Below, one piece after another: positions 1 through 64,000 of a DNA stretch of 64,000 bases (within the stretch, counting starts at the first letter, position 1; the number at the start of each line of letters is the position of its first letter). The position numbers were made by a program, and so were the translations under genes. A model generated the notes under the pieces. It had not been told where the DNA came from, did not search any database, and worked only from the letters and a program-made list of their open reading frames with translations. Source of the stretch: Bacillus sp. ISL-51 (lineage in GTDB: Bacteria > Bacillota > Bacilli > Bacillales > Bacillaceae); NCBI RefSeq assembly GCF_018613535.1, contig NZ_JAGGQB010000012.1, positions 62,001-126,000 on the forward strand, read 5' to 3'.

Positions 1-2
1 TA

Positions 3-701
3 ACGCTTGAGCTTGGCGGAAAATCGCCTAATATCATGTTGCCTGACGCCAATTTTAAAAAAGCGATCCCGGGCGCGTTAAACGGCGTTATGTTTAATCA
101 AGGCCAAGTATGCTGCGCAGGCTCCCGTGTCTTTATCCATAAAGACAAGTATGATGAGGTCGTCAGCGAAATGGTGTCTTATGCCGAATCGCTTCGCCAA
201 GGAGCCGGTCTGCACCAAGATACGCAAATCGGCCCGCTCGTCAGCCAGGAACAGCACGAGCGTGTGCTTTCTTATATTGAAAGAGGAAAAGCTGAAGGGG
301 CAAAAGCCGTGACAGGAGGCGGCTGTCCATTTGAAGAAGGCTATTTTGTCTCCCCGACCGTATTCGCGGACGTGGATGACAGCATGACGATTGCCAAAGA
401 AGAAATTTTCGGACCGGTTTTGGCCGCCATCCCGTATGAATCGGTGGATGAAGTCATTGAGCGGGCCAACCGTTCAGAGTACGGCCTTGCAGCGGGGCTT
501 TGGACAGAAAATGTAAAGCATGCCCACTACATCGCTGACCGTCTTCAAGCCGGAACCGTTTGGGTCAACTGCTATAACGTATTTGATGCGGCGTCTCCAT
601 TCGGCGGCTATAAGCAATCCGGTCTCGGACGTGAAATGGGATCATACGCATTGAATAATTATACAGAAGTGAAAAGCGTATGGATCAATCTGGAAGATTA
701 A
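3..701 (+). CDS. dhaS: Aldehyde dehydrogenase DhaS, C-terminal part (cut by left edge)
   Basis: The frame is open from the first complete codon and lacks a start, so this is the last 232 residues of an NAD(P)-dependent aldehyde dehydrogenase of about 495 residues. It oxidises aldehydes to carboxylic acids in the cytosol. Visible family motifs are the ELGGKS motif (general-base Glu) at the edge, the catalytic Cys in GQVCCAG (the first Cys by alignment to ALDH2), EEIFGPVL, and the C-terminal PFGGYKQSGLGRE. Order next to sqhC matches B. subtilis dhaS. A strong terminator follows directly. Physiological substrate is not visible from sequence. Confidence 0.93.
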   Translation, partial: TLELGGKSPNIMLPDANFKKAIPGALNGVMFNQGQVCCAGSRVFIHKDKYDEVVSEMVSYAESLRQGAGLHQDTQIGPLVSQEQHERVLSYIERGKAEGAKAVTGGGCPFEEGYFVSPTVFADVDDSMTIAKEEIFGPVLAAIPYESVDEVIERANRSEYGLAAGLWTENVKHAHYIADRLQAGTVWVNCYNVFDAASPFGGYKQSGLGREMGSYALNNYTEVKSVWINLED

Positions 702-715
702 TCTCTTTATGAATA

Positions 716-747
716 GAAACTGCTGCCTGTCAGCAGTTTCTTTTTTT
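716..747 (+). terminator. Rho-independent terminator of dhaS
   Basis: A perfect 10-bp stem GAAACTGCTG / CAGCAGTTTC with a 5-nt loop is followed by seven T. It separates dhaS from sqhC. Confidence 0.9.
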
Positions 748-801
748 GTCATGCGGTCATGTGTATATGAATATATATGCTTCTGAAGGAGTTGAGCGAG
801 T

Positions 802-2688
802 GTGAGCACAATTCAGGAAAAGGTCAGAAGCCGACAAAAGAAAACCATCGCCCTATTAAGAGAAAAACAAAATGCGGACGGCTCATGGTCGTTTTGTTTT
901 GAAGGGCCGATTTTGACAAACGCCTTTTTGATCCTCCTTCTCACCTCTCTTGATGACAAAGATAAAGAGCTGATCGCAAAGGTTGCAAAAGGCATTCGTG
1001 CTAAACAGCGCCCGGACGGGACATTCACCAACTATCCAGATGAACGGGAAGGAAATGTGACGGCAACGGTGCAAGGGTATGTCGGCATGCTGGCTTCAGG
1101 CTTATATCGCCGGTCTGATGCGCATATGGTTCAGGCAGAGCGCTTTATCATATCAAAAGGCGGCTTGCGCGACGTTCATTTCATGACAAAGTGGATGCTT
1201 GCAGCAAGCGGTCTTTATCCATGGCCTGCACTGCATCTGCCATTATCTTTCCTAGTGATTCCCCCTTCCTTTCCGCTTCACTTTTACCAGTTCAGTACAT
1301 ACGCGCGTATCCATTTTGTTCCGATGGCCGTGACTCTTAACAAAAGATTCACGCTGAAAAATCCCAACGTCCCTTCCCTCGGGCATTTGGACCGGCATAT
1401 GACCAAAAATCCGTTTACATGGCTTCGGTCTGATCAAGAACAGGACCGAGATATGTCGTCTCTTTTGGCGCACTGGAAGCGTCTGTTACACATTCCGGCT
1501 TCTTTTCATCAGCTCGGCCTGCGGACGGCAAAAACGTATATGCTTGACCGGATTGAAGAAGACGGCACATTGTACAGTTATGCGAGCGCAACCATTTTTA
1601 TGGTATTCGGCCTGCTCGCTCTCGGTGTATCACGCCACTCCCCTGTTATCCGAAAAGCGCTGACCGGCACGAAGTCCTTATTAACAACATGCGACGGAAC
1701 GCCATACTTAGAAAATTCAACATCAACAGTATGGGACACGGCACTTACCAGCTATGCGCTCATCAAAAGCGGCATTTCTGAAAATGATCAGATGGTAACG
1801 TGCGCCGCCCGATTTTTACGTGAACACCAGCACACGAAAATAGCGGATTGGTCCGTTCACAATCCTCACGCGGAACCGGGAGGCTGGGGCTTTTCAAGAA
1901 TCAATACGAATAATCCTGATTGTGATGATACAGCCGCCGTGCTTAAAGCCATGCCGAGAAAGCTTTATCCTGCTTCATGGGAACGCGGACTGAGCTGGCT
2001 GCTGTCGATGCAAAACAGCGACGGCGGCTTCTCCGCCTTTGAGAAAAATGTAAATCATCCGCTCATCCGGCTGCTGCCGCTTGAATCCGCAGAGGAAGCA
2101 GCTGTCGATCCTTCGACAAGCGATTTGACCGGGCGGGTGCTGCGCTGTTTAGGAGAAACAGCAGGCCTTCTTTCTGACCATCCGCAGATCGAAAAAGCGG
2201 TCCAATGGCTGATCGATCATCAAGAACAGGACGGCTCCTGGTACGGCAGATGGGGCGTTTGCTACATTTACGGCACATGGGCGGCACTAACAGGCATGAA
2301 GGCTTGCGGCGTCAGCCAAAACCACCCGTCTGTAAAAAAAGCCGTCCGCTGGCTGAAGTCGATTCAAAACGATGACGGGAGCTGGGGAGAATCGTGCAAA
2401 AGCGCCGAAGTGAAATCATATGTCCCGCTTTCCTATGGAACGGTTGCGCAAACGGCCTGGGCGCTGGAAGCCTTGCTCCAATATGAAAAACCTCACCGCC
2501 CCGCTGTCATTAAAGGCATTGATTTTCTCATTGATGCCCGCCATTACGAAGGAACACCTTTCACATATCCTGCGGGAATCGGACTGCCGAAGCAGTTTTA
2601 TATCAGGTATCACAGTTACCCGTATGTGTTTTCCTTACTGACGCTCAGCAGCTTTATGAAAGCGATTGAAAAGGAGGCGGAAAAATGA
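802..2688 (+). CDS. sqhC: Sesquarterpene / squalene-hopene type cyclase
   Basis: 628-residue class II terpene cyclase. The B. subtilis orthologue (about 632 residues) cyclises tetraprenyl-beta-curcumene and related C35 polyprenes into sporulene-type lipids at the membrane. The catalytic DXDD motif is D-C-D-D at residues 373-376, and several QW-type repeats (QNADGSW, QNSDGGFSAF, QEQDGSWYGRWG, QNDDGSWGE) build the alpha/alpha barrel. The start is GTG, with a GAAGGAG ribosome site about 10 nt upstream. Its TGA overlaps the ATG of sodF (ATGA), so the two genes are translationally coupled. The pairing suggests protection of a lipid or spore product from oxidation (inference). Confidence 0.93.
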   Translation: MSTIQEKVRSRQKKTIALLREKQNADGSWSFCFEGPILTNAFLILLLTSLDDKDKELIAKVAKGIRAKQRPDGTFTNYPDEREGNVTATVQGYVGMLASGLYRRSDAHMVQAERFIISKGGLRDVHFMTKWMLAASGLYPWPALHLPLSFLVIPPSFPLHFYQFSTYARIHFVPMAVTLNKRFTLKNPNVPSLGHLDRHMTKNPFTWLRSDQEQDRDMSSLLAHWKRLLHIPASFHQLGLRTAKTYMLDRIEEDGTLYSYASATIFMVFGLLALGVSRHSPVIRKALTGTKSLLTTCDGTPYLENSTSTVWDTALTSYALIKSGISENDQMVTCAARFLREHQHTKIADWSVHNPHAEPGGWGFSRINTNNPDCDDTAAVLKAMPRKLYPASWERGLSWLLSMQNSDGGFSAFEKNVNHPLIRLLPLESAEEAAVDPSTSDLTGRVLRCLGETAGLLSDHPQIEKAVQWLIDHQEQDGSWYGRWGVCYIYGTWAALTGMKACGVSQNHPSVKKAVRWLKSIQNDDGSWGESCKSAEVKSYVPLSYGTVAQTAWALEALLQYEKPHRPAVIKGIDFLIDARHYEGTPFTYPAGIGLPKQFYIRYHSYPYVFSLLTLSSFMKAIEKEAEK

Positions 2689-3539
2689 AACGGCACGCTT
2701 ATCAAACGGAAATGCTGAATTGGTGTGAAACACTGAAGGAACAAGTCATTCAGCAAGGGCGCTTCGATCGCTTCGCGGCTCAAATTGACCGTATTTTTCA
2801 CACCCTTCAGGATGACGGATTAACAGAAGCAGAGTGGTACGAACAGGCATCAGCCCTGTACCGGGACATTACTGAGACAGAGGAGACGGAGGAGGCGGAG
2901 GAACGCAGAGCCTACGTTCCGATCGGAAAACATGTTCTGCCTCATCTGCCTTATAGCTATTCTGCACTGGAACCGTATATATCGAGAGAAATTATGAAGC
3001 TGCATCACGACAAACACCATCAGAGCTATGTTGACGGATTAAATAAAGCAGAGTTGGAACTGAAAAAAGCGAGGCAGACCAAACAGTACGATTTAATTGC
3101 CCATTGGGAACGGGAATTGGCGTTTCACGGAGCCGGCCATTATTTGCACAGTATTTTTTGGTTTTCCATGAATCCAAACGGAAAAAGGCGTCCGACAGGC
3201 GCTCTGTTTCAAATGATTGATTTATCTTTCGGAAGCTATGCCGCCTTCAAGGAGCAATTTTCTCATGCGGCCAAAAAAGTGGAAGGAGTCGGCTGGGCTA
3301 TTCTTGTATGGGCGCCCCGCTCCGGACGGCTGGAGATTTTAGCCGCTGAGAAGCATCAGCTCTTCAGCCAATGGGACGTTATTCCATTGCTTCCGATTGA
3401 TGTGTGGGAGCACGCCTATTATTTACAATACAAAAATGACCGGGCAGCTTATGTGGACCAATGGTGGAACGTCATTGATTGGCGCGAGGCGGAAAAGCGG
3501 TTCGAGCAGGCGCACCGCGTGATGTGGCCGCTCTATTGA
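2685..3539 (+). CDS. sodF: Iron/manganese superoxide dismutase with N-terminal extension
   Basis: 284-residue protein whose C-terminal ~200 residues are a Fe/Mn superoxide dismutase, converting superoxide to hydrogen peroxide and oxygen. Metal ligands are in HHDKHHQSYVDG, FHGAGHYLHS and DVWEHAYYLQYKND. The first ~80 residues are an acidic, probably helical extension rich in EE/ETEE, absent from ordinary SodA but known in B. subtilis SodF. There is no signal peptide, so it should be cytosolic. It overlaps sqhC by 4 bases and ends at a terminator shared with the convergent yocR. Confidence 0.92.
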   Translation: MKRHAYQTEMLNWCETLKEQVIQQGRFDRFAAQIDRIFHTLQDDGLTEAEWYEQASALYRDITETEETEEAEERRAYVPIGKHVLPHLPYSYSALEPYISREIMKLHHDKHHQSYVDGLNKAELELKKARQTKQYDLIAHWERELAFHGAGHYLHSIFWFSMNPNGKRRPTGALFQMIDLSFGSYAAFKEQFSHAAKKVEGVGWAILVWAPRSGRLEILAAEKHQLFSQWDVIPLLPIDVWEHAYYLQYKNDRAAYVDQWWNVIDWREAEKRFEQAHRVMWPLY

Positions 3540-3573
3540 AAAACCCCCGTATCGCTGACGGGGGTCTTCTTTC
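3536..3573. terminator. Bidirectional terminator between sodF and yocR
   Basis: CCCCCGT / ACGGGGG stem with a 7-nt loop. The T-run is best on the minus strand (yocR); on the plus strand it is a broken pyrimidine tract. Confidence 0.8.
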
Positions 3574-3576
3574 TGT

Positions 3577-4914
3577 TTAAAAAATGCCGAGCACATGCAG
3601 AAAAACAATAATGATGGCTATAGGAGACAAATATCGAATCAAAATAAGCCAGACGGCAAACCACTTCCGTTTTAAATCGGACCCGCTTTTTAATTCATCA
3701 AACAGCGCCTGCTTCGGAATTTTCAACGGTACAAAAATGGCAATCATCAGAGCGCCAAACGGCATCAGTACGTTGCTGACAAGAAAATCGGCAGCGTCAA
3801 AAATGGACAGATGAAAAATCGAAACATCACTTAATACTCCGTATGACAGCGCCGACGGCACACCGACGGCAAAAATTGCAAGGCCGCCGAGCCAAGAATA
3901 TCGTTTTCTTTTTGCCGTATCGCCTTTTGACAGAACTGCCACTAAAATCTCAAGCATGGAGAAAGCAGATGTCAAAGTCGCGAATAAAAACAACAGCAAA
4001 AAGGCCAATAAAAACACAATGCCAAACGGCATTTGGTTAAAGACAGTCGGAAGCACATTAAATAAAAGCTGCGGACCTTGATCCGGCTTCAGTCCGAACG
4101 AAAATACGGCCGGAAAAATCGCAATTCCCGCCATTATGGCAACAAGAACATTTAATACCGTAACCGATACAGCGGATTGAACGAGATTTTCTTCTTTTTC
4201 TAAATAAGCACTATACGTTACCATAACGGAAACACCGACGCTTAGAGAGAAAAATGACTGCCCCATCGCATATAAAACCGTATTGGCATTCATCGCCCCG
4301 AAATCAGGCATGAAAAAGAATTTCAACCCCTCCATAGATCCGTCTAACGTGACCGAACGGATGATTAAAAGGATAAAAAGAACAAAAAGCGCAGGCATTA
4401 AAACTTGGCTCACTTTTTCGATTCCGCTGCTTACCCCTTTAGCGACGACTAAAATCGTCAGCACGATAAACAGAAGCTGGCCGAAAACCGCCGCGTAAGG
4501 GTTGGAGATAGTATTGATAAACAACGTATCAAAACCTGACGAAAGCGATAAACCGCCTGTAAAGCCTTTAAAAATGTAGATTAATATCCATCCCCCCACA
4601 ACGCTGTAAAAGGATAATAGAATAAAACAAGTGATAATGCCGAGATAGCCGATCCAGTGCCACTTTTTCCCCGGCGCAAGAGCCTTATAGGACTCCACGG
4701 CATTTTTTTGTGTTTTTCTGCCGATGATAAATTCACCAAGCAAAAGCGGCAGTCCGATTAAAATCGTAAATAAAATAAAAATAAGCAGAAAAGCGCCGCC
4801 TCCGCTGGTTCCCGCTACGTAAGGGAACTTCCATATTGCGCCAAGCCCGATTGCAGAGCCGGCCGTAGCTAAAATAAATCCCAGCTTTGATGACCATTGA
4901 TTAGCTTCTTTCAC
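3577..4914 (-). CDS. yocR: Sodium-dependent transporter of the NSS (SNF) family
   Basis: 445-residue polytopic membrane protein of the neurotransmitter:sodium symporter family, which uses the sodium gradient to import amino acids or related amines. The N-terminal [15 protein letters not shown] segment is the family signature that forms the sodium and substrate site (TM1). About eleven or twelve hydrophobic segments follow, with a basic tail region [10 protein letters not shown] before the last one. The start is GTG, with GGGAG upstream. It is transcribed divergently from the transporter gene yocS. The substrate cannot be read from the sequence. Confidence 0.9.
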
Positions 4915-5116
4915 TTCAGCACTCCCAATTCATTCAGTATAAAGATTCATTGTAAGAATATATGTCTGAATAGTCAAGAAGATATTAGTTAACATAATAT
5001 TTTTACGAACAACAAAAATTAATATTGAATTATTCAGAATATTATTTATAATAGAGTGCAGAAAAGTCGGTTATATTTTCTGCTGACATACTTGTGCTAC
5101 AGAAGGAGCTGTACTT

Positions 5117-6088
5117 ATGGAATGGATTAAAAAAATAAGCGGTTTTGCGGGTCAAACCTTTGGCCTATGGGTTATCGTCTTTGCTGTCTTAGGGTTTTCC
5201 TTCCCTGGTTTATTTTCTTGGATCACTTCTTATATGACCGTTTTTCTAGGAATTATAATGTTTGGGATGGGACTTACCCTTCAAGCTGACGATTTTAAAG
5301 AATTAATCAGAAAACCGTGGCACGTTGTCATCGGGGTCTTCGCGCAATTCACGATTATGCCGCTTGCTGCTTTCGGGTTAGCGTTTGGTCTGCATCTTCC
5401 CGCAGAAATTGCAGTCGGCGTCGTCCTTGTCGGGTGCTGTCCGGGCGGCACCGCATCTAATGTCATGACCTTTTTGGCGAAAGGCAATACGGCTTTGTCG
5501 GTTGCCGTCACCACGATATCGACATTGCTCGCACCGGTTTTAACGCCTGTATTGATTATGATGTTTGCCAAAGAGTGGCTGCCTGTTTCTTTCGGTTCGT
5601 TATTTGTTTCGATCATACAAGCTGTATTGCTTCCGATTGTCCTTGGGGTTATCATGAAGCTGTTTTTCAAAAAGCAGGTTGCACAAGCGGTTCACGCGCT
5701 TCCTCTCGTGTCTGTCATCGGCATCGTAGCCATCGTTTCCGCCGTTGTCAGCAGCAATCGTGAGCATCTGCTTCAATCGGGTTTGCTGATTTTTTCTGTT
5801 GTCATTTTACATAACGGAATCGGATATTTGTTAGGCTATCTGGCTGCAAAGCTTTTTAAAATGGATTATTCCTCTCAAAAAGCGATTGCGATAGAAGTCG
5901 GCATGCAAAACTCCGGTCTGGGCGCGGCGCTTGCGACAGCGCACTTCTCCCCCCTTTCAGCCGTGCCGAGCGCGATATTCAGTGTTTGGCATAATCTATC
6001 TGGATCAATTCTCGCAACTTATTGGTCTAAGAAAAAAGAAAAAGATAGTGCCGGAGGGGATGAAACGGCTAAGGTTCCGCTTTCATGA
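5117..6088 (+). CDS. yocS: Bile acid:sodium symporter (BASS) family transporter
   Basis: 323-residue protein with about ten hydrophobic segments. BASS motifs are GCCPGGTASNVMTFLAKGN and the crossing-helix segment EVGMQNSGLGAALATAHF. Family members move organic anions with sodium; Bacillus YocS has no firmly known substrate to my knowledge. AGAAGGAG lies 8-9 nt before the ATG. The hydrophilic tail is short (KKKEKDSAGGD). Its last ~70 bases overlap antisense with the C-terminal end of the hydrolase gene on the other strand. Confidence 0.9.
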   Translation: MEWIKKISGFAGQTFGLWVIVFAVLGFSFPGLFSWITSYMTVFLGIIMFGMGLTLQADDFKELIRKPWHVVIGVFAQFTIMPLAAFGLAFGLHLPAEIAVGVVLVGCCPGGTASNVMTFLAKGNTALSVAVTTISTLLAPVLTPVLIMMFAKEWLPVSFGSLFVSIIQAVLLPIVLGVIMKLFFKKQVAQAVHALPLVSVIGIVAIVSAVVSSNREHLLQSGLLIFSVVILHNGIGYLLGYLAAKLFKMDYSSQKAIAIEVGMQNSGLGAALATAHFSPLSAVPSAIFSVWHNLSGSILATYWSKKKEKDSAGGDETAKVPLS

Positions 6089-6861
6089 CTGAAAAAGGAT
6101 AGGCGGCAGCCGCACCTATCCTTTTTTTTCTGCAGATCACAAAGCAGGCGCAAGAGCGCTTTTTTAGCATCCCCCTTAAATAAACCTCCATGATAACAAA
6201 TCAATTGGCGGATATCATAATCAAGCAATCGGCGCACGGAACGGACTGCATCATTCATATGTAATGTATAGCGGGGATTAGCAAGGTTAAGCTTTCCGTC
6301 TTCGATTACGACCGCATCACCTGCGATCATTGTTTTTTCGGCAGTCAGATAAAGGCTGATATGGCCGGGTGTATGGCCCGGCGTGGCCACAATGCGAATG
6401 CCTCCGCACCATGGCAGCAGCTCGCCGTCTGTTACCGTCCGGTGAACAGGAGCCGCTTCGACCGATTGAAGCGAGCGGATGAACTGCTTTGCATAAGGTT
6501 TTTCCTCCACTGGCAATGAACAAAACGTTGATTCTGCCTGCTCAAGCCGTAATGATTTTTTAGAGCCATCAACATACGGCGCTTCACGTTCATGTGCTGT
6601 CACGCTGATATCCGGGTGCAAACGGTGTAATGCAGCGAGTGAGCCGATATGGTCTATATCGTGATGCGTTGCAATGACTTTCGTCAGTGAATGAAGCGAA
6701 ATTCCTTTTCGCGCAGAAGCCTCTTGAAGATGATTTATAAAACCGGGATATCCGCAGTCTATTAAAATCGTGTCATGTTCGTCTTGCAAAAGAACAGGTG
6801 TGATAGAATGCAATTCTTGGTTATATTCAAATTCGATTTCAAGCGGATAACAGCTTTTCAT
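6019..6861 (-). CDS. Metallo-beta-lactamase-fold hydrolase
   Basis: 280-residue cytosolic MBL-fold hydrolase. The HXHXDH-type zinc motif appears as THHDIDH (residues 65-71, first His substituted by Thr, so the effective pattern is HHDIDH), followed by TPGHTPGHIS, the Asp in AGDAVV and YHGG near residue 220. These are the metal positions of glyoxalase II/lactonase-like enzymes; substrate unknown. Odd feature: the last ~45 codons run through the yocS terminator and antisense to the end of yocS, giving a low-complexity Ser/Phe-rich tail (SSPPALSFSFFLDQ) that the fold does not need. No B. subtilis neighbour at this locus was recognised. Confidence 0.8.
   Translation of the reverse strand: MKSCYPLEIEFEYNQELHSITPVLLQDEHDTILIDCGYPGFINHLQEASARKGISLHSLTKVIATHHDIDHIGSLAALHRLHPDISVTAHEREAPYVDGSKKSLRLEQAESTFCSLPVEEKPYAKQFIRSLQSVEAAPVHRTVTDGELLPWCGGIRIVATPGHTPGHISLYLTAEKTMIAGDAVVIEDGKLNLANPRYTLHMNDAVRSVRRLLDYDIRQLICYHGGLFKGDAKKALLRLLCDLQKKKDRCGCRLSFFSHESGTLAVSSPPALSFSFFLDQ
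6092..6129 (+). terminator. Terminator of yocS
   Basis: AAGGATAGG / CCTATCCTT stem followed by a T-run. It lies inside the antisense reading frame of the convergent hydrolase gene. Confidence 0.85.
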
Positions 6862-6885
6862 ATAAAGTCTCCCCTTCTCTCAATT

Positions 6886-6922
6886 AAAAAAGTACACCGC
6901 TCGTAAGGGCAGTGTACTTTTT
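6886..6922 (-). terminator. Terminator of the odhAB operon
   Basis: AAAAGTACAC / GTGTACTTTT stem with a 14-nt loop and a T-run on the minus strand, 13 bases beyond the odhB stop. Confidence 0.88.
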
Positions 6923-6934
6923 GTCTGTCTCAAA

Positions 6935-8185
6935 TTATCCTTCCAGCAGCAGCTGTTCCGGATCTTCAAGCAGGTTTTTAATTGTTACAAGGAATCCGAC
7001 CGCTTCCTTACCGTCTACAATTCTGTGATCATATGATAACGCAAGGTACATCATCGGACGATTTTCAGAACGCTCTGCATCAATCGCTACAGGACGAAGC
7101 TGAATTTTGTGCATGCCTAAAATCCCAACCTGAGGACTGTTTAAGATCGGCGTTGACATAAGCGAGCCGAATGTTCCTCCGTTTGTGATCGTAAAGGAAC
7201 CGCCTTGCAGCTCACCCAATGTTAATTTATTGTTTCTTGCTTTTTTCGCAAGGTCGCCGATCTCTTTTTCGATGCCGGCAAATGTCAGGCGGTCGGCGTC
7301 ACGCACGACTGGGACGACAAGCCCTTCTTCAGCCGCAACAGCGATTCCGATATCATAGAATTTTTTCACGATCAGCTCATCGCCTTGAATTTCAGCGTTA
7401 AGCAGCGGATATTTTTTCAATGCTGCCACGACAGCTTTTGTAAAGAAAGACATGAAACCGAGCTTCACTTCGTTTTGTTCAAGGAATTGGTCTTTACGGC
7501 GTTTTCTTAAATTCATAACAGCCGTCATGTCGACTTCATTAAAAGTAGTCAGCATCGCAGAAGTCTGCTGCACTTCAACCAGACGTTTAGCGATTGTCTG
7601 TCTGCGGCGCGACATTTTTTGCACTTCTACAGGTTTGTCAAAGCTTTGCTGTGTTTTTTGGGCCTGCTGCTGTTTCGGCTGTGCCGCAGGTTTTGCAGCC
7701 GGCTTTTCATAAGCTTCCACATCTTGTTTGCGAACGCGGCCGAGCGGGTCCCCTGTCGGAATTTGTGAAAGGTCAATTCCTTTTTCCCGTGCCAGCTTGC
7801 GTGCAGATGGAGACGCTACCGTTCTTGATTTCGCTTCTGGTTGCGCTTCCTGGCTGACTTCTTGGGCAGCCGGTTCAGCTTTTGCTTCTTCTTTCGTTTG
7901 TTCATTGCTTGCAGCATTTTCTGAAGGGGCAGGTGCAGAACTTTCTCCCGCGCCTTCTGTAATGGTACCGATAATTTCTCCGACTTGGACGGTATCACCC
8001 GAATCTTTCAATACCTCTTGCAGAACACCCGATTCTTCTGCTGTCAATTCAACATTTACTTTATCCGTTTCCAGTTCAAGCAAATACTCACCCTGCTCTA
8101 CATAGTCACCGGGCTGCTTTAACCATTGGGCTATCGTTCCTTCTGAGATTGATTCTGCTAATTCAGGTACCTTAATTTCCGCCAT
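6935..8185 (-). CDS. odhB: 2-oxoglutarate dehydrogenase E2, dihydrolipoyl succinyltransferase
   Basis: 416-residue E2 core of the 2-oxoglutarate dehydrogenase complex (TCA cycle, cytosol), passing the succinyl group from lipoate to CoA. Domains in order: lipoyl domain with the lipoylated Lys42 in [11 protein letters not shown]; an Ala/Glu/Pro-rich linker (about 80-120); E1/E3-binding domain ([15 protein letters not shown]); a Gln/Lys-rich linker; and the acyltransferase domain ending with catalytic His387 and Asp391 in [13 protein letters not shown]. It lies 15 bases after odhA in the same operon. The E3 component is encoded elsewhere. Confidence 0.97.
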
Positions 8186-8200
8186 TTTTTCATTTCCCCC

Positions 8201-11035
8201 TTAGTTTTTGCGAGTCAAGCTATCAGATACAATGCGTTCTTGTTCTTTTTTGTGAACCGTTGGATCTCCCTCAGCAGGGCTGGATCGTCTTCTGCGGCCA
8301 ATGTATTGGACACTTACCCCTTTTGGCGCTATTTCAGTCAGGTAAGGGCTGATATAACTCCATGCACCCATGTTTTGCGGTTCTTCCTGAACCCAAACGA
8401 TCTCATTCAAGTTCGGCAGTTTGGCGAAAAGCTCTTTCGCGTCTTTTGCCGGGAACGGGTACAGCTGTTCAATTCTGGCAATGTGCAGCCAATCTTTATC
8501 GCCTTCCAGCTTATTAAAGTAATCGCTGATGTCAATAGACACCTTCCCGCTTGATAATACAAGGCGCGTCACTTTTTCATATGCATGAGAAAGCCCGGAC
8601 TGCTCATATACAGCCTTGAATTTGCTCTCGCTCAGTTCCTGCACCTCAGATACCGTATTCGGATTACGGAGCAGGCTCTTCGGTGTCATAATCACGAGCG
8701 GACGGATTTCCTCACGAAGCAGCATTTTCGCCTGTCTTCTCAAAATGTGGAAATACTGAGCCGCGCTGGTCAGATTCGCAACCGTCCAGTTGTTTTCTGC
8801 CGCAAGCTGAAGGAACCGTTCGATTCGGCCGCTGGAATGCTCAGGCCCCTGGCCTTCGTAACCGTGCGGAAGCAGCATGACTAATCCTGATTTTTGTCCC
8901 CATTTTGCACGTCCGGCAGAAATGAATTGGTCAAAATACACTTGAGCCGCGTTGGCAAAGTCTCCGTATTGCGCCTCCCACAAGACCAGAGTCTCAGGCG
9001 AATGCACGTTGTATCCATACTCAAAGCCGATAACTGATCCCTCAGACAGCGGGCTGTTATGCACCGCAAATGAAGAAGAGCAATCGTCTAAATGATGGAG
9101 CGGAACAAACTCTTTGCCTGTTTCACTGTCGTGCAGCACAAGGTTTCTTTGAGCGAACGTTCCGCGCTCTGAATCCTGTCCCGTTAACCGGATCGGCGTG
9201 CCGTCTTTAAGAATGGAAGCAAACGCAAGCGATTCGGCCAATGACCATTCCACTTTGCGGTCATCATCAAATGTTTTCGCACGTCTTTCCAAAATTCTTT
9301 TCAGCTTGCCGAAGACGTTAAAGGATTCCGGCCAGTTGACCAGTTCACCGTTCAGCTTGCGAAGAACGTCAAAATCAATGGATGTGTCAACATCAGGAAA
9401 ACCGTTTGACACAGGTTCCGGCAATTCGATTTCACGCACGGCATCTTCTTTTTTAGCGGGTACCTTTTTATAAGCGTCTTCTATTCGTTTGGTCACTGTT
9501 TGTTCAATGTTTTGCGCTTTTTCCTCGCTGATCAGTCCCTCTTTTACGAGTTTCTCCGCGAAGATCTGCTTGACAGTCGGGTGCTTTCTGACGGCGTCAT
9601 ACAGCATCGGCTGTGTCGTGGACGGCTCATCCATTTCATTGTGGCCGTACCGTCTGTATCCAATCAAATCAATTAAGAAATCTTTATTGAACCGTTTGCG
9701 GTATTCAACCGCAAATTTCACGGCTGCCAGGCATGCTTCAGGATCATCAGCGTTAACGTGAACGATCGGAATCTCATACCCTTTTGCCAAATCACTGGCA
9801 TATTTCGTTGAGCGTGATTCTTCACTTTCAGTTGTAAAACCAATCATATTGTTCGCGATGATATGAATGGCCCCGCCGACCTGATAGCCTTTCAGGGAAC
9901 TGAGGTTCAAGGTCTCTGCGACGATACCCTCTCCCGGAAACGCAGCGTCCCCGTGAATTAAAATGGCAAGCGACTTTGTTTCATCCTGAACCGGATATCC
10001 TTTTTGCTTTCTTGTTTCCTGCGCGGCTCTTGTGCTTCCCTCAACGATCGGATTGATGAATTCCAGATGGCTCGGGTTGTTTGCAAGCGTGATTCGCGCG
10101 CTTTTCGTTTCAGCGTCCTGAAGCTGTCTGTCTGCTCCGAGATGGTATTTTACGTCGCCTGTCCACCCGTAGCTGATTCCAGTGGAGCCTTCTGACGGCA
10201 CAAGGTCTTTATTCGGCGCGTGCTGGAATTCCGAGAAAATAATCTCATAAGGTTTGCCGAGCACATGCGCCAGTACGTTCAAGCGGCCCCTGTGCGCCAT
10301 TCCGATATTGACATTAGTCGTGCCTGCTTTTACAGACTGGGCGATAATGTCGTCAAGAACCGGTACAAGTGCGTCCAATCCTTCAATTGAAAAACGCTTT
10401 TGCCCGACAAAGGTACGTTGTAAAAATTGTTCAAATCCTTCTACTTCTGTCAGTCTTTCTAAAACGGCTGACAGCTTTTCCGGTGAGTTCTTTTGGAAAA
10501 GTTCGCCGGATTCGACCATTTTTGTAATCCATGCGCGCTCTTCGAATTCATGCACATGGTCAAATTCGAAGGATATCGTTTTTTTATACGTATTGCGCAA
10601 ATGCTGAATGGCTTCTATGCCGTTTGTTATATTGGCAGGTGCGTCTTTGCAAATGACGGACGCGGGTATAGCTTTGATTTCTTCTTCTGTAAGCCCGTAA
10701 TCGGATAACGGAAAGAGCTCGCTCTTTTTTTGATCCTTTCTGAGCGGATTGACGGAAGCGTTCAGATGGCCATAGGTTCGAATATCTTCTGCAAGTTTAA
10801 CTGCTGATGCGATCTTTTGAATCAGATCTGCTGTTACGCGTCCCTGTTCCTTTGTTCCCGATGCCTCTTTGATCTGGCTTGGAGGAGCGCCTAGTTCATC
10901 AAACATGTCTTTCAGATCCGGATCAATGCTGTTTGGATCTTCAACATATTGGTCGTACAGCTCCAATGCGTAGCCGAGGTTCGGTCCGTAAAAATCTTCC
11001 CAATTCATTCGTTGTTTCATACTATTTTGAAACAT
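8201..11035 (-). CDS. odhA: 2-oxoglutarate dehydrogenase E1
   Basis: 944-residue thiamine-diphosphate enzyme that decarboxylates 2-oxoglutarate and succinylates the lipoyl arm of OdhB. Family landmarks: N-terminal E2-contact segment ([20 protein letters not shown]), [18 protein letters not shown], the [10 protein letters not shown] and NNMIGFTT cofactor region, the transketolase-like [11 protein letters not shown], and [14 protein letters not shown]. It is the first gene of the odhAB operon. The 225 bases upstream hold the promoter; a CcpA-like site there was considered and not accepted. Confidence 0.97.
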
Positions 11036-11239
11036 TTGAATATTACCCCCAACTTAGATAATCAGTGATGATTCACTATCTTGAAATAACTTTTGAACAC
11101 TGTGCCCAAAATTATGTAATAAAAACGCTTCCAAGGGTATTTTACCACTGTTTGCGATTTGATTCTACCTTGATTGTTCACAAAATAGTAAAAAAATCAT
11201 CTAATTAACGAAAAAATTAAATCATTTTAAAATAAAAAG

Positions 11240-11275
11240 CGAAAAAGCATAGGAAAAGCCCTATCCTATGCTTTT
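11240..11275 (-). terminator. Terminator overlapping the end of yojO
   Basis: An 11-bp stem AAAAGCATAGG / CCTATGCTTTT whose 3' arm contains the last codons and stop of yojO. T-rich on the minus strand. Confidence 0.82.
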
Positions 11276-13177
11276 GTGAAGCAGTTTTTTCAAGAGAGGA
11301 TACAGCACATCCGGCAGCTGATCGACATCCGGAACAAAAATGCTGAACTTTCCGTACATGTCTTGGATGGTTTTCATCTGCGATTCTTCTATTGCTGTAT
11401 TGGACAGAAAAACATTTATCACTTCTATCCCTCTTTTTCTCGCTTCGATGACGGCCTCGCTCGTATCGACGATGCCGTTTTGCTCATAGCCGAATGCCGC
11501 CGGTTCGCCGTCTGAAAACACGATTAAAAACTTCTGCGCCTCGCTCCGCCGCATCAATTGTTTCGTCATTTGTCTGATGGCGTAGCCGTCTCTGTTGTCT
11601 TCCTCTGGTTCAAGCTGCATGATCAGCGGCCCTGCGGCCTGCTTCAGAGATTCTTCAAACGGGATGACCGTATTGAAATAGTTCGGCTGGCTCGTCTCGG
11701 TCGCATCGTTTGTGTCCTCCCAAAATCCGACGATCTGATGCGGAACGGACACAGATTTCAGTGCTTCATGAAAAAGAACGATGCCGCGTTTTGTTTCGTC
11801 CATTTTGTCGAACATGCTGGCGGAACAATCGACAAGCAAGGTAAAAACGGCGTCAATCTCCGACGACGGATCCTGCTTTTTATAGAAAAGGCGCGGATTC
11901 CGCTCTGTAAAATAACGGAGTAATTTATTGTTCAGCCGTCCCGCGTGAAGGTCTGTCCGCGGTAACGTTTTCTTATGTTCAAGTGTTTTTTGAATCATTT
12001 GCTTCAGGCGTTTTTGATATGATTCTATCGTTTTTGCCTGCTCTTTATATGACAGCTCTTCAGCGGGTGAGGATTTTTCCGGCGTTTTATAAATCGGGAA
12101 GGCAAATTTGTTTTCTTTTCCGTCAGCCATCCCCGCTCCTGCCGGTTCATCCCGTTTGGATTCAAGGGATTCCAGCTTGGAATAATCTTTTCTTTTCGTC
12201 TGGCGGGCGGATCCTTGAACAGAGCCCAGCGCCTGGTCACCGTCATCGCCTTCTCTGGCCGCGTCTTTTCCTAAATCTGATTTCGCGCCGTGCTCAATAT
12301 CAAATTGAAGAAAACTTTTTGACGAAGCCTCGGTTTCACGATGCCATGTCGGCATTTCCTCGTCATGAATGTCTTCATCTCCGTCGGAAGATTCCGGGAG
12401 CGTGATATCGTCACTTAATGACGGCGCTTCTTTGATGCTTTCAAATAAAGGCTGCTCGGCCGCTTTCTCGTAATCCAGTTCAGGCAGAAAGAAGTAAGTG
12501 TTCAGCATATCTTTTTCCAGCACTTCTTCAAGGCCTTCTATAAGGTCTTCGGTGATTTTTGCGATCTGCTCTGTAGAATCAGACTCATATACGCGAATGA
12601 GCTGCCCTTCGATAAACGGCCTCATCATATCGATGTCTTCACGCATTGAAGGAATGCCTTCCAGCGGAGACTCAGCTGTCAGTTTAACAAAAAGCGCACA
12701 ATACAGGGCATCGGTAAAAATGCTCCGTTCTAAATTCAATGTAAGCTGGGTCGTAAAATATTTTCTGTACATCTCTCTCCGCTTTGCAAATACACGCTTT
12801 GTTCCCGGACGCTCTTTTTTAATCAGCTCTTCAATTCTGATATCCTCAAGCAGCATAAAGAGCTGTTTTGCAAAGCTTTGATGGGTGAAACGGCGGTGAA
12901 CGCCATGTAAAAATCCGGCAAAATCCCTGAATGAGCTGCTGCGTGTTCCGACAGCACGCAAGTACACATCGCTTTTCAGACCGGCTTCCATATCTGCCGC
13001 CGACCTGTCCTTCCAAAAGTGACTCATATAAATTTTCTTTTCAAAAGGATTGTAGTAGGATTGAACGCCGTACTCTACTTCCACTTCTTTGCTTTTGGTC
13101 AATGTTTTTGCCAAGTCGGTCAGCATCATGAATAAAAAGGAGTCAATCGTGCTGTCGTTGAATTTGATAAACTTCAT
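11261..13177 (-). CDS. yojO: VWA-domain protein, NorD/CobT-like partner of a MoxR ATPase
   Basis: The frame is open upstream, but the start chosen is MKFIKFNDST at 13177, which follows a GAGGG ribosome site, lies just after the yojN stop and gives 638 residues, the B. subtilis length. The C-terminal ~200 residues are a von Willebrand A domain with the MIDAS motif LLVDCSASMFDK and a later FSDGEPAAF. The centre (about 250-380) is acidic and low-complexity, and the N-terminal third is helical. Proteins of this type work with MoxR/CbbQ/NorQ ATPases in metal-cofactor insertion or protein remodelling. The client here is unknown. Confidence 0.87.
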   Translation of the reverse strand: MKFIKFNDSTIDSFLFMMLTDLAKTLTKSKEVEVEYGVQSYYNPFEKKIYMSHFWKDRSAADMEAGLKSDVYLRAVGTRSSSFRDFAGFLHGVHRRFTHQSFAKQLFMLLEDIRIEELIKKERPGTKRVFAKRREMYRKYFTTQLTLNLERSIFTDALYCALFVKLTAESPLEGIPSMREDIDMMRPFIEGQLIRVYESDSTEQIAKITEDLIEGLEEVLEKDMLNTYFFLPELDYEKAAEQPLFESIKEAPSLSDDITLPESSDGDEDIHDEEMPTWHRETEASSKSFLQFDIEHGAKSDLGKDAAREGDDGDQALGSVQGSARQTKRKDYSKLESLESKRDEPAGAGMADGKENKFAFPIYKTPEKSSPAEELSYKEQAKTIESYQKRLKQMIQKTLEHKKTLPRTDLHAGRLNNKLLRYFTERNPRLFYKKQDPSSEIDAVFTLLVDCSASMFDKMDETKRGIVLFHEALKSVSVPHQIVGFWEDTNDATETSQPNYFNTVIPFEESLKQAAGPLIMQLEPEEDNRDGYAIRQMTKQLMRRSEAQKFLIVFSDGEPAAFGYEQNGIVDTSEAVIEARKRGIEVINVFLSNTAIEESQMKTIQDMYGKFSIFVPDVDQLPDVLYPLLKKLLHKSIG

Positions 13178-13187
13178 TGTGAATCCC

Positions 13188-14078
13188 TCATTCGAACAGC
13201 GTTTCGGCAATATTTCGGACGGCGGCTTTTTCCCGGTCGTCATCAAGTTTTTCCACGATGCCTCTTTCGATTGCCCGTTTCGGCGGAATGTATGCCGCTA
13301 AATCACATGTATCAATTAAGGCTCTAATAGACGCTGCTTCCTCTGAGACTTGGCCGTTATGCGCTTGTACGATTAAATCAGATGACAATGTCATAAAGCG
13401 GTCAATCAGCTTCTCGTCTTTTAAAACAGATTGAGCGGTAAGCACTTGTTTTAACAAGCTCCCTTTAATATACGGAACATCAATGATGACAAAGCGGTTT
13501 TTGAGCGCTTCATTCAGCGGAACGGTGCCGACATATCCTTCATTAATGGCGGCGATCACACCGAATCCTTCACTTGCCTTAATGACCTCTCCGGTAAACG
13601 GGTTGGTCATCATTTTTCTGTAATCAAGCACGCCGTTTAAAATCGGGAGGGTTTCCGGCTTAGCCATATTGATTTCGTCAATGTATAAAAAATGCCCCTC
13701 ATTCATTGCGGTCGTTACAGGTCCCGGAACAAATTCAATTGCCGCCTGCCCCTGTTCATTTTCAATCGTTTTATAGCCGACAAGCGCTTCTGCGTCGAGA
13801 TCCACGGAGCAGTTGACGCTGTGCATCGGCTTATGAAAATAGCTTGACAGCGTTTCTGCTAATTTTGTCTTTCCTGAACCGGTCGGTCCCTTTAATAAGA
13901 TATTTTTTCCCATTGACAAAGCAATGATTGCATCGAACAAAATGGCTTGATCTTCAGCTTCATAGCCCGGAGATCCGATCAAATCCTGAAATTCTTTGGA
14001 AACGGGATGATTTCGATAAGCTGTCAGCTTGTTTTTTATATCTGCCGGCAGTGATAAGTGCTGTAATTCTGTTGTCAT
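13188..14078 (-). CDS. yojN: MoxR/NorQ-type AAA+ ATPase
   Basis: 296-residue AAA+ ATPase. Walker A is [11 protein letters not shown] (about residues 60-70), Walker B is [10 protein letters not shown], and sensor 1 is GVIAAINEG. It matches the MoxR family of chaperone ATPases that act with VWA-domain partners. The yojO start lies 10 bases beyond its stop, so the two form an operon and probably a complex. The ATG is preceded by GGAAAGGAAA. Confidence 0.92.
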
Positions 14079-14122
14079 AGGTGATGTTTCCTTTCCATTC
14101 GTATTCCATATCCGAGTATACT

Positions 14123-14156
14123 AAAAAAGCCCTTGTATACTCAATACAAAAGGGCT
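14123..14156 (-). terminator. Terminator of yojM
   Basis: AGCCCTTTTGTAT / ATACAAGGGCT hairpin followed by TTTTTT on the minus strand. It insulates yojM from yojN. Confidence 0.88.
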
Positions 14157-14746
14157 CATTCTCGGCGGGCGCTTTTTGTCAGAGGAGCGCAGGCGATTCG
14201 GGCGCCGGAATTTCCGCTTGGATTTGTTAAGTAATCATCCGTACGTTCATGTATAATAAACGCGCTTCCGTCCCCATCAAGCATGTTGAGCCTGCTCCCT
14301 TCTGTTAAAGATGTTTGCGGAGCATTCATAATGACATCAACTTTGCCGTCGGCACCGACCTCGAGATTAGGCAGATCCCCTGCGTGGGGGCCCATCGGAT
14401 TGTTGAAGCCATGCTCTTTGTTCATAGGATTAAACGGTCCGCCCGCTGATTCAAAATCCGGCGCTTTACACGTCCCCTTTTCATAAATGTGAAAACCTAG
14501 TGAGGCTCCCGGCGGAAGATGGCTTGCTGATATGTGAACGTCCAGCCCTTCCTCTTTAGATTCCTTGACTTCGATATAGCCGATGTTTTTTCCGTTTTTA
14601 TCGATGAGTTCGGCATGCTCGCGGTATGAAGATGTTTCCAATGCGCGGCGTTCCACTTGATTTTGCGGCCGTAAAGGCGCTTGTTTGCTGCCGCAGCCCT
14701 CAAGCACAAGCGATGCGAGCATGAAGAAAAGCAAGAGACGATACAT
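14156..14746 (-). CDS. yojM: Cu/Zn superoxide dismutase-like lipoprotein lacking copper ligands
   Basis: 196-residue lipoprotein: signal peptide with lipobox LEGC (lipidated Cys18), then a SodC fold anchored outside the membrane. Compared with true SodC, the second copper histidine is Tyr (HIY at 86-88) and the metal-bridging histidine is Pro (GGPFNP, residue 104). The zinc-side residues remain (His112, GPHAGD with His121 and Asp124). The disulfide Cys93...Cys near the C-terminus (RIACAP) is present. It is therefore unlikely to be a classical copper-dependent dismutase. The same loss is described for B. subtilis YojM. Its own terminator follows. Confidence 0.93.
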   Translation of the reverse strand: MYRLLLFFMLASLVLEGCGSKQAPLRPQNQVERRALETSSYREHAELIDKNGKNIGYIEVKESKEEGLDVHISASHLPPGASLGFHIYEKGTCKAPDFESAGGPFNPMNKEHGFNNPMGPHAGDLPNLEVGADGKVDVIMNAPQTSLTEGSRLNMLDGDGSAFIIHERTDDYLTNPSGNSGARIACAPLTKSARRE

Positions 14747-14802
14747 GCTGCCTCCCCCTTATTTTTACCCTTCAGTCTTGTCAAAACTTAAAAACGGTAA
14801 AC

Positions 14803-14826
14803 AAAAAAAGCCCCGAAAGGCTTTTT
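14803..14826 (-). terminator. Terminator of cwlS
   Basis: AAAAAGCC / GGCTTTTT stem with a 6-nt loop and flanking A/T runs, overlapping the cwlS stop. Confidence 0.78.
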
Positions 14827-16042
14827 AAAAATAACTGCGTGCCCCTAAATAGGCTTTTTTCCAATAGGAATTGCTTAAGTTTGAAATTTCAACCCCGGAG
14901 GAGCTTGCGTGAATAAAGCTGCCGCCGCCTAAATAAATTCCCATATGAGAAGGGCCCGCTTTATATGTCGTAAAAAAGACAAAGTCGCCCGCGGACGGCT
15001 GGCTGACATGTTTCATTGTATTCCAGTATCCGGCAGTACTCAGGCGGGAAACAGAGCTTACTTTATTCAAAAGGTAATAGATATAACCGCTGCAGTCGAA
15101 TCCGGCAGGGGTATTTCCTCCCCAGCGGTAAGAAACGCCGACGTATTTTTTCGCTTCGGCTATCATTCTGTCAATCTTTGATCCTGTCTCAACGGGAGAT
15201 TCAGGCACAGGCGGCTTATTTTCCGGCTTCTGCACAGGCTCTTTCGTTTTATTCGTTCCGTTAATCACCAGAACTTGTCCGATTTGCAGCACATCGGTTG
15301 TGAGTTTGTTTCTTTCTCTGATGAGTTGTGCGGTGATGCCGAACCGATTGGCAATTTTCCAGAGGGAATCGCCCGGTTTCACTGTATATGCAGAAGGCTT
15401 CTCAGAAGAATTTGGTTTAGAAGGTGTTTTTGCGCCGCTGTTTCCGTTCTTTGAAGAACCTTTAATTTTTAAGACTTGTTTCGGATACAGCATATCGGAC
15501 TGTAAATGGTTTAACGTCTTTAATTCAGCAATTGTCATACCGGCTTGATTGGCGATCTTCCACAGCGAGTCGCCTGGCTTTACGGTATAAGTTCCTGATG
15601 GTGCCGCACCTTTATCAGGCTTAGTCTGTTTACCGCCGCCGGCTGAGCCTTTGATTTTCAGTTTTTGGCCCGGATAGATAACGTCTGAACTCAAATGATT
15701 CAGACTTCTTAGCTCCGAAACGCTCATTCCGTGTTTTTTAGCGATGACCCATAACGAATCACCGTATGTAACTGTATAAGTTCCCGTACTGTTTTTGCCT
15801 TTTTTGGCTGCCTTATGTTTATTGCCGTCCGGTATGTTCAGCCGCTGTCCCGGGTGCAGGATCGTTGATTTTAGTTTATTTTCCGACTGCAGGGCTGAAA
15901 TGCTTGTATGATATTGACGGGAAAGTTTCCAAAGAGAGTCGCCGTTTTTCACTTGAATCGTTTTAGCTTCAGCGGGATGCACTGCGAATGTTGAAGTCAT
16001 CACTGCAGAAACAGCCAAGCCGGCTGCGATCTTTTTTTTCAT
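14825..16042 (-). CDS. cwlS: D,L-endopeptidase with four LysM repeats and NlpC/P60 domain
   Basis: 405-residue secreted cell-wall hydrolase that cuts the D-Glu/meso-DAP bond of peptidoglycan stem peptides, aiding cell separation. An N-terminal signal peptide (cleavage near AEA, residue 26) is followed by four LysM repeats (about 28-70, 88-130, 151-193, 218-260), each with a GDSLW core and Ser/Lys-rich linkers. The NlpC/P60 domain (about 288-405) has catalytic Cys317 in GFDCSGY, with the His in SHMGIYLGG completing the site. It matches B. subtilis CwlS (YojL) in architecture and place. Confidence 0.95.
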
Positions 16043-16350
16043 ATAACGAAAAACCTCCTATTGTCATTATTGCTAAAGGAATCATCCGTTTTTTAGGACA
16101 ATCTCTATCTTTCAGGATTTATTCAGAAGTCGACACCATTTTTATTTCATTTGAACCTATGATGAAGTAATGCCACACATTTTACATAAATAGAGATCAT
16201 TTCACAAAAGACTTTGGAATCATTTTCATTATTTTCGCGATTTTCCTCCTTTCTTGTCTGTTTTTCATACAATTCTCTTTTTAACGGGAAATTCCTCCCC
16301 CGAATGAGGCCAAAAAAAGCCCGTTTCCTTTTTTAGGAAACGGGGAGTTA
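16043..16350. other. Intergenic region upstream of cwlS
   Basis: About 300 AT-rich bases with no convincing gene. It holds the cwlS leader (AGGAGG just before the start, read on the minus strand), presumably the cwlS promoter, and at its left end the yojK terminator. No sigma-H or sigma-D site could be placed with confidence. Confidence 0.5.
16312..16345 (-). terminator. Terminator of yojK
   Basis: CCCGTTTCC / GGAAACGGG stem, 7-nt loop, followed by TTTTTTT on the minus strand. Confidence 0.88.
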
Positions 16351-17562
16351 TTACAATGCGGCGGAATCAGTCGCTTTCACGTCTTCTAATATCAGCTCGG
16401 CTGCGCGTTTTGCGCCTCCGGCAGTTCTCAGTGAATCTCCTATTTTACTTGCTTTTTCTTGATACTCAGGATTTTCACTTATTTCTTTTATCGTCTCTCT
16501 CAACAGCTCAGCAGTTATATCTTCTTTTTTAAATTGCTTGCCCGCGCCTGTTTTTTCCACTTGTCTGCCGACAGCAAATTGATCTCCGCCCATCGGAATC
16601 ACGATCATCGGCGTTTTGTAATAAAGCCCTTCGCTCGTGCTGTTCATCCCTCCGTGAGTGATAAACAAATCGGCTCTTTTCAGGATTTCAAGCTGCGGCA
16701 CATATGGTTTGACGATGACATGCGGCGGAATTTCATCCAGTTCAGCCGGGTCAAGATGCTTGCCTATAGACATGACGACCTTCCCCTCATAGTCCCTGCA
16801 TGCTTTTAGGCATTGATTAAATAATTCCTTTTGATTATTGAAAATCGTGCCCATTGAAATAAACAGCACCTTTTCCCCTTCAAGCTGTTCAAATGGGAAA
16901 TCGCTGTCTGCCGGCCTGTCGGTAATAGACGGCCCGACAAAAAGGTAAGAGTCTCCGAAATACTCCTCCTTCGGCTGAAAAGCTCTTGAGGTAAACACGA
17001 TCGTTTTCTTGCCGTCATTTGAGAAAATATCAAATGGAGCGGCAATCTCTGCTCCGAACTCATTATTTAATTGGCCGACCTTCTCAGTGTATGCCGGATA
17101 AAATGGTGATTCTTCAGAAACCAAGCTCGCATTTGAAAAGACTTCTCTCACGAATTCTTCATTCATCGCAAACGTCGTACAAAGGGAATATGCCGGCAGT
17201 TTTAATATGTTTTTGACCAGTCTCCCTGCCAAAAAGTGGTGGTCGTACATTATGTAATCATATGATTCCTGCTTTACTTCCTCAATAATGCGGCGTGCGG
17301 CTTTTTTAGAGGTTTCGAGCATCATTACTAAAAATTCTGTAGAATCTCTGTTCTCATCACCGGTAGCGTTTTTTCCGAATTGATCTTTTCGGAAATCCTC
17401 ATATTCACGGAATTCCGCGCCGCTTGACACGATTTTATCTTCGTATTCCTTAACGCCGTAATACACAACGTTCTCACCTTTTGCCTTTAATTCCTTTACA
17501 ACGCCTAAAGACGGGTTGATGTGGCCTTCTCCCGGAAAACCGATCATTAATACATTTGCCAT
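16351..17562 (-). CDS. yojK: UDP-glycosyltransferase (macrolide-glycosyltransferase type)
   Basis: 403-residue GT1 family, GT-B fold enzyme that transfers sugar from a UDP-sugar to small hydrophobic acceptors such as flavonoids or macrolides. The N-terminal acceptor domain starts FPGEGHINPS; the C-terminal donor domain has FISMGTIFNN and the sugar-binding motif FITHGGMNSTSEGLYYKTPM (about 300-320). No signal peptide is seen, so it is cytosolic. It stands alone with its own terminator. Natural acceptor unknown. Confidence 0.9.
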   Translation of the reverse strand: MANVLMIGFPGEGHINPSLGVVKELKAKGENVVYYGVKEYEDKIVSSGAEFREYEDFRKDQFGKNATGDENRDSTEFLVMMLETSKKAARRIIEEVKQESYDYIMYDHHFLAGRLVKNILKLPAYSLCTTFAMNEEFVREVFSNASLVSEESPFYPAYTEKVGQLNNEFGAEIAAPFDIFSNDGKKTIVFTSRAFQPKEEYFGDSYLFVGPSITDRPADSDFPFEQLEGEKVLFISMGTIFNNQKELFNQCLKACRDYEGKVVMSIGKHLDPAELDEIPPHVIVKPYVPQLEILKRADLFITHGGMNSTSEGLYYKTPMIVIPMGGDQFAVGRQVEKTGAGKQFKKEDITAELLRETIKEISENPEYQEKASKIGDSLRTAGGAKRAAELILEDVKATDSAAL

Positions 17563-17682
17563 CTCTCCACTCCCTATCCCTTTAAAATTTTATGTATAAT
17601 TCAACGATAACACTTATACAAAAAAAGGTAAAGATATTCACTTCATTAATATTTAAATGAGTACAATATTACTACGTTATTA

Positions 17683-18306
17683 TTATTTATGAAGGGCGCG
17701 CTGAGATACAAGCGGATACAGGACGCCATCTTTAGCGAAGGACATTTTTCCCGTTTCTTCTGAGACGACAAGAACAAGTGCATCAGTCACAGCCGAAAGA
17801 CCCATTGCGGCCCTGTGGCGAGTGCCGAATTTGAGATCCACTTTTTTTGTTGTTAAAGGCAGTACGTTTGCAGCCGATACGACCTGGTTTTCCCGCACAA
17901 GTACGGCACCGTCATGAAGCGGGTTTCCGGGATAAAAAATGCTTTCAATTAAAGCGGAACTGATTTCCGCATGCAGACTGGTTCCTTTTTGGATAAGCCC
18001 GTCCAACTGGTCTCCACGCTCAATGACAATCAGCGCGCCGTGTTTTTCTTCGGCCAGATGCTGAACCGCCATCGCCAGCTCCGTATATGAAGGTGTAAAA
18101 TGTTCTATATATGACTGTAAGTAAAACGATGAGGCGATCGCCTGCATTTCCTGAAACGTATGGCCCAGTTCATCTAATTCGCAAAGAAGACACTGATCTT
18201 TTTCGTCCAATGTCCGCAATATCATTGCGGCATCCTCCGTAATTTGCTTTAAATAGGTTTGGACAGCAGCGGTAAACGCACTTTCGTTCATTTGGATTCG
18301 GCGCAT
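17683..18306 (-). CDS. cdaS: Sporulation-specific diadenylate cyclase CdaS
   Basis: 207-residue soluble c-di-AMP synthase. Two N-terminal helices (about 1-60) form the autoinhibitory YojJ domain. The DAC domain carries the DGA motif (LHDGAVLV) and RHR motif (GTRHRAAMGLS), which bind and join two ATP molecules. In B. subtilis the enzyme is made in the developing spore and affects germination. A ribosome site AAAGGAG lies about 10 nt before the ATG. No sigma-G promoter was convincingly found. Confidence 0.93.
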   Translation of the reverse strand: MRRIQMNESAFTAAVQTYLKQITEDAAMILRTLDEKDQCLLCELDELGHTFQEMQAIASSFYLQSYIEHFTPSYTELAMAVQHLAEEKHGALIVIERGDQLDGLIQKGTSLHAEISSALIESIFYPGNPLHDGAVLVRENQVVSAANVLPLTTKKVDLKFGTRHRAAMGLSAVTDALVLVVSEETGKMSFAKDGVLYPLVSQRALHK

Positions 18307-18397
18307 ACATCATCAACTCCTTTCTCTTATTTTCCGCAACCCGCGCATGGATATGCGTTTTCGTGTACATCATAAAAAAGAAAGGAGGCGCGGTCCA

Positions 18398-18508
18398 ATG
18401 GAGTTTGCACGAGTGATGCAATATATCTGTACCTTTTTAGGGATCATTTCTCTTATATTTATTTATGCCCGGATGTTTAAAAAGCCGAAATCGGCGAAAA
18501 AAGAGTAG
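18398..18508 (+). CDS. Small single-pass membrane protein (36 aa)
   Basis: Short frame starting MEFARVMQYICTF and ending KKPKSAKKE. It has one hydrophobic helix (about 8-25) and a basic C-terminal tail, so the tail is probably cytosolic. A very good ribosome site, AAAGGAGG, lies 8 nt before the ATG. It lies 75 bases upstream of the MATE gene on the same strand and may be co-transcribed with it. Not recognised as a named family. Support is coding layout plus ribosome site only. Confidence 0.6.
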   Translation: MEFARVMQYICTFLGIISLIFIYARMFKKPKSAKKE

Positions 18509-18583
18509 GCTAAGTGTCCATTGCTTTTTATACATAAAATGTTATAATTTCTCTCGTTAAAATAAAGAAACGGGGAACCCAAC

Positions 18584-19945
18584 TTGAGAGAAACAATAAC
18601 GAATGGTCAAAAGGTCAGACAGCTGTTACATATCTTCATTCCGATTTTAATTACACAGGCAGGCCTTTCTCTTATTACGTTTTTAGATACCGTCATGTCA
18701 GGGAAAGTGAGTGCGGCCGATTTGGCCGGCGTTGCAATAGGCTCCAGCCTGTGGACACCGATTTATACGGGGCTTGCAGGGATATTGATGGCCGTTACGC
18801 CAATCGTGTCGCAGCTTTTTGGGGCGGGCAGGCATAAAGATGTCCCTTTTTCTGTCATCCAAGCCGTTTATGTAGCGGCAATTCTCAGCGCGGCCGTTAT
18901 CCTCATCGGCTTTTGCACCATTGATTTGATTTTAGGAAGTTTGCATCTTGAACCGCCTGTGCAGAACATTGCCAAACATTTTTTAGGCTTTTTATCACTT
19001 GGCATTTTTCCTTTATTTATGTACGCGGTGCTGCGTTCGTTTATCGATTCGCTTGGGAAAACGAGAGTCACCATGCTGATTACGCTTTGTTCATTGCCTA
19101 TCAACTTTGCTTTAAATTATGTTTTTATTTTCGGAAAGCTCGGAATGCCTGCATTAGGCGGTGTGGGCGCCGGACTCGCTTCCGCCCTCACCTACTGGTG
19201 TATTTGTGCGATCAGCTTTTTTATCGTTTATAAATTCGAGCCGTTTGCCGGATATTCCGTGTTCCGTAAATTGTACCGGTTTTCTCTGTCCGAGTGCAAA
19301 AAGCTGTTAAAAATCGGCTTGCCCATCGGCTTTGCCGTGTTTTTTGAAACGAGCATCTTTGCGGCGGTCACATTGCTGATGAGCCACTTTCAGACAGTGA
19401 CGATCGCAGCCCACCAGGCGGCGATGAATTTTGCTTCCCTGCTGTATATGCTGCCGCTCAGCGTGTCCATGGCGCTGACCATACTAGTCGGATTTGAAGC
19501 CGGCGCAAAGCGTTACAAAGATGCCCGTTCGTACAGTTTTATCGGTATTGTAATTGCCATTTGTTTTTCTTTATGCACGGCAGCTTTCATTCTGCTGCTC
19601 AGACCGCAAATCGCCGGGATGTATACGTCTGATCCGGATGTATTGCTTTTGACGCAGCACTTTTTAATCTATGCCCTGTTTTTCCAGCTGTCTGATGCAA
19701 TTGCCGCCCCTATTCAAGGCGCTCTGAGAGGATATAAGGATGTGAATTATACACTCGGTACGGCTTTTGTCTCATATTGGATCATCGGGCTGCCGGTCGG
19801 CTACGCTGTCGGCACCTATACGAGCCTGGGGGCATACGGCTATTGGATTGGTTTAATTGCCGGACTTGCCGCAGGGGCTGTCGGTTTGTTCTTCAGGCTG
19901 CTTAAGCTGCAAAAGCGTTATGTAAAAAAAACGGCGCTCTCATAA
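18584..19945 (+). CDS. yojI: MATE family multidrug efflux protein
   Basis: 453-residue inner-membrane exporter with about 12 helices in two related halves. The conserved N-terminal segment (LITQAGLSLITFLDTVMSGK), VGAGLASALTYW and PIQGALRGYKD are typical of the MATE family, which exports cationic drugs using sodium or proton gradients. The start appears to be TTG at 18584 with a weak GGGGA site; no better start is visible without losing helix 1. rsbRC follows after 9 bases. Confidence 0.9.
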   Translation: MRETITNGQKVRQLLHIFIPILITQAGLSLITFLDTVMSGKVSAADLAGVAIGSSLWTPIYTGLAGILMAVTPIVSQLFGAGRHKDVPFSVIQAVYVAAILSAAVILIGFCTIDLILGSLHLEPPVQNIAKHFLGFLSLGIFPLFMYAVLRSFIDSLGKTRVTMLITLCSLPINFALNYVFIFGKLGMPALGGVGAGLASALTYWCICAISFFIVYKFEPFAGYSVFRKLYRFSLSECKKLLKIGLPIGFAVFFETSIFAAVTLLMSHFQTVTIAAHQAAMNFASLLYMLPLSVSMALTILVGFEAGAKRYKDARSYSFIGIVIAICFSLCTAAFILLLRPQIAGMYTSDPDVLLLTQHFLIYALFFQLSDAIAAPIQGALRGYKDVNYTLGTAFVSYWIIGLPVGYAVGTYTSLGAYGYWIGLIAGLAAGAVGLFFRLLKLQKRYVKKTALS

Positions 19946-19954
19946 AGGAGGAGA

Positions 19955-20806
19955 ATGATGCCAAAAAATATACAGCTATACGACTATTTAATGCAGCACG
20001 CGGAAGAGATAAGTAAAACATGGTTTGAAACCATTCATGAAACGGACCAAAATTCTGTTTATGCTTCTTCTGATCCTGCGGTGATTGCAAATCTAAAAAA
20101 ACAAAACCTGGCGTTCAACTATCAGATCAATCGGATTTTTTCTGATAATGAAGAAGCCTATACGTCCGCATTAAAAGAGTGGGCGTTTGAAGCTGCTCAA
20201 GATGAGGATCATTTGAAAACGCCTATTCATTACATCATTCGGGAGTTTATAAGAGTGAGAGATTTGTATGTCGGCTATGTGAAACAGTTTATCAGGCTTC
20301 ACCCTGACATCATGACGACAGAACACGCCGAGGATACCTTTCATACGCTGATTAAATCGTTTGATTTGGTGATTCATATTTTTATAGAAGAAATGTATAA
20401 AAACACAAACACTCAGCTTGAAGCCCAGAAAGAATTGATAACTGAGCTGAGCTCGCCTGTGATTGTGCTGTTTCACAACGTCGGCCTGCTTCCGTTAATC
20501 GGGGATATTGACACTGCAAGAGCCAAACACATTATGGAGAATACGCTGCATCAATGTGTGCAAAAACAGATTACGCAGCTGTATATTGATTTGTCGGGAG
20601 TGGCGATGATCGATACGATGGTTGCCCAGCAGCTTTTCAGCTTAATTGAGTCACTCGGAATACTCGGGGTTGCATCGACATTATCGGGGATCCGCCCGGA
20701 AATTGCCCAAACGGCGGTTCAGCTCGGCCTGACATTTACCGAAATATCAGTACGGTCTTCACTTGCCGAAGCGATCGCTTCAGATCTGAAATTAAAAAAG
20801 GTATAA
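19955..20806 (+). CDS. rsbRC: Stressosome sensor protein RsbRC
   Basis: 283-residue RsbR paralogue. The N-terminal ~150 residues form a non-haem globin-like helical sensor domain. The C-terminal STAS domain (about 160-280) has ELSSPVIVLFHNVGLLPLIG and DLSGVAMIDTMVA, the latter with the RsbT-phosphorylated Thr conserved (IDTMVA); the first Thr site of RsbRA is Ser here. It assembles with RsbS into stressosomes that hold RsbT and control general stress factor sigma-B. Two ATGs in tandem follow AAAGGAGGA; either may be used. Confidence 0.9.
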   Translation: MMPKNIQLYDYLMQHAEEISKTWFETIHETDQNSVYASSDPAVIANLKKQNLAFNYQINRIFSDNEEAYTSALKEWAFEAAQDEDHLKTPIHYIIREFIRVRDLYVGYVKQFIRLHPDIMTTEHAEDTFHTLIKSFDLVIHIFIEEMYKNTNTQLEAQKELITELSSPVIVLFHNVGLLPLIGDIDTARAKHIMENTLHQCVQKQITQLYIDLSGVAMIDTMVAQQLFSLIESLGILGVASTLSGIRPEIAQTAVQLGLTFTEISVRSSLAEAIASDLKLKKV

Positions 20807-20833
20807 GGCTGAAAATCGCCTTATACCTTTTTT
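20795..20833. terminator. Bidirectional terminator between rsbRC and bshB2
   Basis: A 15-bp stem AAAAAGGTATAAGGC / GCCTTATACCTTTTT overlapping the rsbRC stop, with T-runs on both sides. Confidence 0.9.
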
Positions 20834-20834
20834 A

Positions 20835-21500
20835 TTAATCTTTCCACGGGTATGTCCAATATACTTCTTCTTCAAACCACGTTTGGAGAACCGGTTCGTT
20901 ATTTTTAATTTTTTCTTCAAGCTCTCTGAGCATGCCTTCTGTTTGGGTGCGGTGTGCTTTTAAGGCATTCATTTTAATATCAGCGACTTCTTTGATATCA
21001 AGTATGACGTCAGGCTTGCCGACAACTTCTTCCCTGTTGCGGGTGATCGCCATGCAAAGCGTGCGCGGACGATCCTCTTTTTTCTTCCTGTAAAGAGCTC
21101 TGATTACCGCTTCACCACAGGCATCATGATCCGGATGGACGCCGTGTCCCGGATAAAATGTAACGATCAGACTCGGCTTTACATCATCGATGATTTCTTC
21201 CATGATGTCCGCCAGCCACTCGTCATCTTCAAATTCAAGTGTTTTGTCACGTAATCCGAGCATTCTCAGATCGGTGACGTCCATCGCTTTACATGCATCA
21301 ATCAGCTCTTGCTTTCTTAACAGCGGCAGTGTTTCACGATTGGCGAAAAAGGGATCTCCCATGTTCCGGCCCATTTCGCCAAGCGTTGCGCAGGCATACG
21401 TAACGGGAATATCTTTTTGTCTGTGTAAGGCAATCAGCCCTGCCACTCCGTATGATTCATCATCAGGGTGAGGCAGGATGACGAGTACGTGTTCTTTCAT
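20835..21500 (-). CDS. bshB2: Bacillithiol biosynthesis deacetylase BshB2
   Basis: 221-residue LmbE/PIG-L zinc deacetylase. It removes the acetyl group from GlcNAc-malate (and may act on S-conjugates) in bacillithiol synthesis. Zinc motif PHPDDE is near the N-terminus and HPDHDACGEA in the middle. ATG at 21500 is preferred over an in-frame GTG at 21509 because AAGGGTG is 7 nt upstream of it and it gives the B. subtilis length. It is the last gene of a three-gene operon with yojF and a small hypothetical gene. Confidence 0.92.
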   Translation of the reverse strand: MKEHVLVILPHPDDESYGVAGLIALHRQKDIPVTYACATLGEMGRNMGDPFFANRETLPLLRKQELIDACKAMDVTDLRMLGLRDKTLEFEDDEWLADIMEEIIDDVKPSLIVTFYPGHGVHPDHDACGEAVIRALYRKKKEDRPRTLCMAITRNREEVVGKPDVILDIKEVADIKMNALKAHRTQTEGMLRELEEKIKNNEPVLQTWFEEEVYWTYPWKD

Positions 21501-21517
21501 GATTTTCACCCTTTTCT

Positions 21518-21868
21518 TTAAACTGTAAACGGCTTTTCACTGATTTGAAGTGAAATTGCCAATTTTCCGCCCGGCAGATGCCCTGCCATTAAGAGACGGT
21601 TGTCGTCATCTACTGTATATTCAGTCAGGCCTTCTGCATAAATCCAGCCCTCTTCGGTTTTCAAACCGACGCGATACGGACCGCTTCCTTTTATCTTCGC
21701 CTGCCGGTACGTCACTTTCGCATTGCGTATATAAGCTACAACCGTCATGTTTTTTTCATTCAGGTGTGCTGAATAAGAACCGGTTGTCGTTTCCAAATGG
21801 ATATATACAGGACGATCCGCAAATCGTTCTAAAGAAGTTTGCACATCTTCTTTTATGATCGCTTTCAT
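21518..21868 (-). CDS. yojF: DUF1806 protein YojF
   Basis: 116-residue small beta-rich cytosolic protein of the YojF/DUF1806 family. It starts MKAIIKEDVQTSLERF and contains TTGSYSAHLNEKNMTVVAYIRN. Function is not known. It is consistently adjacent to bshB2, here 17 bases upstream in the same operon, which points to bacillithiol metabolism. Its ATG overlaps the stop of the preceding 92-residue gene by four bases. Confidence 0.88.
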   Translation of the reverse strand: MKAIIKEDVQTSLERFADRPVYIHLETTTGSYSAHLNEKNMTVVAYIRNAKVTYRQAKIKGSGPYRVGLKTEEGWIYAEGLTEYTVDDDNRLLMAGHLPGGKLAISLQISEKPFTV

Positions 21869-22143
21869 AGCTGCTCCCCTCTTTCTTCTCTTAAAAATTG
21901 CAAACGCTTCGTATGTAATTCAACCAATTCGCATTTCTCAATCGGTTCCAGCCGGGAATTCACAATTCGCTGCACCGCCAGCACAAACTTCTCCTGAAGC
22001 GGTTTTCGCAGCCTCGGATGTGTTCTTTGATCCAGCAGTTCAAGATCAATGGCCTCCTCCACTTCTTCAAGGGTTGAACCTGAGAGTGTACGGTTGTTCC
22101 ACAGTGCGGTATAAGCGGCGGCTAAATCTTTATCAGTTCCCAT
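21865..22143 (-). CDS. Hypothetical 92-aa protein, first gene of the yojF-bshB2 operon
   Basis: Small charged, helical protein with no signal peptide (EEVEEAIDLELLDQRTHPRL; C-terminal LQFLREERGEQL). AAAGGAGCTGTACA gives a good ribosome site before the ATG. The ATGA overlap with yojF shows translational coupling. Family not recognised; a link to bacillithiol is inferred only from the operon. Confidence 0.78.
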   Translation of the reverse strand: MGTDKDLAAAYTALWNNRTLSGSTLEEVEEAIDLELLDQRTHPRLRKPLQEKFVLAVQRIVNSRLEPIEKCELVELHTKRLQFLREERGEQL

Positions 22144-22210
22144 TGTACAGCTCCTTTACATACTCGTAATGATTATACATAATTTAAGCTTCCGCTGGAA
22201 AGCGAAAGGC

Positions 22211-23107
22211 TTAGCGGCTTTTTAAAGGCCGTTTCCATTTCAGCTGTGAAACCGTAAACAACAGCAATGCGGCCCATATACAAATGAAGGTAAACACTTT
22301 TTGTCCTGAAAAAGGCTCGTGATATACAAATACTCCGAGCATAAGGGTAATGGTCGGCGCAATATATTGCAGAATGCCCACCTGATAAAGCGGCAGACGC
22401 TTTGCCCCCTCTGCAAACAGCAACAGCGGCAGCGCCGTAAATACGCCGGCGAAAAAGAGCAGCGCCCATGTCCCCGCGCTCCATGAACCAGACGAGCTTC
22501 CATGAGCGGCATAACCTATATAAATAAGAGCCAAAGGCGTAATCAACAGCGTTTCCAGCGTTAATCCGATCGTGCTGGACAAACTGGTTCTTTTTTTGAA
22601 TAAGCCGTATAAACCGAAGCTGAATGCAAGGAGTAATGCGATATAAGGAACCGCGCCATACTGAAACGCCGAAAGGATGACGGCTGCCCCGGCAATAGAC
22701 ACTGCTGCGATTTGAAGCCGGTTCAGCTTTTCTTTTAAAAATATGATGCCCAAAAGTACAGAAACGAGCGGATTAATATAATATCCGAGACTTGCTTCAA
22801 GCAAAAAACCGTGGTTTACGGCCCATATGTATACAAACCAATTGACGGAAATTAAAATGGAAGCGAAAAAAAACGCCAATAGGCCTCCGTTTGCCTTCAG
22901 CAAACGCAGCTCCCGCCATCCCGTCCTCCACTTGCGAAGCACTGTCAAAAGCACACACATAAAGACAAACGACCATATGATACGGTGCGCTAAAATCTCC
23001 ATTGCCGGGATATGTTCAAGAAGCTTCCAATAGACCGGAAACATCCCCCACATGACAAATGAAACAGCGGTATAAATGATTCCTTTTCTTGCGGCATTAT
23101 GCTGCAC
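22211..23107 (-). CDS. yojE: EamA/RarD family transporter
   Basis: 298-residue drug/metabolite transporter with ten predicted helices in two EamA halves. The RarD-type start is KGIIYTAVSFVMWGMFPVYWK, with ILAHRIIWSF in helix 2 and GYYINPLVSVLLG in helix 4. Substrate unknown. It is monocistronic and divergent from the Hsp20-like gene. A weak hairpin without a T-run lies just beyond the stop. Confidence 0.87.
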   Translation of the reverse strand: MQHNAARKGIIYTAVSFVMWGMFPVYWKLLEHIPAMEILAHRIIWSFVFMCVLLTVLRKWRTGWRELRLLKANGGLLAFFFASILISVNWFVYIWAVNHGFLLEASLGYYINPLVSVLLGIIFLKEKLNRLQIAAVSIAGAAVILSAFQYGAVPYIALLLAFSFGLYGLFKKRTSLSSTIGLTLETLLITPLALIYIGYAAHGSSSGSWSAGTWALLFFAGVFTALPLLLFAEGAKRLPLYQVGILQYIAPTITLMLGVFVYHEPFSGQKVFTFICIWAALLLFTVSQLKWKRPLKSR

Positions 23108-23199
23108 AGCCTTCCCCTTCCTTTCTGTAAACAGATTATATTATATCACGGGAAGCTTTAGGCAGGCATATACTATGTTGTCCGTTAAGAAAGGGTGAG

Positions 23200-23670
23200 A
23201 TGCCGATGTTTGAATGGAATAGATATTTTCCCTTCCATAATCAGTTTTCTAAAGAAACGTTTAAAAATGCAGATCCGAAAGATGTCGAGTCATACGTCAA
23301 CCGAGTGATGGAAAGTGTGTTCGGTTCCGATTATGCGGGGCAATTCCCATTTCGCGACCCGCTTTCCAAAAAAGCGGAGCCGGTCGAGGCCGAACCCCCG
23401 AAACCGGAAATTGACTTGTTCGAAACTTCTGACCATGTCTTTGCGAAAATTCCGGTTGAACAAGATGAACTTGATCATATCAGGATTAAGCATACGTCAC
23501 ACAGTCTTGTCATTGAAAACAGCAGTCTTTCGGAAGGGAAAAAAGAAATCGTCCTCCCAAGCCTTGTGAAACGGAAGGGAACGAAGGCGGTCTATAGAGA
23601 CGGGATGATAGAAGTCATGTTTTCAAAACAAGAAGATTATAATTTGTCGGAAGTGGAAATTATGAGATAA
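23200..23670 (+). CDS. Hsp20/alpha-crystallin-like protein, possible spore coat component
   Basis: 156-residue protein. The N-terminal third is hydrophilic and variable, and the C-terminal ~90 residues have the alpha-crystallin pattern (EIDLFETSDHVFAKIPVEQ ... KKEIVLPSLV ... YRDGMIEVMFSK). The family includes ATP-independent chaperones and, in Bacillus, coat proteins CotM and CotP; an exact orthologue was not assigned. It ends at a terminator shared with a convergent Gly/Tyr-rich small gene, which also suggests a coat role (inference). AAGGGTGAG precedes the start codon. Confidence 0.72.
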   Translation: MPMFEWNRYFPFHNQFSKETFKNADPKDVESYVNRVMESVFGSDYAGQFPFRDPLSKKAEPVEAEPPKPEIDLFETSDHVFAKIPVEQDELDHIRIKHTSHSLVIENSSLSEGKKEIVLPSLVKRKGTKAVYRDGMIEVMFSKQEDYNLSEVEIMR

Positions 23671-23704
23671 AAAAACGGCCTGCATAACGCAGGCCGTTTT
23701 TCTT
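23670..23704. terminator. Bidirectional terminator between the Hsp20-like and Gly/Tyr-rich genes
   Basis: AAAAACGGCCTGC / GCAGGCCGTTTTT stem with a 5-nt loop, T-runs both ways. Confidence 0.92.
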
Positions 23705-23940
23705 TAATAAAAGGGCGGATAACCCGCTCCGGGTCCAAAACCGCCGTATGGAGCTCCTCCGTATCCGTAACCGGCAGCACCGTACGGATACGGGGGCCTC
23801 GCAAACCCGGTAACAAGCGCACCTCCGAGAAGGCCGCCTAAAAATCCGCCGACTAAAGGAGCGCCGAACAAAAAAGGACCTCTCGCCGGATATCCGCCCG
23901 GTCCGAAATTCCCGCGATACATTTCATGATGAGGGTACAT
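23704..23940 (-). CDS. Gly/Tyr/Pro-rich small protein, coat-like
   Basis: 78 residues. The composition is strongly biased: a central small-residue hydrophobic stretch (GGFLGGLLGGALVTGF) between Tyr/Gly/Pro-rich ends (GAAGYGYGGAPYGGFGPGAG). AAGGAGGAAAAAAC precedes the ATG. Similar small proteins in Bacillus are often spore-coat associated; function here is inferred from composition and from the convergent Hsp20-like gene. Confidence 0.75.
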   Translation of the reverse strand: MYPHHEMYRGNFGPGGYPARGPFLFGAPLVGGFLGGLLGGALVTGFARPPYPYGAAGYGYGGAPYGGFGPGAGYPPFY

Positions 23941-24154
23941 GTTTTTTCCTCCTTTATGTCTGCCTATTCTTAAGAATATTCATAAAGGGCGGGTTTTGAT
24001 TGGGCGGCCTCGCTGTTTGCAGCCATTATGCCTCTCAACGCGCTTACCATCTTTTGATGCATAGTATATCATGTAATGGTTATAGTTTGATAATGTATTG
24101 GTCATTCGTTATACTTTTTTACAAACGCTAGAGAAATCATAAGGGGGAAAAAAG

Positions 24155-24544
24155 ATGCCATTACTGCGTTTTGACGTTATTGAAGGACGGGATAACACAT
24201 CATTAAAAAAATTATTGGACACCGCCCACAATGCGATGGTTGAGGCATTTAACGTACCTGTAAAGGACCGTTATCAAATCGTTCATCAGCATCCGGCTCA
24301 TGAGCTTATGATTGAAGATACCGGACTCGGGTTCAACAGAAGCAAAGATATTGTCATCATCAGCATTGTCAGCAAGACCCGTACAGAAAGCCAAAAAGAA
24401 ACATTATACAAACTTATGGCTGAAAAGCTTGAAGCCGAATGCGGCATTTCACCTGAGGACGTCATGATCTCCATTACAGAAAACGGCAATGCCGATTGGA
24501 GCTTCGGACTTGGAGAGGCTCAGTTTTTAACTGGGAAATTGTAA
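24155..24544 (+). CDS. Tautomerase family protein (YrdN/YusQ-like)
   Basis: 129-residue member of the 4-oxalocrotonate tautomerase superfamily in the longer YrdN/YusQ form. The catalytic N-terminal proline is present ([11 protein letters not shown]; Pro2 after Met removal), and the protein has the beta-alpha-beta repeat pattern with [11 protein letters not shown] and [14 protein letters not shown]. Substrate unknown. AAGGGGG lies before the ATG. No terminator is visible downstream; a degraded gene remnant follows. Confidence 0.82.
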
Positions 24545-24614
24545 GATTTATAATGTTCTTCAAGTGAGTGCGGCCTGATGTCAGCCAGAAAGCGTTATGG
24601 CGAGATTTTGTACA

Positions 24615-24719
24615 GTGAGTTTAGAATCTTACATTCCAGAGTTTGACGATATTCTGAAGCATTTAGAAGAAAGATGCTGTTTTCTATAATTTAGCAGAAG
24701 GCGCAGCAAAGTATTACTA
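24615..24719 (+). pseudogene. Short remnant of a decayed gene
   Basis: A GTG-started frame reads MSLESYIPEFDDILKHLEER and then meets a stop. One base over, the sequence continues DAVFYNLAEGAAKYY and stops. A single inserted A in GAAGAAAGATGCT would join the two. This looks like a leftover gene end rather than random DNA, but it is short and no family was recognised. Confidence 0.3.
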
Positions 24720-24782
24720 AGAAAAGCAAATGAAATGTTTTGTGAAAACTTATGATTTATCTGGATTAAAACATGATGCTAA

Positions 24783-24816
24783 AGAAAAAGCCCCTCTCCT
24801 TAATGGATTGGGGCCT
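24783..24816 (-). terminator. Terminator of yodB
   Basis: GGCCCC...GGGGC hairpin followed by TTTTTCTTT on the minus strand. Confidence 0.72.
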
Positions 24817-24871
24817 TCAAAATTTACACTCATCAATTTTCGCAACCGGGAAAATATCCGGCAGCCTTCTG

Positions 24872-25231
24872 TTAAGGTCTGTCCTGCTCTTGTTCACATT
24901 TTTCGTCTCGTGCGGCCGCTCCCGGTTCGCAAAAACTGTCGGCCCACTTTTGCATTTCCTGAAAAACGGATTGCAGCGCCATGCCTTTGTCGGTCAGTTT
25001 ATAAATGACTTTTACAGGGGTTTCAGGCAGCACCTGCCGCTCGACAATTTCATTTTGTTCAAGCTCTTTCAGCCGCTCCGCCAGCATTTTTTGGCTGATC
25101 ATCGGTATAGTTTCAGTTATATCTTTAAAACGTTTCGGCCCGTCCATCAGCACATGGATGATAAGACCGTTCCAACGCTTTCCCAACAGTGAAAAAGCGG
25201 ATTCCATTTTAGGACACATTGTATATCCCAT
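24872..25231 (-). CDS. yodB: MarR/DUF24 (HxlR-type) redox regulator YodB
   Basis: 119-residue winged-helix repressor that senses diamide and quinones through cysteine modification. The start was set at MGYTMCPKME (25231), which places the conserved sensor Cys at residue 6 and follows GGGATGGAG. The HxlR core has FSLLGKRWNGLIIHVLMDGPKRF and LAERLKELEQNEIVER. Further cysteines are at 101 and 112. It is divergent from its known target yodC. It is expected to repress yodC and azoreductase genes until Cys6 reacts. Confidence 0.93.
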   Translation of the reverse strand: MGYTMCPKMESAFSLLGKRWNGLIIHVLMDGPKRFKDITETIPMISQKMLAERLKELEQNEIVERQVLPETPVKVIYKLTDKGMALQSVFQEMQKWADSFCEPGAAARDEKCEQEQDRP

Positions 25232-25256
25232 GTGACTCCATCCCTTCATCTATTAA

Positions 25257-25285
25257 TTGACAAGTTTTCAGTCATCCATTAAAAT
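25257..25285 (+). promoter_or_regulatory. Sigma-A promoter for yodC
   Basis: TTGACA, 17-bp spacer, TAAAAT, in the yodB-yodC divergent region. An imperfect dyad TTAGTAAGCTTCTAA (25303-25317 region) just downstream could belong to the YodB operator, but this is weak. Confidence 0.6.
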
Positions 25286-25360
25286 AAGTTTTCGAGTTAC
25301 ATTTAGTAAGCTTCTAACTTTTCTATTATGATAACACGTTTATCCGAAGGAGGAAACATT

Positions 25361-25969
25361 ATGACATCCGTATTGGATCTTTTAAAAGAACGCGCATCTG
25401 TTAAAGAATACGATAAAGATGCGGTTATGACAAAAGAGGAATTAACAGAACTGCTTGAAATCACGACACAAGCGCCTTCCGCTTGGAATCTGCAGCACTG
25501 GCATTTCCAAGTATTTCACAGCGACGAAGCAAAAGCGGCTCTTCTTCCGGTTGCCTTTAACCAAAAACAAATTATCGAATCATCTGCGGTAGTTGCCGTT
25601 TTAGGTGATTTGAAAGCAAACGAAAACGGTGAAGAAGTATATTCTGAGCTGGCTCGTCAAGGCAATATCACAGAAGAAATCAAGCAAACGCTTTTAGGCC
25701 AAATTAACGGCGCTTACCAAAATGAACAATTCGCCCGCGATTCTGCATTTCTAAACGCTTCTTTAGCAGCGATGCAGCTGATGCTTGCCGCAAAAGCAAA
25801 GGGTTACGATACTTGCGCAATCGGCGGATTTAATAAAGATCAATTCGTAAAAGAATTCGATGTCAGCGACCGCTTCGTGCCCGTGATGCTTATTTCTATC
25901 GGTAAAGCTGTCAAACCGGCACATAAAAGCAACCGTCTGCCTGTTTCAAAAGTTTCAACTTGGCTGTAA
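25361..25969 (+). CDS. yodC: NAD(P)H-dependent nitroreductase YodC
   Basis: 202-residue FMN-dependent nitroreductase-family oxidoreductase that reduces nitro compounds or quinones. ATG at 25361 follows AAGGAGGAAACATT and gives the B. subtilis length; the open frame upstream is not used. Landmarks are RASVKEYDKDAVM (FMN-binding Arg region), QAPSAWNLQHWHF and the glycine-rich DTCAIGGF. It is divergent from its repressor gene yodB and belongs to the electrophile response with mhqED. Confidence 0.93.
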   Translation: MTSVLDLLKERASVKEYDKDAVMTKEELTELLEITTQAPSAWNLQHWHFQVFHSDEAKAALLPVAFNQKQIIESSAVVAVLGDLKANENGEEVYSELARQGNITEEIKQTLLGQINGAYQNEQFARDSAFLNASLAAMQLMLAAKAKGYDTCAIGGFNKDQFVKEFDVSDRFVPVMLISIGKAVKPAHKSNRLPVSKVSTWL

Positions 25970-25973
25970 GATT

Positions 25974-26014
25974 AAAAAAACCTTAGTTCGCATATACGAA
26001 CTAAGGTTTTTTTT
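25974..26014. terminator. Bidirectional terminator between yodC and mhqD
   Basis: A stem of about 17 bp AAAAAAACCTTAGTTCG / CGAACTAAGGTTTTTTT with T-runs in both directions. Confidence 0.93.
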
Positions 26015-26615
26015 ACATATGTTGCTCCCGGTACCACACGCGCGCTTGTTCTGCTTCATGCTGGGTAAGCTGATGACCGCCCTCCTGCCAAAAGAGAGAA
26101 GCGGCTGCATTTGCTTCTGTCAGATATTGATGCAGCTCCTCAGATTCCTCTTTTGAACAAAGCGGGTCTTGCTTGCCTGCGCCGATAAAAACAGGCAGCC
26201 CGGTCATATCCGGCAGCGCCAGTCCCCGGATCGGCACCATCGGATGATGCAGAATCGCCCCTTTTAATACATCTTGGTAATGAAACAGGAGGCTCGCCGC
26301 AATATTGGCGCCGTTTGAATAACCGGCCGCAATGACGTTTCTTCTGTCAAATCCGTACGTTTGTGCCGCTTCATCGATAAAATCCTTTAGTTCTTTCGTC
26401 CGTTCAATCAAATCCTTTTCATCGAACACGCCTTCTTTCAGCCGCTTAAAAAAACGGGGCATGCCATTTTCGAGAACCGAGCCTCTGACACCGAGCAAAT
26501 TCGCGTCGGGATCGATAAAACGGCCGAGCGGCAACAGGTCATGTTCATTTCCTCCCGTTCCGTGCAAAAGCAGCAGAACGTTTTTTGACGTTCCTTTTTC
26601 ATAAATATGTTTCAT
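26013..26615 (-). CDS. mhqD: Carboxylesterase/hydrolase MhqD
   Basis: 200-residue alpha/beta hydrolase of the carboxylesterase/phospholipase group. Oxyanion region LLHGTGGNEHDLLPLG, nucleophile Ser in GYSNGAN, Asp in GAGKQDPLC and His in EGGHQLTQHE. The start at 26615 follows AAGGAGGCGCATACG; the open frame upstream overlaps mhqE and is not used. It is the second gene of mhqED, induced by hydroquinones and catechol through MhqR in B. subtilis. It stays intact although mhqE before it is frameshifted. Confidence 0.9.
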   Translation of the reverse strand: MKHIYEKGTSKNVLLLLHGTGGNEHDLLPLGRFIDPDANLLGVRGSVLENGMPRFFKRLKEGVFDEKDLIERTKELKDFIDEAAQTYGFDRRNVIAAGYSNGANIAASLLFHYQDVLKGAILHHPMVPIRGLALPDMTGLPVFIGAGKQDPLCSKEESEELHQYLTEANAAASLFWQEGGHQLTQHEAEQARVWYREQHM

Positions 26616-26628
26616 CGTATGCGCCTCC

Positions 26629-27538
26629 TTATATTTTCGGAAGAATGCCGGTAATTTGTTTGCGGTGTGCTTCCAGCCATTCCGGAAGCTTAAGCTCTGT
26701 ACCGAGACCGTCAAATGTTTCATCTGTCATAAAGCCCGGTTCATCCGTTGCCATTTCAAATAAAATACCGCCGCTTTCTCTGAAATAAATAGATGTAAAG
26801 TAAGACCTGTCAAGAATTTCAGAGGATGAGAGATGTGAAGCGGTAAGTATGTCCTTCCATTTTTCCTGTTCTTCGCCTGTTGTGCGGAAAGCGACATGGT
26901 GAACCGTGCCAAAGCCGCCGATACCGCTCTCTTTCGGCGCAAGATCAACATCTATCATATGTCCGATCGCAGCCTCCGACTGAAGCCTGACGATTTGATT
27001 TTCCTCCCCTATTTTCGAATAGCCGAAGCTTCCGTCAGAAATCTGATAGTAGCTTCAGGACGGTATGAGTACAAAAGCACTCCCCTTATGCCTGTAATCG
27101 CTTCATTTTCCGTAATACCGTCGGGCGTCCATTGGCTTTTTCCGCTTCTTTCATCTTCCATGATTGCAAGCGGCAGATTCTCTGTATCGTCAAACAGAAG
27201 CACTTGTTCAGATAGCAGCGTATGCTCCGTTACAGATAAGCCGTTTTGTTCAAGGCGGCTCTTCCAATAGGGAAGCGCCCCTTTCGGCACGGAGAAATAA
27301 ATCCTTCCGGCCTGTCCTTTTCCCACAGTGCCCCGGCGGCTGCCTTGAAAAGGGAAAAATGTAATAATCGTGCCCGGATCACCGTTTTGGTTGCCGAAAT
27401 AAAAATGATACGTGGCGGGGTCGTCAAAATTAACGGTTTTTTTAACAAGACGCAAGCCGAGCACCTCTGTATAAAAGCGCAAATTTTCAGCAGGTCTTTC
27501 GCAAATGCGGTAACGTGATGCAATCCTGGTGTATTCAA
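26629..27538 (-). pseudogene. mhqE: Ring-cleaving dioxygenase MhqE, broken by two frameshifts
   Basis: The three reading frames together give a vicinal-oxygen-chelate dioxygenase of about 303 residues. Frame one starts at TTG 27538 (AGGAG 8 nt upstream) with LNTPGLHHVTAFAKD. Near 27493 one base is missing (GACCTGCTG where GACCCTGCTG would continue), and the frame moves to NLRFYTEVLGLRLVKKTVNF. Near 27028 one T is missing, giving a premature TAG after TEASAIRK; restoring it continues FGYSKIGEENQIVRLQSEA and on to the C-terminal half. Metal ligands (HHVT, VHHVAF, YFRESGGILFEMA) are otherwise kept, so decay is recent, or these are errors in two short homopolymers. Confidence 0.85.
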
Positions 27539-27552
27539 TATATTCACTCCTA

Positions 27553-27574
27553 AATATCTTGATTTCGAGATATT
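27553..27574 (-). promoter_or_regulatory. MhqR-type operator upstream of mhqE
   Basis: Inverted repeat AATATCTTG-ATTT-CGAGATATT, imperfect at one arm position, just upstream of the mhqE ribosome site. It resembles the published MhqR box (core ATCTCGA...TCGAGAT). A plausible promoter on the minus strand lies directly upstream: TTGCAT, 17 bp, TAAAAT. Confidence 0.7.
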
Positions 27575-27723
27575 CATTATTTTAAATTGTTTCCGGTGCA
27601 AATGCAATCAAAGCGCTTCGGTTAAAATAATAATAGAAATCTTTTTTTTCTGAAAAATATCTTGTGATCTTATCTGACAACTGCTATTATAAGGAGCATT
27701 ATCAGGTTCCAGGAGGAAAGTAA

Positions 27724-27924
27724 ATGGTCAGAAAAGCATTAATTTTCATTCTTGTCTTCATTCCTTTCAGCCAGCTTGCGTTTCTGTCGCTCGCTAATCG
27801 GATTGATCCCATTATATTCGGGCTGCCTTTTTTTCATTTTTGGCTGCTTTTATGGATAGCAGTCACTCCTTTATGTTCGTTTTGCATTTATAAGCTTCAG
27901 AAGAAACAAGGAGGATTGGATTGA
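27724..27924 (+). CDS. DUF3311 small membrane protein upstream of a sodium symporter
   Basis: 66 residues with two hydrophobic helices (about 4-25 and 33-58) and a Lys/Gln-rich tail. Proteins of this type (YhjC-like, DUF3311) regularly precede SSS-family symporters and probably form an accessory subunit. CAGGAGGAAAGTAA precedes the ATG. The TGA overlaps the ATG of yodF, so expression is coupled. Confidence 0.82.
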   Translation: MVRKALIFILVFIPFSQLAFLSLANRIDPIIFGLPFFHFWLLLWIAVTPLCSFCIYKLQKKQGGLD

Positions 27925-29414
27925 TGCCCGCAAATGTTACCGCACTTATTATTACAGCCATTATCGTTTTAACCGTCGTCTGTATCGGCTTTATCGCCGG
28001 AAGAGACAAATCAGCCCGCGCATCTGTTGAAGAGTGGTCTGTCGGCGGCAGGCGTTTTGGCGGATTGCTCGTCTGGTTTTTAGTCGGCGCCGACCTTTAT
28101 ACCGCTTATACGTTTTTAGGGCTGACCAGCACTGCCTATACCGGGGGAAGCGTGGCCTTTTTTGCGATACCGTATTCTGTGCTGGCATATTTTATTGCCT
28201 ATTTCTTTTTGCCGAAGCTTTGGAAGGTAGCGAAAATACATAAATTGACAACGCTTGCTGATTACGCCCGGGAGCGTTTTGACAGCAAGCTTTTGGCGAG
28301 CCTTGTCGCCATTGTCGGTGTCCTCATGCTGATTCCTTATATCTGTCTGCAGCTGAGCGGCATTCAGGATACGCTTCAGGTAGCCGGGACAGGTGTAATT
28401 AATGTCAACATGGTGGTCATCATTTCATTTGTTCTTGTTGCGCTTTATACCTTTTTCAGCGGTATTAAGGGTCCTACTTTCACAGCCATTATTAAAGATA
28501 TTTTAGTATGGGTCATTATGCTGTTTATGGTTGTGTCACTCCCGCTGATTCATTTTCACGGCTGGATGCCGATGATTCACACGATGGCGCAAAAAGCGCC
28601 GCAAATGCTGACGATTCCTTCATCAGGGCCGAAAGGAATCCCTTGGTTTATTACGGCTTCCATCGTATCGGCGCTGGCTCTCTTTATGTGGGCGCATGCC
28701 GCGACAGGAGTATTTACGGCAAAAAGCGCTGATGCGGTCCGTAAAAACAGTATGTTTCTGCCGCTTTATAACATTGTCTTGATTCTTGTCATTTTTCTCG
28801 GCTTCATTGCGTTTCTTGTACTGCCGGAGGACACCGATCCGCGGCTCGCTTTGCTTAAGCTGATTCAAACGTCTTACGGCGGCGTCGCGCAGGGCTTTGC
28901 TTATTCAACCATCGCTCTTGCTTCTTTAATCCCGTGTTCCATCATGGCTATCGGGGCTTCTAACTTATTTGCGAATAACTTGTACCGCGATTTGATTCAT
29001 CCGAATGTTTCACAAAGCAGGCTGACGATCATCACCCGTTCTATGGTGTTTGTCGTCATCGGTCTTGCGCTTTTGTTCGGAATGCTTTTCCCGACGGCGC
29101 TCGTTACGCTGCAGCTGCTGGGCGTTTCCGGAATGGTGCAGATTTTCCCGGCCATCGCCGTCAGCTTGTTTTGGAAAAATCAAACGAAAGAAGCGACGAT
29201 TATCGGTCTGCTCGTCGGTCTTATTGTGACGTTTACAGTAAACATAACCCAATCTTCCCACGGCATTTATGAGGGCTTCTGGGGTTTGGTTTCCAATCTG
29301 TCAGCCGTCGTTATTCTAAATCGGTTTTTTGTGAAAAAAGCGGCTTCAAACGCAGTGAAAGAAGGTTTATTCGGTAAAACTTCCTCTGATAAACTGAATC
29401 AAAAAGGCGCGTAA
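27924..29414 (+). CDS. yodF: Sodium:solute symporter (SSS family)
   Basis: 496-residue membrane protein with about 13 helices, sodium-coupled solute uptake. The ATG at 27924 follows AAGGAGG and matches the B. subtilis length. SSS marks are SVGGRRFGGLLVWFLVGADL, YTAYTFLGLTSTAY and IPCSIMAIGASNLFANNLYRD. Substrate not known (relatives carry proline, pantothenate or organic acids). It forms an operon with the DUF3311 gene and is followed by a hairpin terminator. Confidence 0.9.
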   Translation: MPANVTALIITAIIVLTVVCIGFIAGRDKSARASVEEWSVGGRRFGGLLVWFLVGADLYTAYTFLGLTSTAYTGGSVAFFAIPYSVLAYFIAYFFLPKLWKVAKIHKLTTLADYARERFDSKLLASLVAIVGVLMLIPYICLQLSGIQDTLQVAGTGVINVNMVVIISFVLVALYTFFSGIKGPTFTAIIKDILVWVIMLFMVVSLPLIHFHGWMPMIHTMAQKAPQMLTIPSSGPKGIPWFITASIVSALALFMWAHAATGVFTAKSADAVRKNSMFLPLYNIVLILVIFLGFIAFLVLPEDTDPRLALLKLIQTSYGGVAQGFAYSTIALASLIPCSIMAIGASNLFANNLYRDLIHPNVSQSRLTIITRSMVFVVIGLALLFGMLFPTALVTLQLLGVSGMVQIFPAIAVSLFWKNQTKEATIIGLLVGLIVTFTVNITQSSHGIYEGFWGLVSNLSAVVILNRFFVKKAASNAVKEGLFGKTSSDKLNQKGA

Positions 29415-29418
29415 TATG

Positions 29419-29449
29419 AAAGCCGGCACGTATCCCGTGCCGGCTTTGT
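29419..29449. terminator. Hairpin between yodF and the GH30 gene
   Basis: A 12-bp stem AAAGCCGGCACG / CGTGCCGGCTTT; the T-run is short on both strands. Confidence 0.72.
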
Positions 29450-29456
29450 GATGTGA

Positions 29457-30929
29457 TTATTTCTTTTTATGATCCCATTTATAGGTTGCAACGGTTTTAG
29501 CCGGAATGACGGCTTCAAACTGCTTATGTTCCGAAACGGCACGGAATGTTTGGTTCGAGGATGTTTGGTTGATGACGACTGTAACAATCGAATGGTCAGG
29601 ATTAAGGAACGACACATTTGTCACTGTGTTTTTGGAGCCGTAATTACTTTCAATCCGTTTTGCTCCTCGGTCCACAAATTTAGAAAAGTTCCCTGTTATA
29701 TGGTAAATCGGTATGTTCCAATAATGATCAGGGTTCTTAGCATCCTGAATAAACAAGGTTGGATCAGGCGTACCTATCCAATGATGGGTTTGAATATGAC
29801 TATCAAGCATTGTCACCCAGGCATTGTAGCTGGAAGCGCCGTTACGGAAATATTGAGCGATCCGATCCGCACCCTCTGTTCCCCACACAGACCGTTCTGT
29901 TAAATGAATTGATTTTTCAGGATATCTCCTTCCGATCTCAGACATGACCGAAAGATCCCCGTCATAATCATGAAAAGCAATACCATCTGCTGCTTGATTT
30001 CCTTTTTTATTATCTAAAATCGGCGGGATATAGTTCCAAGCCCCGCTTGCATTATGATCATAGATCCATATTTTCGTATCTATTGAATGTTTTTTCATTT
30101 CCATTTTCAATGTAATAGCGAGCACGCGCTGCTGGGCCGGCGGCATGTACATGCTCGGATAATCTATTTCCAGTAAAGGTTCATTTTGAAGAGTCATTGC
30201 GTAAATTGGAATCCCTTGTTTTTTATATGCTTCAATGAATTTTCGGTAATAGGCGGCCAATTCATCAACATATTGATCTTTAAGCTTTCCTCTGCTGAGA
30301 CTTTCATTCGTTTTCATCCATGCCGGCGGACTCCATGGAGAAGCAATGATTTTAAGCTTAGGATTAATACGCAGCGCTTGCTTAATTGTTGCTGTAATGT
30401 TTAAATCAATATCCTTTTGAATAGAGAAATTTTTAAGCTTGGGATCCTTTTTGCCTTTAGGCATGTCATCATACGTATAAAACTCCTGAGCCGTAAAATC
30501 TGAAGTCCCGATTGTAATACGCATCACATCCATACCAATACCCTCATGCGGATCCACCAGTTTTTTCAGCACTTCTTCTCTCTTCTCAGGAGACATTTTG
30601 GATAAATTATTTACCGAAGATTCTTCTAAAGACGAACCTATGCCTAAAATACTTTGATAACGTTGTGACGGATCGATATAAATTGCTTGTGAGTCAGACG
30701 CTTTCTTCTTTTTTAACGTAAGGGGGGTTTGTTCGTCTAAAGCGTATGTGACTTCTTTTGGTCCATCATACCAGGAGCGGGACGCCGGGTCTTTTTCTGA
30801 GCTGTACCAGACCCGTACTTTATTTTTGCCGGTTCCCTTATGATCAGCCGCATGAACAGGGTTTCCCATACTGCTTGTTAACAGTAAAGAAGTAAGCAGA
30901 AGAGCCAGCGATAATTTTAAAAAAGTCAT
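29457..30929 (-). CDS. Secreted GH30 glycoside hydrolase
   Basis: 490-residue exported enzyme: signal peptide ending near VHAA (about residue 24), then a GH30 beta/alpha barrel and a C-terminal beta domain. GIGSSLEESSVNNL, SPWSPPAWMKTNESL, acid/base Glu in LQNEP and nucleophile Glu in HLTERSVWG fit the glucosylceramidase/endo-beta-1,6-glucanase branch rather than glucuronoxylanase XynC. The start at 30929 follows GGGGAGGG. Likely role: outside hydrolysis of a beta-glucan (inference). It lies between yodF and ctpA where I recall no such gene in B. subtilis 168. A candidate cre site is upstream. Confidence 0.85.
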   Translation of the reverse strand: MTFLKLSLALLLTSLLLTSSMGNPVHAADHKGTGKNKVRVWYSSEKDPASRSWYDGPKEVTYALDEQTPLTLKKKKASDSQAIYIDPSQRYQSILGIGSSLEESSVNNLSKMSPEKREEVLKKLVDPHEGIGMDVMRITIGTSDFTAQEFYTYDDMPKGKKDPKLKNFSIQKDIDLNITATIKQALRINPKLKIIASPWSPPAWMKTNESLSRGKLKDQYVDELAAYYRKFIEAYKKQGIPIYAMTLQNEPLLEIDYPSMYMPPAQQRVLAITLKMEMKKHSIDTKIWIYDHNASGAWNYIPPILDNKKGNQAADGIAFHDYDGDLSVMSEIGRRYPEKSIHLTERSVWGTEGADRIAQYFRNGASSYNAWVTMLDSHIQTHHWIGTPDPTLFIQDAKNPDHYWNIPIYHITGNFSKFVDRGAKRIESNYGSKNTVTNVSFLNPDHSIVTVVINQTSSNQTFRAVSEHKQFEAVIPAKTVATYKWDHKKK

Positions 30930-31034
30930 ATATTCAATTCCCTCCCCTTTTTTCATAATCCAATGGATGACAACTGTGAATCGGACTGATCCAGTTCACC
31001 TCCTTTCGTTCATCTTCATCTCAAAAATTCACCG

Positions 31035-31048
31035 AGAAAGCGCTTACA
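31035..31048 (-). promoter_or_regulatory. Candidate CcpA-binding cre site
   Basis: Read on the minus strand it is TGTAAGCGCTTTCT, matching the cre consensus TGWNANCGNTNWCA at all but the last position and nearly palindromic. It is about 105 bases upstream of the GH30 start, as expected for catabolite repression of a secreted glycanase. Confidence 0.6.
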
Positions 31049-31229
31049 AAAAAAAGCGAATCCTGAATAGATCAGACGGCACCTTGGGATGAAGCTTTTC
31101 TAAACTTAAGCTGTACTCATTTTTCTCGGCTTATACGCAGTTTTGTCCATGCCAATAGCCGTTTTACAAGAAACCTGTTAAGCACACATCAGCCATGAAA
31201 CTATAATCAGACTTTCCTCCGTGAAACAG

Positions 31230-31283
31230 AAAACACCTGTTACGTCATAACGCTAGCGGTTTATAACGTAACAAGGTGTTTTT
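31230..31283 (-). terminator. Terminator of ctpA
   Basis: Long hairpin AACACCT-TTACGT / ACGTAA-AGGTGTT with T-runs on either side, beyond the ctpA stop. Confidence 0.75.
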
Positions 31284-31306
31284 ACTTGCGGCCTGCTATC
31301 GGGCTG

Positions 31307-32707
31307 CTACATTTTCTTTTTTATTGTTTCAATGGCTTTTTTCATTTGTGTATCGTTGTCGGCCAGCTTTTTCTGCAGATCCGTCATCAGTTTTGTCGTT
31401 GTGTCTCCCGTTAAGATTCCTGTTTGTTTCAAATTCTCTTTGGATTGGAATTGTTTAACGGCTGCTTCAAATGCTTTATCGTACGTGCTGTTTACATTCA
31501 CTTTATATCCGAGTGCTTTCAGCATTTTTTGCGCATTTTTCACATCTGTGCCAGAGTCACCGTATTGATATGTTTTTTTGGCATCTAAAAACGGCAGGTT
31601 CGCATAATCAGGAAGCTTTACTGCGTGTTGCGGCTTAATGCCTTTTTTATGGATCCATTCGCCGTCGGCTGTCAGCCACTTCGCGATGGTCAGTTTAACG
31701 GTTGAACCGTCGCTGTAATCTTTTGCTGTTTGCACGGTGCCTTTTCCGAAAGTTTTTTCGCCAATCAGCGGAATGCCGGAGGATTCATGCAGCGCTGCTG
31801 ACATAATTTCTGCCGCGCTTGCCGTACCGTCATTGACGAGCACGACTGTCGGTTTCGTCACTTTACGCTCTTCGGTCGCTTTCATGACTTCTTTCGTACC
31901 GTCTTTATATTCCACCTGCATGATATTTTTTCCTTTATCAATAAACATATTGCTCATTTTAATCGCCTGATCCATCAGACCGCCGGGGTTGCCCCTTAAA
32001 TCCAAAATATATCCTTTTGCCCCCTGTTTCTCAAGGCTGTCAATAGCTGAGTTCAGCTCTTTTGCCGTTGATTCAGAGAAGGAAGTGATTTGAATTTCGC
32101 CGATGCCGCCTTTTTTCATTTCAGAATACACGGTTTCGACCGGAATGGTGTCACGTTTAATCGACAGGTTTATATCGCCGACTCCCGCTCTATGTAACAC
32201 AATCTTGACGCTGGTTCCTTTTTTGCCGCGGATTAATGCAACAGCTTCGTTTACATTAAGGCCCTTAACGCTTTTGCCGTTCACCTTAATGACCTGATCA
32301 TTCGGTTTAACACCGGCTTTTTCCGCGGGTGATCCTTTGATAGGAGATACGATCAGTATGCTGCCGTCCTTTTCTTCTACTTGCGCGCCAATGCCTTCAA
32401 ATGAAGCGGAAATTGTTTCTTCAAAAGACTTTCCTTCCTGCGGATCCATATAAGATGAATACGGATCATCCAAGGAACTGATCATGCCTTTTATCGCTCC
32501 GTCTACTAATTTGCTGTCGTCTGTTTTTTGGTAATAATCACTTTTGATCTGCTCGTAAGCTTTATTGAATTTATCAAATTTGCTATTGCCAAACGCTGTT
32601 GAGCCTTGTCCGAAAATGGTCGTATTGCCCGTGATAAATAACGTAAGGGCTGAGGCTGCAACTGCTGTGATCAGCACGATAAAAAACAGTTTAAATTGCC
32701 GTTTCAA
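31307..32707 (-). CDS. ctpA: C-terminal processing serine protease CtpA (S41A)
   Basis: 466 residues, the B. subtilis length. Order: N-terminal membrane anchor or signal (FFIVLITAVAASALTLFI), a PDZ domain (about 95-175; IVSPIKGSPAEKAGVKPND), an S41 tail-specific protease domain with the catalytic Ser in NDGTASAAEI and Lys in KTFGKGTVQ, and a C-terminal peptidoglycan-binding domain (YGDSGTDVKNAQKMLKALGY). It acts outside the membrane on exported substrates. Divergent from yodH. Confidence 0.95.
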   Translation of the reverse strand: MKRQFKLFFIVLITAVAASALTLFITGNTTIFGQGSTAFGNSKFDKFNKAYEQIKSDYYQKTDDSKLVDGAIKGMISSLDDPYSSYMDPQEGKSFEETISASFEGIGAQVEEKDGSILIVSPIKGSPAEKAGVKPNDQVIKVNGKSVKGLNVNEAVALIRGKKGTSVKIVLHRAGVGDINLSIKRDTIPVETVYSEMKKGGIGEIQITSFSESTAKELNSAIDSLEKQGAKGYILDLRGNPGGLMDQAIKMSNMFIDKGKNIMQVEYKDGTKEVMKATEERKVTKPTVVLVNDGTASAAEIMSAALHESSGIPLIGEKTFGKGTVQTAKDYSDGSTVKLTIAKWLTADGEWIHKKGIKPQHAVKLPDYANLPFLDAKKTYQYGDSGTDVKNAQKMLKALGYKVNVNSTYDKAFEAAVKQFQSKENLKQTGILTGDTTTKLMTDLQKKLADNDTQMKKAIETIKKKM

Positions 32708-32853
32708 GTAAACACCACCTTTTTATTCTTTCATTATTATCATAGACGAACTCTTATTCGTCAACTTCAAACGTGAAGCGCCCTTCTTTCCCCTTTACCC
32801 AAACCTATGCATTTCTCTCAACATATGCTGAGGGAGAAAGGAGGATTCGGACT

Positions 32854-33555
32854 TTGAGCAAATATTTAGAAATGCTGTCCTTATTCGGAGTCGGAGGGGC
32901 TCACCCAGGCGGACTCGCTTATTCTAAAGCTGTTCTCACAAAAGCGGCTCCACCTCCTGGCGAGCCGATCCTTGACGCCGGCTGCGGAACGGGACAGACG
33001 GCCGCTTACCTCAGCCAGCTGCTGTATCCCGTCACCTGTGTTGATAAGGATCCTCTTATGCTTGAAAAAGCAGCAAAGCGATTTGCCGCTGAAGGCTTAA
33101 CCATTCCGGTCTATTTGGCGGAGCTTGAGCGGCTTCCGTTTGCTGAAAACCAATTTTCTGCCGTCCTTTCTGAATCAGTTCTCACCTTTTCAAATCTTGA
33201 TTCATCGCTGTCTGAAATACTGCGGGTCCTTAAACCCGGGGGCATGCTGATCGGCATTGAAGCAGCTTTAAAAAAACCTTTGCCGGAAAACGCCATCGCG
33301 CAGATAAAAGACTTCTACGGTTTTACCGTATTACAAGATGAAGCGGCATGGAAACAGAGATTGCTTCAGCAAGGCTTTCAGAAAGCGGATTTCATTCCCG
33401 CTTTCTATGAAAACAATGCGCAGGAGCCGACTACAGAAATGGATTTGTCGCCCGTTATCCAGCCGGTTCACTACGATACGCTGACGGCTCATTATGAGCT
33501 TATGCAGACGTACAGTGAATATATGGGACACTGCGCTTTTGTCGCTTACAAGTAA
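32854..33555 (+). CDS. yodH: Class I SAM-dependent methyltransferase YodH
   Basis: 233-residue cytosolic methyltransferase. SAM motif I is LDAGCGTGQTAAYLSQ, the acidic residue after strand 2 is CVDKD, and motif post I/II is LPFAENQFSAVLSESVL. The TTG at 32854 follows AAAGGAGG and gives the B. subtilis length; the longer open frame has no ribosome site. Substrate unknown. Confidence 0.88.
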   Translation: MSKYLEMLSLFGVGGAHPGGLAYSKAVLTKAAPPPGEPILDAGCGTGQTAAYLSQLLYPVTCVDKDPLMLEKAAKRFAAEGLTIPVYLAELERLPFAENQFSAVLSESVLTFSNLDSSLSEILRVLKPGGMLIGIEAALKKPLPENAIAQIKDFYGFTVLQDEAAWKQRLLQQGFQKADFIPAFYENNAQEPTTEMDLSPVIQPVHYDTLTAHYELMQTYSEYMGHCAFVAYK

Positions 33556-33647
33556 AACGGCGATTGTCCTCCTGTTTTCGTCCAACCTTTTTATAGCACT
33601 CTATCATAAGCTGACATAGAAAGATAGGTTGGATAGGAGGAGAAAAG

Positions 33648-33899
33648 ATGCAAAACTATTATCATATTTGCCGACAGCACCAAGGAAAAGTAGCAAGGAT
33701 TACAGAACGAAACGGCAGGGTCCATGTCGGAAGAATCGTACGGGTGACTAACAGCAAAGTGTATATCGCCCCTGTCGGCGGCCGTCACAGAGGGTACGGG
33801 TACGGATATTGGGGAGGCTGGGGAGGCTGGGGAGCAGCCTATGGTATCGGCCTTGGTTTAATTACCGGATTTGCGCTTGGAGGTTTACTCTTCTGGTAA
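33648..33899 (+). CDS. yodI: YodI, small Gly/Tyr-rich protein (spore-coat associated)
   Basis: 83 residues. The N-terminal half is basic with a small beta motif (GKVARITERNGRVHVGRIVRV). The C-terminal half is Gly/Trp/Tyr-rich (GYGYGYWGGWGGWG) and ends in a hydrophobic segment (GLGLITGFALGGLLFW). AGGAGGAGAAAAG precedes the ATG. The length equals B. subtilis YodI, which has been linked to spores. Terminator follows. Confidence 0.85.
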   Translation: MQNYYHICRQHQGKVARITERNGRVHVGRIVRVTNSKVYIAPVGGRHRGYGYGYWGGWGGWGAAYGIGLGLITGFALGGLLFW

Positions 33900-33902
33900 T
33901 AA

Positions 33903-33940
33903 AGAAAGCCCGCTTTATGGTTTTTAAGCGGGCTTTTTTT
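33903..33940. terminator. Terminator between yodI and yodJ
   Basis: AAGCCCGCTT / AAGCGGGCTT stem with a 10-nt loop and a seven-T run on the plus strand; shared with convergent yodJ. Confidence 0.88.
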
Positions 33941-33944
33941 ATTA

Positions 33945-34763
33945 TTAAACTTTCTTTACTTCATTAAAATATTCTTCAAGCGTTAAATGATGATCATGCA
34001 TCACTTTTGCCGCTTTTTTGCCTACATAACGCAAATGCCATGGTTCATACTCATATTTTGTAACGTCCTCTTTGCCTTTAGGATAGCGGATGATAAAACC
34101 GTATTCATACGCATGGTCTTTCACCCATTTGCCGTCTGCCGTGTTTCCGAACGCTTCATTCAGCTCAAATCCGTTGCTTTTGCTGGAAATATCCATGGCA
34201 AGCCCCGTCTGGTGCTCACTTTGTCCCGGGTATGCGACTGCTTCTTTCGCCTTCCTTTCACCTTTCAGGCTGACTTCATTATCGAAAATAACTTTCTGCC
34301 TGTCGTAAGAGCGGTATCCTGATACGGCAACCAGTTCATAACCTTTCTTTTTCCCCGCGTTAAATAATTCCGCCAAGGCATCGGCAGCGGGTTTCCGAAT
34401 ATATCTTTTCTCTATTTTCTCAGTGAAAGAGAAGTCAACTTTCGGTACGACGAGATCACCTGGTTTATAATCTCCCGGCAGTGTGTATGTCTTGTTCACA
34501 AGCGCGAGTGTGTTTTTAGGGTTTTGAATGGTCTCAAGCCCGTTCACTTCTTTAATATTGTTAAAATATTTACTCTCCAATAAAAAGTCGTTGTCTTGTG
34601 TCTTCGTTGTTTTTTTGCTTGATGCGTCGTCAGATTGTTTTGTTTCAGCAGTGGTTTTTGTGTCCTTATGGCTGTCGCCGCCTGAAATGCTGCAGCCGGT
34701 CCCCACGATAGCGGTTACGCTGAGAGCCGCAGCGAGCGAGAACCATTTACTGGATTTCTTCAT
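33945..34763 (-). CDS. yodJ: VanY-type D,D/L,D-carboxypeptidase lipoprotein
   Basis: 272-residue exported lipoprotein: signal peptide with lipobox VGTGC (lipidated Cys near 24), a Thr/Lys/Asp-rich linker, then a zinc D-Ala-D-Ala/L,D-carboxypeptidase domain with metal ligands in SEHQTGLAMDI and EPWHLRYVG. It trims peptidoglycan stem peptides outside the membrane. The start at 34763 follows AAGGTAAGGG; the frame upstream is open but would bury the signal peptide. Confidence 0.9.
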   Translation of the reverse strand: MKKSSKWFSLAAALSVTAIVGTGCSISGGDSHKDTKTTAETKQSDDASSKKTTKTQDNDFLLESKYFNNIKEVNGLETIQNPKNTLALVNKTYTLPGDYKPGDLVVPKVDFSFTEKIEKRYIRKPAADALAELFNAGKKKGYELVAVSGYRSYDRQKVIFDNEVSLKGERKAKEAVAYPGQSEHQTGLAMDISSKSNGFELNEAFGNTADGKWVKDHAYEYGFIIRYPKGKEDVTKYEYEPWHLRYVGKKAAKVMHDHHLTLEEYFNEVKKV

Positions 34764-34841
34764 TTTACCCTTACCTTTCTTTTTTTGAATCAGCTGCATA
34801 AAGAAGAGGCTGCTTTGTTTAGCATGCCCCTCATCTTGCTT

Positions 34842-35540
34842 TTACGATACAGTATGCAGCGCCAGCTTTATCATATCATGAAATGTCGTTTGGCGCTCTT
34901 CTGCCGTTGTTTCTTCTCCCGTTAATACATGATCGCTCACTGTCAGGATGGACAGTGCTTTTTTGCCGTATTTCGCTGCAAGCGTATACAATGCCGTCGT
35001 CTCCATTTCAACGCCAAGCACGCCGTATCTGGCAAGCTTTTCGATTTGAGAGTCTTCATTATAAAACTGATCCGCCGTAAATACGCTTCCTACCGCCACA
35101 GGCAAGTTGTTTTGCTGAGCGGCCTGATAAGCTTTATTAAGCAGATCAAAGTCCGCACAAGGAGCATAATCTATGCTGCCGAATGCCACACGGTTCATTT
35201 GTGAATCCGTTGAAGAAGTCATGGCCAAAATGACGTCGCGCACTTTCACATCTTTGCGGATGGCGCCGCATGAACCGACTCTGATTAAATTTTGAACGTC
35301 ATAGCTTTGAATCAGCTCATTCACGTAAATGGAAATGGACGGAACTCCCATTCCCGTGCCTTGAACGGATACTTTTTTGCCGTTATATGTACCTGTAAAC
35401 CCATACATTCCTCTGACTTCATTGTAGCATTCCACGTTTTCAAGATACGTTTCCGCGATAAATTTTGCTCTCAGCGGATCGCCGGGTAAAAGCACTGTAT
35501 CGGCAATCTGACCTTTTTCTGCATTTATATGTACACTCAT
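34842..35540 (-). CDS. deoD: Purine nucleoside phosphorylase DeoD
   Basis: 233-residue hexameric PNP that splits purine (deoxy)nucleosides with phosphate into base and (deoxy)ribose-1-phosphate, favouring adenosine. Landmarks are [30 protein letters not shown] and the purine-site segment [10 protein letters not shown] with [10 protein letters not shown]. The start at 35540 follows AGGAGGAAAAGG and gives the B. subtilis length. It is the only nucleoside-salvage gene in the window. Confidence 0.96.
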
Positions 35541-35680
35541 ATCCTTTTCCTCCTGCCATATTAAAACTCCCAATCATTGTACACTGAATAACGTGATGAG
35601 ACAATCATCAGCATTGATCATCCCGGTTATGGGTAAAATAGCTAGCGATCATAAGCCGGAGAAGAAAAGGAGGGATCATG

Positions 35681-35806
35681 ATGGGTAAAAAGCAGCGGAA
35701 CCGGGTCACCGGCCAGAAGAAGAACAACCACATTCCCGTATCAGACGTGATTGCGGCTGATGAAGCACACGGAAAAGAGCATTCTGCCGCTAAACGGAAG
35801 CCATAA
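35681..35806 (+). CDS. Small basic hydrophilic protein (41 aa)
   Basis: Frame starting MGKKQRNRVTGQKKNN and ending KEHSAAKRKP, strongly basic, no hydrophobic segment. AAGGAGGG is 6 nt before this ATG (another ATG directly precedes it), and a clean terminator follows 4 bases after the stop. The gene-sized layout supports it as real. Family not recognised. Confidence 0.68.
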   Translation: MGKKQRNRVTGQKKNNHIPVSDVIAADEAHGKEHSAAKRKP

Positions 35807-35807
35807 T

Positions 35808-35836
35808 AAAAAAATGCGGATATCTCCGCATTTTTA
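35808..35836 (+). terminator. Terminator of the 41-aa gene
   Basis: AAAAATGCGGA / TCCGCATTTTT with a 4-nt loop. Confidence 0.9.
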
Positions 35837-35842
35837 GTGGGG

Positions 35843-35875
35843 GACAGCAGCCGGCCTTTTAAGCCGGCTGCTGTC
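35843..35875 (-). terminator. Strong GC-rich hairpin directly after yodL
   Basis: Perfect 13-bp stem GACAGCAGCCGGC / GCCGGCTGCTGTC with a 6-nt loop ending one base before the yodL stop. There is no T-run on either side, so it may pause polymerase or protect mRNA 3' ends rather than terminate alone. Confidence 0.6.
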
Positions 35876-36196
35876 TCATTTAGGCTGTACGAGCAAACGG
35901 TTAATTTTACTCCACCCCGCAGGATCGAGCCTGTAATAGGTCTTCCCTTTTCTGCCTTCGTCTATGAGAATAACATCTCCGGTCGCTATAAACCTGGCTT
36001 GATAGTCGTTTGGGACCGTGTCAGGCACGTTAAAAACAGAAAATGCCCTTTTCAGTGCGTCTTGATGATTGTCAGCAGCCAGTTCAGTCCGATAGACGAC
36101 TTTGTATCCTTTTTTCTCGCCATATCGGGGTGTTTGAAAAATCGTCACATCGTAGGCACAAGTCTTCTTTTTAAACACAGGCAGCGATAACAGCAT
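35876..36196 (-). CDS. yodL: YodL, cell-shape-affecting protein
   Basis: 106 residues, the B. subtilis length, starting at ATG 36196 after GAGGGAGGG. A soluble, beta-rich protein (YDVTIFQTPRYGEKKGYKVVY; GKTYYRLDPAGW). In B. subtilis, overproduction of YodL disturbs cell shape through MreB/Mbl; the native role appears sporulation-linked. Nothing in the sequence gives an enzyme activity. Confidence 0.85.
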   Translation of the reverse strand: MLLSLPVFKKKTCAYDVTIFQTPRYGEKKGYKVVYRTELAADNHQDALKRAFSVFNVPDTVPNDYQARFIATGDVILIDEGRKGKTYYRLDPAGWSKINRLLVQPK

Positions 36197-36255
36197 CAAG
36201 ATCCCTCCCTCTTATTTCTTAATAGTATTAGCGTTTTTTCTCCTTTTTCCTCTTT

Positions 36256-36867
36256 CTATTTTTGTCGAAACGGATGATACTTTTCGTCAAAGAACGCAAA
36301 AAGCGAGACGAGGCAAAGCCCAAGACTGAAGCCGGCAAGGACGTCCGTCGGAAAATGCGCGCCCAGATAAATTCTGCTTATCCCTATTAAGATAACGAGA
36401 ATGCCGGTGCATACAGACACGATGCGCTTTTTTGCTGCAAAAAAGGGAACATGCTTGATGAAAAGGTAGGCGATAACGGGATAAATGACTGCCGCATTCA
36501 TGGAATGACCGCTCGGAAAACTGTATGACGTTTCATGGACAAGCGGTTCATAAGCAGGCCTGACCCGTTCGATCAGCTCTTTTACCTTTATGTTTATGAT
36601 CCGTTCAATCAGAAACACCAGCGGCACAAAAACAACATCCGGCGTCTTTTTGTAAAAATACAGCACCGCACACGACAGAAGAAGAAGAGGCAGTAAAACC
36701 GCGGTCGTGCCGAGCTCTGTTATCCACAGCATCACCTCGCTGACCCACGGCACCCTGAGAGAGACCGCTGCTTCTATCACCCGCTCATCAAAGAGCTGAA
36801 CGGCTTCGATTCGGATGGCCAGAGTTAACAATATAAATAATGTAAAGAGGCCGACTGGCTTGTACAA
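36256..36867 (-). CDS. yodM: PAP2-family phosphatase YodM
   Basis: 203-residue membrane phosphatase with about six helices. The three PAP2 motifs are visible: K(X)6RP as KELIERVRP, PSGH in SYSFPSGHSMNA, and SRIYLGAHFPTDV. Likely substrates are lipid phosphates such as phosphatidylglycerophosphate or undecaprenyl diphosphate, hydrolysed on the outer face. The start appears to be TTG at 36867 after GGGGGG. The length equals B. subtilis YodM. Confidence 0.9.
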   Translation of the reverse strand: MYKPVGLFTLFILLTLAIRIEAVQLFDERVIEAAVSLRVPWVSEVMLWITELGTTAVLLPLLLLSCAVLYFYKKTPDVVFVPLVFLIERIINIKVKELIERVRPAYEPLVHETSYSFPSGHSMNAAVIYPVIAYLFIKHVPFFAAKKRIVSVCTGILVILIGISRIYLGAHFPTDVLAGFSLGLCLVSLFAFFDEKYHPFRQK

Positions 36868-36904
36868 TGTTTTCCCCCCATTTTACATTCTGGGAGCCGA
36901 ATGA

Positions 36905-36932
36905 AAAAAACCGAAGTTTCTCACTCCGGTTC
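36905..36932 (-). terminator. Terminator of yozD
   Basis: AACCG / CGGTT stem followed by TTTTTTT on the minus strand; a short stem, so moderate support. Confidence 0.62.
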
Positions 36933-36939
36933 CGCGTTT

Positions 36940-37113
36940 TCAGTCTTCATCCAGCTCTTCGTCTATCATACATTTTTCTAATAAATAATCAAAGGTGATG
37001 TCGGCTATTTCAAAGATCTCCTCTTCACTCGGTATGTACCCGCGCTGAGCAAGCTGACTGTAAAAAAAATCAGCGATTTCTTCTGTGTCAATCACAAGAT
37101 CTATTTCTTTCAT
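36940..37113 (-). CDS. yozD: YozD, small acidic protein (57 aa)
   Basis: Frame MKEIDLVIDTEEIADFFYSQ ... ending DEELDED, strongly acidic and helical. AGGAGGGGGTG about 5 nt upstream of the ATG is a strong ribosome site. Length, composition and place between yodM and yodN match B. subtilis YozD (DUF-type, function unknown). Confidence 0.8.
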   Translation of the reverse strand: MKEIDLVIDTEEIADFFYSQLAQRGYIPSEEEIFEIADITFDYLLEKCMIDEELDED

Positions 37114-37232
37114 GCAAACACCCCCTCCTTTTTTATGGTTTATGAAAAAATCCCCCGAATTATACCCGAAAGTTCTAAACGTTTTTTCCTCTCATATACT
37201 TTTTAAAAAACAAGCCCCGGAGGAATAAAATC

Positions 37233-37376
37233 ATGATCACTAAAATGATGGCCGTATTGGACGGAGATGGATTTGATATCGTATTGGAAAAAGTGCTGAA
37301 AGGAATGTCTTTTGTCATCTTTGCCGGCTGTCTGCCCTGGTTTTTATATGTCGCCGTCCGTTTTTTTGCCGGCTAG
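37233..37376 (+). CDS. Small membrane protein (47 aa)
   Basis: Frame starting MITKMMAVLDGDGFDIVLEK, then a hydrophobic helix of about 20 residues (MSFVIFAGCLPWFLYVAVRF). CCGGAGGAATAAAATC precedes the ATG with good spacing. Its TAG and the TAG of convergent yodN lie in one CTAG, so the two genes overlap by four bases. Not recognised; could act as a membrane regulator or toxin-like peptide, but no evidence points to either. Confidence 0.62.
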   Translation: MITKMMAVLDGDGFDIVLEKVLKGMSFVIFAGCLPWFLYVAVRFFAG

Positions 37377-38053
37377 CTGAAATGCTCCCGCAGGCTTTCC
37401 AGCACAAATTTCATCATGTCTTTATACTCTTCGTCACCGAACATGTTATACAGGATCTTATAATCGTTATAAATATCAAGCAGCTCATCTACAATCGATA
37501 CCGCTAAAACATGCAGAGTATCGGGATCATCAGCATCGCCTTCAAACTGAAGAAGAGCAGACGTGACTGTATCCTCGCCGATCTCACGGGATGTCTCTCC
37601 AACATAGTGGACAAACAGCAGCTGATGCACAAACTGATCCATTTCATATTTTCTCAGAACCAGCGTGAGATCCTCTTCCTCCGTTTCAAGCCACTCTCCA
37701 TCTTTTAATCGAGTCAGCTCATAAATGATATCTTCCCATCCATCCTCTAAATACCTCCATATTTCTGTTCTGTGGCCGATGACACGGAACAATTCTTTTC
37801 CGTAGTCCTTTACATACACCACGTCGCCAATCAGAAATTCATATTCGATATCAAGTTTTTCCATATCAACAATAACGCCCTCATAATCTTTATAAAGCTG
37901 GATGGACGATTCAAAATAAAGCACTTCATTATGATTGACCTCGTAAAGATAATGTTTATCAATTTGATGAACCTTTGTAATGGTGCCGACGGTTCCGTAC
38001 ATCACGACGACCACGATATCTCCCACTTGAAATTTCGGTTTTTTTGGCTTCAT
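37373..38053 (-). CDS. yodN: YodN, protein with tandem SH3-like motifs
   Basis: 226 residues from ATG at 38053 (GGGGGAG upstream); the open frame further upstream lacks a ribosome site. Two related segments, VGDIVVVVMYGTVGTITKVH and IGDVVYVKDYGKELFRVIGH, look like KOW/SH3-type beta barrels, followed by a helical acidic C-terminal region. Place matches B. subtilis yodN. Function unknown. Confidence 0.83.
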   Translation of the reverse strand: MKPKKPKFQVGDIVVVVMYGTVGTITKVHQIDKHYLYEVNHNEVLYFESSIQLYKDYEGVIVDMEKLDIEYEFLIGDVVYVKDYGKELFRVIGHRTEIWRYLEDGWEDIIYELTRLKDGEWLETEEEDLTLVLRKYEMDQFVHQLLFVHYVGETSREIGEDTVTSALLQFEGDADDPDTLHVLAVSIVDELLDIYNDYKILYNMFGDEEYKDMMKFVLESLREHFS

Positions 38054-38165
38054 GCTGTCTCCCCCTTGCCGCGGACTGTCATACGCTATCGTATGCCGGC
38101 CGCCATTATTTCGCATGGGCATGAAAACCACAGGAAATATCCATTTATCCGCCTCTTCAAAATGA

Positions 38166-38191
38166 CAAAAAAACCGCACATTGTGCGGTTT
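38166..38191 (-). terminator. Terminator of the 92-aa membrane-protein gene
   Basis: AAACCGCAC-ATT-GTGCGGTTT with TTTTTTT on the minus strand. The same stem recurs at 39377-39402. Confidence 0.8.
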
Positions 38192-38221
38192 ACGTTTGAG
38201 TAAGTATCGGTATGATCTAGA

Positions 38222-38500
38222 TTAATCTTTATAAATATGATTTGAAGACATCCATTCTAAAAATTGCTGATACGGATAATAAACAGTGCCTTTCAATTCC
38301 ACTTTTGGTGCGTTAGGATACTTGTGTAACAGCTCCTTCACCTCATCTTTATGTAATCCAAGGTAATAATGCAAGTCTTTTTCTTTAATTAATGTCGGGC
38401 AGTCAGAATAACTTCCTTTCGGGTTTTTAAAATTTTTCAACCCTTCCCCAATGAAATAACCCATTAGAGCTAATCCAATTCCAATCCATAATGAATCCAT
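38222..38500 (-). CDS. Membrane-anchored small protein (92 aa)
   Basis: One N-terminal helix (SLWIGIGLALMGYFIGEGL) followed by a soluble domain with helix-turn-helix-like spacing (EKDLHYYLGLHKDEVKELL) and YPYQQFLEWM. AAGGAGAAAGGAG lies upstream. Not recognised as a known family; the soluble half resembles small DNA-binding or excisionase-like folds only in outline. Confidence 0.72.
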   Translation of the reverse strand: MDSLWIGIGLALMGYFIGEGLKNFKNPKGSYSDCPTLIKEKDLHYYLGLHKDEVKELLHKYPNAPKVELKGTVYYPYQQFLEWMSSNHIYKD

Positions 38501-38866
38501 TTAAAATACTCCTTTCTCCTTGATTAAACAAGCTTTTGAAAAAAATGATGATCTTGTCCCCGATTATACTGTAATATTCCATGTTTTTCCCTATATAAGT
38601 TTTCTGGTTTTTCTTTAAATTTTCTTTGGCGAAAGACTTATCTAACAAAAATCCCAAAAGGCTGCAGGACACTAATGATGATTAATATTATGCCACGATC
38701 AATTATTGTCATATATTATTACTGTCGGATCAGATCGCCTTGATCATATTTTGCAATTTTCAGCAGGTTTCTTGTTCAAGTAATGACGCGCATTAAACCA
38801 ATTAAATGAATAAACAAAAGACCGCTCCTGATCTGGAGCGGCCTTTTTACGCTGAGTTCAGGCTGC
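38501..38866. other. Intergenic region without visible gene
   Basis: About 365 AT-rich bases. Apart from the promoter region of the gene to the left and the terminator of the gene to the right, nothing was recognised on either strand. Confidence 0.5.
38817..38849 (-). terminator. Terminator of the VOC-family gene
   Basis: CCGCTCC / GGAGCGG stem with a 6-nt loop, T-rich in both directions. Confidence 0.85.
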
Positions 38867-39259
38867 CTAACCTTTCTTCAGTCCCTTTTTTTCCATCACT
38901 GCAAAGTAGTTTTTTTCATGATCAGCAAAGTTAAATACTCTGCCTGATGGCGTATTTACGATGTCTCCGACTGTAATGTTTTGGTCCGAAAAGTCTTTAT
39001 ATAACTTATCGAGATTTTCTGTAAAAAACATGATCGAAGGTGTTTTCAGGTTTAATTCCGGCTGCATTTTTGCAATGAATTCTTTATCATGAAGAATAAT
39101 ACTCGTTTCCGCTTCCTTTGTCGGAGCAATTTCGATCCATCTGAATCCTTGGCCGTTTTCATCAGAAACGACATTGAATCCTGCTTTTTCCGTCCAAAAT
39201 TTTAATGCCTCGTCTTGGTTATTCACATACAGCATGATTTGGCCGACTTGATTAATCAT
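38867..39259 (-). CDS. VOC (glyoxalase/bleomycin-resistance) family protein
   Basis: 130 residues from ATG at 39259 (GGGGAAG upstream). The double beta-alpha-beta-beta-beta pattern of the VOC superfamily is clear: QVGQIMLYVNNQDEALKFWT, GFRWIEIAP, PSIMFFTENLDKLYKDF and FNFADHEKNYFAVME (Glu near the end as a metal ligand). Members include glyoxalases, dioxygenases and antibiotic-binding proteins; the substrate here cannot be told. Confidence 0.83.
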   Translation of the reverse strand: MINQVGQIMLYVNNQDEALKFWTEKAGFNVVSDENGQGFRWIEIAPTKEAETSIILHDKEFIAKMQPELNLKTPSIMFFTENLDKLYKDFSDQNITVGDIVNTPSGRVFNFADHEKNYFAVMEKKGLKKG

Positions 39260-39376
39260 TTTTCTTCCCCGCTCTCTTCTCATTAATGACTTTTCTTTCG
39301 TAGATTTTATTATATATTATTTAACTGCTTTACTGATTATATTACCTCCTTTGTCCCGGCCTCTTACAAATGGAAG

Positions 39377-39402
39377 CAAAAAAACCGCACAATGTGCGGT
39401 TT
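39377..39402 (-). terminator. Terminator of yozE
   Basis: AAACCGCAC-AAT-GTGCGGTTT with a T-run on the minus strand. Nearly identical to the hairpin at 38166-38191. Confidence 0.82.
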
Positions 39403-39405
39403 TCA

Positions 39406-39630
39406 TCAGGCGTGATGCACCTCGGTCTCATATTTTTCCCAAGCTTCATCAAATGTCGACATTGTCTCTAAATAATCGGCGCTCAGTTCCAGGTAAGAAC
39501 TGAGCTCATGATAATCGCTTGAGGTTTTCGGGAAGCTGTGATCTTCATATGCCTTGTTTGCAAACCGGCTGATTGCGTCCTGCGGCTTAGGATGTCTGTA
39601 TTTCATCAAATAGTGGTAAAAGGATTTCAT
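39406..39630 (-). CDS. yozE: YozE, small SAM-like domain protein
   Basis: 74 residues from ATG at 39630, after AGGAGGGGAAACCC. A helical, soluble protein (KSFYHYLMKYRHPKPQDAIS ... FDEAWEKYETEVHHA) matching B. subtilis YozE in length and sequence. Family UPF0346; function unknown. Confidence 0.88.
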   Translation of the reverse strand: MKSFYHYLMKYRHPKPQDAISRFANKAYEDHSFPKTSSDYHELSSYLELSADYLETMSTFDEAWEKYETEVHHA

Positions 39631-39704
39631 GGGTTTCCCCTCCTGATGACTGTCTTTTGTTGTACTATTATACATTTCGAGTCTGAAATTACAACAAAAG
39701 AAAT

Positions 39705-39980
39705 TTAGGAGAAGTCAAAATAATTGCGTTTTAAGATGCGTTCGGTCTGCATCAGCTCTTGATACGTAAGGGTTTGCGGCAATTTTTTGGCATCAATTAA
39801 GAAAAGCTGATTTTCAATTTCTCCGATGACAGCCTCTTCTTGGTACGTCATCCCGCAGGAGTTGCAAGCGAGAGCCGGCGTCTCTGTAATCTCAATCGCC
39901 CTTGTGCCGTCAGGAAGCTCCCAATACACAGTCGCCGCGCACGGTGACGTTTTCAGATCATTACACCACTCGCATGGCAT
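39705..39980 (-). CDS. yokU: YokU family zinc-finger protein
   Basis: 91 residues. Two CXXC pairs, CEWC and CNSCG, form a YgiT-type zinc ribbon (about 3-45), with a helical C-terminal half. The ATG overlaps the kamA stop (TGATG), making it the last gene of the yodT-kamA operon by layout. The role is unknown; regulation of or partnership with KamA is inferred from coupling alone. Confidence 0.82.
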   Translation of the reverse strand: MPCEWCNDLKTSPCAATVYWELPDGTRAIEITETPALACNSCGMTYQEEAVIGEIENQLFLIDAKKLPQTLTYQELMQTERILKRNYFDFS

Positions 39981-41404
39981 CACGGCGACTCACCTGCCAC
40001 TTCCGACTCCGACCCTTCTTTCCCTTTTTTTTGCTGGGCTAAAAATTTCTTTTCTTTTAATTCATCTCTTTTTTCTCTGCGGTTTTTCAGCGTTTCATGT
40101 TCAGGATCTGACGTAAACGCTTTCCTTCTGTTGATCCTTGATACGTTTTCAGGGGTAAATGAAACTTCTTTGTCTGCGAAAATGGCGCTTAGGCCGACTG
40201 GCTCCCGTTTGTCACTGGTTCCCGGAAAGACGGATTCAAAATAGTCATCGGCCTGATTCGGGATATAGTTTTCCGGCTCAGGATAAGAGGTGATGACGCC
40301 CTCAAAATTTCTGAGCACGACCTTATCAGGGCTTTGGGACAGCAGATAATTCGGCTGCAGCGCGATTTTTCCGCCTCCGCCAGGGGCATCGACGACAAAA
40401 GTCGGCACCGCAAAACCTGTAGTATGCCCTCTCAATCCTTCAATGATTTCAAGACCTTTTGAGACCGGCGCCCTGAAATGCCCGATCCCTTCGGACAAAT
40501 CACATTGATAAATATAATACGGACGCACTCGGATTTTCACCAAATCATGCATGAGCTTTTTCATGATCGGCACAGAATCGTTAATGCCTGCTAAAATAAC
40601 GGCCTGGTTCCCGACCGGAACGCCAGCGTTGACAAGCTTTTCGCAAGCTGCAACCGATTCCTCCGTCAATTCAATGCTCGTATTAAAATGAGTGTTCAGC
40701 CAGACCGGATGATACTTTTTCAAAATTTCACACAGGTTATCCGTTATCCGCTGCGGAAAAACGACAGGCGCTCTCGTGCCGATTCGGATAATCTCAAGAT
40801 GCGGAATCTCGCGGAGGTTTTTTAAAATATATTCCAGGATTTGATCGTTAATCAGCAGACCGTCACCGCCGGAAATCAGACAGTCGCGTATTTCCGGTGT
40901 CTCCCGGATATAGGCGATCGCCGCGTCCAGCTGTTTTTTCGGCACACCCATACCGATCTGTCCGGAAAAGCGTCTGCGGGTGCAATAGCGGCAGTACATG
41001 GAGCATTGATTCGTCACCAGAAAGAGGACGCGGTCAGGATAGCGGTGCGTCAGGCCCGGTACAGGTGAATCCTCATCTTCAAAAAGAGGGTCTTCAAGGT
41101 CATATTTGGTTTTGTGCATTTCTTCTGACAAAGGGACAGACTGCATGCGAATCGGGCATCTCGGATTATCTGGGTCCATTAAAGATGCGTAATACGGCGT
41201 GATATTTAACGGGATGGTTTTTACAGACATGTTGACGCCTTCTTCTTCCTCTTCCGTTAAATGAATGACTTTTTTCAGCTCATCGACGGTCCTCACAGTA
41301 TGAGTCAGCTGCCACAGCCAATCATTCCACTTTTCTTCTGGAACGTCCTTCCACAGTTCAATCTCCTTCCAATGACGCTTCGGTTGAAACCATTTGTTTG
41401 CCAA
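39980..41404 (-). CDS. kamA: Lysine 2,3-aminomutase
   Basis: 474-residue radical-SAM and PLP enzyme converting L-lysine to L-beta-lysine. The iron-sulfur motif is CSMYCRYCTRRRF, followed by SGGDGLLI; the PLP lysine region and PGGGGKIAL lie toward the C-terminus. The last ~60 residues are Lys/Glu-rich. The start is TTG after AAGGAGG. With the acetyltransferase gene yodP upstream it forms the ablA-ablB pair that makes N-epsilon-acetyl-beta-lysine. Cytosolic and oxygen-sensitive in related enzymes. Confidence 0.95.
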   Translation of the reverse strand: MANKWFQPKRHWKEIELWKDVPEEKWNDWLWQLTHTVRTVDELKKVIHLTEEEEEGVNMSVKTIPLNITPYYASLMDPDNPRCPIRMQSVPLSEEMHKTKYDLEDPLFEDEDSPVPGLTHRYPDRVLFLVTNQCSMYCRYCTRRRFSGQIGMGVPKKQLDAAIAYIRETPEIRDCLISGGDGLLINDQILEYILKNLREIPHLEIIRIGTRAPVVFPQRITDNLCEILKKYHPVWLNTHFNTSIELTEESVAACEKLVNAGVPVGNQAVILAGINDSVPIMKKLMHDLVKIRVRPYYIYQCDLSEGIGHFRAPVSKGLEIIEGLRGHTTGFAVPTFVVDAPGGGGKIALQPNYLLSQSPDKVVLRNFEGVITSYPEPENYIPNQADDYFESVFPGTSDKREPVGLSAIFADKEVSFTPENVSRINRRKAFTSDPEHETLKNRREKRDELKEKKFLAQQKKGKEGSESEVAGESP

Positions 41405-41436
41405 ACGAATTCCTCCTTATGGATAAGCTCTAAAGT

Positions 41437-42273
41437 TTATAATGTCTTGCACCATACATTCATATTTTCCAGTCCTTCAGAAATCCGGCAGTTATTCACA
41501 AGCCTTCCTCTGTAGCTGTATCCCGCTTGATACAGTACGGCATTCATTCCATAGGACAAAGCGCGGGCCAGAGAAAAAAGATGAAATATCCCTCTCCCGG
41601 CTAGTTCCTGCTCCAACGCTTCAAACAGGCGGGCGGTTACGGCATTTCCCCTGAAATCCGGAAGCACTGCGCAATCCGTCATTTCAGCGTGCCCTAATAA
41701 AGGATTGATATCTGCGCTGGCCGCGCCAATGAGGCGATCCTCATCAAACACAGCAAAATAAATGGTGTTTTCCTCCATCGTCTTCCTGATATATGAAGGA
41801 TCAAAAACCGGCGTCGGGTAGGTGAGAAAAACGTTTTGATATAAGAGCGACAACCGGCTTGCATCTTTTGCTTCCGCTTTTCTGAGCGTCAGCGCTGTTT
41901 CTGTTTGGTTCATTCCCCGCGGCGGTTTTTCATATAACCTGTTCACAATCTCATCTTCTGATAAATATGAATCTGTCTGTCTCCGTTTCTCTGCAAGATA
42001 CCGGACCATTACGGCGGCCTCTCGCCCCATATAGTATCCGTCTATGACACCCTCGGTAACAAACAGTCGCTTTAAAAGCTCCGGTTCATCACGCCGTTTG
42101 GCAAAGACAATCACCTTTTGGGCGTCTTCTTTTTCTGCTTCTGCTAAAACAGCCGGCACAAGCTCCGTTATGTCACCTTCATAGCGAATGACTCTGATCC
42201 GTTCATTAAAACGGTCAGCGTCTATTTCGGCGAATACGCCTTCACCCTTCAATTCCTTTATCAGCCGGGTCAC
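41437..42273 (-). CDS. yodP: Beta-lysine N-acetyltransferase (AblB-type GNAT)
   Basis: About 278 residues. The N-terminal region (to ~130) is specific to AblB proteins; the C-terminal GNAT domain starts near [19 protein letters not shown], with acetyl-CoA binding around [18 protein letters not shown]. It should acetylate the epsilon amino group of the KamA product. The start is uncertain: the frame is open to 42333 inside yodQ; GTG at 42273 (GAGGGGG close upstream) is chosen because residues before it are only yodQ-overlap sequence. It overlaps yodQ by 32 bases. Confidence 0.85.
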
Positions 42274-43543
42274 CCCCCTCTGCAATACCGCACCATTCCA
42301 TGATAAAGAGAGAAATGATTTTTGCTGCGTCAATTAATGCCGTGATTTCAATGTATTCATTTGCCTGATGAGCTGCTTTGACTTCTCCCGGGCCAAAGAC
42401 AATGACCGGCGTTTGACCGGCATGATGCAGGAGTCCTCCGTCCGTTCCCCATGGAGAGGCTTCATGGATCGGTTTTTCCGCCTTAATTTTTTCATATGAG
42501 GATTCCAGGGAGGAAATTAACGGATGCCCGTCTTTCAGGTCATTTGGCAGCCACTGGGCCCCAAACCATTCGATTTCAACCGGATGGTGTTTAAACCATT
42601 CATCCTGATATTCTAAGTCTTTCAGCCAATTTGTGAGTTCTTCCTTAACGGTCTCTGGCTTTTCATTCGGAGCTATGCCGCATCTGCCTTCAATTGTGAC
42701 CCGGTCCGCGACTGAAGACGGCCATGTGCCGCCGTGTACGGTGCCGATATTAATCGGAACGGGAATCGGAACATCCTGATAGAGCGGGTCCTTAATCCGG
42801 GCGTTGCGGACATTTTCCAGCTCTTTCAGGGCTGTAATGACGTGCAGGCTTTTTTCAATAGCGCTCACCCCTTCATAGCGGGTTCCGCCGTGGGCGGATA
42901 ATCCCCTGACCGTAATGCGGAACCACATCGATCCTTGCTGCTTCACAAACAGCTTTAAATTAGTCGGTTCGGGAATGAGCGCCCCGTCAGCCTTGTAGCC
43001 TCTCATTACCGCCGATAACGTTCCGGCGCCGCCGCACTCTTCATCTACGACACTTTGAAACAAGACATCTCCTTTTAAGGTGACCCCGCAAGCATCAAGC
43101 GCTTCTAACGCAAAAAGCAGGGCTGTATTGCCTCCTTTCATATCGGTTGAACCGCGGCCGTATATTTTCCCATCCCTTTCAACAGCCAAAAACGGCTCAT
43201 ACGTCCATGCAGCGGGATTTCCTTCAGGCACGACGTCGATATGTCCGTTCAGTATCAGTGATCTTCCTCCGCCTGCTCCCTTTTTTACGGCAACGATATT
43301 CGGGCTTTCGTTAAAGTCCTCCCGATCAGATATAAAATAAGGATGCTCTTTTAATTGTTTTACACTCGGCTCCCATACATCGATATCCATGTCAAACTGC
43401 CTGAGCTTTTCTAAAACGACAGCCTGAGCCTTAAATTCTTTCCGATACGTGCTTTTTTCCCCTATCAGCCGTTTAAGCAGGCGCACCGCTTTTTCTGCGT
43501 TCTCCTCCGCCCACTCAGTGACTTGCTTTTCCAATTGATCCAT
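42242..43543 (-). CDS. yodQ: M20-family deacetylase/peptidase YodQ
   Basis: 433-residue zinc amidohydrolase of the ArgE/DapE/ACY1 family. Metal and catalytic residues are in [31 protein letters not shown], and the late His in [14 protein letters not shown]. It removes acyl groups from amino acids; in this operon acetyl-lysine derivatives are plausible (inference). The ATG at 43543 follows GAGGGGGG; 14 bases separate it from yodR. Confidence 0.9.
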
Positions 43544-43557
43544 GCACAGGCCCCCCT

Positions 43558-44211
43558 CTAAGAAAAACATTCATCTAAAATAACTTCGGCATCTGTTGTA
43601 CGTATCACATCTTCTATTGTTGAGTCATTCAACAGCTCTTTTAAGACAAACTTTTCTTCTTCTATGCTGAGCACGGCCTTCTCCGTAATAATGAGGTTCG
43701 CACAGCCCGCCGCCGTAAGCGGCAGTGAACAGCTGTCGACTAATTTAGGCCGGCCCTTTTGATCAGTATGGCTCATGACGACTACCACTTTTTTCGCGCC
43801 TTGAGCAAGCTCCATCGCCCCGCCCATTCCGGGCACTTTCTTCCCGGGAACGAGCCAATTGGCAAGATCGCCCGTTCGGCTTACCTGCAATGCGCCTAAA
43901 ATTGTGATGTCAATCAAACCTTTCCTGATCATGGCAAAAGACAGCCCTGAATCAAAATAAGAGGCTCCCTTCACCGCACTGACAGGATAACCGGCGGCGT
44001 TGCACAATAACGCATCCTCTTTTCCTCTCTCAGGGGTTCCGCCTATTCCGAGAACGCCATTTTCAGCCTGCAGCATCACCTCTGTGTCCGCCGGCAGAAA
44101 ATTCGGCACCAAGGAAGGAATGCCGATGCCGAGATTGACGATCATGCCAGAAACAATCTCACGGGCGGCCCGCCTTGCGATCTGTTCTCTTTCCTCTATT
44201 CCCAAGCCCAT
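43558..44211 (-). CDS. yodR: CoA-transferase subunit B
   Basis: 217-residue beta subunit of a 3-oxoacid/butyrate-acetoacetate CoA-transferase. The active-site Glu lies in [13 protein letters not shown], with [10 protein letters not shown] and [18 protein letters not shown]. It moves CoA between acyl-CoA and a free acid together with YodS. ATG at 44211 is chosen over GTG 44217 because AAGGAG sits 10 nt upstream and the length matches B. subtilis. It overlaps yodS by 16 bases. Confidence 0.92.
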
Positions 44212-44885
44212 TTCCACTTCACTCCTTCACTTTGCACGACACCTTCTACAAACACGCCAGGAGTTACAATATGCTCGCTGTTCAGTTCGCCGGCGGGGAC
44301 AATCGTAACCGCCTCGGCGAATGTTCTTTTTGCAGCAGCCGCCATCAGCGGATTCATATTACGTGCGGTTTTGTCATATGTCAGGTTTCCGAATTCATCA
44401 GCGACGTGTGCGGAAACAAAGGCAAAATCAGCTGTCAGCGCTTTTTCAATTAAATATGGCCTGCCATCCAGCATAACAGTGTCTTTTTTTTCGCAGACGG
44501 TTTTGTTATCAATCCCGATATCAGTTAATATACCGCCGAGCCCCGCGCCCCCTGCCCGAATCCGTTCGGCAAGCGTCCCTTGAGGAGAAAATTCCACCTC
44601 CAATATTCCGTCGGTCATTTGTTTGCCGGCTACGGGGTTTGAGCCGATATGGGAAGCGATCAGCCTTTTCACCCGCTTATGAACGATGAGCGGGCCGATT
44701 CCGATTTCCGGAAACCCCGCATCATTACAGATGACGGTAAGCCCTTTGACCCCTCTTTCCAATATCGCTTCAATCAGTGACGGAGGAGAGCCGACTCCCC
44801 CGAAGCCGCCGAACATAAGGACAGATTCGTCATGAACATCGGCAATTGCGGCATCAATATCGACCGTTTTATTAAAAATAGACAT
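44196..44885 (-). CDS. yodS: CoA-transferase subunit A
   Basis: 229-residue alpha subunit of the same CoA-transferase, with the glycine-rich CoA-binding segment MFGGFGGVGSPPSLIEA and the later GTLAERIRAGGAGLGG. Subunits A and B are both needed for activity. It sits five bases after the yodT stop, in the same operon. Confidence 0.93.
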   Translation of the reverse strand: MSIFNKTVDIDAAIADVHDESVLMFGGFGGVGSPPSLIEAILERGVKGLTVICNDAGFPEIGIGPLIVHKRVKRLIASHIGSNPVAGKQMTDGILEVEFSPQGTLAERIRAGGAGLGGILTDIGIDNKTVCEKKDTVMLDGRPYLIEKALTADFAFVSAHVADEFGNLTYDKTARNMNPLMAAAAKRTFAEAVTIVPAGELNSEHIVTPGVFVEGVVQSEGVKWKWAWE

Positions 44886-44890
44886 TCAGC

Positions 44891-46222
44891 TCAATCCCTC
44901 TTCATCATTTTTTCAACTTGTGTTACGGCTTGTGAAAATTTGTCCGTCAGTTCTTCCAGCTCAGCATGCGAAATGGTAAACGGAGGAGCGATGATGACGG
45001 CATCCCCTTCGCCGCTGTCAATTCCGGGCTTGGCGGGGTAAATGAGCAGTCCCCGTTTTTTGGCTTCCTTAATAATATTTTCTGTAATTGACCGGTTCTG
45101 AGGGAAAACCTCCTTCGACGATTTGTCCTTGACAAACTCGACCCCTAACAGCAGGCCCTTTCCGCGGACATCCCCGATCATCGTGCTTTTCTCCATCACA
45201 TTTTCTAACTTCCGTAAAAGCACGGCGCCTTTTTCCTCTGATTGCCGGAGCAGATTGTGTTTCTCGATGTACCGCAGCACCTCAAACGCCGCTCTTGCAC
45301 AATACGGGTTGGCGCTGTACGTATGGCCGCTCATAATCAAACCTGAGCCCCGCTTTATGGTATCAATGATGTCATCAGACACAACGGCAGCCGCAATCGG
45401 CGCGTAGCCGGCGCTTAAACCCTTTCCGAGCACGGCGATGTCAGGCACGATGTCCCAATGCTCCGAAGCAAGCATTCGGCCTGTTCTCCCAAGCCCTGTC
45501 ATCACTTCATCAGCGATAAACAATACCTGATGCCGGCGGCATACGTCCTGCAGCGCCTCATAATAGCCGGCCGGCGGAGTAATTGCCGCGCCGGCAGCCC
45601 CTATAATCGGTTCTGCTACAAAACCCGCGATAAATGAACCGCCGATCCGTTTAATGGCCGTTTCCAGTTCTGCGGCAGCAGCCTGCACAAATTCCTCTCC
45701 CTGTAACTCAGAACGATACAGATTAGGTGCTGAAACAGCGGGAAACCGTTCGATTAATTGTGTAAAACGGTATCTCCGTTCATAAAAACCCGATAATGAA
45801 AGCGCTCCCAAAGTTATACCGTGGTAACTGCTCCATCTTGATAAAAAGACGGATTTTTGGTACTGGCCTTTTTCCTGCCAATATTGAATGGCGATTTTCA
45901 TTGCCGTTTCGACTGCCTCTGAGCCGCTGTTCACAAAAAATGACCAATTCAGCCGGCCCGGGAGATGATCGGCCAGAAATGAAGCCAAATCCTCGGCAGG
46001 TTTACTGGAAAACTGTGAGCGATACACGAAAGACACGGAATCAAGCTGCTCTTTTAAAGCATCCGTAATGTCAACTGCCCCGTGGCCGATATTACAAGTC
46101 ACCGCTCCGGATGATCCGTCAAGATACTTGTTCCCCTCCTGATCATACAAATATGATCCCTTTCCATAGCTGACAATCGGATAGACCGCGTCAAGCTCAG
46201 GTTTAATTAAATAGCTCCCCAT
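44891..46222 (-). CDS. yodT: Class III PLP-dependent aminotransferase YodT
   Basis: 443 residues from ATG at 46222 (GAGGTGGAACAT before it). Fold type I aminotransferase: FVNSGSEAVETAMKIA binds PLP phosphate, FIADEVMTGLGRTG carries the PLP Asp, and VLGKGLSAGYAPI carries the Schiff-base Lys. Related enzymes transaminate omega-amino acids; beta-lysine or its acetyl form is a likely substrate given kamA and yodP (inference). It is first in the operon behind a candidate sigma-E promoter. Confidence 0.92.
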   Translation of the reverse strand: MGSYLIKPELDAVYPIVSYGKGSYLYDQEGNKYLDGSSGAVTCNIGHGAVDITDALKEQLDSVSFVYRSQFSSKPAEDLASFLADHLPGRLNWSFFVNSGSEAVETAMKIAIQYWQEKGQYQKSVFLSRWSSYHGITLGALSLSGFYERRYRFTQLIERFPAVSAPNLYRSELQGEEFVQAAAAELETAIKRIGGSFIAGFVAEPIIGAAGAAITPPAGYYEALQDVCRRHQVLFIADEVMTGLGRTGRMLASEHWDIVPDIAVLGKGLSAGYAPIAAAVVSDDIIDTIKRGSGLIMSGHTYSANPYCARAAFEVLRYIEKHNLLRQSEEKGAVLLRKLENVMEKSTMIGDVRGKGLLLGVEFVKDKSSKEVFPQNRSITENIIKEAKKRGLLIYPAKPGIDSGEGDAVIIAPPFTISHAELEELTDKFSQAVTQVEKMMKRD

Positions 46223-46252
46223 ATGTTCCACCTCGAAAAACCCTTTTGCTTC

Positions 46253-46260
46253 ATTGTATG
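46253..46260 (-). promoter_or_regulatory. Candidate sigma-E -10 element for yodT operon
   Basis: Read on the minus strand, CATACAAT equals the sigma-E -10 consensus and lies about 30 bases before the yodT start. The -35 region is weak, so this rests on the -10 and on the known mother-cell expression of this operon in B. subtilis. Confidence 0.5.
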
Positions 46261-46308
46261 AACAGATGAATAGCGGCATTCTTATCCTCTGGAAAAGTTT
46301 TTTTCACG

Positions 46309-46341
46309 GAAAAAAGCCTCCCTTTGCAGGAAGGCTTTTTC
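46309..46341 (-). terminator. Terminator of the YjcZ-like gene
   Basis: AAAAAGCCT-CC / GG-AAGGCTTTTT hairpin with T-run on the minus strand. Confidence 0.85.
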
Positions 46342-46357
46342 CATTTCCTATATCAGA

Positions 46358-46498
46358 CTAACAAATAAAAGCTGCACCAACGATGATTAATAAGATAAAC
46401 AATACCACAATCAGCACAAACGTATTTGTTCCGCAGCCAAATCCTCCGTATCCATAACTGCCGCCGCCGTAACCATAACCATATCCGTATCCGCACAT
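46358..46498 (-). CDS. YjcZ-family sporulation protein (46 aa)
   Basis: Starts [19 protein letters not shown] and ends with one hydrophobic helix of about 20 residues ([20 protein letters not shown]). This is the YjcZ-type sporulation small membrane protein pattern. AAAGGATGATTTTCGT precedes the ATG; the open frame upstream is not used. It sits between the yodT operon and cgeE and has its own terminator. Confidence 0.83.
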
Positions 46499-46576
46499 AC
46501 GAAAATCATCCTTTCTTCTTACGATATACGTCATTGTATGCGGGCCAAGTCCCAATTGGTTTATGCGGATGCCCAG

Positions 46577-47356
46577 TTATGTAAGAAAATAATGAAAAAT
46601 CGTATGCATTCTCCGGAACCGTTTAAAGCCGAGTTTTTCATAAAAACCATTTACCCCATCCATGCCTGAGGCGACGAGATAAACGGTTTCCATACCGTTC
46701 AGCTTGGCTGCAGCCATCATTTCGCTCATTAATATTTTCCCGTAGCCTTTTCTTTGAAATTGATCCAAAATAGCGACTTCTTCAATTTTGGCGGTTTTTT
46801 CTTCTTTGTTCATGAAAAGCTCTCCGCAGCCAATCGGAATGGTACGCGAGGCGTCACTGTAGCAAACGACAAGCATAATCGTTCCGTTCTTATATAAAGG
46901 ATATTTCCGCTGCAGCTTTTGTTCGGCTGCCGCCTCGCCAATATAAAGCGCGTCATAAATGTTCATGATCGATGATCCGTCAGCGAGGCTCTTTTGCGTT
47001 CCCCAAGCGGCGAGCGGATGTCCGGCCTGCTGCTTCCAATCCTCCAGCCCTCTTGCAAAAAACAGCTCATCCTCCACTACAAAGCCCTTCTTTACTAATG
47101 TTTGTTTCAAAATAAGCGGAAATGTATGCAGCGGAGATGCTTTAACGTGAATATAATTGGTGTGAAGCATATTTGGAACCGACGAAAAAAACGGAAGCAG
47201 GCTGTCTAACGGAAATGTACGGTGCAGCTGAACAAAGTTATGCGAAAAAATCTGCGGCAGCAAAGGATCAGCATATACACTGTAATGATCAAACCTTTGA
47301 ACGCCTGAAGTCAGTTCTATATATTGTTTCTCGGTTTTAGCAAATTGATCAGTCAT
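46577..47356 (-). CDS. cgeE: CgeE, GNAT-family acetyltransferase of the spore crust
   Basis: 259 residues from ATG at 47356 (AAAAGGAGAGCTTTC). The C-terminal ~120 residues form a GNAT domain: acetyl-CoA motif A is EVAILDQFQRKGYGKILMSE. The N-terminal half is specific to CgeE. Last gene of cgeCDE, a mother-cell operon that shapes the outermost spore crust sugars in B. subtilis. Confidence 0.88.
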   Translation of the reverse strand: MTDQFAKTEKQYIELTSGVQRFDHYSVYADPLLPQIFSHNFVQLHRTFPLDSLLPFFSSVPNMLHTNYIHVKASPLHTFPLILKQTLVKKGFVVEDELFFARGLEDWKQQAGHPLAAWGTQKSLADGSSIMNIYDALYIGEAAAEQKLQRKYPLYKNGTIMLVVCYSDASRTIPIGCGELFMNKEEKTAKIEEVAILDQFQRKGYGKILMSEMMAAAKLNGMETVYLVASGMDGVNGFYEKLGFKRFRRMHTIFHYFLT

Positions 47357-47392
47357 GAAAGCTCTCCTTTTCCTCACATCCAACTGCATATC

Positions 47393-48664
47393 TCAACCCT
47401 TTGTGATATTGAGATTTCTTACAATTTCATCGTACACCGGATAAATCGGGTTTCCAATTGGTAAATGTTTGATCTTCTGAAAAGAAGTGGGTACCGGCCT
47501 CTGTTTGATAAAAAAACGCTTGACCACATCACCGCTGATCGGATGAAGAACACCCTGTACATATAAATACAGCTCCCGTTCGATAAAAAACAAAATTCTC
47601 CCAGGAGGGTGATCAATACGGCCTGATCTCTCCCAGCCGATCGGCGGACCGTCCGGCAGCGCATGTAATTCCTCTTGCTCCAGAGACACAATGTCATGCC
47701 GTTTAAACTGGTAAAAGCGGAATGCCCGGTTTTCAATCAGCCTTTTTGCCCCTCCTTCGATATAGTAGACAGCATGCTGATTCTGAACAAGCTGATAATT
47801 CGGAATGTTATTGCAGCTCTCCTCCTCATATTGGAATAAAAACGGATCTGGAATGACGACGGTTTTCCCTCCATATATCGGGCTCCACTGCTCCTTGACG
47901 GGACGCCGTTTATTTTGGTCAAGCTGATACACCTTTTGATCAGTACCTTTTACAAATGTTCCGTCGATTAATACAGCCGGAAGCGACTGGTACGTGTTCT
48001 GAAATGAATGCGGCGTTTTATAAGTGGTGTCTAACACTTCTTTTATCGGCAGAAATGGAGAAAATGTGTTTAGTCTCTCCCAAAAAATAGAGTCTCCGTG
48101 ATTCCAATGTATAACATCTTCGTCCCAAAAGCTTCCGAACATTTCTTTCACGCGTCCGAGCAATGAGCGGCGATGCATGACAGAACAGTGATCAACCTGA
48201 AAAGCCGCCTGATCAAGCACACGATCAGCAAAGCGGTAAAAATGAAATTGTTCTGCTCCGCGCTCATTTACATGAACAATCTTCTGACTGGAATATACGG
48301 CATCGTAATCGGGACAGTTATTAAGGACTTCCGCCATACGGCTGAGCCTGTTCGGATGGTACTCAGTGTCATCTGTAAGGTAGGTGATATACTCCCCCGC
48401 TGCACAGGAAAGCGCATAATTAATCAATACGGCATAACGGGTTGATTTTAACCGTTCAGCAGGCTGAATAAAGCTATTATAATAATGAATGCGGTGATCT
48501 TTTATATACGGGCTGATGGCAGCCGAGGTTTCTTCATTTGAATGATCATCCATTAAAAAAAGCTCCCAATTCTTGTAGGTCTGCTTCATGACACTTTCAA
48601 TTGCCTTTTTAATGAGATCGGGCTTGTTATAACTCGTTAAAATGATTGAAACCTTCTTTTCCAC
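47393..48664 (-). CDS. cgeD: CgeD, family 2 glycosyltransferase of the spore crust
   Basis: 423 residues. The GT-A domain at the start has SIILTSYNKPDLIKKAIESV and LTDDTEYHPNRL (DXD-like TDDTE), typical of GT2 enzymes; the C-terminal ~180 residues have no recognised fold. GTG at 48664 follows GGGGAGG with 7-nt spacing; upstream open frame overlaps cgeC and a hairpin and is not used. It is expected to build spore-surface polysaccharide. Confidence 0.89.
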   Translation of the reverse strand: MEKKVSIILTSYNKPDLIKKAIESVMKQTYKNWELFLMDDHSNEETSAAISPYIKDHRIHYYNSFIQPAERLKSTRYAVLINYALSCAAGEYITYLTDDTEYHPNRLSRMAEVLNNCPDYDAVYSSQKIVHVNERGAEQFHFYRFADRVLDQAAFQVDHCSVMHRRSLLGRVKEMFGSFWDEDVIHWNHGDSIFWERLNTFSPFLPIKEVLDTTYKTPHSFQNTYQSLPAVLIDGTFVKGTDQKVYQLDQNKRRPVKEQWSPIYGGKTVVIPDPFLFQYEEESCNNIPNYQLVQNQHAVYYIEGGAKRLIENRAFRFYQFKRHDIVSLEQEELHALPDGPPIGWERSGRIDHPPGRILFFIERELYLYVQGVLHPISGDVVKRFFIKQRPVPTSFQKIKHLPIGNPIYPVYDEIVRNLNITKG

Positions 48665-48686
48665 TCCAAAGCCTCCCCTATCAACG

Positions 48687-48717
48687 TAAAAAACGGCTCC
48701 GAGTGAGACAGAGCCTG
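48687..48717 (-). terminator. Hairpin between cgeC and cgeD
   Basis: GGCTC / GAGCC stem followed by GTTTTTTAC on the minus strand; probably attenuates read-through from cgeC into cgeD. Confidence 0.65.
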
Positions 48718-48728
48718 ATGAATTGTTA

Positions 48729-49046
48729 TTAAAAAGCACCCCAGCTGACAATGCTTGAAATCGCTACATTCGATCTGGAGTTATTAAGCGGATTTTGAAA
48801 AACAGCCAAATCTGACAGCACTTCCTTTATAATCACGTTCTGCAGAGTGCTGCCGTTGATCAGATTAACCCGTGACACAGGAATACCAAGCTCTTTAGCC
48901 ATCACCAGCTGCCGCCGCAAGTCTGAATGGTCTCCGGATTGCTCACGTGATAATAAAAGAAGCAGAAGCAGTACGAGATTACATTCCTGTCGACCATCCT
49001 CATGATTCACAGTTTCTTCTGAATCCAACACAATTCTCTCCTCCAT
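48729..49046 (-). CDS. cgeC: CgeC, small spore maturation protein
   Basis: 105-residue protein. A run of leucines (NLVLLLLLLLSREQ) lies near residue 30, between charged segments; the rest is soluble (RQLVMAKELGIPVSRVNLIN). Position, strand and length fit CgeC, first gene of cgeCDE, divergent from cgeAB. Biochemical role unknown. GGAGA lies close to the start. Confidence 0.82.
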   Translation of the reverse strand: MEERIVLDSEETVNHEDGRQECNLVLLLLLLLSREQSGDHSDLRRQLVMAKELGIPVSRVNLINGSTLQNVIIKEVLSDLAVFQNPLNNSRSNVAISSIVSWGAF

Positions 49047-49236
49047 TTTTTAATCTATACAACGTATGTAGCCCTCTCACAATCCGCAAAGGCAGACGAA
49101 CCATGATTCGAAATTTCAGCAGTTTCACTAAATAAGAAAAAATAACGGCAAAGCGGCATTCGACTTATACCAATCAGACAGATACCGAATATGAATAAAC
49201 GTGAGGTTGAAATTGGAAAAGGAGGTGTATGTCAAC

Positions 49237-49662
49237 ATGAGCGTTGATCGCTTACAGCTCAAAAAGGATCTGATTAAAACCCTTTTGGACCCTTTATTTA
49301 ATAACAGCGCTAGCGGCACAGATGGAGGAGATAACGTGGAAAACAAGATTAAAGATTTATTAGAAGCAGCAGTTGACAGAAAAGTGGATGAAGCAGCTGC
49401 CGAAGACAGCCTCAACAGTCAATCCGTTCTGGGCAGCGGTATTTCATTAGCAGCAAGATGGATTTTTGCGAGAGTTGCGCCTGGCACTGTCATCAGCATC
49501 GTGATGGATTCAGGCGACATGATCGGTCCGGTTCAATTTGTAGCTTTTGATCAAGTTCACGGAATCGTTTTTGTCACACAGGAAAATTCAGTGACACCGG
49601 CTGGCTCTTCAACAACGTTGCTTGATGTCGATAAAGTCGAAAGTGTCACTTTCACTACGTAA
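49237..49662 (+). CDS. cgeA: CgeA, spore crust protein
   Basis: 141 residues from ATG at 49237, after AAAGGAGGTG. The N-terminal half is helical ([17 protein letters not shown]); the C-terminal half is beta-rich with an LSm/KOW-like pattern ([19 protein letters not shown] is the core, ending VDKVESVTF). CgeA is the outermost crust protein of B. subtilis spores and is glycosylated. Operon with cgeB. Confidence 0.88.
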
Positions 49663-49668
49663 CAGAAT

Positions 49669-50640
49669 ATGAACGTTTTATATATCCGTTCGGGATATAA
49701 GGGCATTTACACGTATTTTGACCGCTGGATTGAGGAAGGCTTTTTACAGTCTTCCGTCCGTTTTTTTTCTGTTTCTGAGCTTCAAGCAGATACCATCCGC
49801 AGCATTCAGGCATTCAAGCCGGATTTTGCTTTTATGATGGCGGGTGACAGAATTCCGTCTGAATGGCTCACATGGCTGAAGACAGAACAGATTCCGGTTT
49901 ATGTGTGGCTGACGGAGGACCCTTTTTATTTCGATGTCAGTTTGAAAATCGCACCGCTCGCCGACGCGGTTTTGACCATAGACCTAAATGCTCTCGATGC
50001 CTATCGGCAAATGGGCTTACGGCATGTGTATTATGTTCCCATTCCCGTCAATCAGCGGCTCTTTAAAAAACAACCGGCTGATGCTTCCCTTCATTCAAAT
50101 CTGCTGCTGATCGGATATCCTTATCCGAATCGCGTGGAGCTGGTGAAGGAGGCGGCGAAGCTTCCGTATACACTTCGTTTAATCGGCAAGGGATGGCGTA
50201 AACATTTACCTAAAAAAATCGCCAAACAGCAAAATGTGCTCATAACGGATGAATGGATTGAACCGGAACATGCCGCGGTATATTATAACAGCGCGGATTT
50301 GATCTTGAACCCGCATCGTTCTTATCGGTTTGCGCTCAATCAAAATGAACGCGGCATTCAAAATATCAGTTTAAATACACGAAGCTTTGACATTGCGGCT
50401 TGTGAAGCATTTCAGCTGACAGACCTTCCTCCCGCTCCCCCTTTTTCATCCTTTGTTTCTTACAGCGGGTTTACGGATTTTAAGGAAAAGACCGATTTTT
50501 ATATGGCACACCCGGACGAACGCAAACAAATCGCGGCGCTTAATTATCAGGAAACGGTGCCGGCTTATACGTATGACCAGCTTCCGGCCGTGCTTACGGC
50601 TATCCGCTCAAGGCTTTCCCATGAAACATTCTTCACATAA
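49669..50640 (+). CDS. cgeB: CgeB, glycosyltransferase-like spore maturation protein
   Basis: 323-residue protein of the CgeB/DUF3880 family, resembling GT-B transferases: N-terminal domain with FKPDFAFMMAGDRIP and C-terminal donor-type domain with LLLIGYPYPNR, LRLIGKGW and a late SFDIAACEAFQLTD. It follows cgeA by 6 bases and probably glycosylates CgeA or crust polysaccharide (inference from family and operon). Confidence 0.9.
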   Translation: MNVLYIRSGYKGIYTYFDRWIEEGFLQSSVRFFSVSELQADTIRSIQAFKPDFAFMMAGDRIPSEWLTWLKTEQIPVYVWLTEDPFYFDVSLKIAPLADAVLTIDLNALDAYRQMGLRHVYYVPIPVNQRLFKKQPADASLHSNLLLIGYPYPNRVELVKEAAKLPYTLRLIGKGWRKHLPKKIAKQQNVLITDEWIEPEHAAVYYNSADLILNPHRSYRFALNQNERGIQNISLNTRSFDIAACEAFQLTDLPPAPPFSSFVSYSGFTDFKEKTDFYMAHPDERKQIAALNYQETVPAYTYDQLPAVLTAIRSRLSHETFFT

Positions 50641-50669
50641 AAAAGCAGCTTATGCCAAGCTGCTTTTTT
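50639..50669. terminator. Bidirectional terminator between cgeB and phy
   Basis: AAAAGCAGCTT / AAGCTGCTTTT with a 5-nt loop and T-runs on both strands. Confidence 0.9.
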
Positions 50670-50677
50670 ACAATGTT

Positions 50678-51763
<1,086 letters not shown>

Positions 51764-51805
51764 TTAACGTACACTCTAATTGTAAAATAAATGCAGAATG
51801 TCCAG

Positions 51806-51833
51806 TGTAAAGACTTTGTGAAAATTGTCTGAA
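51806..51833 (-). promoter_or_regulatory. PhoP box of phy
   Basis: On the minus strand three direct repeats TTCAGA, TTCACA, TTTACA are spaced exactly 11 bp, matching the PhoP consensus TT(A/C/T)ACA. They lie upstream of a possible -10 (TACAAT at 51784-51779). PhoP control of phyC is established in B. amyloliquefaciens. Confidence 0.72.
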
Positions 51834-52008
51834 CGTGAGGAAATGTGTATCACGAAGAAAAAGGGGCGCGGACATAAATCAATTTGAATATTTAGTACAT
51901 TGTTTTGTTAGTTATCAATAACTGATCTATTAAACCGCTTGAGCCAAAATGAAAGCGCATCAGAATAATGATTTTCTCTAATTTTTGATTTATTAGTTGC
52001 TTTCATTA

Positions 52009-52036
52009 ACTCGCAGAAATTGTTCAACATATGATG
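52009..52036 (+). promoter_or_regulatory. Candidate sigma-K promoter of spsM
   Basis: AC, 17-bp spacer, CATATGATG fits the sigma-K pattern AC-N16/17-CATANNNTA except one base. It lies about 35 bases before the spsM start. B. subtilis spsM is expressed in the mother cell under sigma-K. Confidence 0.5.
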
Positions 52037-52069
52037 CATGGTAGAGAAAGAAGAGTTGGAGGATAAGCC

Positions 52070-52495
52070 ATGCCTAAACAGCAAGCAGTAGAGCTAAAAC
52101 CGTTTTTTCATGATAAAACTGTTCTCGTCACAGGCGGGACAGGATCAATCGGAAGCCAAATTGTTAAACGCCTTTTGCTCTTAACACCTAAAGAAGTCAT
52201 TGTGTTCAGCAAAGATGACAGCAAACAATATGTAATGAAGCAAAAATACGCTGATGAAAAAAGACTGTCATTTGTGCTTGGGGATGTCCGTGACTACAGA
52301 AGAGTAAACCAAGTGATGAAAGGTGTTGATATTGTCTTTCACGCCGCTGCGCTGAAGCAGGTTCCGACTTGTGAGGATCACCCGTTTGAAGCCATTCAAA
52401 CCAACCTTATCGGCGGACAAAATGTCGCAGAAGCTGCTTTGCTGCAAGAGGTGACGCATGTGATTAATATCAGTACCGATAAAGCCGTTTATTAG
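52070..52495 (+). CDS. spsM: SpsM N-terminal part, interrupted by the element
   Basis: First ~140 residues of a nucleotide-sugar dehydratase (FlaA1/CapD type) needed for spore-surface polysaccharide. The Rossmann motif VTGGTGSIGSQIVKR binds NAD(P), and NISTDKAV is the catalytic region. The reading frame crosses the left att core and stops three codons into the element (VY, TAG region). It corresponds to yodU in B. subtilis SPbeta lysogens. GGAGGATAAGCC precedes the ATG. Joined at the cores to 58889-59493 it makes a 341-residue protein. Confidence 0.93.
   Translation: MPKQQAVELKPFFHDKTVLVTGGTGSIGSQIVKRLLLLTPKEVIVFSKDDSKQYVMKQKYADEKRLSFVLGDVRDYRRVNQVMKGVDIVFHAAALKQVPTCEDHPFEAIQTNLIGGQNVAEAALLQEVTHVINISTDKAVY
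52475..52490 (+). repeat. attL core of the spsM element
   Basis: ACCGATAAAGCCGTTT, identical to the copy at 58873-58888. It matches the SPbeta core as I recall it (ACAGATAAAGCTGTAT) at 13 of 16 positions. It encodes T-D-K-A-V of SpsM. Confidence 0.93.
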
Positions 52496-52512
52496 GATAT
52501 TAACAATAATAC

Positions 52513-52554
52513 AGAAAAAAGAAAGGGCTATTCTGATTTCTTCAGAGCCCTTTC
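52513..52554 (-). terminator. Terminator at the left end of the element
   Basis: GAAAGGGCT / AGCCCTTTC stem with TTTTTT on the minus strand, overlapping the end of the 56-codon gene. Confidence 0.8.
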
Positions 52555-52698
52555 AAACAATAACTTTGCTATTTCTTGATAAAACACTCCTTCATTTTCA
52601 CTTCCGTATGTCTGCTCAATAAACCTGATTGAATAATTTCTCCTTTGGACGACTTTTATGGTCTTCTTCTTGAATTCTTCATACTCCCCTGAAGGCAT
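52528..52698 (-). CDS. Small protein next to attL, candidate excision factor
   Basis: 56 residues from ATG at 52698 (GGGGG 8 nt upstream): MPSGEYEEFKKKTIKVVQRR ... LLFERALKKSE, basic and helical. The frame is open to a TTG at 52773 (81 aa), but that start lacks a ribosome site. SPbeta's recombination directionality factor SprB is about this size (58 aa). The location at the att site opposite the recombinase suggests the same role; similarity to SprB could not be tested. A terminator overlaps its end. Confidence 0.6.
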   Translation of the reverse strand: MPSGEYEEFKKKTIKVVQRRNYSIRFIEQTYGSENEGVFYQEIAKLLFERALKKSE

Positions 52699-52991
52699 TA
52701 GATCAACCCCCGTTTGCACAGGAGTATTATATGTTGGAATATGGTTGTCTCTTGACTTTTCTTTCTTAATCAAATCATCATCATGAGGAAATCATTAAAG
52801 ATTTGCATACGTGGTCAATTTCAATCATTACATCAGGAGCAGAAAAATGCTGCTCCTTTTTCTCCATCATATTTCTATATATTCAGTGGTATGATTTTCC
52901 ATGTAAAAACCAGCAAGAGGTGTCATACAGGAGTCAGTTAAGAAGAGATTGCCAAAAAAACAAAAGAATTTAATTATGCTCTCCAAGTTCT

Positions 52992-53627
52992 TTATTTATC
53001 AATTTTTGTGAATTTAATTGATGTTGAAAGTTCCATTTCATCCCCATCTTCTGCATTAAATGTGTATTCACTTTCCCAACCACTTCCTAAAACCGTATTC
53101 ACTTTCAAGTCGCCTAAAATACTATGTACAATAAAGTTGCCTGATTCACCGGCAGCTTCAGCTTTATATCTTCCCTCAGGCAAGTCAGATCCTACAGTAA
53201 AGCTACCAGCACCTAAAGTTTTTGGCGCCGCCTTTGCTTTCTCGACTTCCCCTTCAACAGATGCCAATTCGTCATTTTTATCGTCAATGTTACTTTTAAT
53301 TTGCTTTAATTCATCTTTACTGCTTTTAATTTTATTTTTGAGATCGTCAATTTTCTTTTCATTTTCTTTTTTTGAATCTAAAATTTCTTTCGCGTTATCG
53401 AATTCAGATTGTTTGTCCTTTAAATTTTTGTTTACTTCTATTGTTTTATCACTCAATTGAGCCAATTCAGATTTTTTATCTGAGATTTTCTTTGTTAATT
53501 CTTCATACTTTACTTTTTCTTTATCCAATTCTATGGAAGCTCTTGAGTTACCTAGACTATAACTTACACTCATTCCTCCTGCTAGTACTACTAATCCTGC
53601 AACACATCCTATGACTATCTTCTTCAT
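52992..53627 (-). CDS. Exported coiled-coil protein
   Basis: 211 residues: an N-terminal signal or anchor helix (IVIGCVAGLVVLAGGMSVSY), a long Lys/Glu/Asp/Ser-rich coiled coil (about 32-135, heptads KISDKKSELAQLSDK and similar), and a C-terminal beta domain with VGSDLPEGRYKAEA and the end EYTFNAEDGDEMELS. The last domain resembles small extracytoplasmic domains fused to many Firmicute surface proteins. Function unknown; part of the element cargo. Only weak GGGGAATC-type ribosome site upstream. Confidence 0.75.
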   Translation of the reverse strand: MKKIVIGCVAGLVVLAGGMSVSYSLGNSRASIELDKEKVKYEELTKKISDKKSELAQLSDKTIEVNKNLKDKQSEFDNAKEILDSKKENEKKIDDLKNKIKSSKDELKQIKSNIDDKNDELASVEGEVEKAKAAPKTLGAGSFTVGSDLPEGRYKAEAAGESGNFIVHSILGDLKVNTVLGSGWESEYTFNAEDGDEMELSTSIKFTKIDK

Positions 53628-54187
53628 CCATTGATTCCCCTTACAAATTATTTAGGTATTTGTTCCTTATGTCAAGGAACTCAAGACCTAATTGCATTAT
53701 AATTTACCAATATTAACATTTCAATAACATATCACATCCATACCGTTTTCTTTAAAACACTTTCTTTTCTACTATTAGGTTATTTTACTGATAACATATG
53801 GCTTACAAACACATCAATATCATTTTCAGTCCTACAAAAACAGCGATCTTATCTGTGTCAGATTCAATCTTCTCATTTAATCGTTTTGCATCCTTATTTC
53901 CCTTTGAATTATGCAGCTGCAGTCCATGTCGAATAATTTCCAACCATCCATACAATATTTAATCTTTTCATAGGTGTGAAAAGCAATTACTGTAAAATTT
54001 CTGAACCTTTAAATCATGAGTATGGATTGAATATACACTTCTTTTAAGATATAAAAAAGATCGGCAGATGCACGAACATCTGACCGATCTGTAATCGAAT
54101 AGCTCCTTTATAGAATCTGCTTCACAGCATTTCATTTGATTCTAAAGTATTTGTCATTAAGTTTGGCGGATGAATCGAGATTCAACG
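53628..54187. other. Gene-poor stretch within the element
   Basis: About 560 AT-rich bases with no intact gene. On the minus strand around 53803-53980, two neighbouring frames hold protein-like text (for example KGNKDAKRLNEKIESDTDK before a stop at 53803), suggesting a decayed gene; support is weak. The right end holds the chbA terminator. Confidence 0.4.
54052..54090 (-). terminator. Terminator of the LPMO gene
   Basis: AGATCGG-AGATG / CATCT-CCGATCT hairpin followed by TTTTTTA on the minus strand, about 100 bases after the LPMO stop. Confidence 0.8.
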
Positions 54188-54814
54188 TCATTGTTTTAAG
54201 TTTACATCAATAACGTTATAAAAGGCATTAGAGGTGTCCGCAACATCCCACACACCTAGAATGACGTGATAACCGCTGCGATCAGTTGGTACGAAAATCT
54301 TATGAGAAAGATTAGTGTCAGCCTTTGAACCATCGTGGTTGACAGTTCCAATTAATTCAAACTCATCTCTTGTCAAAGGTTTATTGGGATTCCAATTTTT
54401 CTTGGTTATATAATAGTGCCACTTTGATGTGGCGTGAGGAGCAGTATAGTGCCAAGTAAAGGTATTCAGTCCTCCGCGCAAGTCTTGTTTTACCCAATAA
54501 TCTGCAGTCTGCCTGTCTAACCCAAAATCAATTTGACCAGAGCCTCCATTTGCCGACGCAATTTTCCCATCTGGCGGACCCGCGGATGGGAAACCTTTCG
54601 GCCCTTCTACTGATTGCGGACTATCAATGACAGAGCCATATTTTTGTGCAGCTGCCGTCCAACCGATGATTTGTTTTTCTAATGATCCCATGTACGCTCT
54701 GCTGGCGGGTTCTTTTATGTACCCGTGTGCAGATGCATCACCTGCAAATAAAGTTGCACCAATACCTAGAGCAGCTGTCAAAATAGCGCCTTTGATAAAA
54801 CCCTTCATTACCAA
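54188..54814 (-). CDS. chbA: AA10 lytic polysaccharide monooxygenase (chitin-binding protein)
   Basis: 208-residue secreted copper monooxygenase that oxidatively breaks chitin or related polymers. The signal peptide ends ASA, leaving His as the first mature residue (HGYIKEPASRAYM), which with the His in APHATSKWHYYI forms the copper histidine brace. The single-domain length fits Bacillus ChbA/ChbB/BaAA10A. TTG at 54814 has ideal spacing from GGAGG; an ATG two codons later is the alternative. It is carried as cargo in the spsM element. Confidence 0.92.
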   Translation of the reverse strand: MVMKGFIKGAILTAALGIGATLFAGDASAHGYIKEPASRAYMGSLEKQIIGWTAAAQKYGSVIDSPQSVEGPKGFPSAGPPDGKIASANGGSGQIDFGLDRQTADYWVKQDLRGGLNTFTWHYTAPHATSKWHYYITKKNWNPNKPLTRDEFELIGTVNHDGSKADTNLSHKIFVPTDRSGYHVILGVWDVADTSNAFYNVIDVNLKQ

Positions 54815-55004
54815 ATCATCCTCCCTTTGTAAATTTTTATCTTTCCTATTATATAATTCATTACGTGTGGGGTAATTTCCTTCTATATCTTTGACATTGT
54901 AAAACCCAATGTGTTCAGTCCAGGACAGTGAACTTCAGGCTGGCGTTCACTTTAATAATATTCACGGCCCTTTTTTGTGATTTTCGCTTAACAAAGGTTA
55001 TTTG

Positions 55005-55439
55005 CTACCATTCATCCGGTTCATCATGCTCAAAACCATAAAAACCTTTTATCCAAACGTCTCCGCATCCAGCTCCTTTAGTGATCTCTAAATAATGATT
55101 TCTGTTCGCATCGGCTTTCACCTGGTCTGTTGCACTTAGATTTAAATGGTTATCGGTGAAATTCTTCTCGCTAAGTGTAAAAACATAACCTGCTAGAGTA
55201 ATTCGCTGCAGTTTGAAATTCAATGTGCATCCTTCAGCATTGTAAATGGTAAACCTGTAGCCCAGCTTAGTCGGCCAATAATCAAGATTTGTGTCATCAG
55301 ACATAAAGAATCCGGTTTCATTTTCTGTCATTTGAATGCTTATCTTCTGCTCATCTTTTGTAATCTTCGCTGATACATCCCCAATGCTCAAAATCCACAC
55401 CAATAAGACGGCAGCTGCACTCAAAACAATTTTCTTCAT
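55005..55439 (-). CDS. Secreted protein of unknown function (144 aa)
   Basis: Signal peptide (KIVLSAAAVLLVWILSIGDVSA) then a ~120-residue beta-rich domain with two cysteines (EGCTLNF, GAGCGDVW) that may form a disulfide, and an acidic end (FEHDEPDEW). ATG at 55439 follows GGGGGAG by 5 nt. Comparable to small secreted proteins encoded by SPbeta-like phages, but no family was recognised. Confidence 0.75.
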   Translation of the reverse strand: MKKIVLSAAAVLLVWILSIGDVSAKITKDEQKISIQMTENETGFFMSDDTNLDYWPTKLGYRFTIYNAEGCTLNFKLQRITLAGYVFTLSEKNFTDNHLNLSATDQVKADANRNHYLEITKGAGCGDVWIKGFYGFEHDEPDEW

Positions 55440-55520
55440 CCCCACTCCCCCTTTTCCAAATTATACAACATATAAGAAAAAGAGTATGTGAACAATCGGA
55501 GCTCTTTACTATGATCACAT

Positions 55521-55563
55521 AAAACAACGCGGACATTCTGATATGATTGATGTCCGCGTTTTA
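55521..55563. terminator. Hairpin terminator downstream of the FusB-like gene
   Basis: AACGCGGACAT / ATGTCCGCGTT stem of 11 bp with a 14-nt loop and T-rich flanks. Confidence 0.75.
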
Positions 55564-55640
55564 AGTCAAGGTTTAGTGAAAACTTTGCCTCCTCATCTTT
55601 TAACTTCACCTCATTTATGGTGCAAAGTTTAAGAGAAACG

Positions 55641-56291
55641 TCACATTCCCAGTGAGTCTTTGAGAAAAGCTGTTACATATTCGGCATTGGTTATTTTTTT
55701 GTTGCATTCGCTGCTATCGGCGCAAATCAGATTTCCGATGGCCTTGTAGTAATCCGGGTTTTTAGATTGTTTCGCTTTTGTTACGGTGGAAAAATAGACA
55801 ACTTGGCCAAAGCAATTACAGAAGGAACCAACATTATGTTTACTAGCCGATGCAAATTTACATTCAATGCCGACCATTTTTCCGTCCAGCTCATATATAA
55901 TAAATTTTTTATTGGATCTTAGATCGTTCCAGCTTAAATAGGTCAGCTGGCTGTGATCTATCTTTGATAAATCAGGCAGCTTTAATTTTTTATGTTTCGG
56001 AAACATTTTTTTCAGCTGTTGCTCGGTGATTTTTGGAAAGGGGATCAAAAAGGCTGAAAGCCGCTCGATGTATTGATCATATTCGGCATCTGTTTTCAGC
56101 CTGGAAACATCCAGCAAATCTTGCTGATCCAATGTTGCATTTGGAATAAGATCCAAGATTTTGGCATTGGCTAAATCGATCACAGCAGCCAAAACGGTTG
56201 GGGCAACATTCTTCTTTGTACTGTCCTTAATCAAATCAATCTGTTTTTTTATAAAATTCAAATGTTCATTTTTAATAAATTTTTCGGTCAT
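55641..56291 (-). CDS. FusB-like elongation factor G-binding protein
   Basis: 216-residue cytosolic protein. The N-terminal helical half and the C-terminal zinc domain match the FusB/FusC family, which binds EF-G and frees it from stalled or fusidic-acid-blocked ribosomes. Signature: LSWNDLRSNKKFIIYELDGKM, then a metal region with FCNCFG and ICADSSECN. Family members normally have CXXC in the first pair; here it is C-N-C. Part of the spsM element cargo. Resistance to fusidic acid is possible but not shown. Confidence 0.8.
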   Translation of the reverse strand: MTEKFIKNEHLNFIKKQIDLIKDSTKKNVAPTVLAAVIDLANAKILDLIPNATLDQQDLLDVSRLKTDAEYDQYIERLSAFLIPFPKITEQQLKKMFPKHKKLKLPDLSKIDHSQLTYLSWNDLRSNKKFIIYELDGKMVGIECKFASASKHNVGSFCNCFGQVVYFSTVTKAKQSKNPDYYKAIGNLICADSSECNKKITNAEYVTAFLKDSLGM

Positions 56292-56382
56292 TACGCGGCT
56301 CTCCTATCATCTCTTTACACTTATTTTAAAAAATGCAGCGAGTGTCTGAAATGGAGAAAATGACTTAGAAACGTTTTTTACA

Positions 56383-56420
56383 TAAAAAAGCACTGATGAA
56401 AATGCTTCATCAGTGCTTTT
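56383..56420 (-). terminator. Terminator of the CD3324-like gene
   Basis: A 15-bp stem AAAAGCACTGATGAA / TTCATCAGTGCTTTT with a 5-nt loop. Confidence 0.9.
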
Positions 56421-56423
56421 CTC

Positions 56424-56693
56424 TTACTTTTTATGTGAATAAACAATTTTCTTAATGGTTTCGATTGAAAGGTAATATTCCTTCGCTAATTGCGGGATGC
56501 CGGTGCCGCTAATAAAAGAATTTCTAATGGCGGCATTACGGCGGTCAAGCAGCTGTCTCCCTCCACTTGAAGTTCCCCATTTCCGATGCTCCGTTTCCAG
56601 CTTGGGAATGTAAAGGGTTTCCCCCTGAATATATTTTTGAATTTCCACGATTAGTTTTTCAGGTAAAACTTTATTTGCATTCATATATTTCAA
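56424..56693 (-). CDS. CD3324-family helix-turn-helix protein
   Basis: 89 residues. Family text is clear: NANKVLPEKLIVEIQKYIQG, then LYIPK, RKWGTSSGGRQLLDRRNAAI and a C-terminal helix-turn-helix (IPQLAKEYYLSIETIKKIVY). Such proteins are small regulators widespread in Firmicutes. The start is TTG at 56693 after AAGGAGC. In this element it could regulate recombinase or cargo genes (inference). Confidence 0.82.
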   Translation of the reverse strand: MKYMNANKVLPEKLIVEIQKYIQGETLYIPKLETEHRKWGTSSGGRQLLDRRNAAIRNSFISGTGIPQLAKEYYLSIETIKKIVYSHKK

Positions 56694-56759
56694 TTTTGCC
56701 CGCTCCTTATTTTGATTTTGAAAAAAATAAGGTGCAAAGCCAAAATATCAGAAAAGCTG

Positions 56760-56864
56760 TCAGCGATAAAATGAAATGTTTCGCTCCATGCAAAGTATCG
56801 CCTTTCCAATAATAGGCTTTGCATGAGTGGAAGAAATACCAGAAAATCTTAAGTGACTCTCCAT
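56760..56864 (-). CDS. Possible 34-aa peptide
   Basis: ATG at 56864 has a strong ribosome site (AAAGGGGGTG, 9 nt upstream) and opens MESHLRFSGISSTHAKPIIG, ending NISFYR. It contains the inverted repeat at 56787-56825. No family; too short to judge by coding content. Confidence 0.3.
   Translation of the reverse strand: MESHLRFSGISSTHAKPIIGKAILCMERNISFYR
56787..56825. repeat. Inverted repeat in the element control region
   Basis: CATGCAAAG and CTTTGCATG, perfect 9-bp arms 21 bases apart. Could be an operator or an RNA hairpin; no T-run follows. Confidence 0.5.
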
Positions 56865-57169
56865 CTGTATTCACCCCCTTTCATTTATATGATAGCGAAA
56901 TTTTTACAGGAATGGCTTGCCTAAGCGTTGAACGAATCATCCGGCTTCACAGAAAATAGTAATACCTCTGCCATCACGAAAAAGTAAACCTTTAGGCGAT
57001 ACGGCCATGTGAAAATGAAAATAATGGAGGCAAAACCGTCATATTTTTAGAGGTAACTGTTTATTTTAAAGATAAATTTGGCTCAATTATTACAAAAAGA
57101 TAAAACTCAACCGATCAATTTCAGAAATGGTGAGGCCAAACAAAGAAGGGCTGACTTACAAAGCTTACT

Positions 57170-57177
57170 GATATAAT
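57170..57177 (+). promoter_or_regulatory. Extended -10 promoter of sprA
   Basis: TGATATAAT (TGN-TATAAT) about 45 bases before the recombinase start; no good -35 is present, as is usual for extended -10 promoters. Confidence 0.5.
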
Positions 57178-57220
57178 AATCAGTTTTACTATCAAAACAC
57201 AAATCGGGAGGTGTGTTTTT

Positions 57221-58897
57221 TTGGAGTTAAAGCATATTGTAAATTCATATGATATCACAAATATTCTCGGGTATCTCAGACGTTCGCGACAAGATATGGA
57301 ACGTGAAAAAAGAACAGGCGAAGATACACTCACAGAACAAAAAGAGCTGATGAACAAAGTTCTAGCCGCAACTCAAATCCCATACGAACTAAGAATGGAG
57401 ATCGGTTCAGGTGAAAATATTGAAGGCCGGCCTGTTTTTAAAGACTGTTTAAGGGATCTTGAAAATGGAAAATATCAAGCGATCGCAGTCAAAGAAATCA
57501 CTCGTCTAAGCAGAGGAAGCTATAGTGATGCCGGACAAATTGTTAATCTCCTTCAAAGTAACCGCCTGCTCATTATTACTCCTTATAAAGTATATGACCC
57601 AAGAAACCCTGTAGACATGAGACAAATCCGTTTTGAGTTATTTATGGCCAGAGAAGAGTTTGAAATGACAAGAGAGCGAATGACAGGAGCTAAATACACT
57701 TATGCCGCGCAGGGGAAGTGGATATCCGGTCTGGCTCCGTATGGCTACAAATTAAATAAGAAAACATCACGACTGGAGATAGTTGAAGAAAGAGCAAAAG
57801 TGGTTCAATTAATCTTCCATCTCTTTTTACACGGGTTGAATGGAAAGGATTATAGTTACACAGCAATCGCTTCTCACTTAACACATTTACAAATCCCCAC
57901 TCCAACTGAGAAAAAGAAATGGAATCCATACACCATTAAAGCGATTCTTCAAAATGAAGCATATATCGGTACTGTTAAATATAAAGTCAGAGAAAAAACA
58001 AAAAACGGTAAAAGAACAATAAGGCCTGAAAAGGAACAAATTACAGTTCCGGATGCACATCCCCCTATCATTGACAACGAACAATTTGGGCAGGTACAAA
58101 CAAAGATTGAAAACAAAATTCCCCTTCTTCCTAACAGAAAACGTTTTGAATTAAATGAACTGGCCGGTGTATGTACTTGCGCTGAATGCGGTTCTTCATT
58201 GTCTAAATACGAAGCCGTAAGAAAGCGCCGAAAGAAGAATGGTACAGAAAGTGTTTATCATGTGAAATTACTTCGATGTAAAAATAACAAGTGTATAAAT
58301 GTCAGATACAATGATGTTGAAGAGGCGATTTTGGATTATGTAAAGTCTCTAAAAGCATTAAATGATACCGACCTTTCAAGACACATCCAATCAATAATTC
58401 ATGCACATGAAAGCAAAAAGAACATGAAATCAAAAAAACAAATGAATGAACAATTCGAGCAGCGCAAAAAGGAGCTTCAACAAAAATTGAATTTTATTTT
58501 TGATAAATATGAAAGCGGCATTTATTCAGATGAAGTTTTCTTACAAAGAAAGTCGGCTTTGGATCAAGACATTCAAGAACTTCAAAAAGCTAAGGATGAA
58601 ATTAATGGCTTAGCCCATATTAAGTCAGGAATCGATCTTGATCAGTTTAGAGACAATATGCAAAATGCTGTAGAGATATATAAAACTTCAGAAAGCAAAG
58701 AAGAAAAAAACAAGCTCCTCAGAATTATCCTTCAAAAAGTAATTGTCAAGATGACTGCCAAGAGAAAAGGCCCGGCCCCGGCTCAGTTTGAAATTCTTCC
58801 TATTCTCAGGTTTACCTTTTTAACAGGAGATCCTATTCTGATTGAACAAACTCATTGTTTATATCCTAAAAAACCGATAAAGCCGTTTCCCCGGTAA
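57221..58897 (+). CDS. sprA: SprA-type large serine recombinase
   Basis: 558-residue integrase/excisionase. Order: N-terminal catalytic domain with nucleophile Ser22 in [14 protein letters not shown] and arginines in [14 protein letters not shown]; recombinase domain ([10 protein letters not shown] ... [18 protein letters not shown]); zinc ribbon with CTCAECG and CKNNKC; long coiled coil (about 405-470). It closely resembles SPbeta SprA, which recombines attL x attR in sporulating mother cells to rebuild spsM. TTG start after GGGAGGTG. Its last codons (PIKPFPR) cover the right att core and host DNA. Confidence 0.93.
58873..58888 (+). repeat. attR core of the spsM element
   Basis: ACCGATAAAGCCGTTT, same as 52475-52490. 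It lies inside the 3' end of sprA and at the junction with the rest of spsM. Confidence 0.93.
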
Positions 58898-59493
58898 ACA
58901 CAATGGGAGCCACTAAGCTTTTGTCCGAGAAACTGTTCCATCAGGCGAACCATCATGTACAAAACCGGGGGACGGTGTTTTGCTCGGTTCGTTTCGGCAA
59001 TGTGCTCGGTTCACGCGGTTCCGTTATCCCTATTTTATTTGCACAGATGATGGCAGGCGGTCCGCTCACCATTACCGACAAAAACATGACAAGGTTTTTT
59101 ATGTCGATTGATGACGCGGCAACCTTAACTTTACAATCCGCAGCAATCACAAAGGGCGGAGAAACGTTTATTTTCAAAATGGAATCATTAATGCTTGAAG
59201 AACTGCTTCACGGCTTTGAAGAATATGCCGCACAGCACGGGCTCCCGCGCCCTGCCGCTGTTGAAGTTGGAAAGCGGCCCGGTGAGAAGCTGCATGAAGA
59301 GCTGATCTCCCCTCACGAAACAGAATCTTTGTATGAATGGGGTAATCTATACGCGATATTGCCGGATCCTGCCAAACACCCGGAATTTAAGAAAGTCGGT
59401 CTGACTGGATATCAATCTGATCAAGCTCCGCTGATTACAAAAGACAGAATAGCGAAGATTATCGAATCATTGCATGAAGAAAAAAAAGCGTAG
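58889..59493 (+). CDS. spsM: SpsM C-terminal part, separated by the element
   Basis: Continues the SpsM frame after the core: [36 protein letters not shown] and [12 protein letters not shown], the substrate-binding half of a FlaA1/CapD-type nucleotide-sugar dehydratase. It corresponds to ypqP in SPbeta lysogens. Split as it is, it lacks the Rossmann domain and a proper start (first ATG 58903), so it should be inactive until excision joins the halves. Confidence 0.92.
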
Positions 59494-59528
59494 AAAAGAG
59501 ACCTGTCTTAAAGGCAGGACTCTCTTTT
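59494..59528. terminator. Terminator between spsM and msrB
   Basis: AAAAGAG-CCTG / CAGG-CTCTTTT hairpin with one bulge on each side and T-rich ends. Confidence 0.75.
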
Positions 59529-59533
59529 GATCC

Positions 59534-59968
59534 TTACTTATCAAATAAATGCTGATAGGCTTCATAGCCTTCTTCTTTCAGCTTGCCTTTCGGAATAAAA
59601 CGCAGCGCGGCGGAATTAATGCAATAACGGAGGCCGCTTGGACCCGGGCCGTCATTAAACACGTGTCCCAGGTGGGAATCGGCTGTTTTGCTTCTTACTT
59701 CCGTACGGATCATGCCGTGGCTCTTGTCCAGTTTTTCTTCGACCTCTTCATCCTCGATCGGTTTAGTAAAACTCGGCCAGCCGCAATGAGAATCAAATTT
59801 TTCCTTAGAAGTAAATAAAGGTTTTCCTGATATAATATCAACATAAAGCCCCTCTTCCTTATGGTCCCAGAATTCATTCTGAAACGGAGGCTCCGTTCCG
59901 TTATTTTGAGTGACTTCATACTGCATCCGGTTTAACGATTTAATCTTTTCTTCTTTATTAAAAGCCAT
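59534..59968 (-). CDS. msrB: Peptide methionine (R)-S-oxide reductase MsrB
   Basis: 144 residues from ATG at 59968; an open frame extends upstream but overlaps msrA. The catalytic Cys is in [10 protein letters not shown] and the resolving Cys in [10 protein letters not shown]; the two zinc CXXC pairs of other MsrB forms are absent, as in B. subtilis. It reduces the R epimer of methionine sulfoxide using thioredoxin. One base separates it from msrA, so the two are coupled. Confidence 0.95.
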
Positions 59969-59969
59969 G

Positions 59970-60503
59970 TTATTTACCTCCCCAATGCTCATTCAGAAAG
60001 CCTTGGCGGCCTGAACCCACGCGATAGCGCCCGTAATGCTCAGGGTTTTTCTTATAAAAGTGCTGATGGTAGCCTTCCGCTTCATAAAAAGGTTCAGCCT
60101 TTAAAATTTCTGTCACGATCGGCTTTTGAAAGACGCCGCTTTCTTCAAGCCGTTTTTTAGATGCTTCAGCAAGTTCTTTTTGTTCTTCATTATGGCAGTA
60201 AATTGCCGCTCTGTACGAACTTCCGCGGTCGGCAAACTGGCCTCCCGCATCAGTCGGATCGATTTGCTGCCAAAACAGTTCAAGCAGCTTCTCGTACGAA
60301 TAAACGTCAGGATCGAATGTAATCTGAACGGCTTCGCGATGACCGGTCGTTTCACTGCACACTTCCTCGTAGGTAGGGTTTTCAGTATGGCCTCCTGTAT
60401 AGCCGGATACCACTTTTTTAATTCCCGGCTGTTCGTCAAACGGTTTCACCATGCACCAAAAACAGCCTCCTGCAAATGTGGCGATTTCTTTTTTTTCTGA
60501 CAT
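59970..60503 (-). CDS. msrA: Peptide methionine (S)-S-oxide reductase MsrA
   Basis: 177 residues from ATG at 60503 (AAAGGAGGCACCCGT), the B. subtilis length; upstream open frame is not used. Catalytic Cys14 lies in FAGGCFWC, with resolving Cys17 next to it, and [10 protein letters not shown] near the end. It reduces the S epimer of methionine sulfoxide in proteins. In B. subtilis msrAB is controlled by Spx under thiol stress; no element was located here. Confidence 0.95.
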
Positions 60504-60635
60504 ACGGGTGCCTCCTTTGTTCATACGTGGTATTATTATATTATAGCATGTATAAACATAATAAAAATAATTCTGCTTCCCCCTAGGAATACCTAAGCCG
60601 AATGCCACGCTGATTACATATTGGAGGTTCATGAT

Positions 60636-61061
60636 TTGAAAGTAAGAACACAAATGATGTATGATATGGAAGCTTTGCTTCGAAAAGTGTTTAAGCAAAT
60701 CAGAAATGAAGTTAATGAAATTCTAGATAAAGAGCTGTCTCGGAACGAATTTACGATTTTGCGAATCCTCAGCGAACAAGGCCCGAAAAAAGTAACGGAA
60801 TTCGCCCCGATTCTTGAGGTCTCAGCAAGCCACATTACCGCTGTTACCGATGCTTTAGTAGAGAAGGAATGGATAACGCGCATCCGCTCAAAAGAGGACA
60901 GACGAATTATCAGAATCCATATTACGGAAGCCGGGGAGAAAATTGTCGATCATTTCAACCAGAAAAAAACAGAGTATTTCTTTAAACGGTTTGACTGCTA
61001 CTCTGACGAAGAACTTGCGGCGTTAATCCAACTGTTCAGCAAACTTGACAAGAAACGCTGA
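60636..61061 (+). CDS. ypoP: MarR-family regulator YpoP
   Basis: 141 residues from TTG at 60636 (GGAGG 8 nt upstream), the B. subtilis length. Winged helix: [20 protein letters not shown], recognition helix [19 protein letters not shown], wing [12 protein letters not shown]. Likely a dimeric repressor; target unknown. It is divergent from msrA across about 130 bases, so it could regulate msrAB or itself (inference). Confidence 0.88.
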
Positions 61062-61065
61062 AAAT

Positions 61066-61102
61066 AAAAAAACACAGATCCGTTTGAGGATCTGTGTTTT
61101 TT
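61066..61102. terminator. Bidirectional terminator between ypoP and ypmS
   Basis: AAAAACACAGATCC / GGATCTGTGTTTTT with a 6-nt loop. Confidence 0.92.
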
Positions 61103-61110
61103 ATGAGAAC

Positions 61111-61677
61111 TTATTGCTTCGGATGATAGTATGAAAATTCAATCTCATCCGTATCAAGGTTGATTTTATCCGCCTTTACATACATGCCGTTATCTAATGG
61201 CATTTCCGACAGGCGCACTTCGATGCTTTTATCGCTCGGATGGACGTGCACAAATGACGGCAGTTCGTAAAAGCTGTCCATATAATTCAGGACAAAGCTG
61301 ATTGGCAGGCTCAATTCGCCTAAAGAAAATTTCGTTACTTTAAGCATAACGTCTCCGTTTTTCTGAACGGACGGTTCAAATGTGACAACCGCGTTAATCG
61401 ATGTTGAGAATGCCTTGATTTTTCCCGCCACGTGCACATCGTTATTGATGTCCACTTTGTAATCAAGCTGGTTTGACGCCTTTTCTTTTAAGTACGCATT
61501 CACAAACGCGGCAAGAGATTCCTTCGAGCTTGTAATATGAAAGCCGTACTCGCTTTTTGTCTGATCCTGTATTTTCGCCTGCTCTCCCGGCATGACCGTC
61601 AATGTCACAATCACGGCGGCTGCGATGACATTTAATGCGAGAAGAACAAAAAACAGCAATTTCCATTTCTTCATCAT
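61111..61677 (-). CDS. ypmS: YpmS, membrane-anchored DUF2140 protein
   Basis: 188 residues. One N-terminal helix (LLFFVLLALNVIAAAVIVTL) followed by an extracytoplasmic beta-rich domain (DVHVAGKIKAFSTSINAVVT; LSLPISFVLNYMDSFY). DUF2140 family, function unknown. It follows ypmR by six bases, in an operon of exported proteins ypmQ-ypmR-ypmS. Confidence 0.87.
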   Translation of the reverse strand: MMKKWKLLFFVLLALNVIAAAVIVTLTVMPGEQAKIQDQTKSEYGFHITSSKESLAAFVNAYLKEKASNQLDYKVDINNDVHVAGKIKAFSTSINAVVTFEPSVQKNGDVMLKVTKFSLGELSLPISFVLNYMDSFYELPSFVHVHPSDKSIEVRLSEMPLDNGMYVKADKINLDTDEIEFSYYHPKQ

Positions 61678-61683
61678 TTCACC

Positions 61684-62439
61684 CTATTCTGCTGGTAACC
61701 CTTCTTTTTCCATTATTCCATATAATCGTTTGGCTATTAATGAATATCCTTTTGCATTCGGATGAAAATCATCATCCCCCGAAATTCGGTTGCTCCCGCT
61801 TTTCTTACTGAATAAATCTTCGACATTCGCCACAGCTGCATGAGGATCTTTTTTCAGCTCTTTTTCGGCAATTTGATTCCAGCCGGTTACGACTCCGTTA
61901 ATCTCTTTCAATTCCGGCAAAGTAAATATGAAAGGATTGTACATGCTGACATACATCAGCTCAGCATGCTGATTATATTTGCGGATTTTTGATATGATGG
62001 CTTTAAACCTATTTTTAAAAGGTTTTTCTTCCTCTTGAAACGGCTGAATCGTCAGCTGCATAACATTTTGGCGAAGCACCTTCATTAAATCATTTCCGCC
62101 GATTGTAAAAAAGATGTAGTCGGCGCTTTTTAATGATTTCTGTACGTTTTTATCGTCGAGCTTTTTCAGCAAGTCAACCGTCCGGTCCCCTTGCACCGCA
62201 TGATTTTTGATGTCTACCTTTTTCACATGTCCCTTTGTCTTGAGCGAGTCAGCTACCTTGCCGACATACCCCAAACCGTCAGGGTCTCCCACTCCCTCAG
62301 TCAATGAATCACCGACCGCGGCAATGACAATGTGATCTTTCGTTTTCGGTTCTTCAGCTTCAGAACCGGTCCGCTGGACAGAACAAGCGGATAAAAGCAA
62401 CGCCATTCCGGCGATTAATGAGAACATTCGCAGCTTCAA
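61684..62439 (-). CDS. ypmR: GDSL-type lipase/esterase lipoprotein YpmR
   Basis: 251 residues from TTG at 62439 (GGAAGGAG 8 nt upstream); the longer frame is not used. Lipoprotein signal with lipobox LLSAC. SGNH hydrolase blocks: block I AAVGDSLTEGVGD with the catalytic Ser, block III FTIGGNDLM, and block V DDFHPNAKGY with catalytic Asp and His. It acts outside the membrane on an unknown ester. Operon with ypmS. Confidence 0.92.
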   Translation of the reverse strand: MKLRMFSLIAGMALLLSACSVQRTGSEAEEPKTKDHIVIAAVGDSLTEGVGDPDGLGYVGKVADSLKTKGHVKKVDIKNHAVQGDRTVDLLKKLDDKNVQKSLKSADYIFFTIGGNDLMKVLRQNVMQLTIQPFQEEEKPFKNRFKAIISKIRKYNQHAELMYVSMYNPFIFTLPELKEINGVVTGWNQIAEKELKKDPHAAVANVEDLFSKKSGSNRISGDDDFHPNAKGYSLIAKRLYGIMEKEGLPAE

Positions 62440-62516
62440 TCTAGTTGCTCCTTCCCCGTCTACTAGTGGAAAGTGTAACATGTTTTTTGAGATTTGAAAA
62501 TGTCTAATCTGCCAGT

Positions 62517-63098
62517 TTACTTGAGTGTCTCAGCCGCTTTTACATCTGCAAGAATATCATCATACGGAATGTCCTGCATTCCATTATAGTCCTTAAGCAC
62601 CTTGCCGTCCGGGCCGACTAAATAAAAAGAGGTTTGGTGGATGACCTGGTCCTCTCCTTCCAGCTTTTTAACGGTTGCTTTAAAACTGTTATACGCAAAT
62701 TCTTCAATCTCTTTTTGGCTGTAGCCGGTCAGGAAATCCCAGTTTTCAAAAGAGAGCGGGTATTTGGCCGCAAATGCTTTCAGTTGTTTCGGCGAATCAT
62801 TTTTTGGATCTACACTGAACGAAACAATTCGGACATCCAGGTTCTCAGCCTTCAGTTTCTTTTGAAGTTCTGTCATATGGGCGGTCATCGGCGGGCAGAC
62901 CGTTTTGCAATTTGTAAAAATAAAGTCGGCAATCCAGACTTCCCCCTTTAAGCTTTTCAAAGATACCGTTTTTCCGTCTTGATTCTGGTATGAAAACGGC
63001 TCGATTTGATAGTTCAGCGGATCTTTTATTGCCTGTTCTCCGCAAGCGCATAAAAGCAGCAAACAAAAAACGGCAGCCATACTTTTTACCCGGTTCAT
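62517..63098 (-). CDS. ypmQ: SCO1/SenC-family lipoprotein YpmQ
   Basis: 193 residues from ATG at 63098, matching the B. subtilis length; an ATG two codons earlier is too close to GGAGG. Lipobox LLCAC, then a thioredoxin-fold domain with the copper CXXXC motif in FTNCKTVCPPM and the conserved His in IHQTSFYLVGPDG. SCO proteins deliver copper to or reduce the CuA site of cytochrome oxidase. Confidence 0.93.
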   Translation of the reverse strand: MNRVKSMAAVFCLLLLCACGEQAIKDPLNYQIEPFSYQNQDGKTVSLKSLKGEVWIADFIFTNCKTVCPPMTAHMTELQKKLKAENLDVRIVSFSVDPKNDSPKQLKAFAAKYPLSFENWDFLTGYSQKEIEEFAYNSFKATVKKLEGEDQVIHQTSFYLVGPDGKVLKDYNGMQDIPYDDILADVKAAETLK

Positions 63099-63148
63099 CC
63101 TCATTTCCTCCCATCATTTAAAACGCTTACAACAAACAGCGGAACGCA

Positions 63149-63188
63149 CAAAAAAATTCCCGCGCCTCCCTTTTATAAAGGAAGGCGC
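63149..63188 (-). terminator. Terminator of ypmP
   Basis: GCGCCT-CCTTT / AAAGG-AGGCGC stem with a 4-nt loop, then TTTTTTT on the minus strand. Confidence 0.85.
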
Positions 63189-63206
63189 TAAGGAATACCG
63201 GCACCG

Positions 63207-63458
63207 TCATGCGTTGTGTTTTAACATCTCTTGATTGAAAACGGCCTCATAATCTTTCCACTTCATACGGCGCTTAACATACTGTCGGAATGAATACACT
63301 GTTCTCACACTTTGTGAAGCAAAAACTTCTCTCAAATAAAGCTCAAGATGCTGATGAATTTGAAAAAAATAATGTTCACCTTCCGTGACAACCGGTATGT
63401 CTGTCACTTTTACCTGAATCCCGTCCCGTCTTTTGAACTCTAGGCTTTTGAGTAACAA
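63207..63458 (-). CDS. ypmP: YpmP, small conserved protein (83 aa)
   Basis: 83 residues, the B. subtilis length, with no membrane segment (FFQIHQHLELYLREVFASQS; RRMKWKDYEAVFNQEML). The start is TTG at 63458, after AGAAGGA. Family DUF2535-like, function unknown. It lies between ilvA and ypmQ as in B. subtilis. Confidence 0.85.
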   Translation of the reverse strand: MLLKSLEFKRRDGIQVKVTDIPVVTEGEHYFFQIHQHLELYLREVFASQSVRTVYSFRQYVKRRMKWKDYEAVFNQEMLKHNA

Positions 63459-63553
63459 AATATCAATCCTTCTTTTTCGATTGTTTTCTTTTCATTATAT
63501 ACAATCTGATAAATCGTGTCTGTCATTTTGTGCTGCCGCTGCGAAAAAAAGTG

Positions 63554-64000
63554 TCAGATTAACAGATGGAACAGATCCTGATCTTTATTGACCTCTACAT
63601 AATGAAAGCCTTTTTTATTCATCCGGGCAATGAGAGCGCCGTAATCTTCCCGGTGCTGAAGCTCAATGCCGACTAAAGCCGGTCCGCTGCTTTTATTGTT
63701 TTTTTTCGTATATTCAAAACGGGTGACGTCATCGTTCGGGCCGAGCACCTCATCAAGGTATTCGCGAAGCGCTCCCGCCCTTTGCGGGAAATTGACGATG
63801 AAATAGTGCTGAAGCCCCTCATAAATCATCGAACGTTCCTTCATTTCCTGCATTCTGCCGATATCATTATTTCCCCCGCTGACCACGCAGACTACATTTT
63901 TGCCTTTGATTTCTTCCTTGTATAAATCCAAGGCTGACACGGACAAAGCACCCGCAGGCTCAGCCACGATGGCGCATTGATTATATAATTCGAGAATCGT
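63554..64000 (-). CDS. ilvA: Threonine dehydratase IlvA, C-terminal part (cut by right edge)
   Basis: The last ~148 residues of threonine deaminase, open to the window edge (first visible residues TILELYNQCAIVAEPAGAL). Visible are the end of the PLP domain with AEPAGALSVSAL and VVCVVSGGNND, and an ACT-like regulatory domain (YFIVNFPQRAGALREYLDEV). The enzyme makes 2-oxobutyrate from threonine for isoleucine synthesis. Confidence 0.95.
   Translation of the reverse strand, partial: TILELYNQCAIVAEPAGALSVSALDLYKEEIKGKNVVCVVSGGNNDIGRMQEMKERSMIYEGLQHYFIVNFPQRAGALREYLDEVLGPNDDVTRFEYTKKNNKSSGPALVGIELQHREDYGALIARMNKKGFHYVEVNKDQDLFHLLI

Follow-up and report, generated by a model that had tools for sequence, protein, structure and literature searches.

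A 6.4-kb SPbeta-type element splits spsM and probably serves as a sporulation-timed excision switch

Results

A compact element interrupts spsM

In the window (the whole 64,000-nucleotide stretch of DNA analyzed), a 6,398-bp insert divides spsM and is very likely a sporulation-timed switch, whose excision by SprA and SprB would rebuild the gene; expression, timing and excision are what we infer for the window strain. The insert is bounded by identical 16-bp cores, both ACCGATAAAGCCGTTT and spaced 6,398 bp apart (Table 1). Insertion at the SPbeta core within spsM, with direct core repeats, places it among the SPbeta-type spsM-intervening elements. Just two exact copies of the core occur in the whole 3.6-Mb assembly. 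When up to two mismatches are allowed, the window contains three matches, against 0.05 expected from shuffling; the third, at position 5487 with two mismatches, lies antisense within a transporter-like frame and looks like a chance match rather than a genuine site.

The two parts of spsM, joined at the core, give 1,026 nt that form a single frame of 341 codons plus a stop. Intact spsM has the same length in all six relatives read, and the split copies of genomes G016, G002, G026 and G035 likewise join into frames of 341 aa. In relative G040, whose spsM is unoccupied, the site has the sequence AATATCAGT-ACCGATAAAGCCGTTT-CCCCGGTAAAC, an exact match to the junction expected from joining the two parts. 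An earlier note on this DNA had described the insert and its identical cores, an uninterrupted 341-codon joined frame and a SprA-type recombinase inside the insert; coordinates, core identity and recomputed frame all agree with that description, and the recombinase is a large serine recombinase.

Table 1. Features of the spsM element in window coordinates
Feature	Position	Strand	Remarks
spsM 5' half (yodU part)	52070..52490	+	ends with left core; frame stop at 52495 within element
attL core ACCGATAAAGCCGTTT	52475..52490	+	
attP inverted repeat, left arm	52487..52507	.	90% complementary to 58854-58874
sprB, recombination directionality factor, 56 aa	52528..52698	-	left end; length equals Goe12 CDS
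yotM tail, 23 codons	52705..52773	-	matches residues 173-195 of SPbeta YotM (70%)
Candidate sprB -10, sigma-E/sigma-K type, CATATAAT	52726..52733	-	invariant in 7 aligned records
211-aa protein, apparent signal peptide and coiled coil	52992..53627	-	
AA10 lytic polysaccharide monooxygenase (LPMO)	54188..54814	-	
146-aa apparently secreted protein	55005..55445	-	54% to SPbeta-like phage gene (Goe12/13, SPbetaL2)
EF-G-binding protein, FusB/FBP family	55641..56291	-	far under cut-offs for named resistance proteins
89-aa CD3324/Mor-like helix-turn-helix protein	56424..56693	-	
sprA, large serine integrase, 558 aa	57221..58897	+	frame runs over attR core, ends in spsM DNA
attP inverted repeat, right arm	58854..58874	.	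partner of 52487-52507
attR core ACCGATAAAGCCGTTT	58873..58888	+	
spsM 3' half (ypqP part)	58889..59493	+	

Recombination genes and a candidate sporulation promoter

The SprA encoded at the right end shows 74-79% identity to the SprA of seven SPbeta-group records. Over residues 1-534 it can be aligned with the solved SPbeta YokA, and it departs from SPbeta beyond about residue 534. In both the window and the B. nakamurai elements the sprA frame continues through the attR core into spsM, giving 558 aa; in the excised circle the window frame is predicted to extend to 599 aa and the B. nakamurai frame to 570 aa. Since sprA reads through the crossover site, excision would alter the SprA C-terminus.

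SprB, the partner of SprA at the left end, had been missed in the earlier note. It lies within an 81-aa open reading frame (52528-52773) that we rejected as SprB itself: that start is too early, and comparison gives 56 aa. The 81-aa frame shows 56-69% identity in seven SPbeta-group records, and the SprB part alone 53% to SPbeta. The tail of yotM is contiguous with sprB and holds a conserved sporulation-type -10, which we assigned by comparison with the promoter description in the text of Abe et al. (2014; PMC4191935). All eight columns of this candidate are invariant across the seven records aligned, as is AGTCAAGAGAC. Upstream of it we found no recognizable -35; the same text describes the -35 of SPbeta sprB as imperfect as well. 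A sigma-70 scan returned 21 matches against 22.2 expected, the level of shuffled sequence, and no Rfam family matched at the gathering threshold in 50000-62000.

Cargo

Between the recombination genes the element carries cargo that varies among related elements and is mostly not SPbeta-like. At the position of the 211-aa protein, G016 has an unrelated protein of 115 aa, and in the B. nakamurai element the CD3324/Mor-like gene is split over two frames. The LPMO, 146-aa and 211-aa proteins appear to be secreted, their signal peptides being assessed by eye. Among the nine ORFs scanned there was no transfer gene and no credible structural, replication or lysis gene; the 211-aa protein gave weak tail and lysis profile matches confined to its coiled coil, and the PADLOC matches among five proteins scanned fell in that coiled coil only. 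For the LPMO and the EF-G-binding protein, the relatives present in phage records are remote (51% and 35% identity at most).

The earlier note had seen here a compact spsM switch in the role of SPbeta, with secreted and ribosome-related cargo, and we agree: alongside the apparently secreted products, the FusB-family EF-G-binding protein is translation-related. Its statement that the element has no phage genes does not stand, as sprA and sprB are of SPbeta type, and so are the tail of yotM and the 146-aa gene. Nor is the reading as an alternative switch supported: its SprA/SprB att system and its site are the same as in SPbeta, and a truncated yotM lies beside sprB.

Related elements and their history

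Starting from the window element, we were led to related elements among B. velezensis genome records, where they are filed as plasmids. Four of these deposited circular records each consist of such an element closed at a single attP core, and no spsM DNA was found in any of the four.

The sprA tree is discordant with the hosts: copies from B. siamensis and B. velezensis cluster with SPbeta (90-91%, three compared), and the window and B. nakamurai copies show 72-76% identity to the B. siamensis/B. velezensis/SPbeta group. Both spsM halves are open and under constraint. Between G000 and G016, both of which have a split spsM, dN/dS is 0.10 for spsM and 0.13 for sprA; for sprB it is 0.80, which is uninformative with only four changes. 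Synonymous distances (dS) in the same comparison are 0.25-0.37 for four element genes and 0.03 for sprB, and, among six host stretches, 0.08-0.20 in five and 0.43 in the sixth (phytase). The element was likely already present in the common ancestor of these two genomes.

Only in the window lineage was the LPMO found on the element, and its divergence does not follow that of the host. It adjoins a luciferase-like monooxygenase gene in G040, G002 and G026; G000 and G016 keep the latter gene, with no LPMO beside it. A simple relocation of the LPMO from this old site was rejected, since synonymous distances run opposite to those of spsM: dS between the element LPMO and B. subtilis-group copies is 0.42-0.51, against 0.88-0.96 for the G040, G002 and G026 copies (four pairs each). 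We built LPMO trees with 12 of 16 rows (a motif filter excluded four distant rows) and with all 16; in them, support is weak both for the root and for where the element copies fall. In the 16-row protein tree, the G016 copy groups with those of G040, G002 and G026 (80/89). Our favoured reading is that the LPMO was replaced horizontally.

Discussion

Sequence analysis shows the two recombination genes, the att sites with their arms, an open joined frame, constraint on both halves of spsM and, in G040, an empty site. We suggest that the element is a degenerate SPbeta-type prophage pared to attL-sprB-cargo-sprA-attR. SprA, the integrase, would by itself keep the element in the chromosome. During sporulation, sigma-E/sigma-K would switch on, in the mother cell, the sprB promoter retained in the yotM tail, and SprB would direct SprA to recombine attL with attR. 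The element would then depart as a circle, restoring the 341-codon spsM for spore-surface polysaccharide, and the integrated copy would be kept in spores. With the phage operon upstream of sprB lost, no triggering by DNA damage is expected. Very probably the window element is excised in the mother cell but does not respond to DNA damage. The title of a 2020 paper (cited in PMC8270828) indicates that the SprA C-terminal end may help set direction. On this reading the integrase gene would be edited by its own reaction and, if that end does help, the altered SprA could render the rebuilding of spsM one-way, an idea we consider very unlikely.

The element might instead be a dead remnant, with excision lost, spsM broken and its halves decaying. 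In its favour, spsM is degraded in two of the 44 genomes scanned (G032 and G038) and the cores of G002 are mismatched at two positions, but in the window sprA and sprB are open, the cores are identical and the constrained spsM halves remain open, and related elements exist as closed circles; we regard a dead remnant as very unlikely. Overlapping with the switch is the possibility of a mobile cassette, moving between strains as a circle and reintegrated by SprA, with the rebuilding of spsM a side effect. The discordant sprA tree and the LPMO distances speak for such movement, whereas the lack of a transfer gene among the scanned ORFs and the conservation of the spsM halves, as though in use, speak against it, leaving this account doubtful although not negligible.

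As to origin only, a shrunken SPbeta-type prophage is the probable source. A non-phage mobile element, similar to gin, could have taken over an SprA/SprB unit; recombination units can be exchanged among elements, according to the text of PMC6957869, and the variable, mostly non-SPbeta cargo would suit such a takeover. It is nevertheless unlikely in view of the 146-aa SPbeta-like phage gene and of the yotM tail contiguous with sprB, although exchange of a unit carrying the yotM tail along would leave the same picture. The same two features contradict a classification as a non-phage gin-type element.

The switch type is already known in close relatives, and the window element adds one more. With SPbeta of B. 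subtilis 168 it shares the spsM target, the core position (ACAGATAAAGCTGTAT is the SPbeta counterpart of the window core), SprA/SprB, the placement of sprB and sprA at opposite ends adjoining att, and the arms, such repeats being annotated beside the SPbeta att site and present in the B. velezensis circles too. SPbeta, however, is 134 kb, infectious and damage-inducible, whereas the window element is 6.4 kb and lacks the operon upstream of sprB. Likewise, gin in gerE of B. cereus ATCC10987 pairs a serine recombinase with a directionality factor and rebuilds a sporulation gene, but the text of PMC5595907 gives it GirC/GirX and another site and describes it as non-viral, in contrast to the SPbeta remnants here.

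The closest parallels come from the text of Abe et al. (2014; PMC4191935), which reports that eight B. amyloliquefaciens strains contain SPbeta-like remnants having both sprA and sprB. These elements (FZB42 and seven others) also lie in spsM, are short, have sprA and sprB at their ends and have lost most phage genes; spsM elements of the group span 4-20 kb according to the text of PMC6957869. Excision, in sporulation only, was demonstrated for FZB42; the 6.4-kb window version differs in its LPMO, FusB-family and 211-aa cargo. This exact version was not found described in the text of the literature covered, although one of the eight strains might carry an identical element. In their laboratory construct SPmini, sprB, sprA and the att sites are kept and the other SPbeta genes removed; it excises in sporulation and not with mitomycin. 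For excision during sporulation sprA and sprB were enough, but mitomycin induction required more than these two. The window element, which is natural and carries cargo, would be its counterpart in nature: a phage pared to a sporulation-timed gene switch, its cargo exchanged and its att sites, sprA, sprB and a short promoter stretch in yotM retained. To the known systems it adds the B. velezensis attP circles, a sprA whose C-terminus would be changed by excision, and an LPMO gene that, in this lineage, sits on DNA expected to quit the mother-cell chromosome.

spsM halves and their junction

The two 16-bp cores reported in the earlier note can be read directly in the window sequence, 6,398 bp apart, and we confirmed that the joined spsM flanks form a 341-codon frame. 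The exact core occurs in only two copies in the whole 3.6-Mb assembly, and core-like sites number three in the window versus 0.05 in shuffled sequence. The predicted junction is an exact match to the uninterrupted spsM of the relative G040, our best empty-site control. Both spsM halves are present at 87% identity or more in 11 genomes of the genus, as an open frame in six and split in five (see table); decayed copies occur in G032 and G038, and small fragments in G039 and G011. In G002, the two cores differ from each other at two positions (those of the window are identical), and the joined halves give 341 codons despite these differences.

Positions and sizes of the features discussed (window coordinates unless a record is named)
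Feature	Genome or record	Position or size
AA10 LPMO	window	54188-54814
sprA	window	57221-58897 (+)
Right core	window	58873-58888
Signal-peptide stretch, gene presumed phytase-like	window	51680-51760 (-)
Cores of spsM element	G002, L040	1457 and 5981
FMN-dependent dehydrogenase in spsM element	G002, L040	2406-3560
FMN-dependent dehydrogenase, chromosomal	L065	3648-4001
spsM insert	own genome (G000)	6.4 kb
spsM insert	G016, B. nakamurai NRRL B-41091	6.35 kb
spsM insert	G002	4.5 kb
spsM insert	G026, B. siamensis KCTC 13613	15.1 kb
spsM insert	G035	134 kb
B. velezensis circular "plasmids"	L080-L083	NZ_CP074688, NZ_CP115605, NZ_AP024604, NZ_CP079101

Between G000 and G016, both split, the joined spsM shows dN 0.013 and dS 0.124 (ratio 0.10), and the two halves behave as parts of a gene in use. 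The corresponding dN/dS values are 0.13 for sprA, 0.06 for the LPMO, 0.09 for a 146-aa protein and 0.15 for an EF-G-binding protein; SprB has too few changes for an informative ratio. Host dS is 0.08 and 0.15 for the spsM halves, 0.15 for msrB, 0.16 for msrA, 0.20 for the luciferase-like gene and 0.43 for phytase, and that of element genes is 0.25-0.37, but 0.03 for sprB. Since element genes are mostly more diverged than the host stretches, element DNA was possibly exchanged after the hosts diverged. By eye, the signal-peptide stretch of the phytase-like gene in the window, joined to ETEPVD, looks shortened relative to the B. nakamurai DNA, in which the frames of signal peptide and mature protein do not seem to be in register.

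Recombination genes at the two ends

The SprA-type recombinase claimed to lie inside the insert is indeed encoded there, at the right end, with a phrog_95 integrase match. It is 74% identical to SPbeta SprA and 79% to that of the SPbeta-like phage Goe12, and residues 1-534 align with the solved SPbeta YokA. The position of the sprA stop varies: it precedes the core by 24 nt in G035 and by 11 nt in G002, falls inside it in G026, and in the window and G016 is reached only past it, within spsM DNA. In these last two, excision is predicted to change the encoded C-terminus, taking the protein of 558 aa to 599 aa in the window and to 570 aa in G016. This change across the junction may be neutral drift.

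The left end is formed by sprB, absent from the earlier account. An 81-aa ORF matches there over its whole length at 58% (SPbeta) and 69% (Goe12), its SprB part alone being 53% identical to SPbeta. Its first 23 residues correspond to the last 23 of YotM (70%, E 4e-7), whose gene lies upstream of sprB in SPbeta, and the true sprB start, as predicted from the alignment, is the ATG giving 56 aa, the length annotated in Goe12. The yotM tail holds a CATATAAT -10 and a AGTCAAGAGAC block, both invariant in the seven records aligned, six of which were re-aligned separately. Abe et al. (PMC4191935) place the start of the sprB sporulation promoter 20 nt before sprB, with a perfect -10 and an imperfect -35.

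Mosaic cargo between conserved ends

The nine ORFs scanned in the element include no credible gene for structural, replication or lysis functions. A 211-aa protein, which has distant relatives in phages, gave weak tail and lysis profile matches, confined to its coiled coil. This protein was matched in three of 44 genomes: our own, G028 (45%) and, marginally, G002. The 146-aa protein is apparently secreted, and its only relatives in the phage collection are SPbeta-like phages (three records at an E threshold of 1e-3). The EF-G-binding protein belongs to the FusB/FBP family, but its scores of 65-73 bits fall far short of the 375-450 required for the named resistance families; its identity across the 44 genomes is 91% in G016 and 31-37% in ten others. 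An 89-aa protein is CD3324/Mor-like, and the CD3324-like gene of G016 is split over two frames.

The window and G016 elements share the LPMO, the 146-aa and EF-G-binding proteins, sprA and sprB. G016 has a 115-aa protein, 83% identical to one of the G002 element, in place of the 211-aa one. The spsM elements are mosaic between conserved ends.

The LPMO is matched in 21 of the 44 genomes, at 83% or more in 12 including G000 and G016, the only two in which it lies within an spsM element. It adjoins a luciferase-like monooxygenase in G040, G002 and G026; G000 and G016 keep this monooxygenase without an LPMO beside it. Synonymous distances favour a horizontal origin of the element LPMO from the B. 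subtilis-group side, and the LPMO trees do not settle its origin. In G000 and G016, the luciferase-like monooxygenase adjoins an FMN-dependent dehydrogenase (with one internal stop in G016) that in G002 lies within the spsM element. Elements of different lineages thus hold two genes belonging to a single chromosomal location of the hosts, which suggests, from these two cases only, traffic between that location and the elements.

spsM elements appear to have been captured more than once

SprA matches of any strength occur in 28 of 44 genomes, and at 73% or more in only five, our own included. In the sprA tree (17 rows, 13 of them different), the four B. velezensis copies and that of B. siamensis fall into one group with SPbeta (100/100). 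The window copy pairs with B. nakamurai (100/99), the nearest relatives of this pair by path being Goe12-type phages (80%), and G002 forms a long branch beside it (94/91, an unsure placement). In the spsM tree, G002 and G026 neighbour G040, with the window and G016 beside them. The trees differ, and element lineages therefore do not follow their hosts.

Probable excised circles and comparison with known systems

SprA is encoded, at E below 1e-100, in five of 72,556 plasmid records, and SprB in the same five. The only linear one, of 37.7 kb, comes from B. subtilis and is an SPbeta fragment spanning attP; the others are B. velezensis circles of 13.0, 18.2, 20.3 and 32.0 kb. In each circle, sprA and sprB face across one core identical to that of the window, flanked by arms. 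None of the four contains detectable spsM DNA, PLSDB gives all as non-mobilizable with no replicon type shown, and no replication gene is named among their listed genes, the gene table being incomplete. Their sequences account for 7.5-12.7 kb of the B. siamensis element, which is 15.1 kb long. For KOF112, PMC8281069 reports DNA from a 1-day culture and an assembly of two circular contigs. The four "plasmids" are spsM elements closed at attP, and were probably excised rather than being plasmids.

The 32.0-kb circle exceeds the 4-20 kb given for such elements in PMC6957869. On the predicted circle of the window element, an inverted repeat flanks the core, as do the repeats annotated beside the core of SPbeta and those seen in the B. 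velezensis circles. The window element belongs to a kind that is already published (Abe 2014, PMC4191935; PMC6957869).
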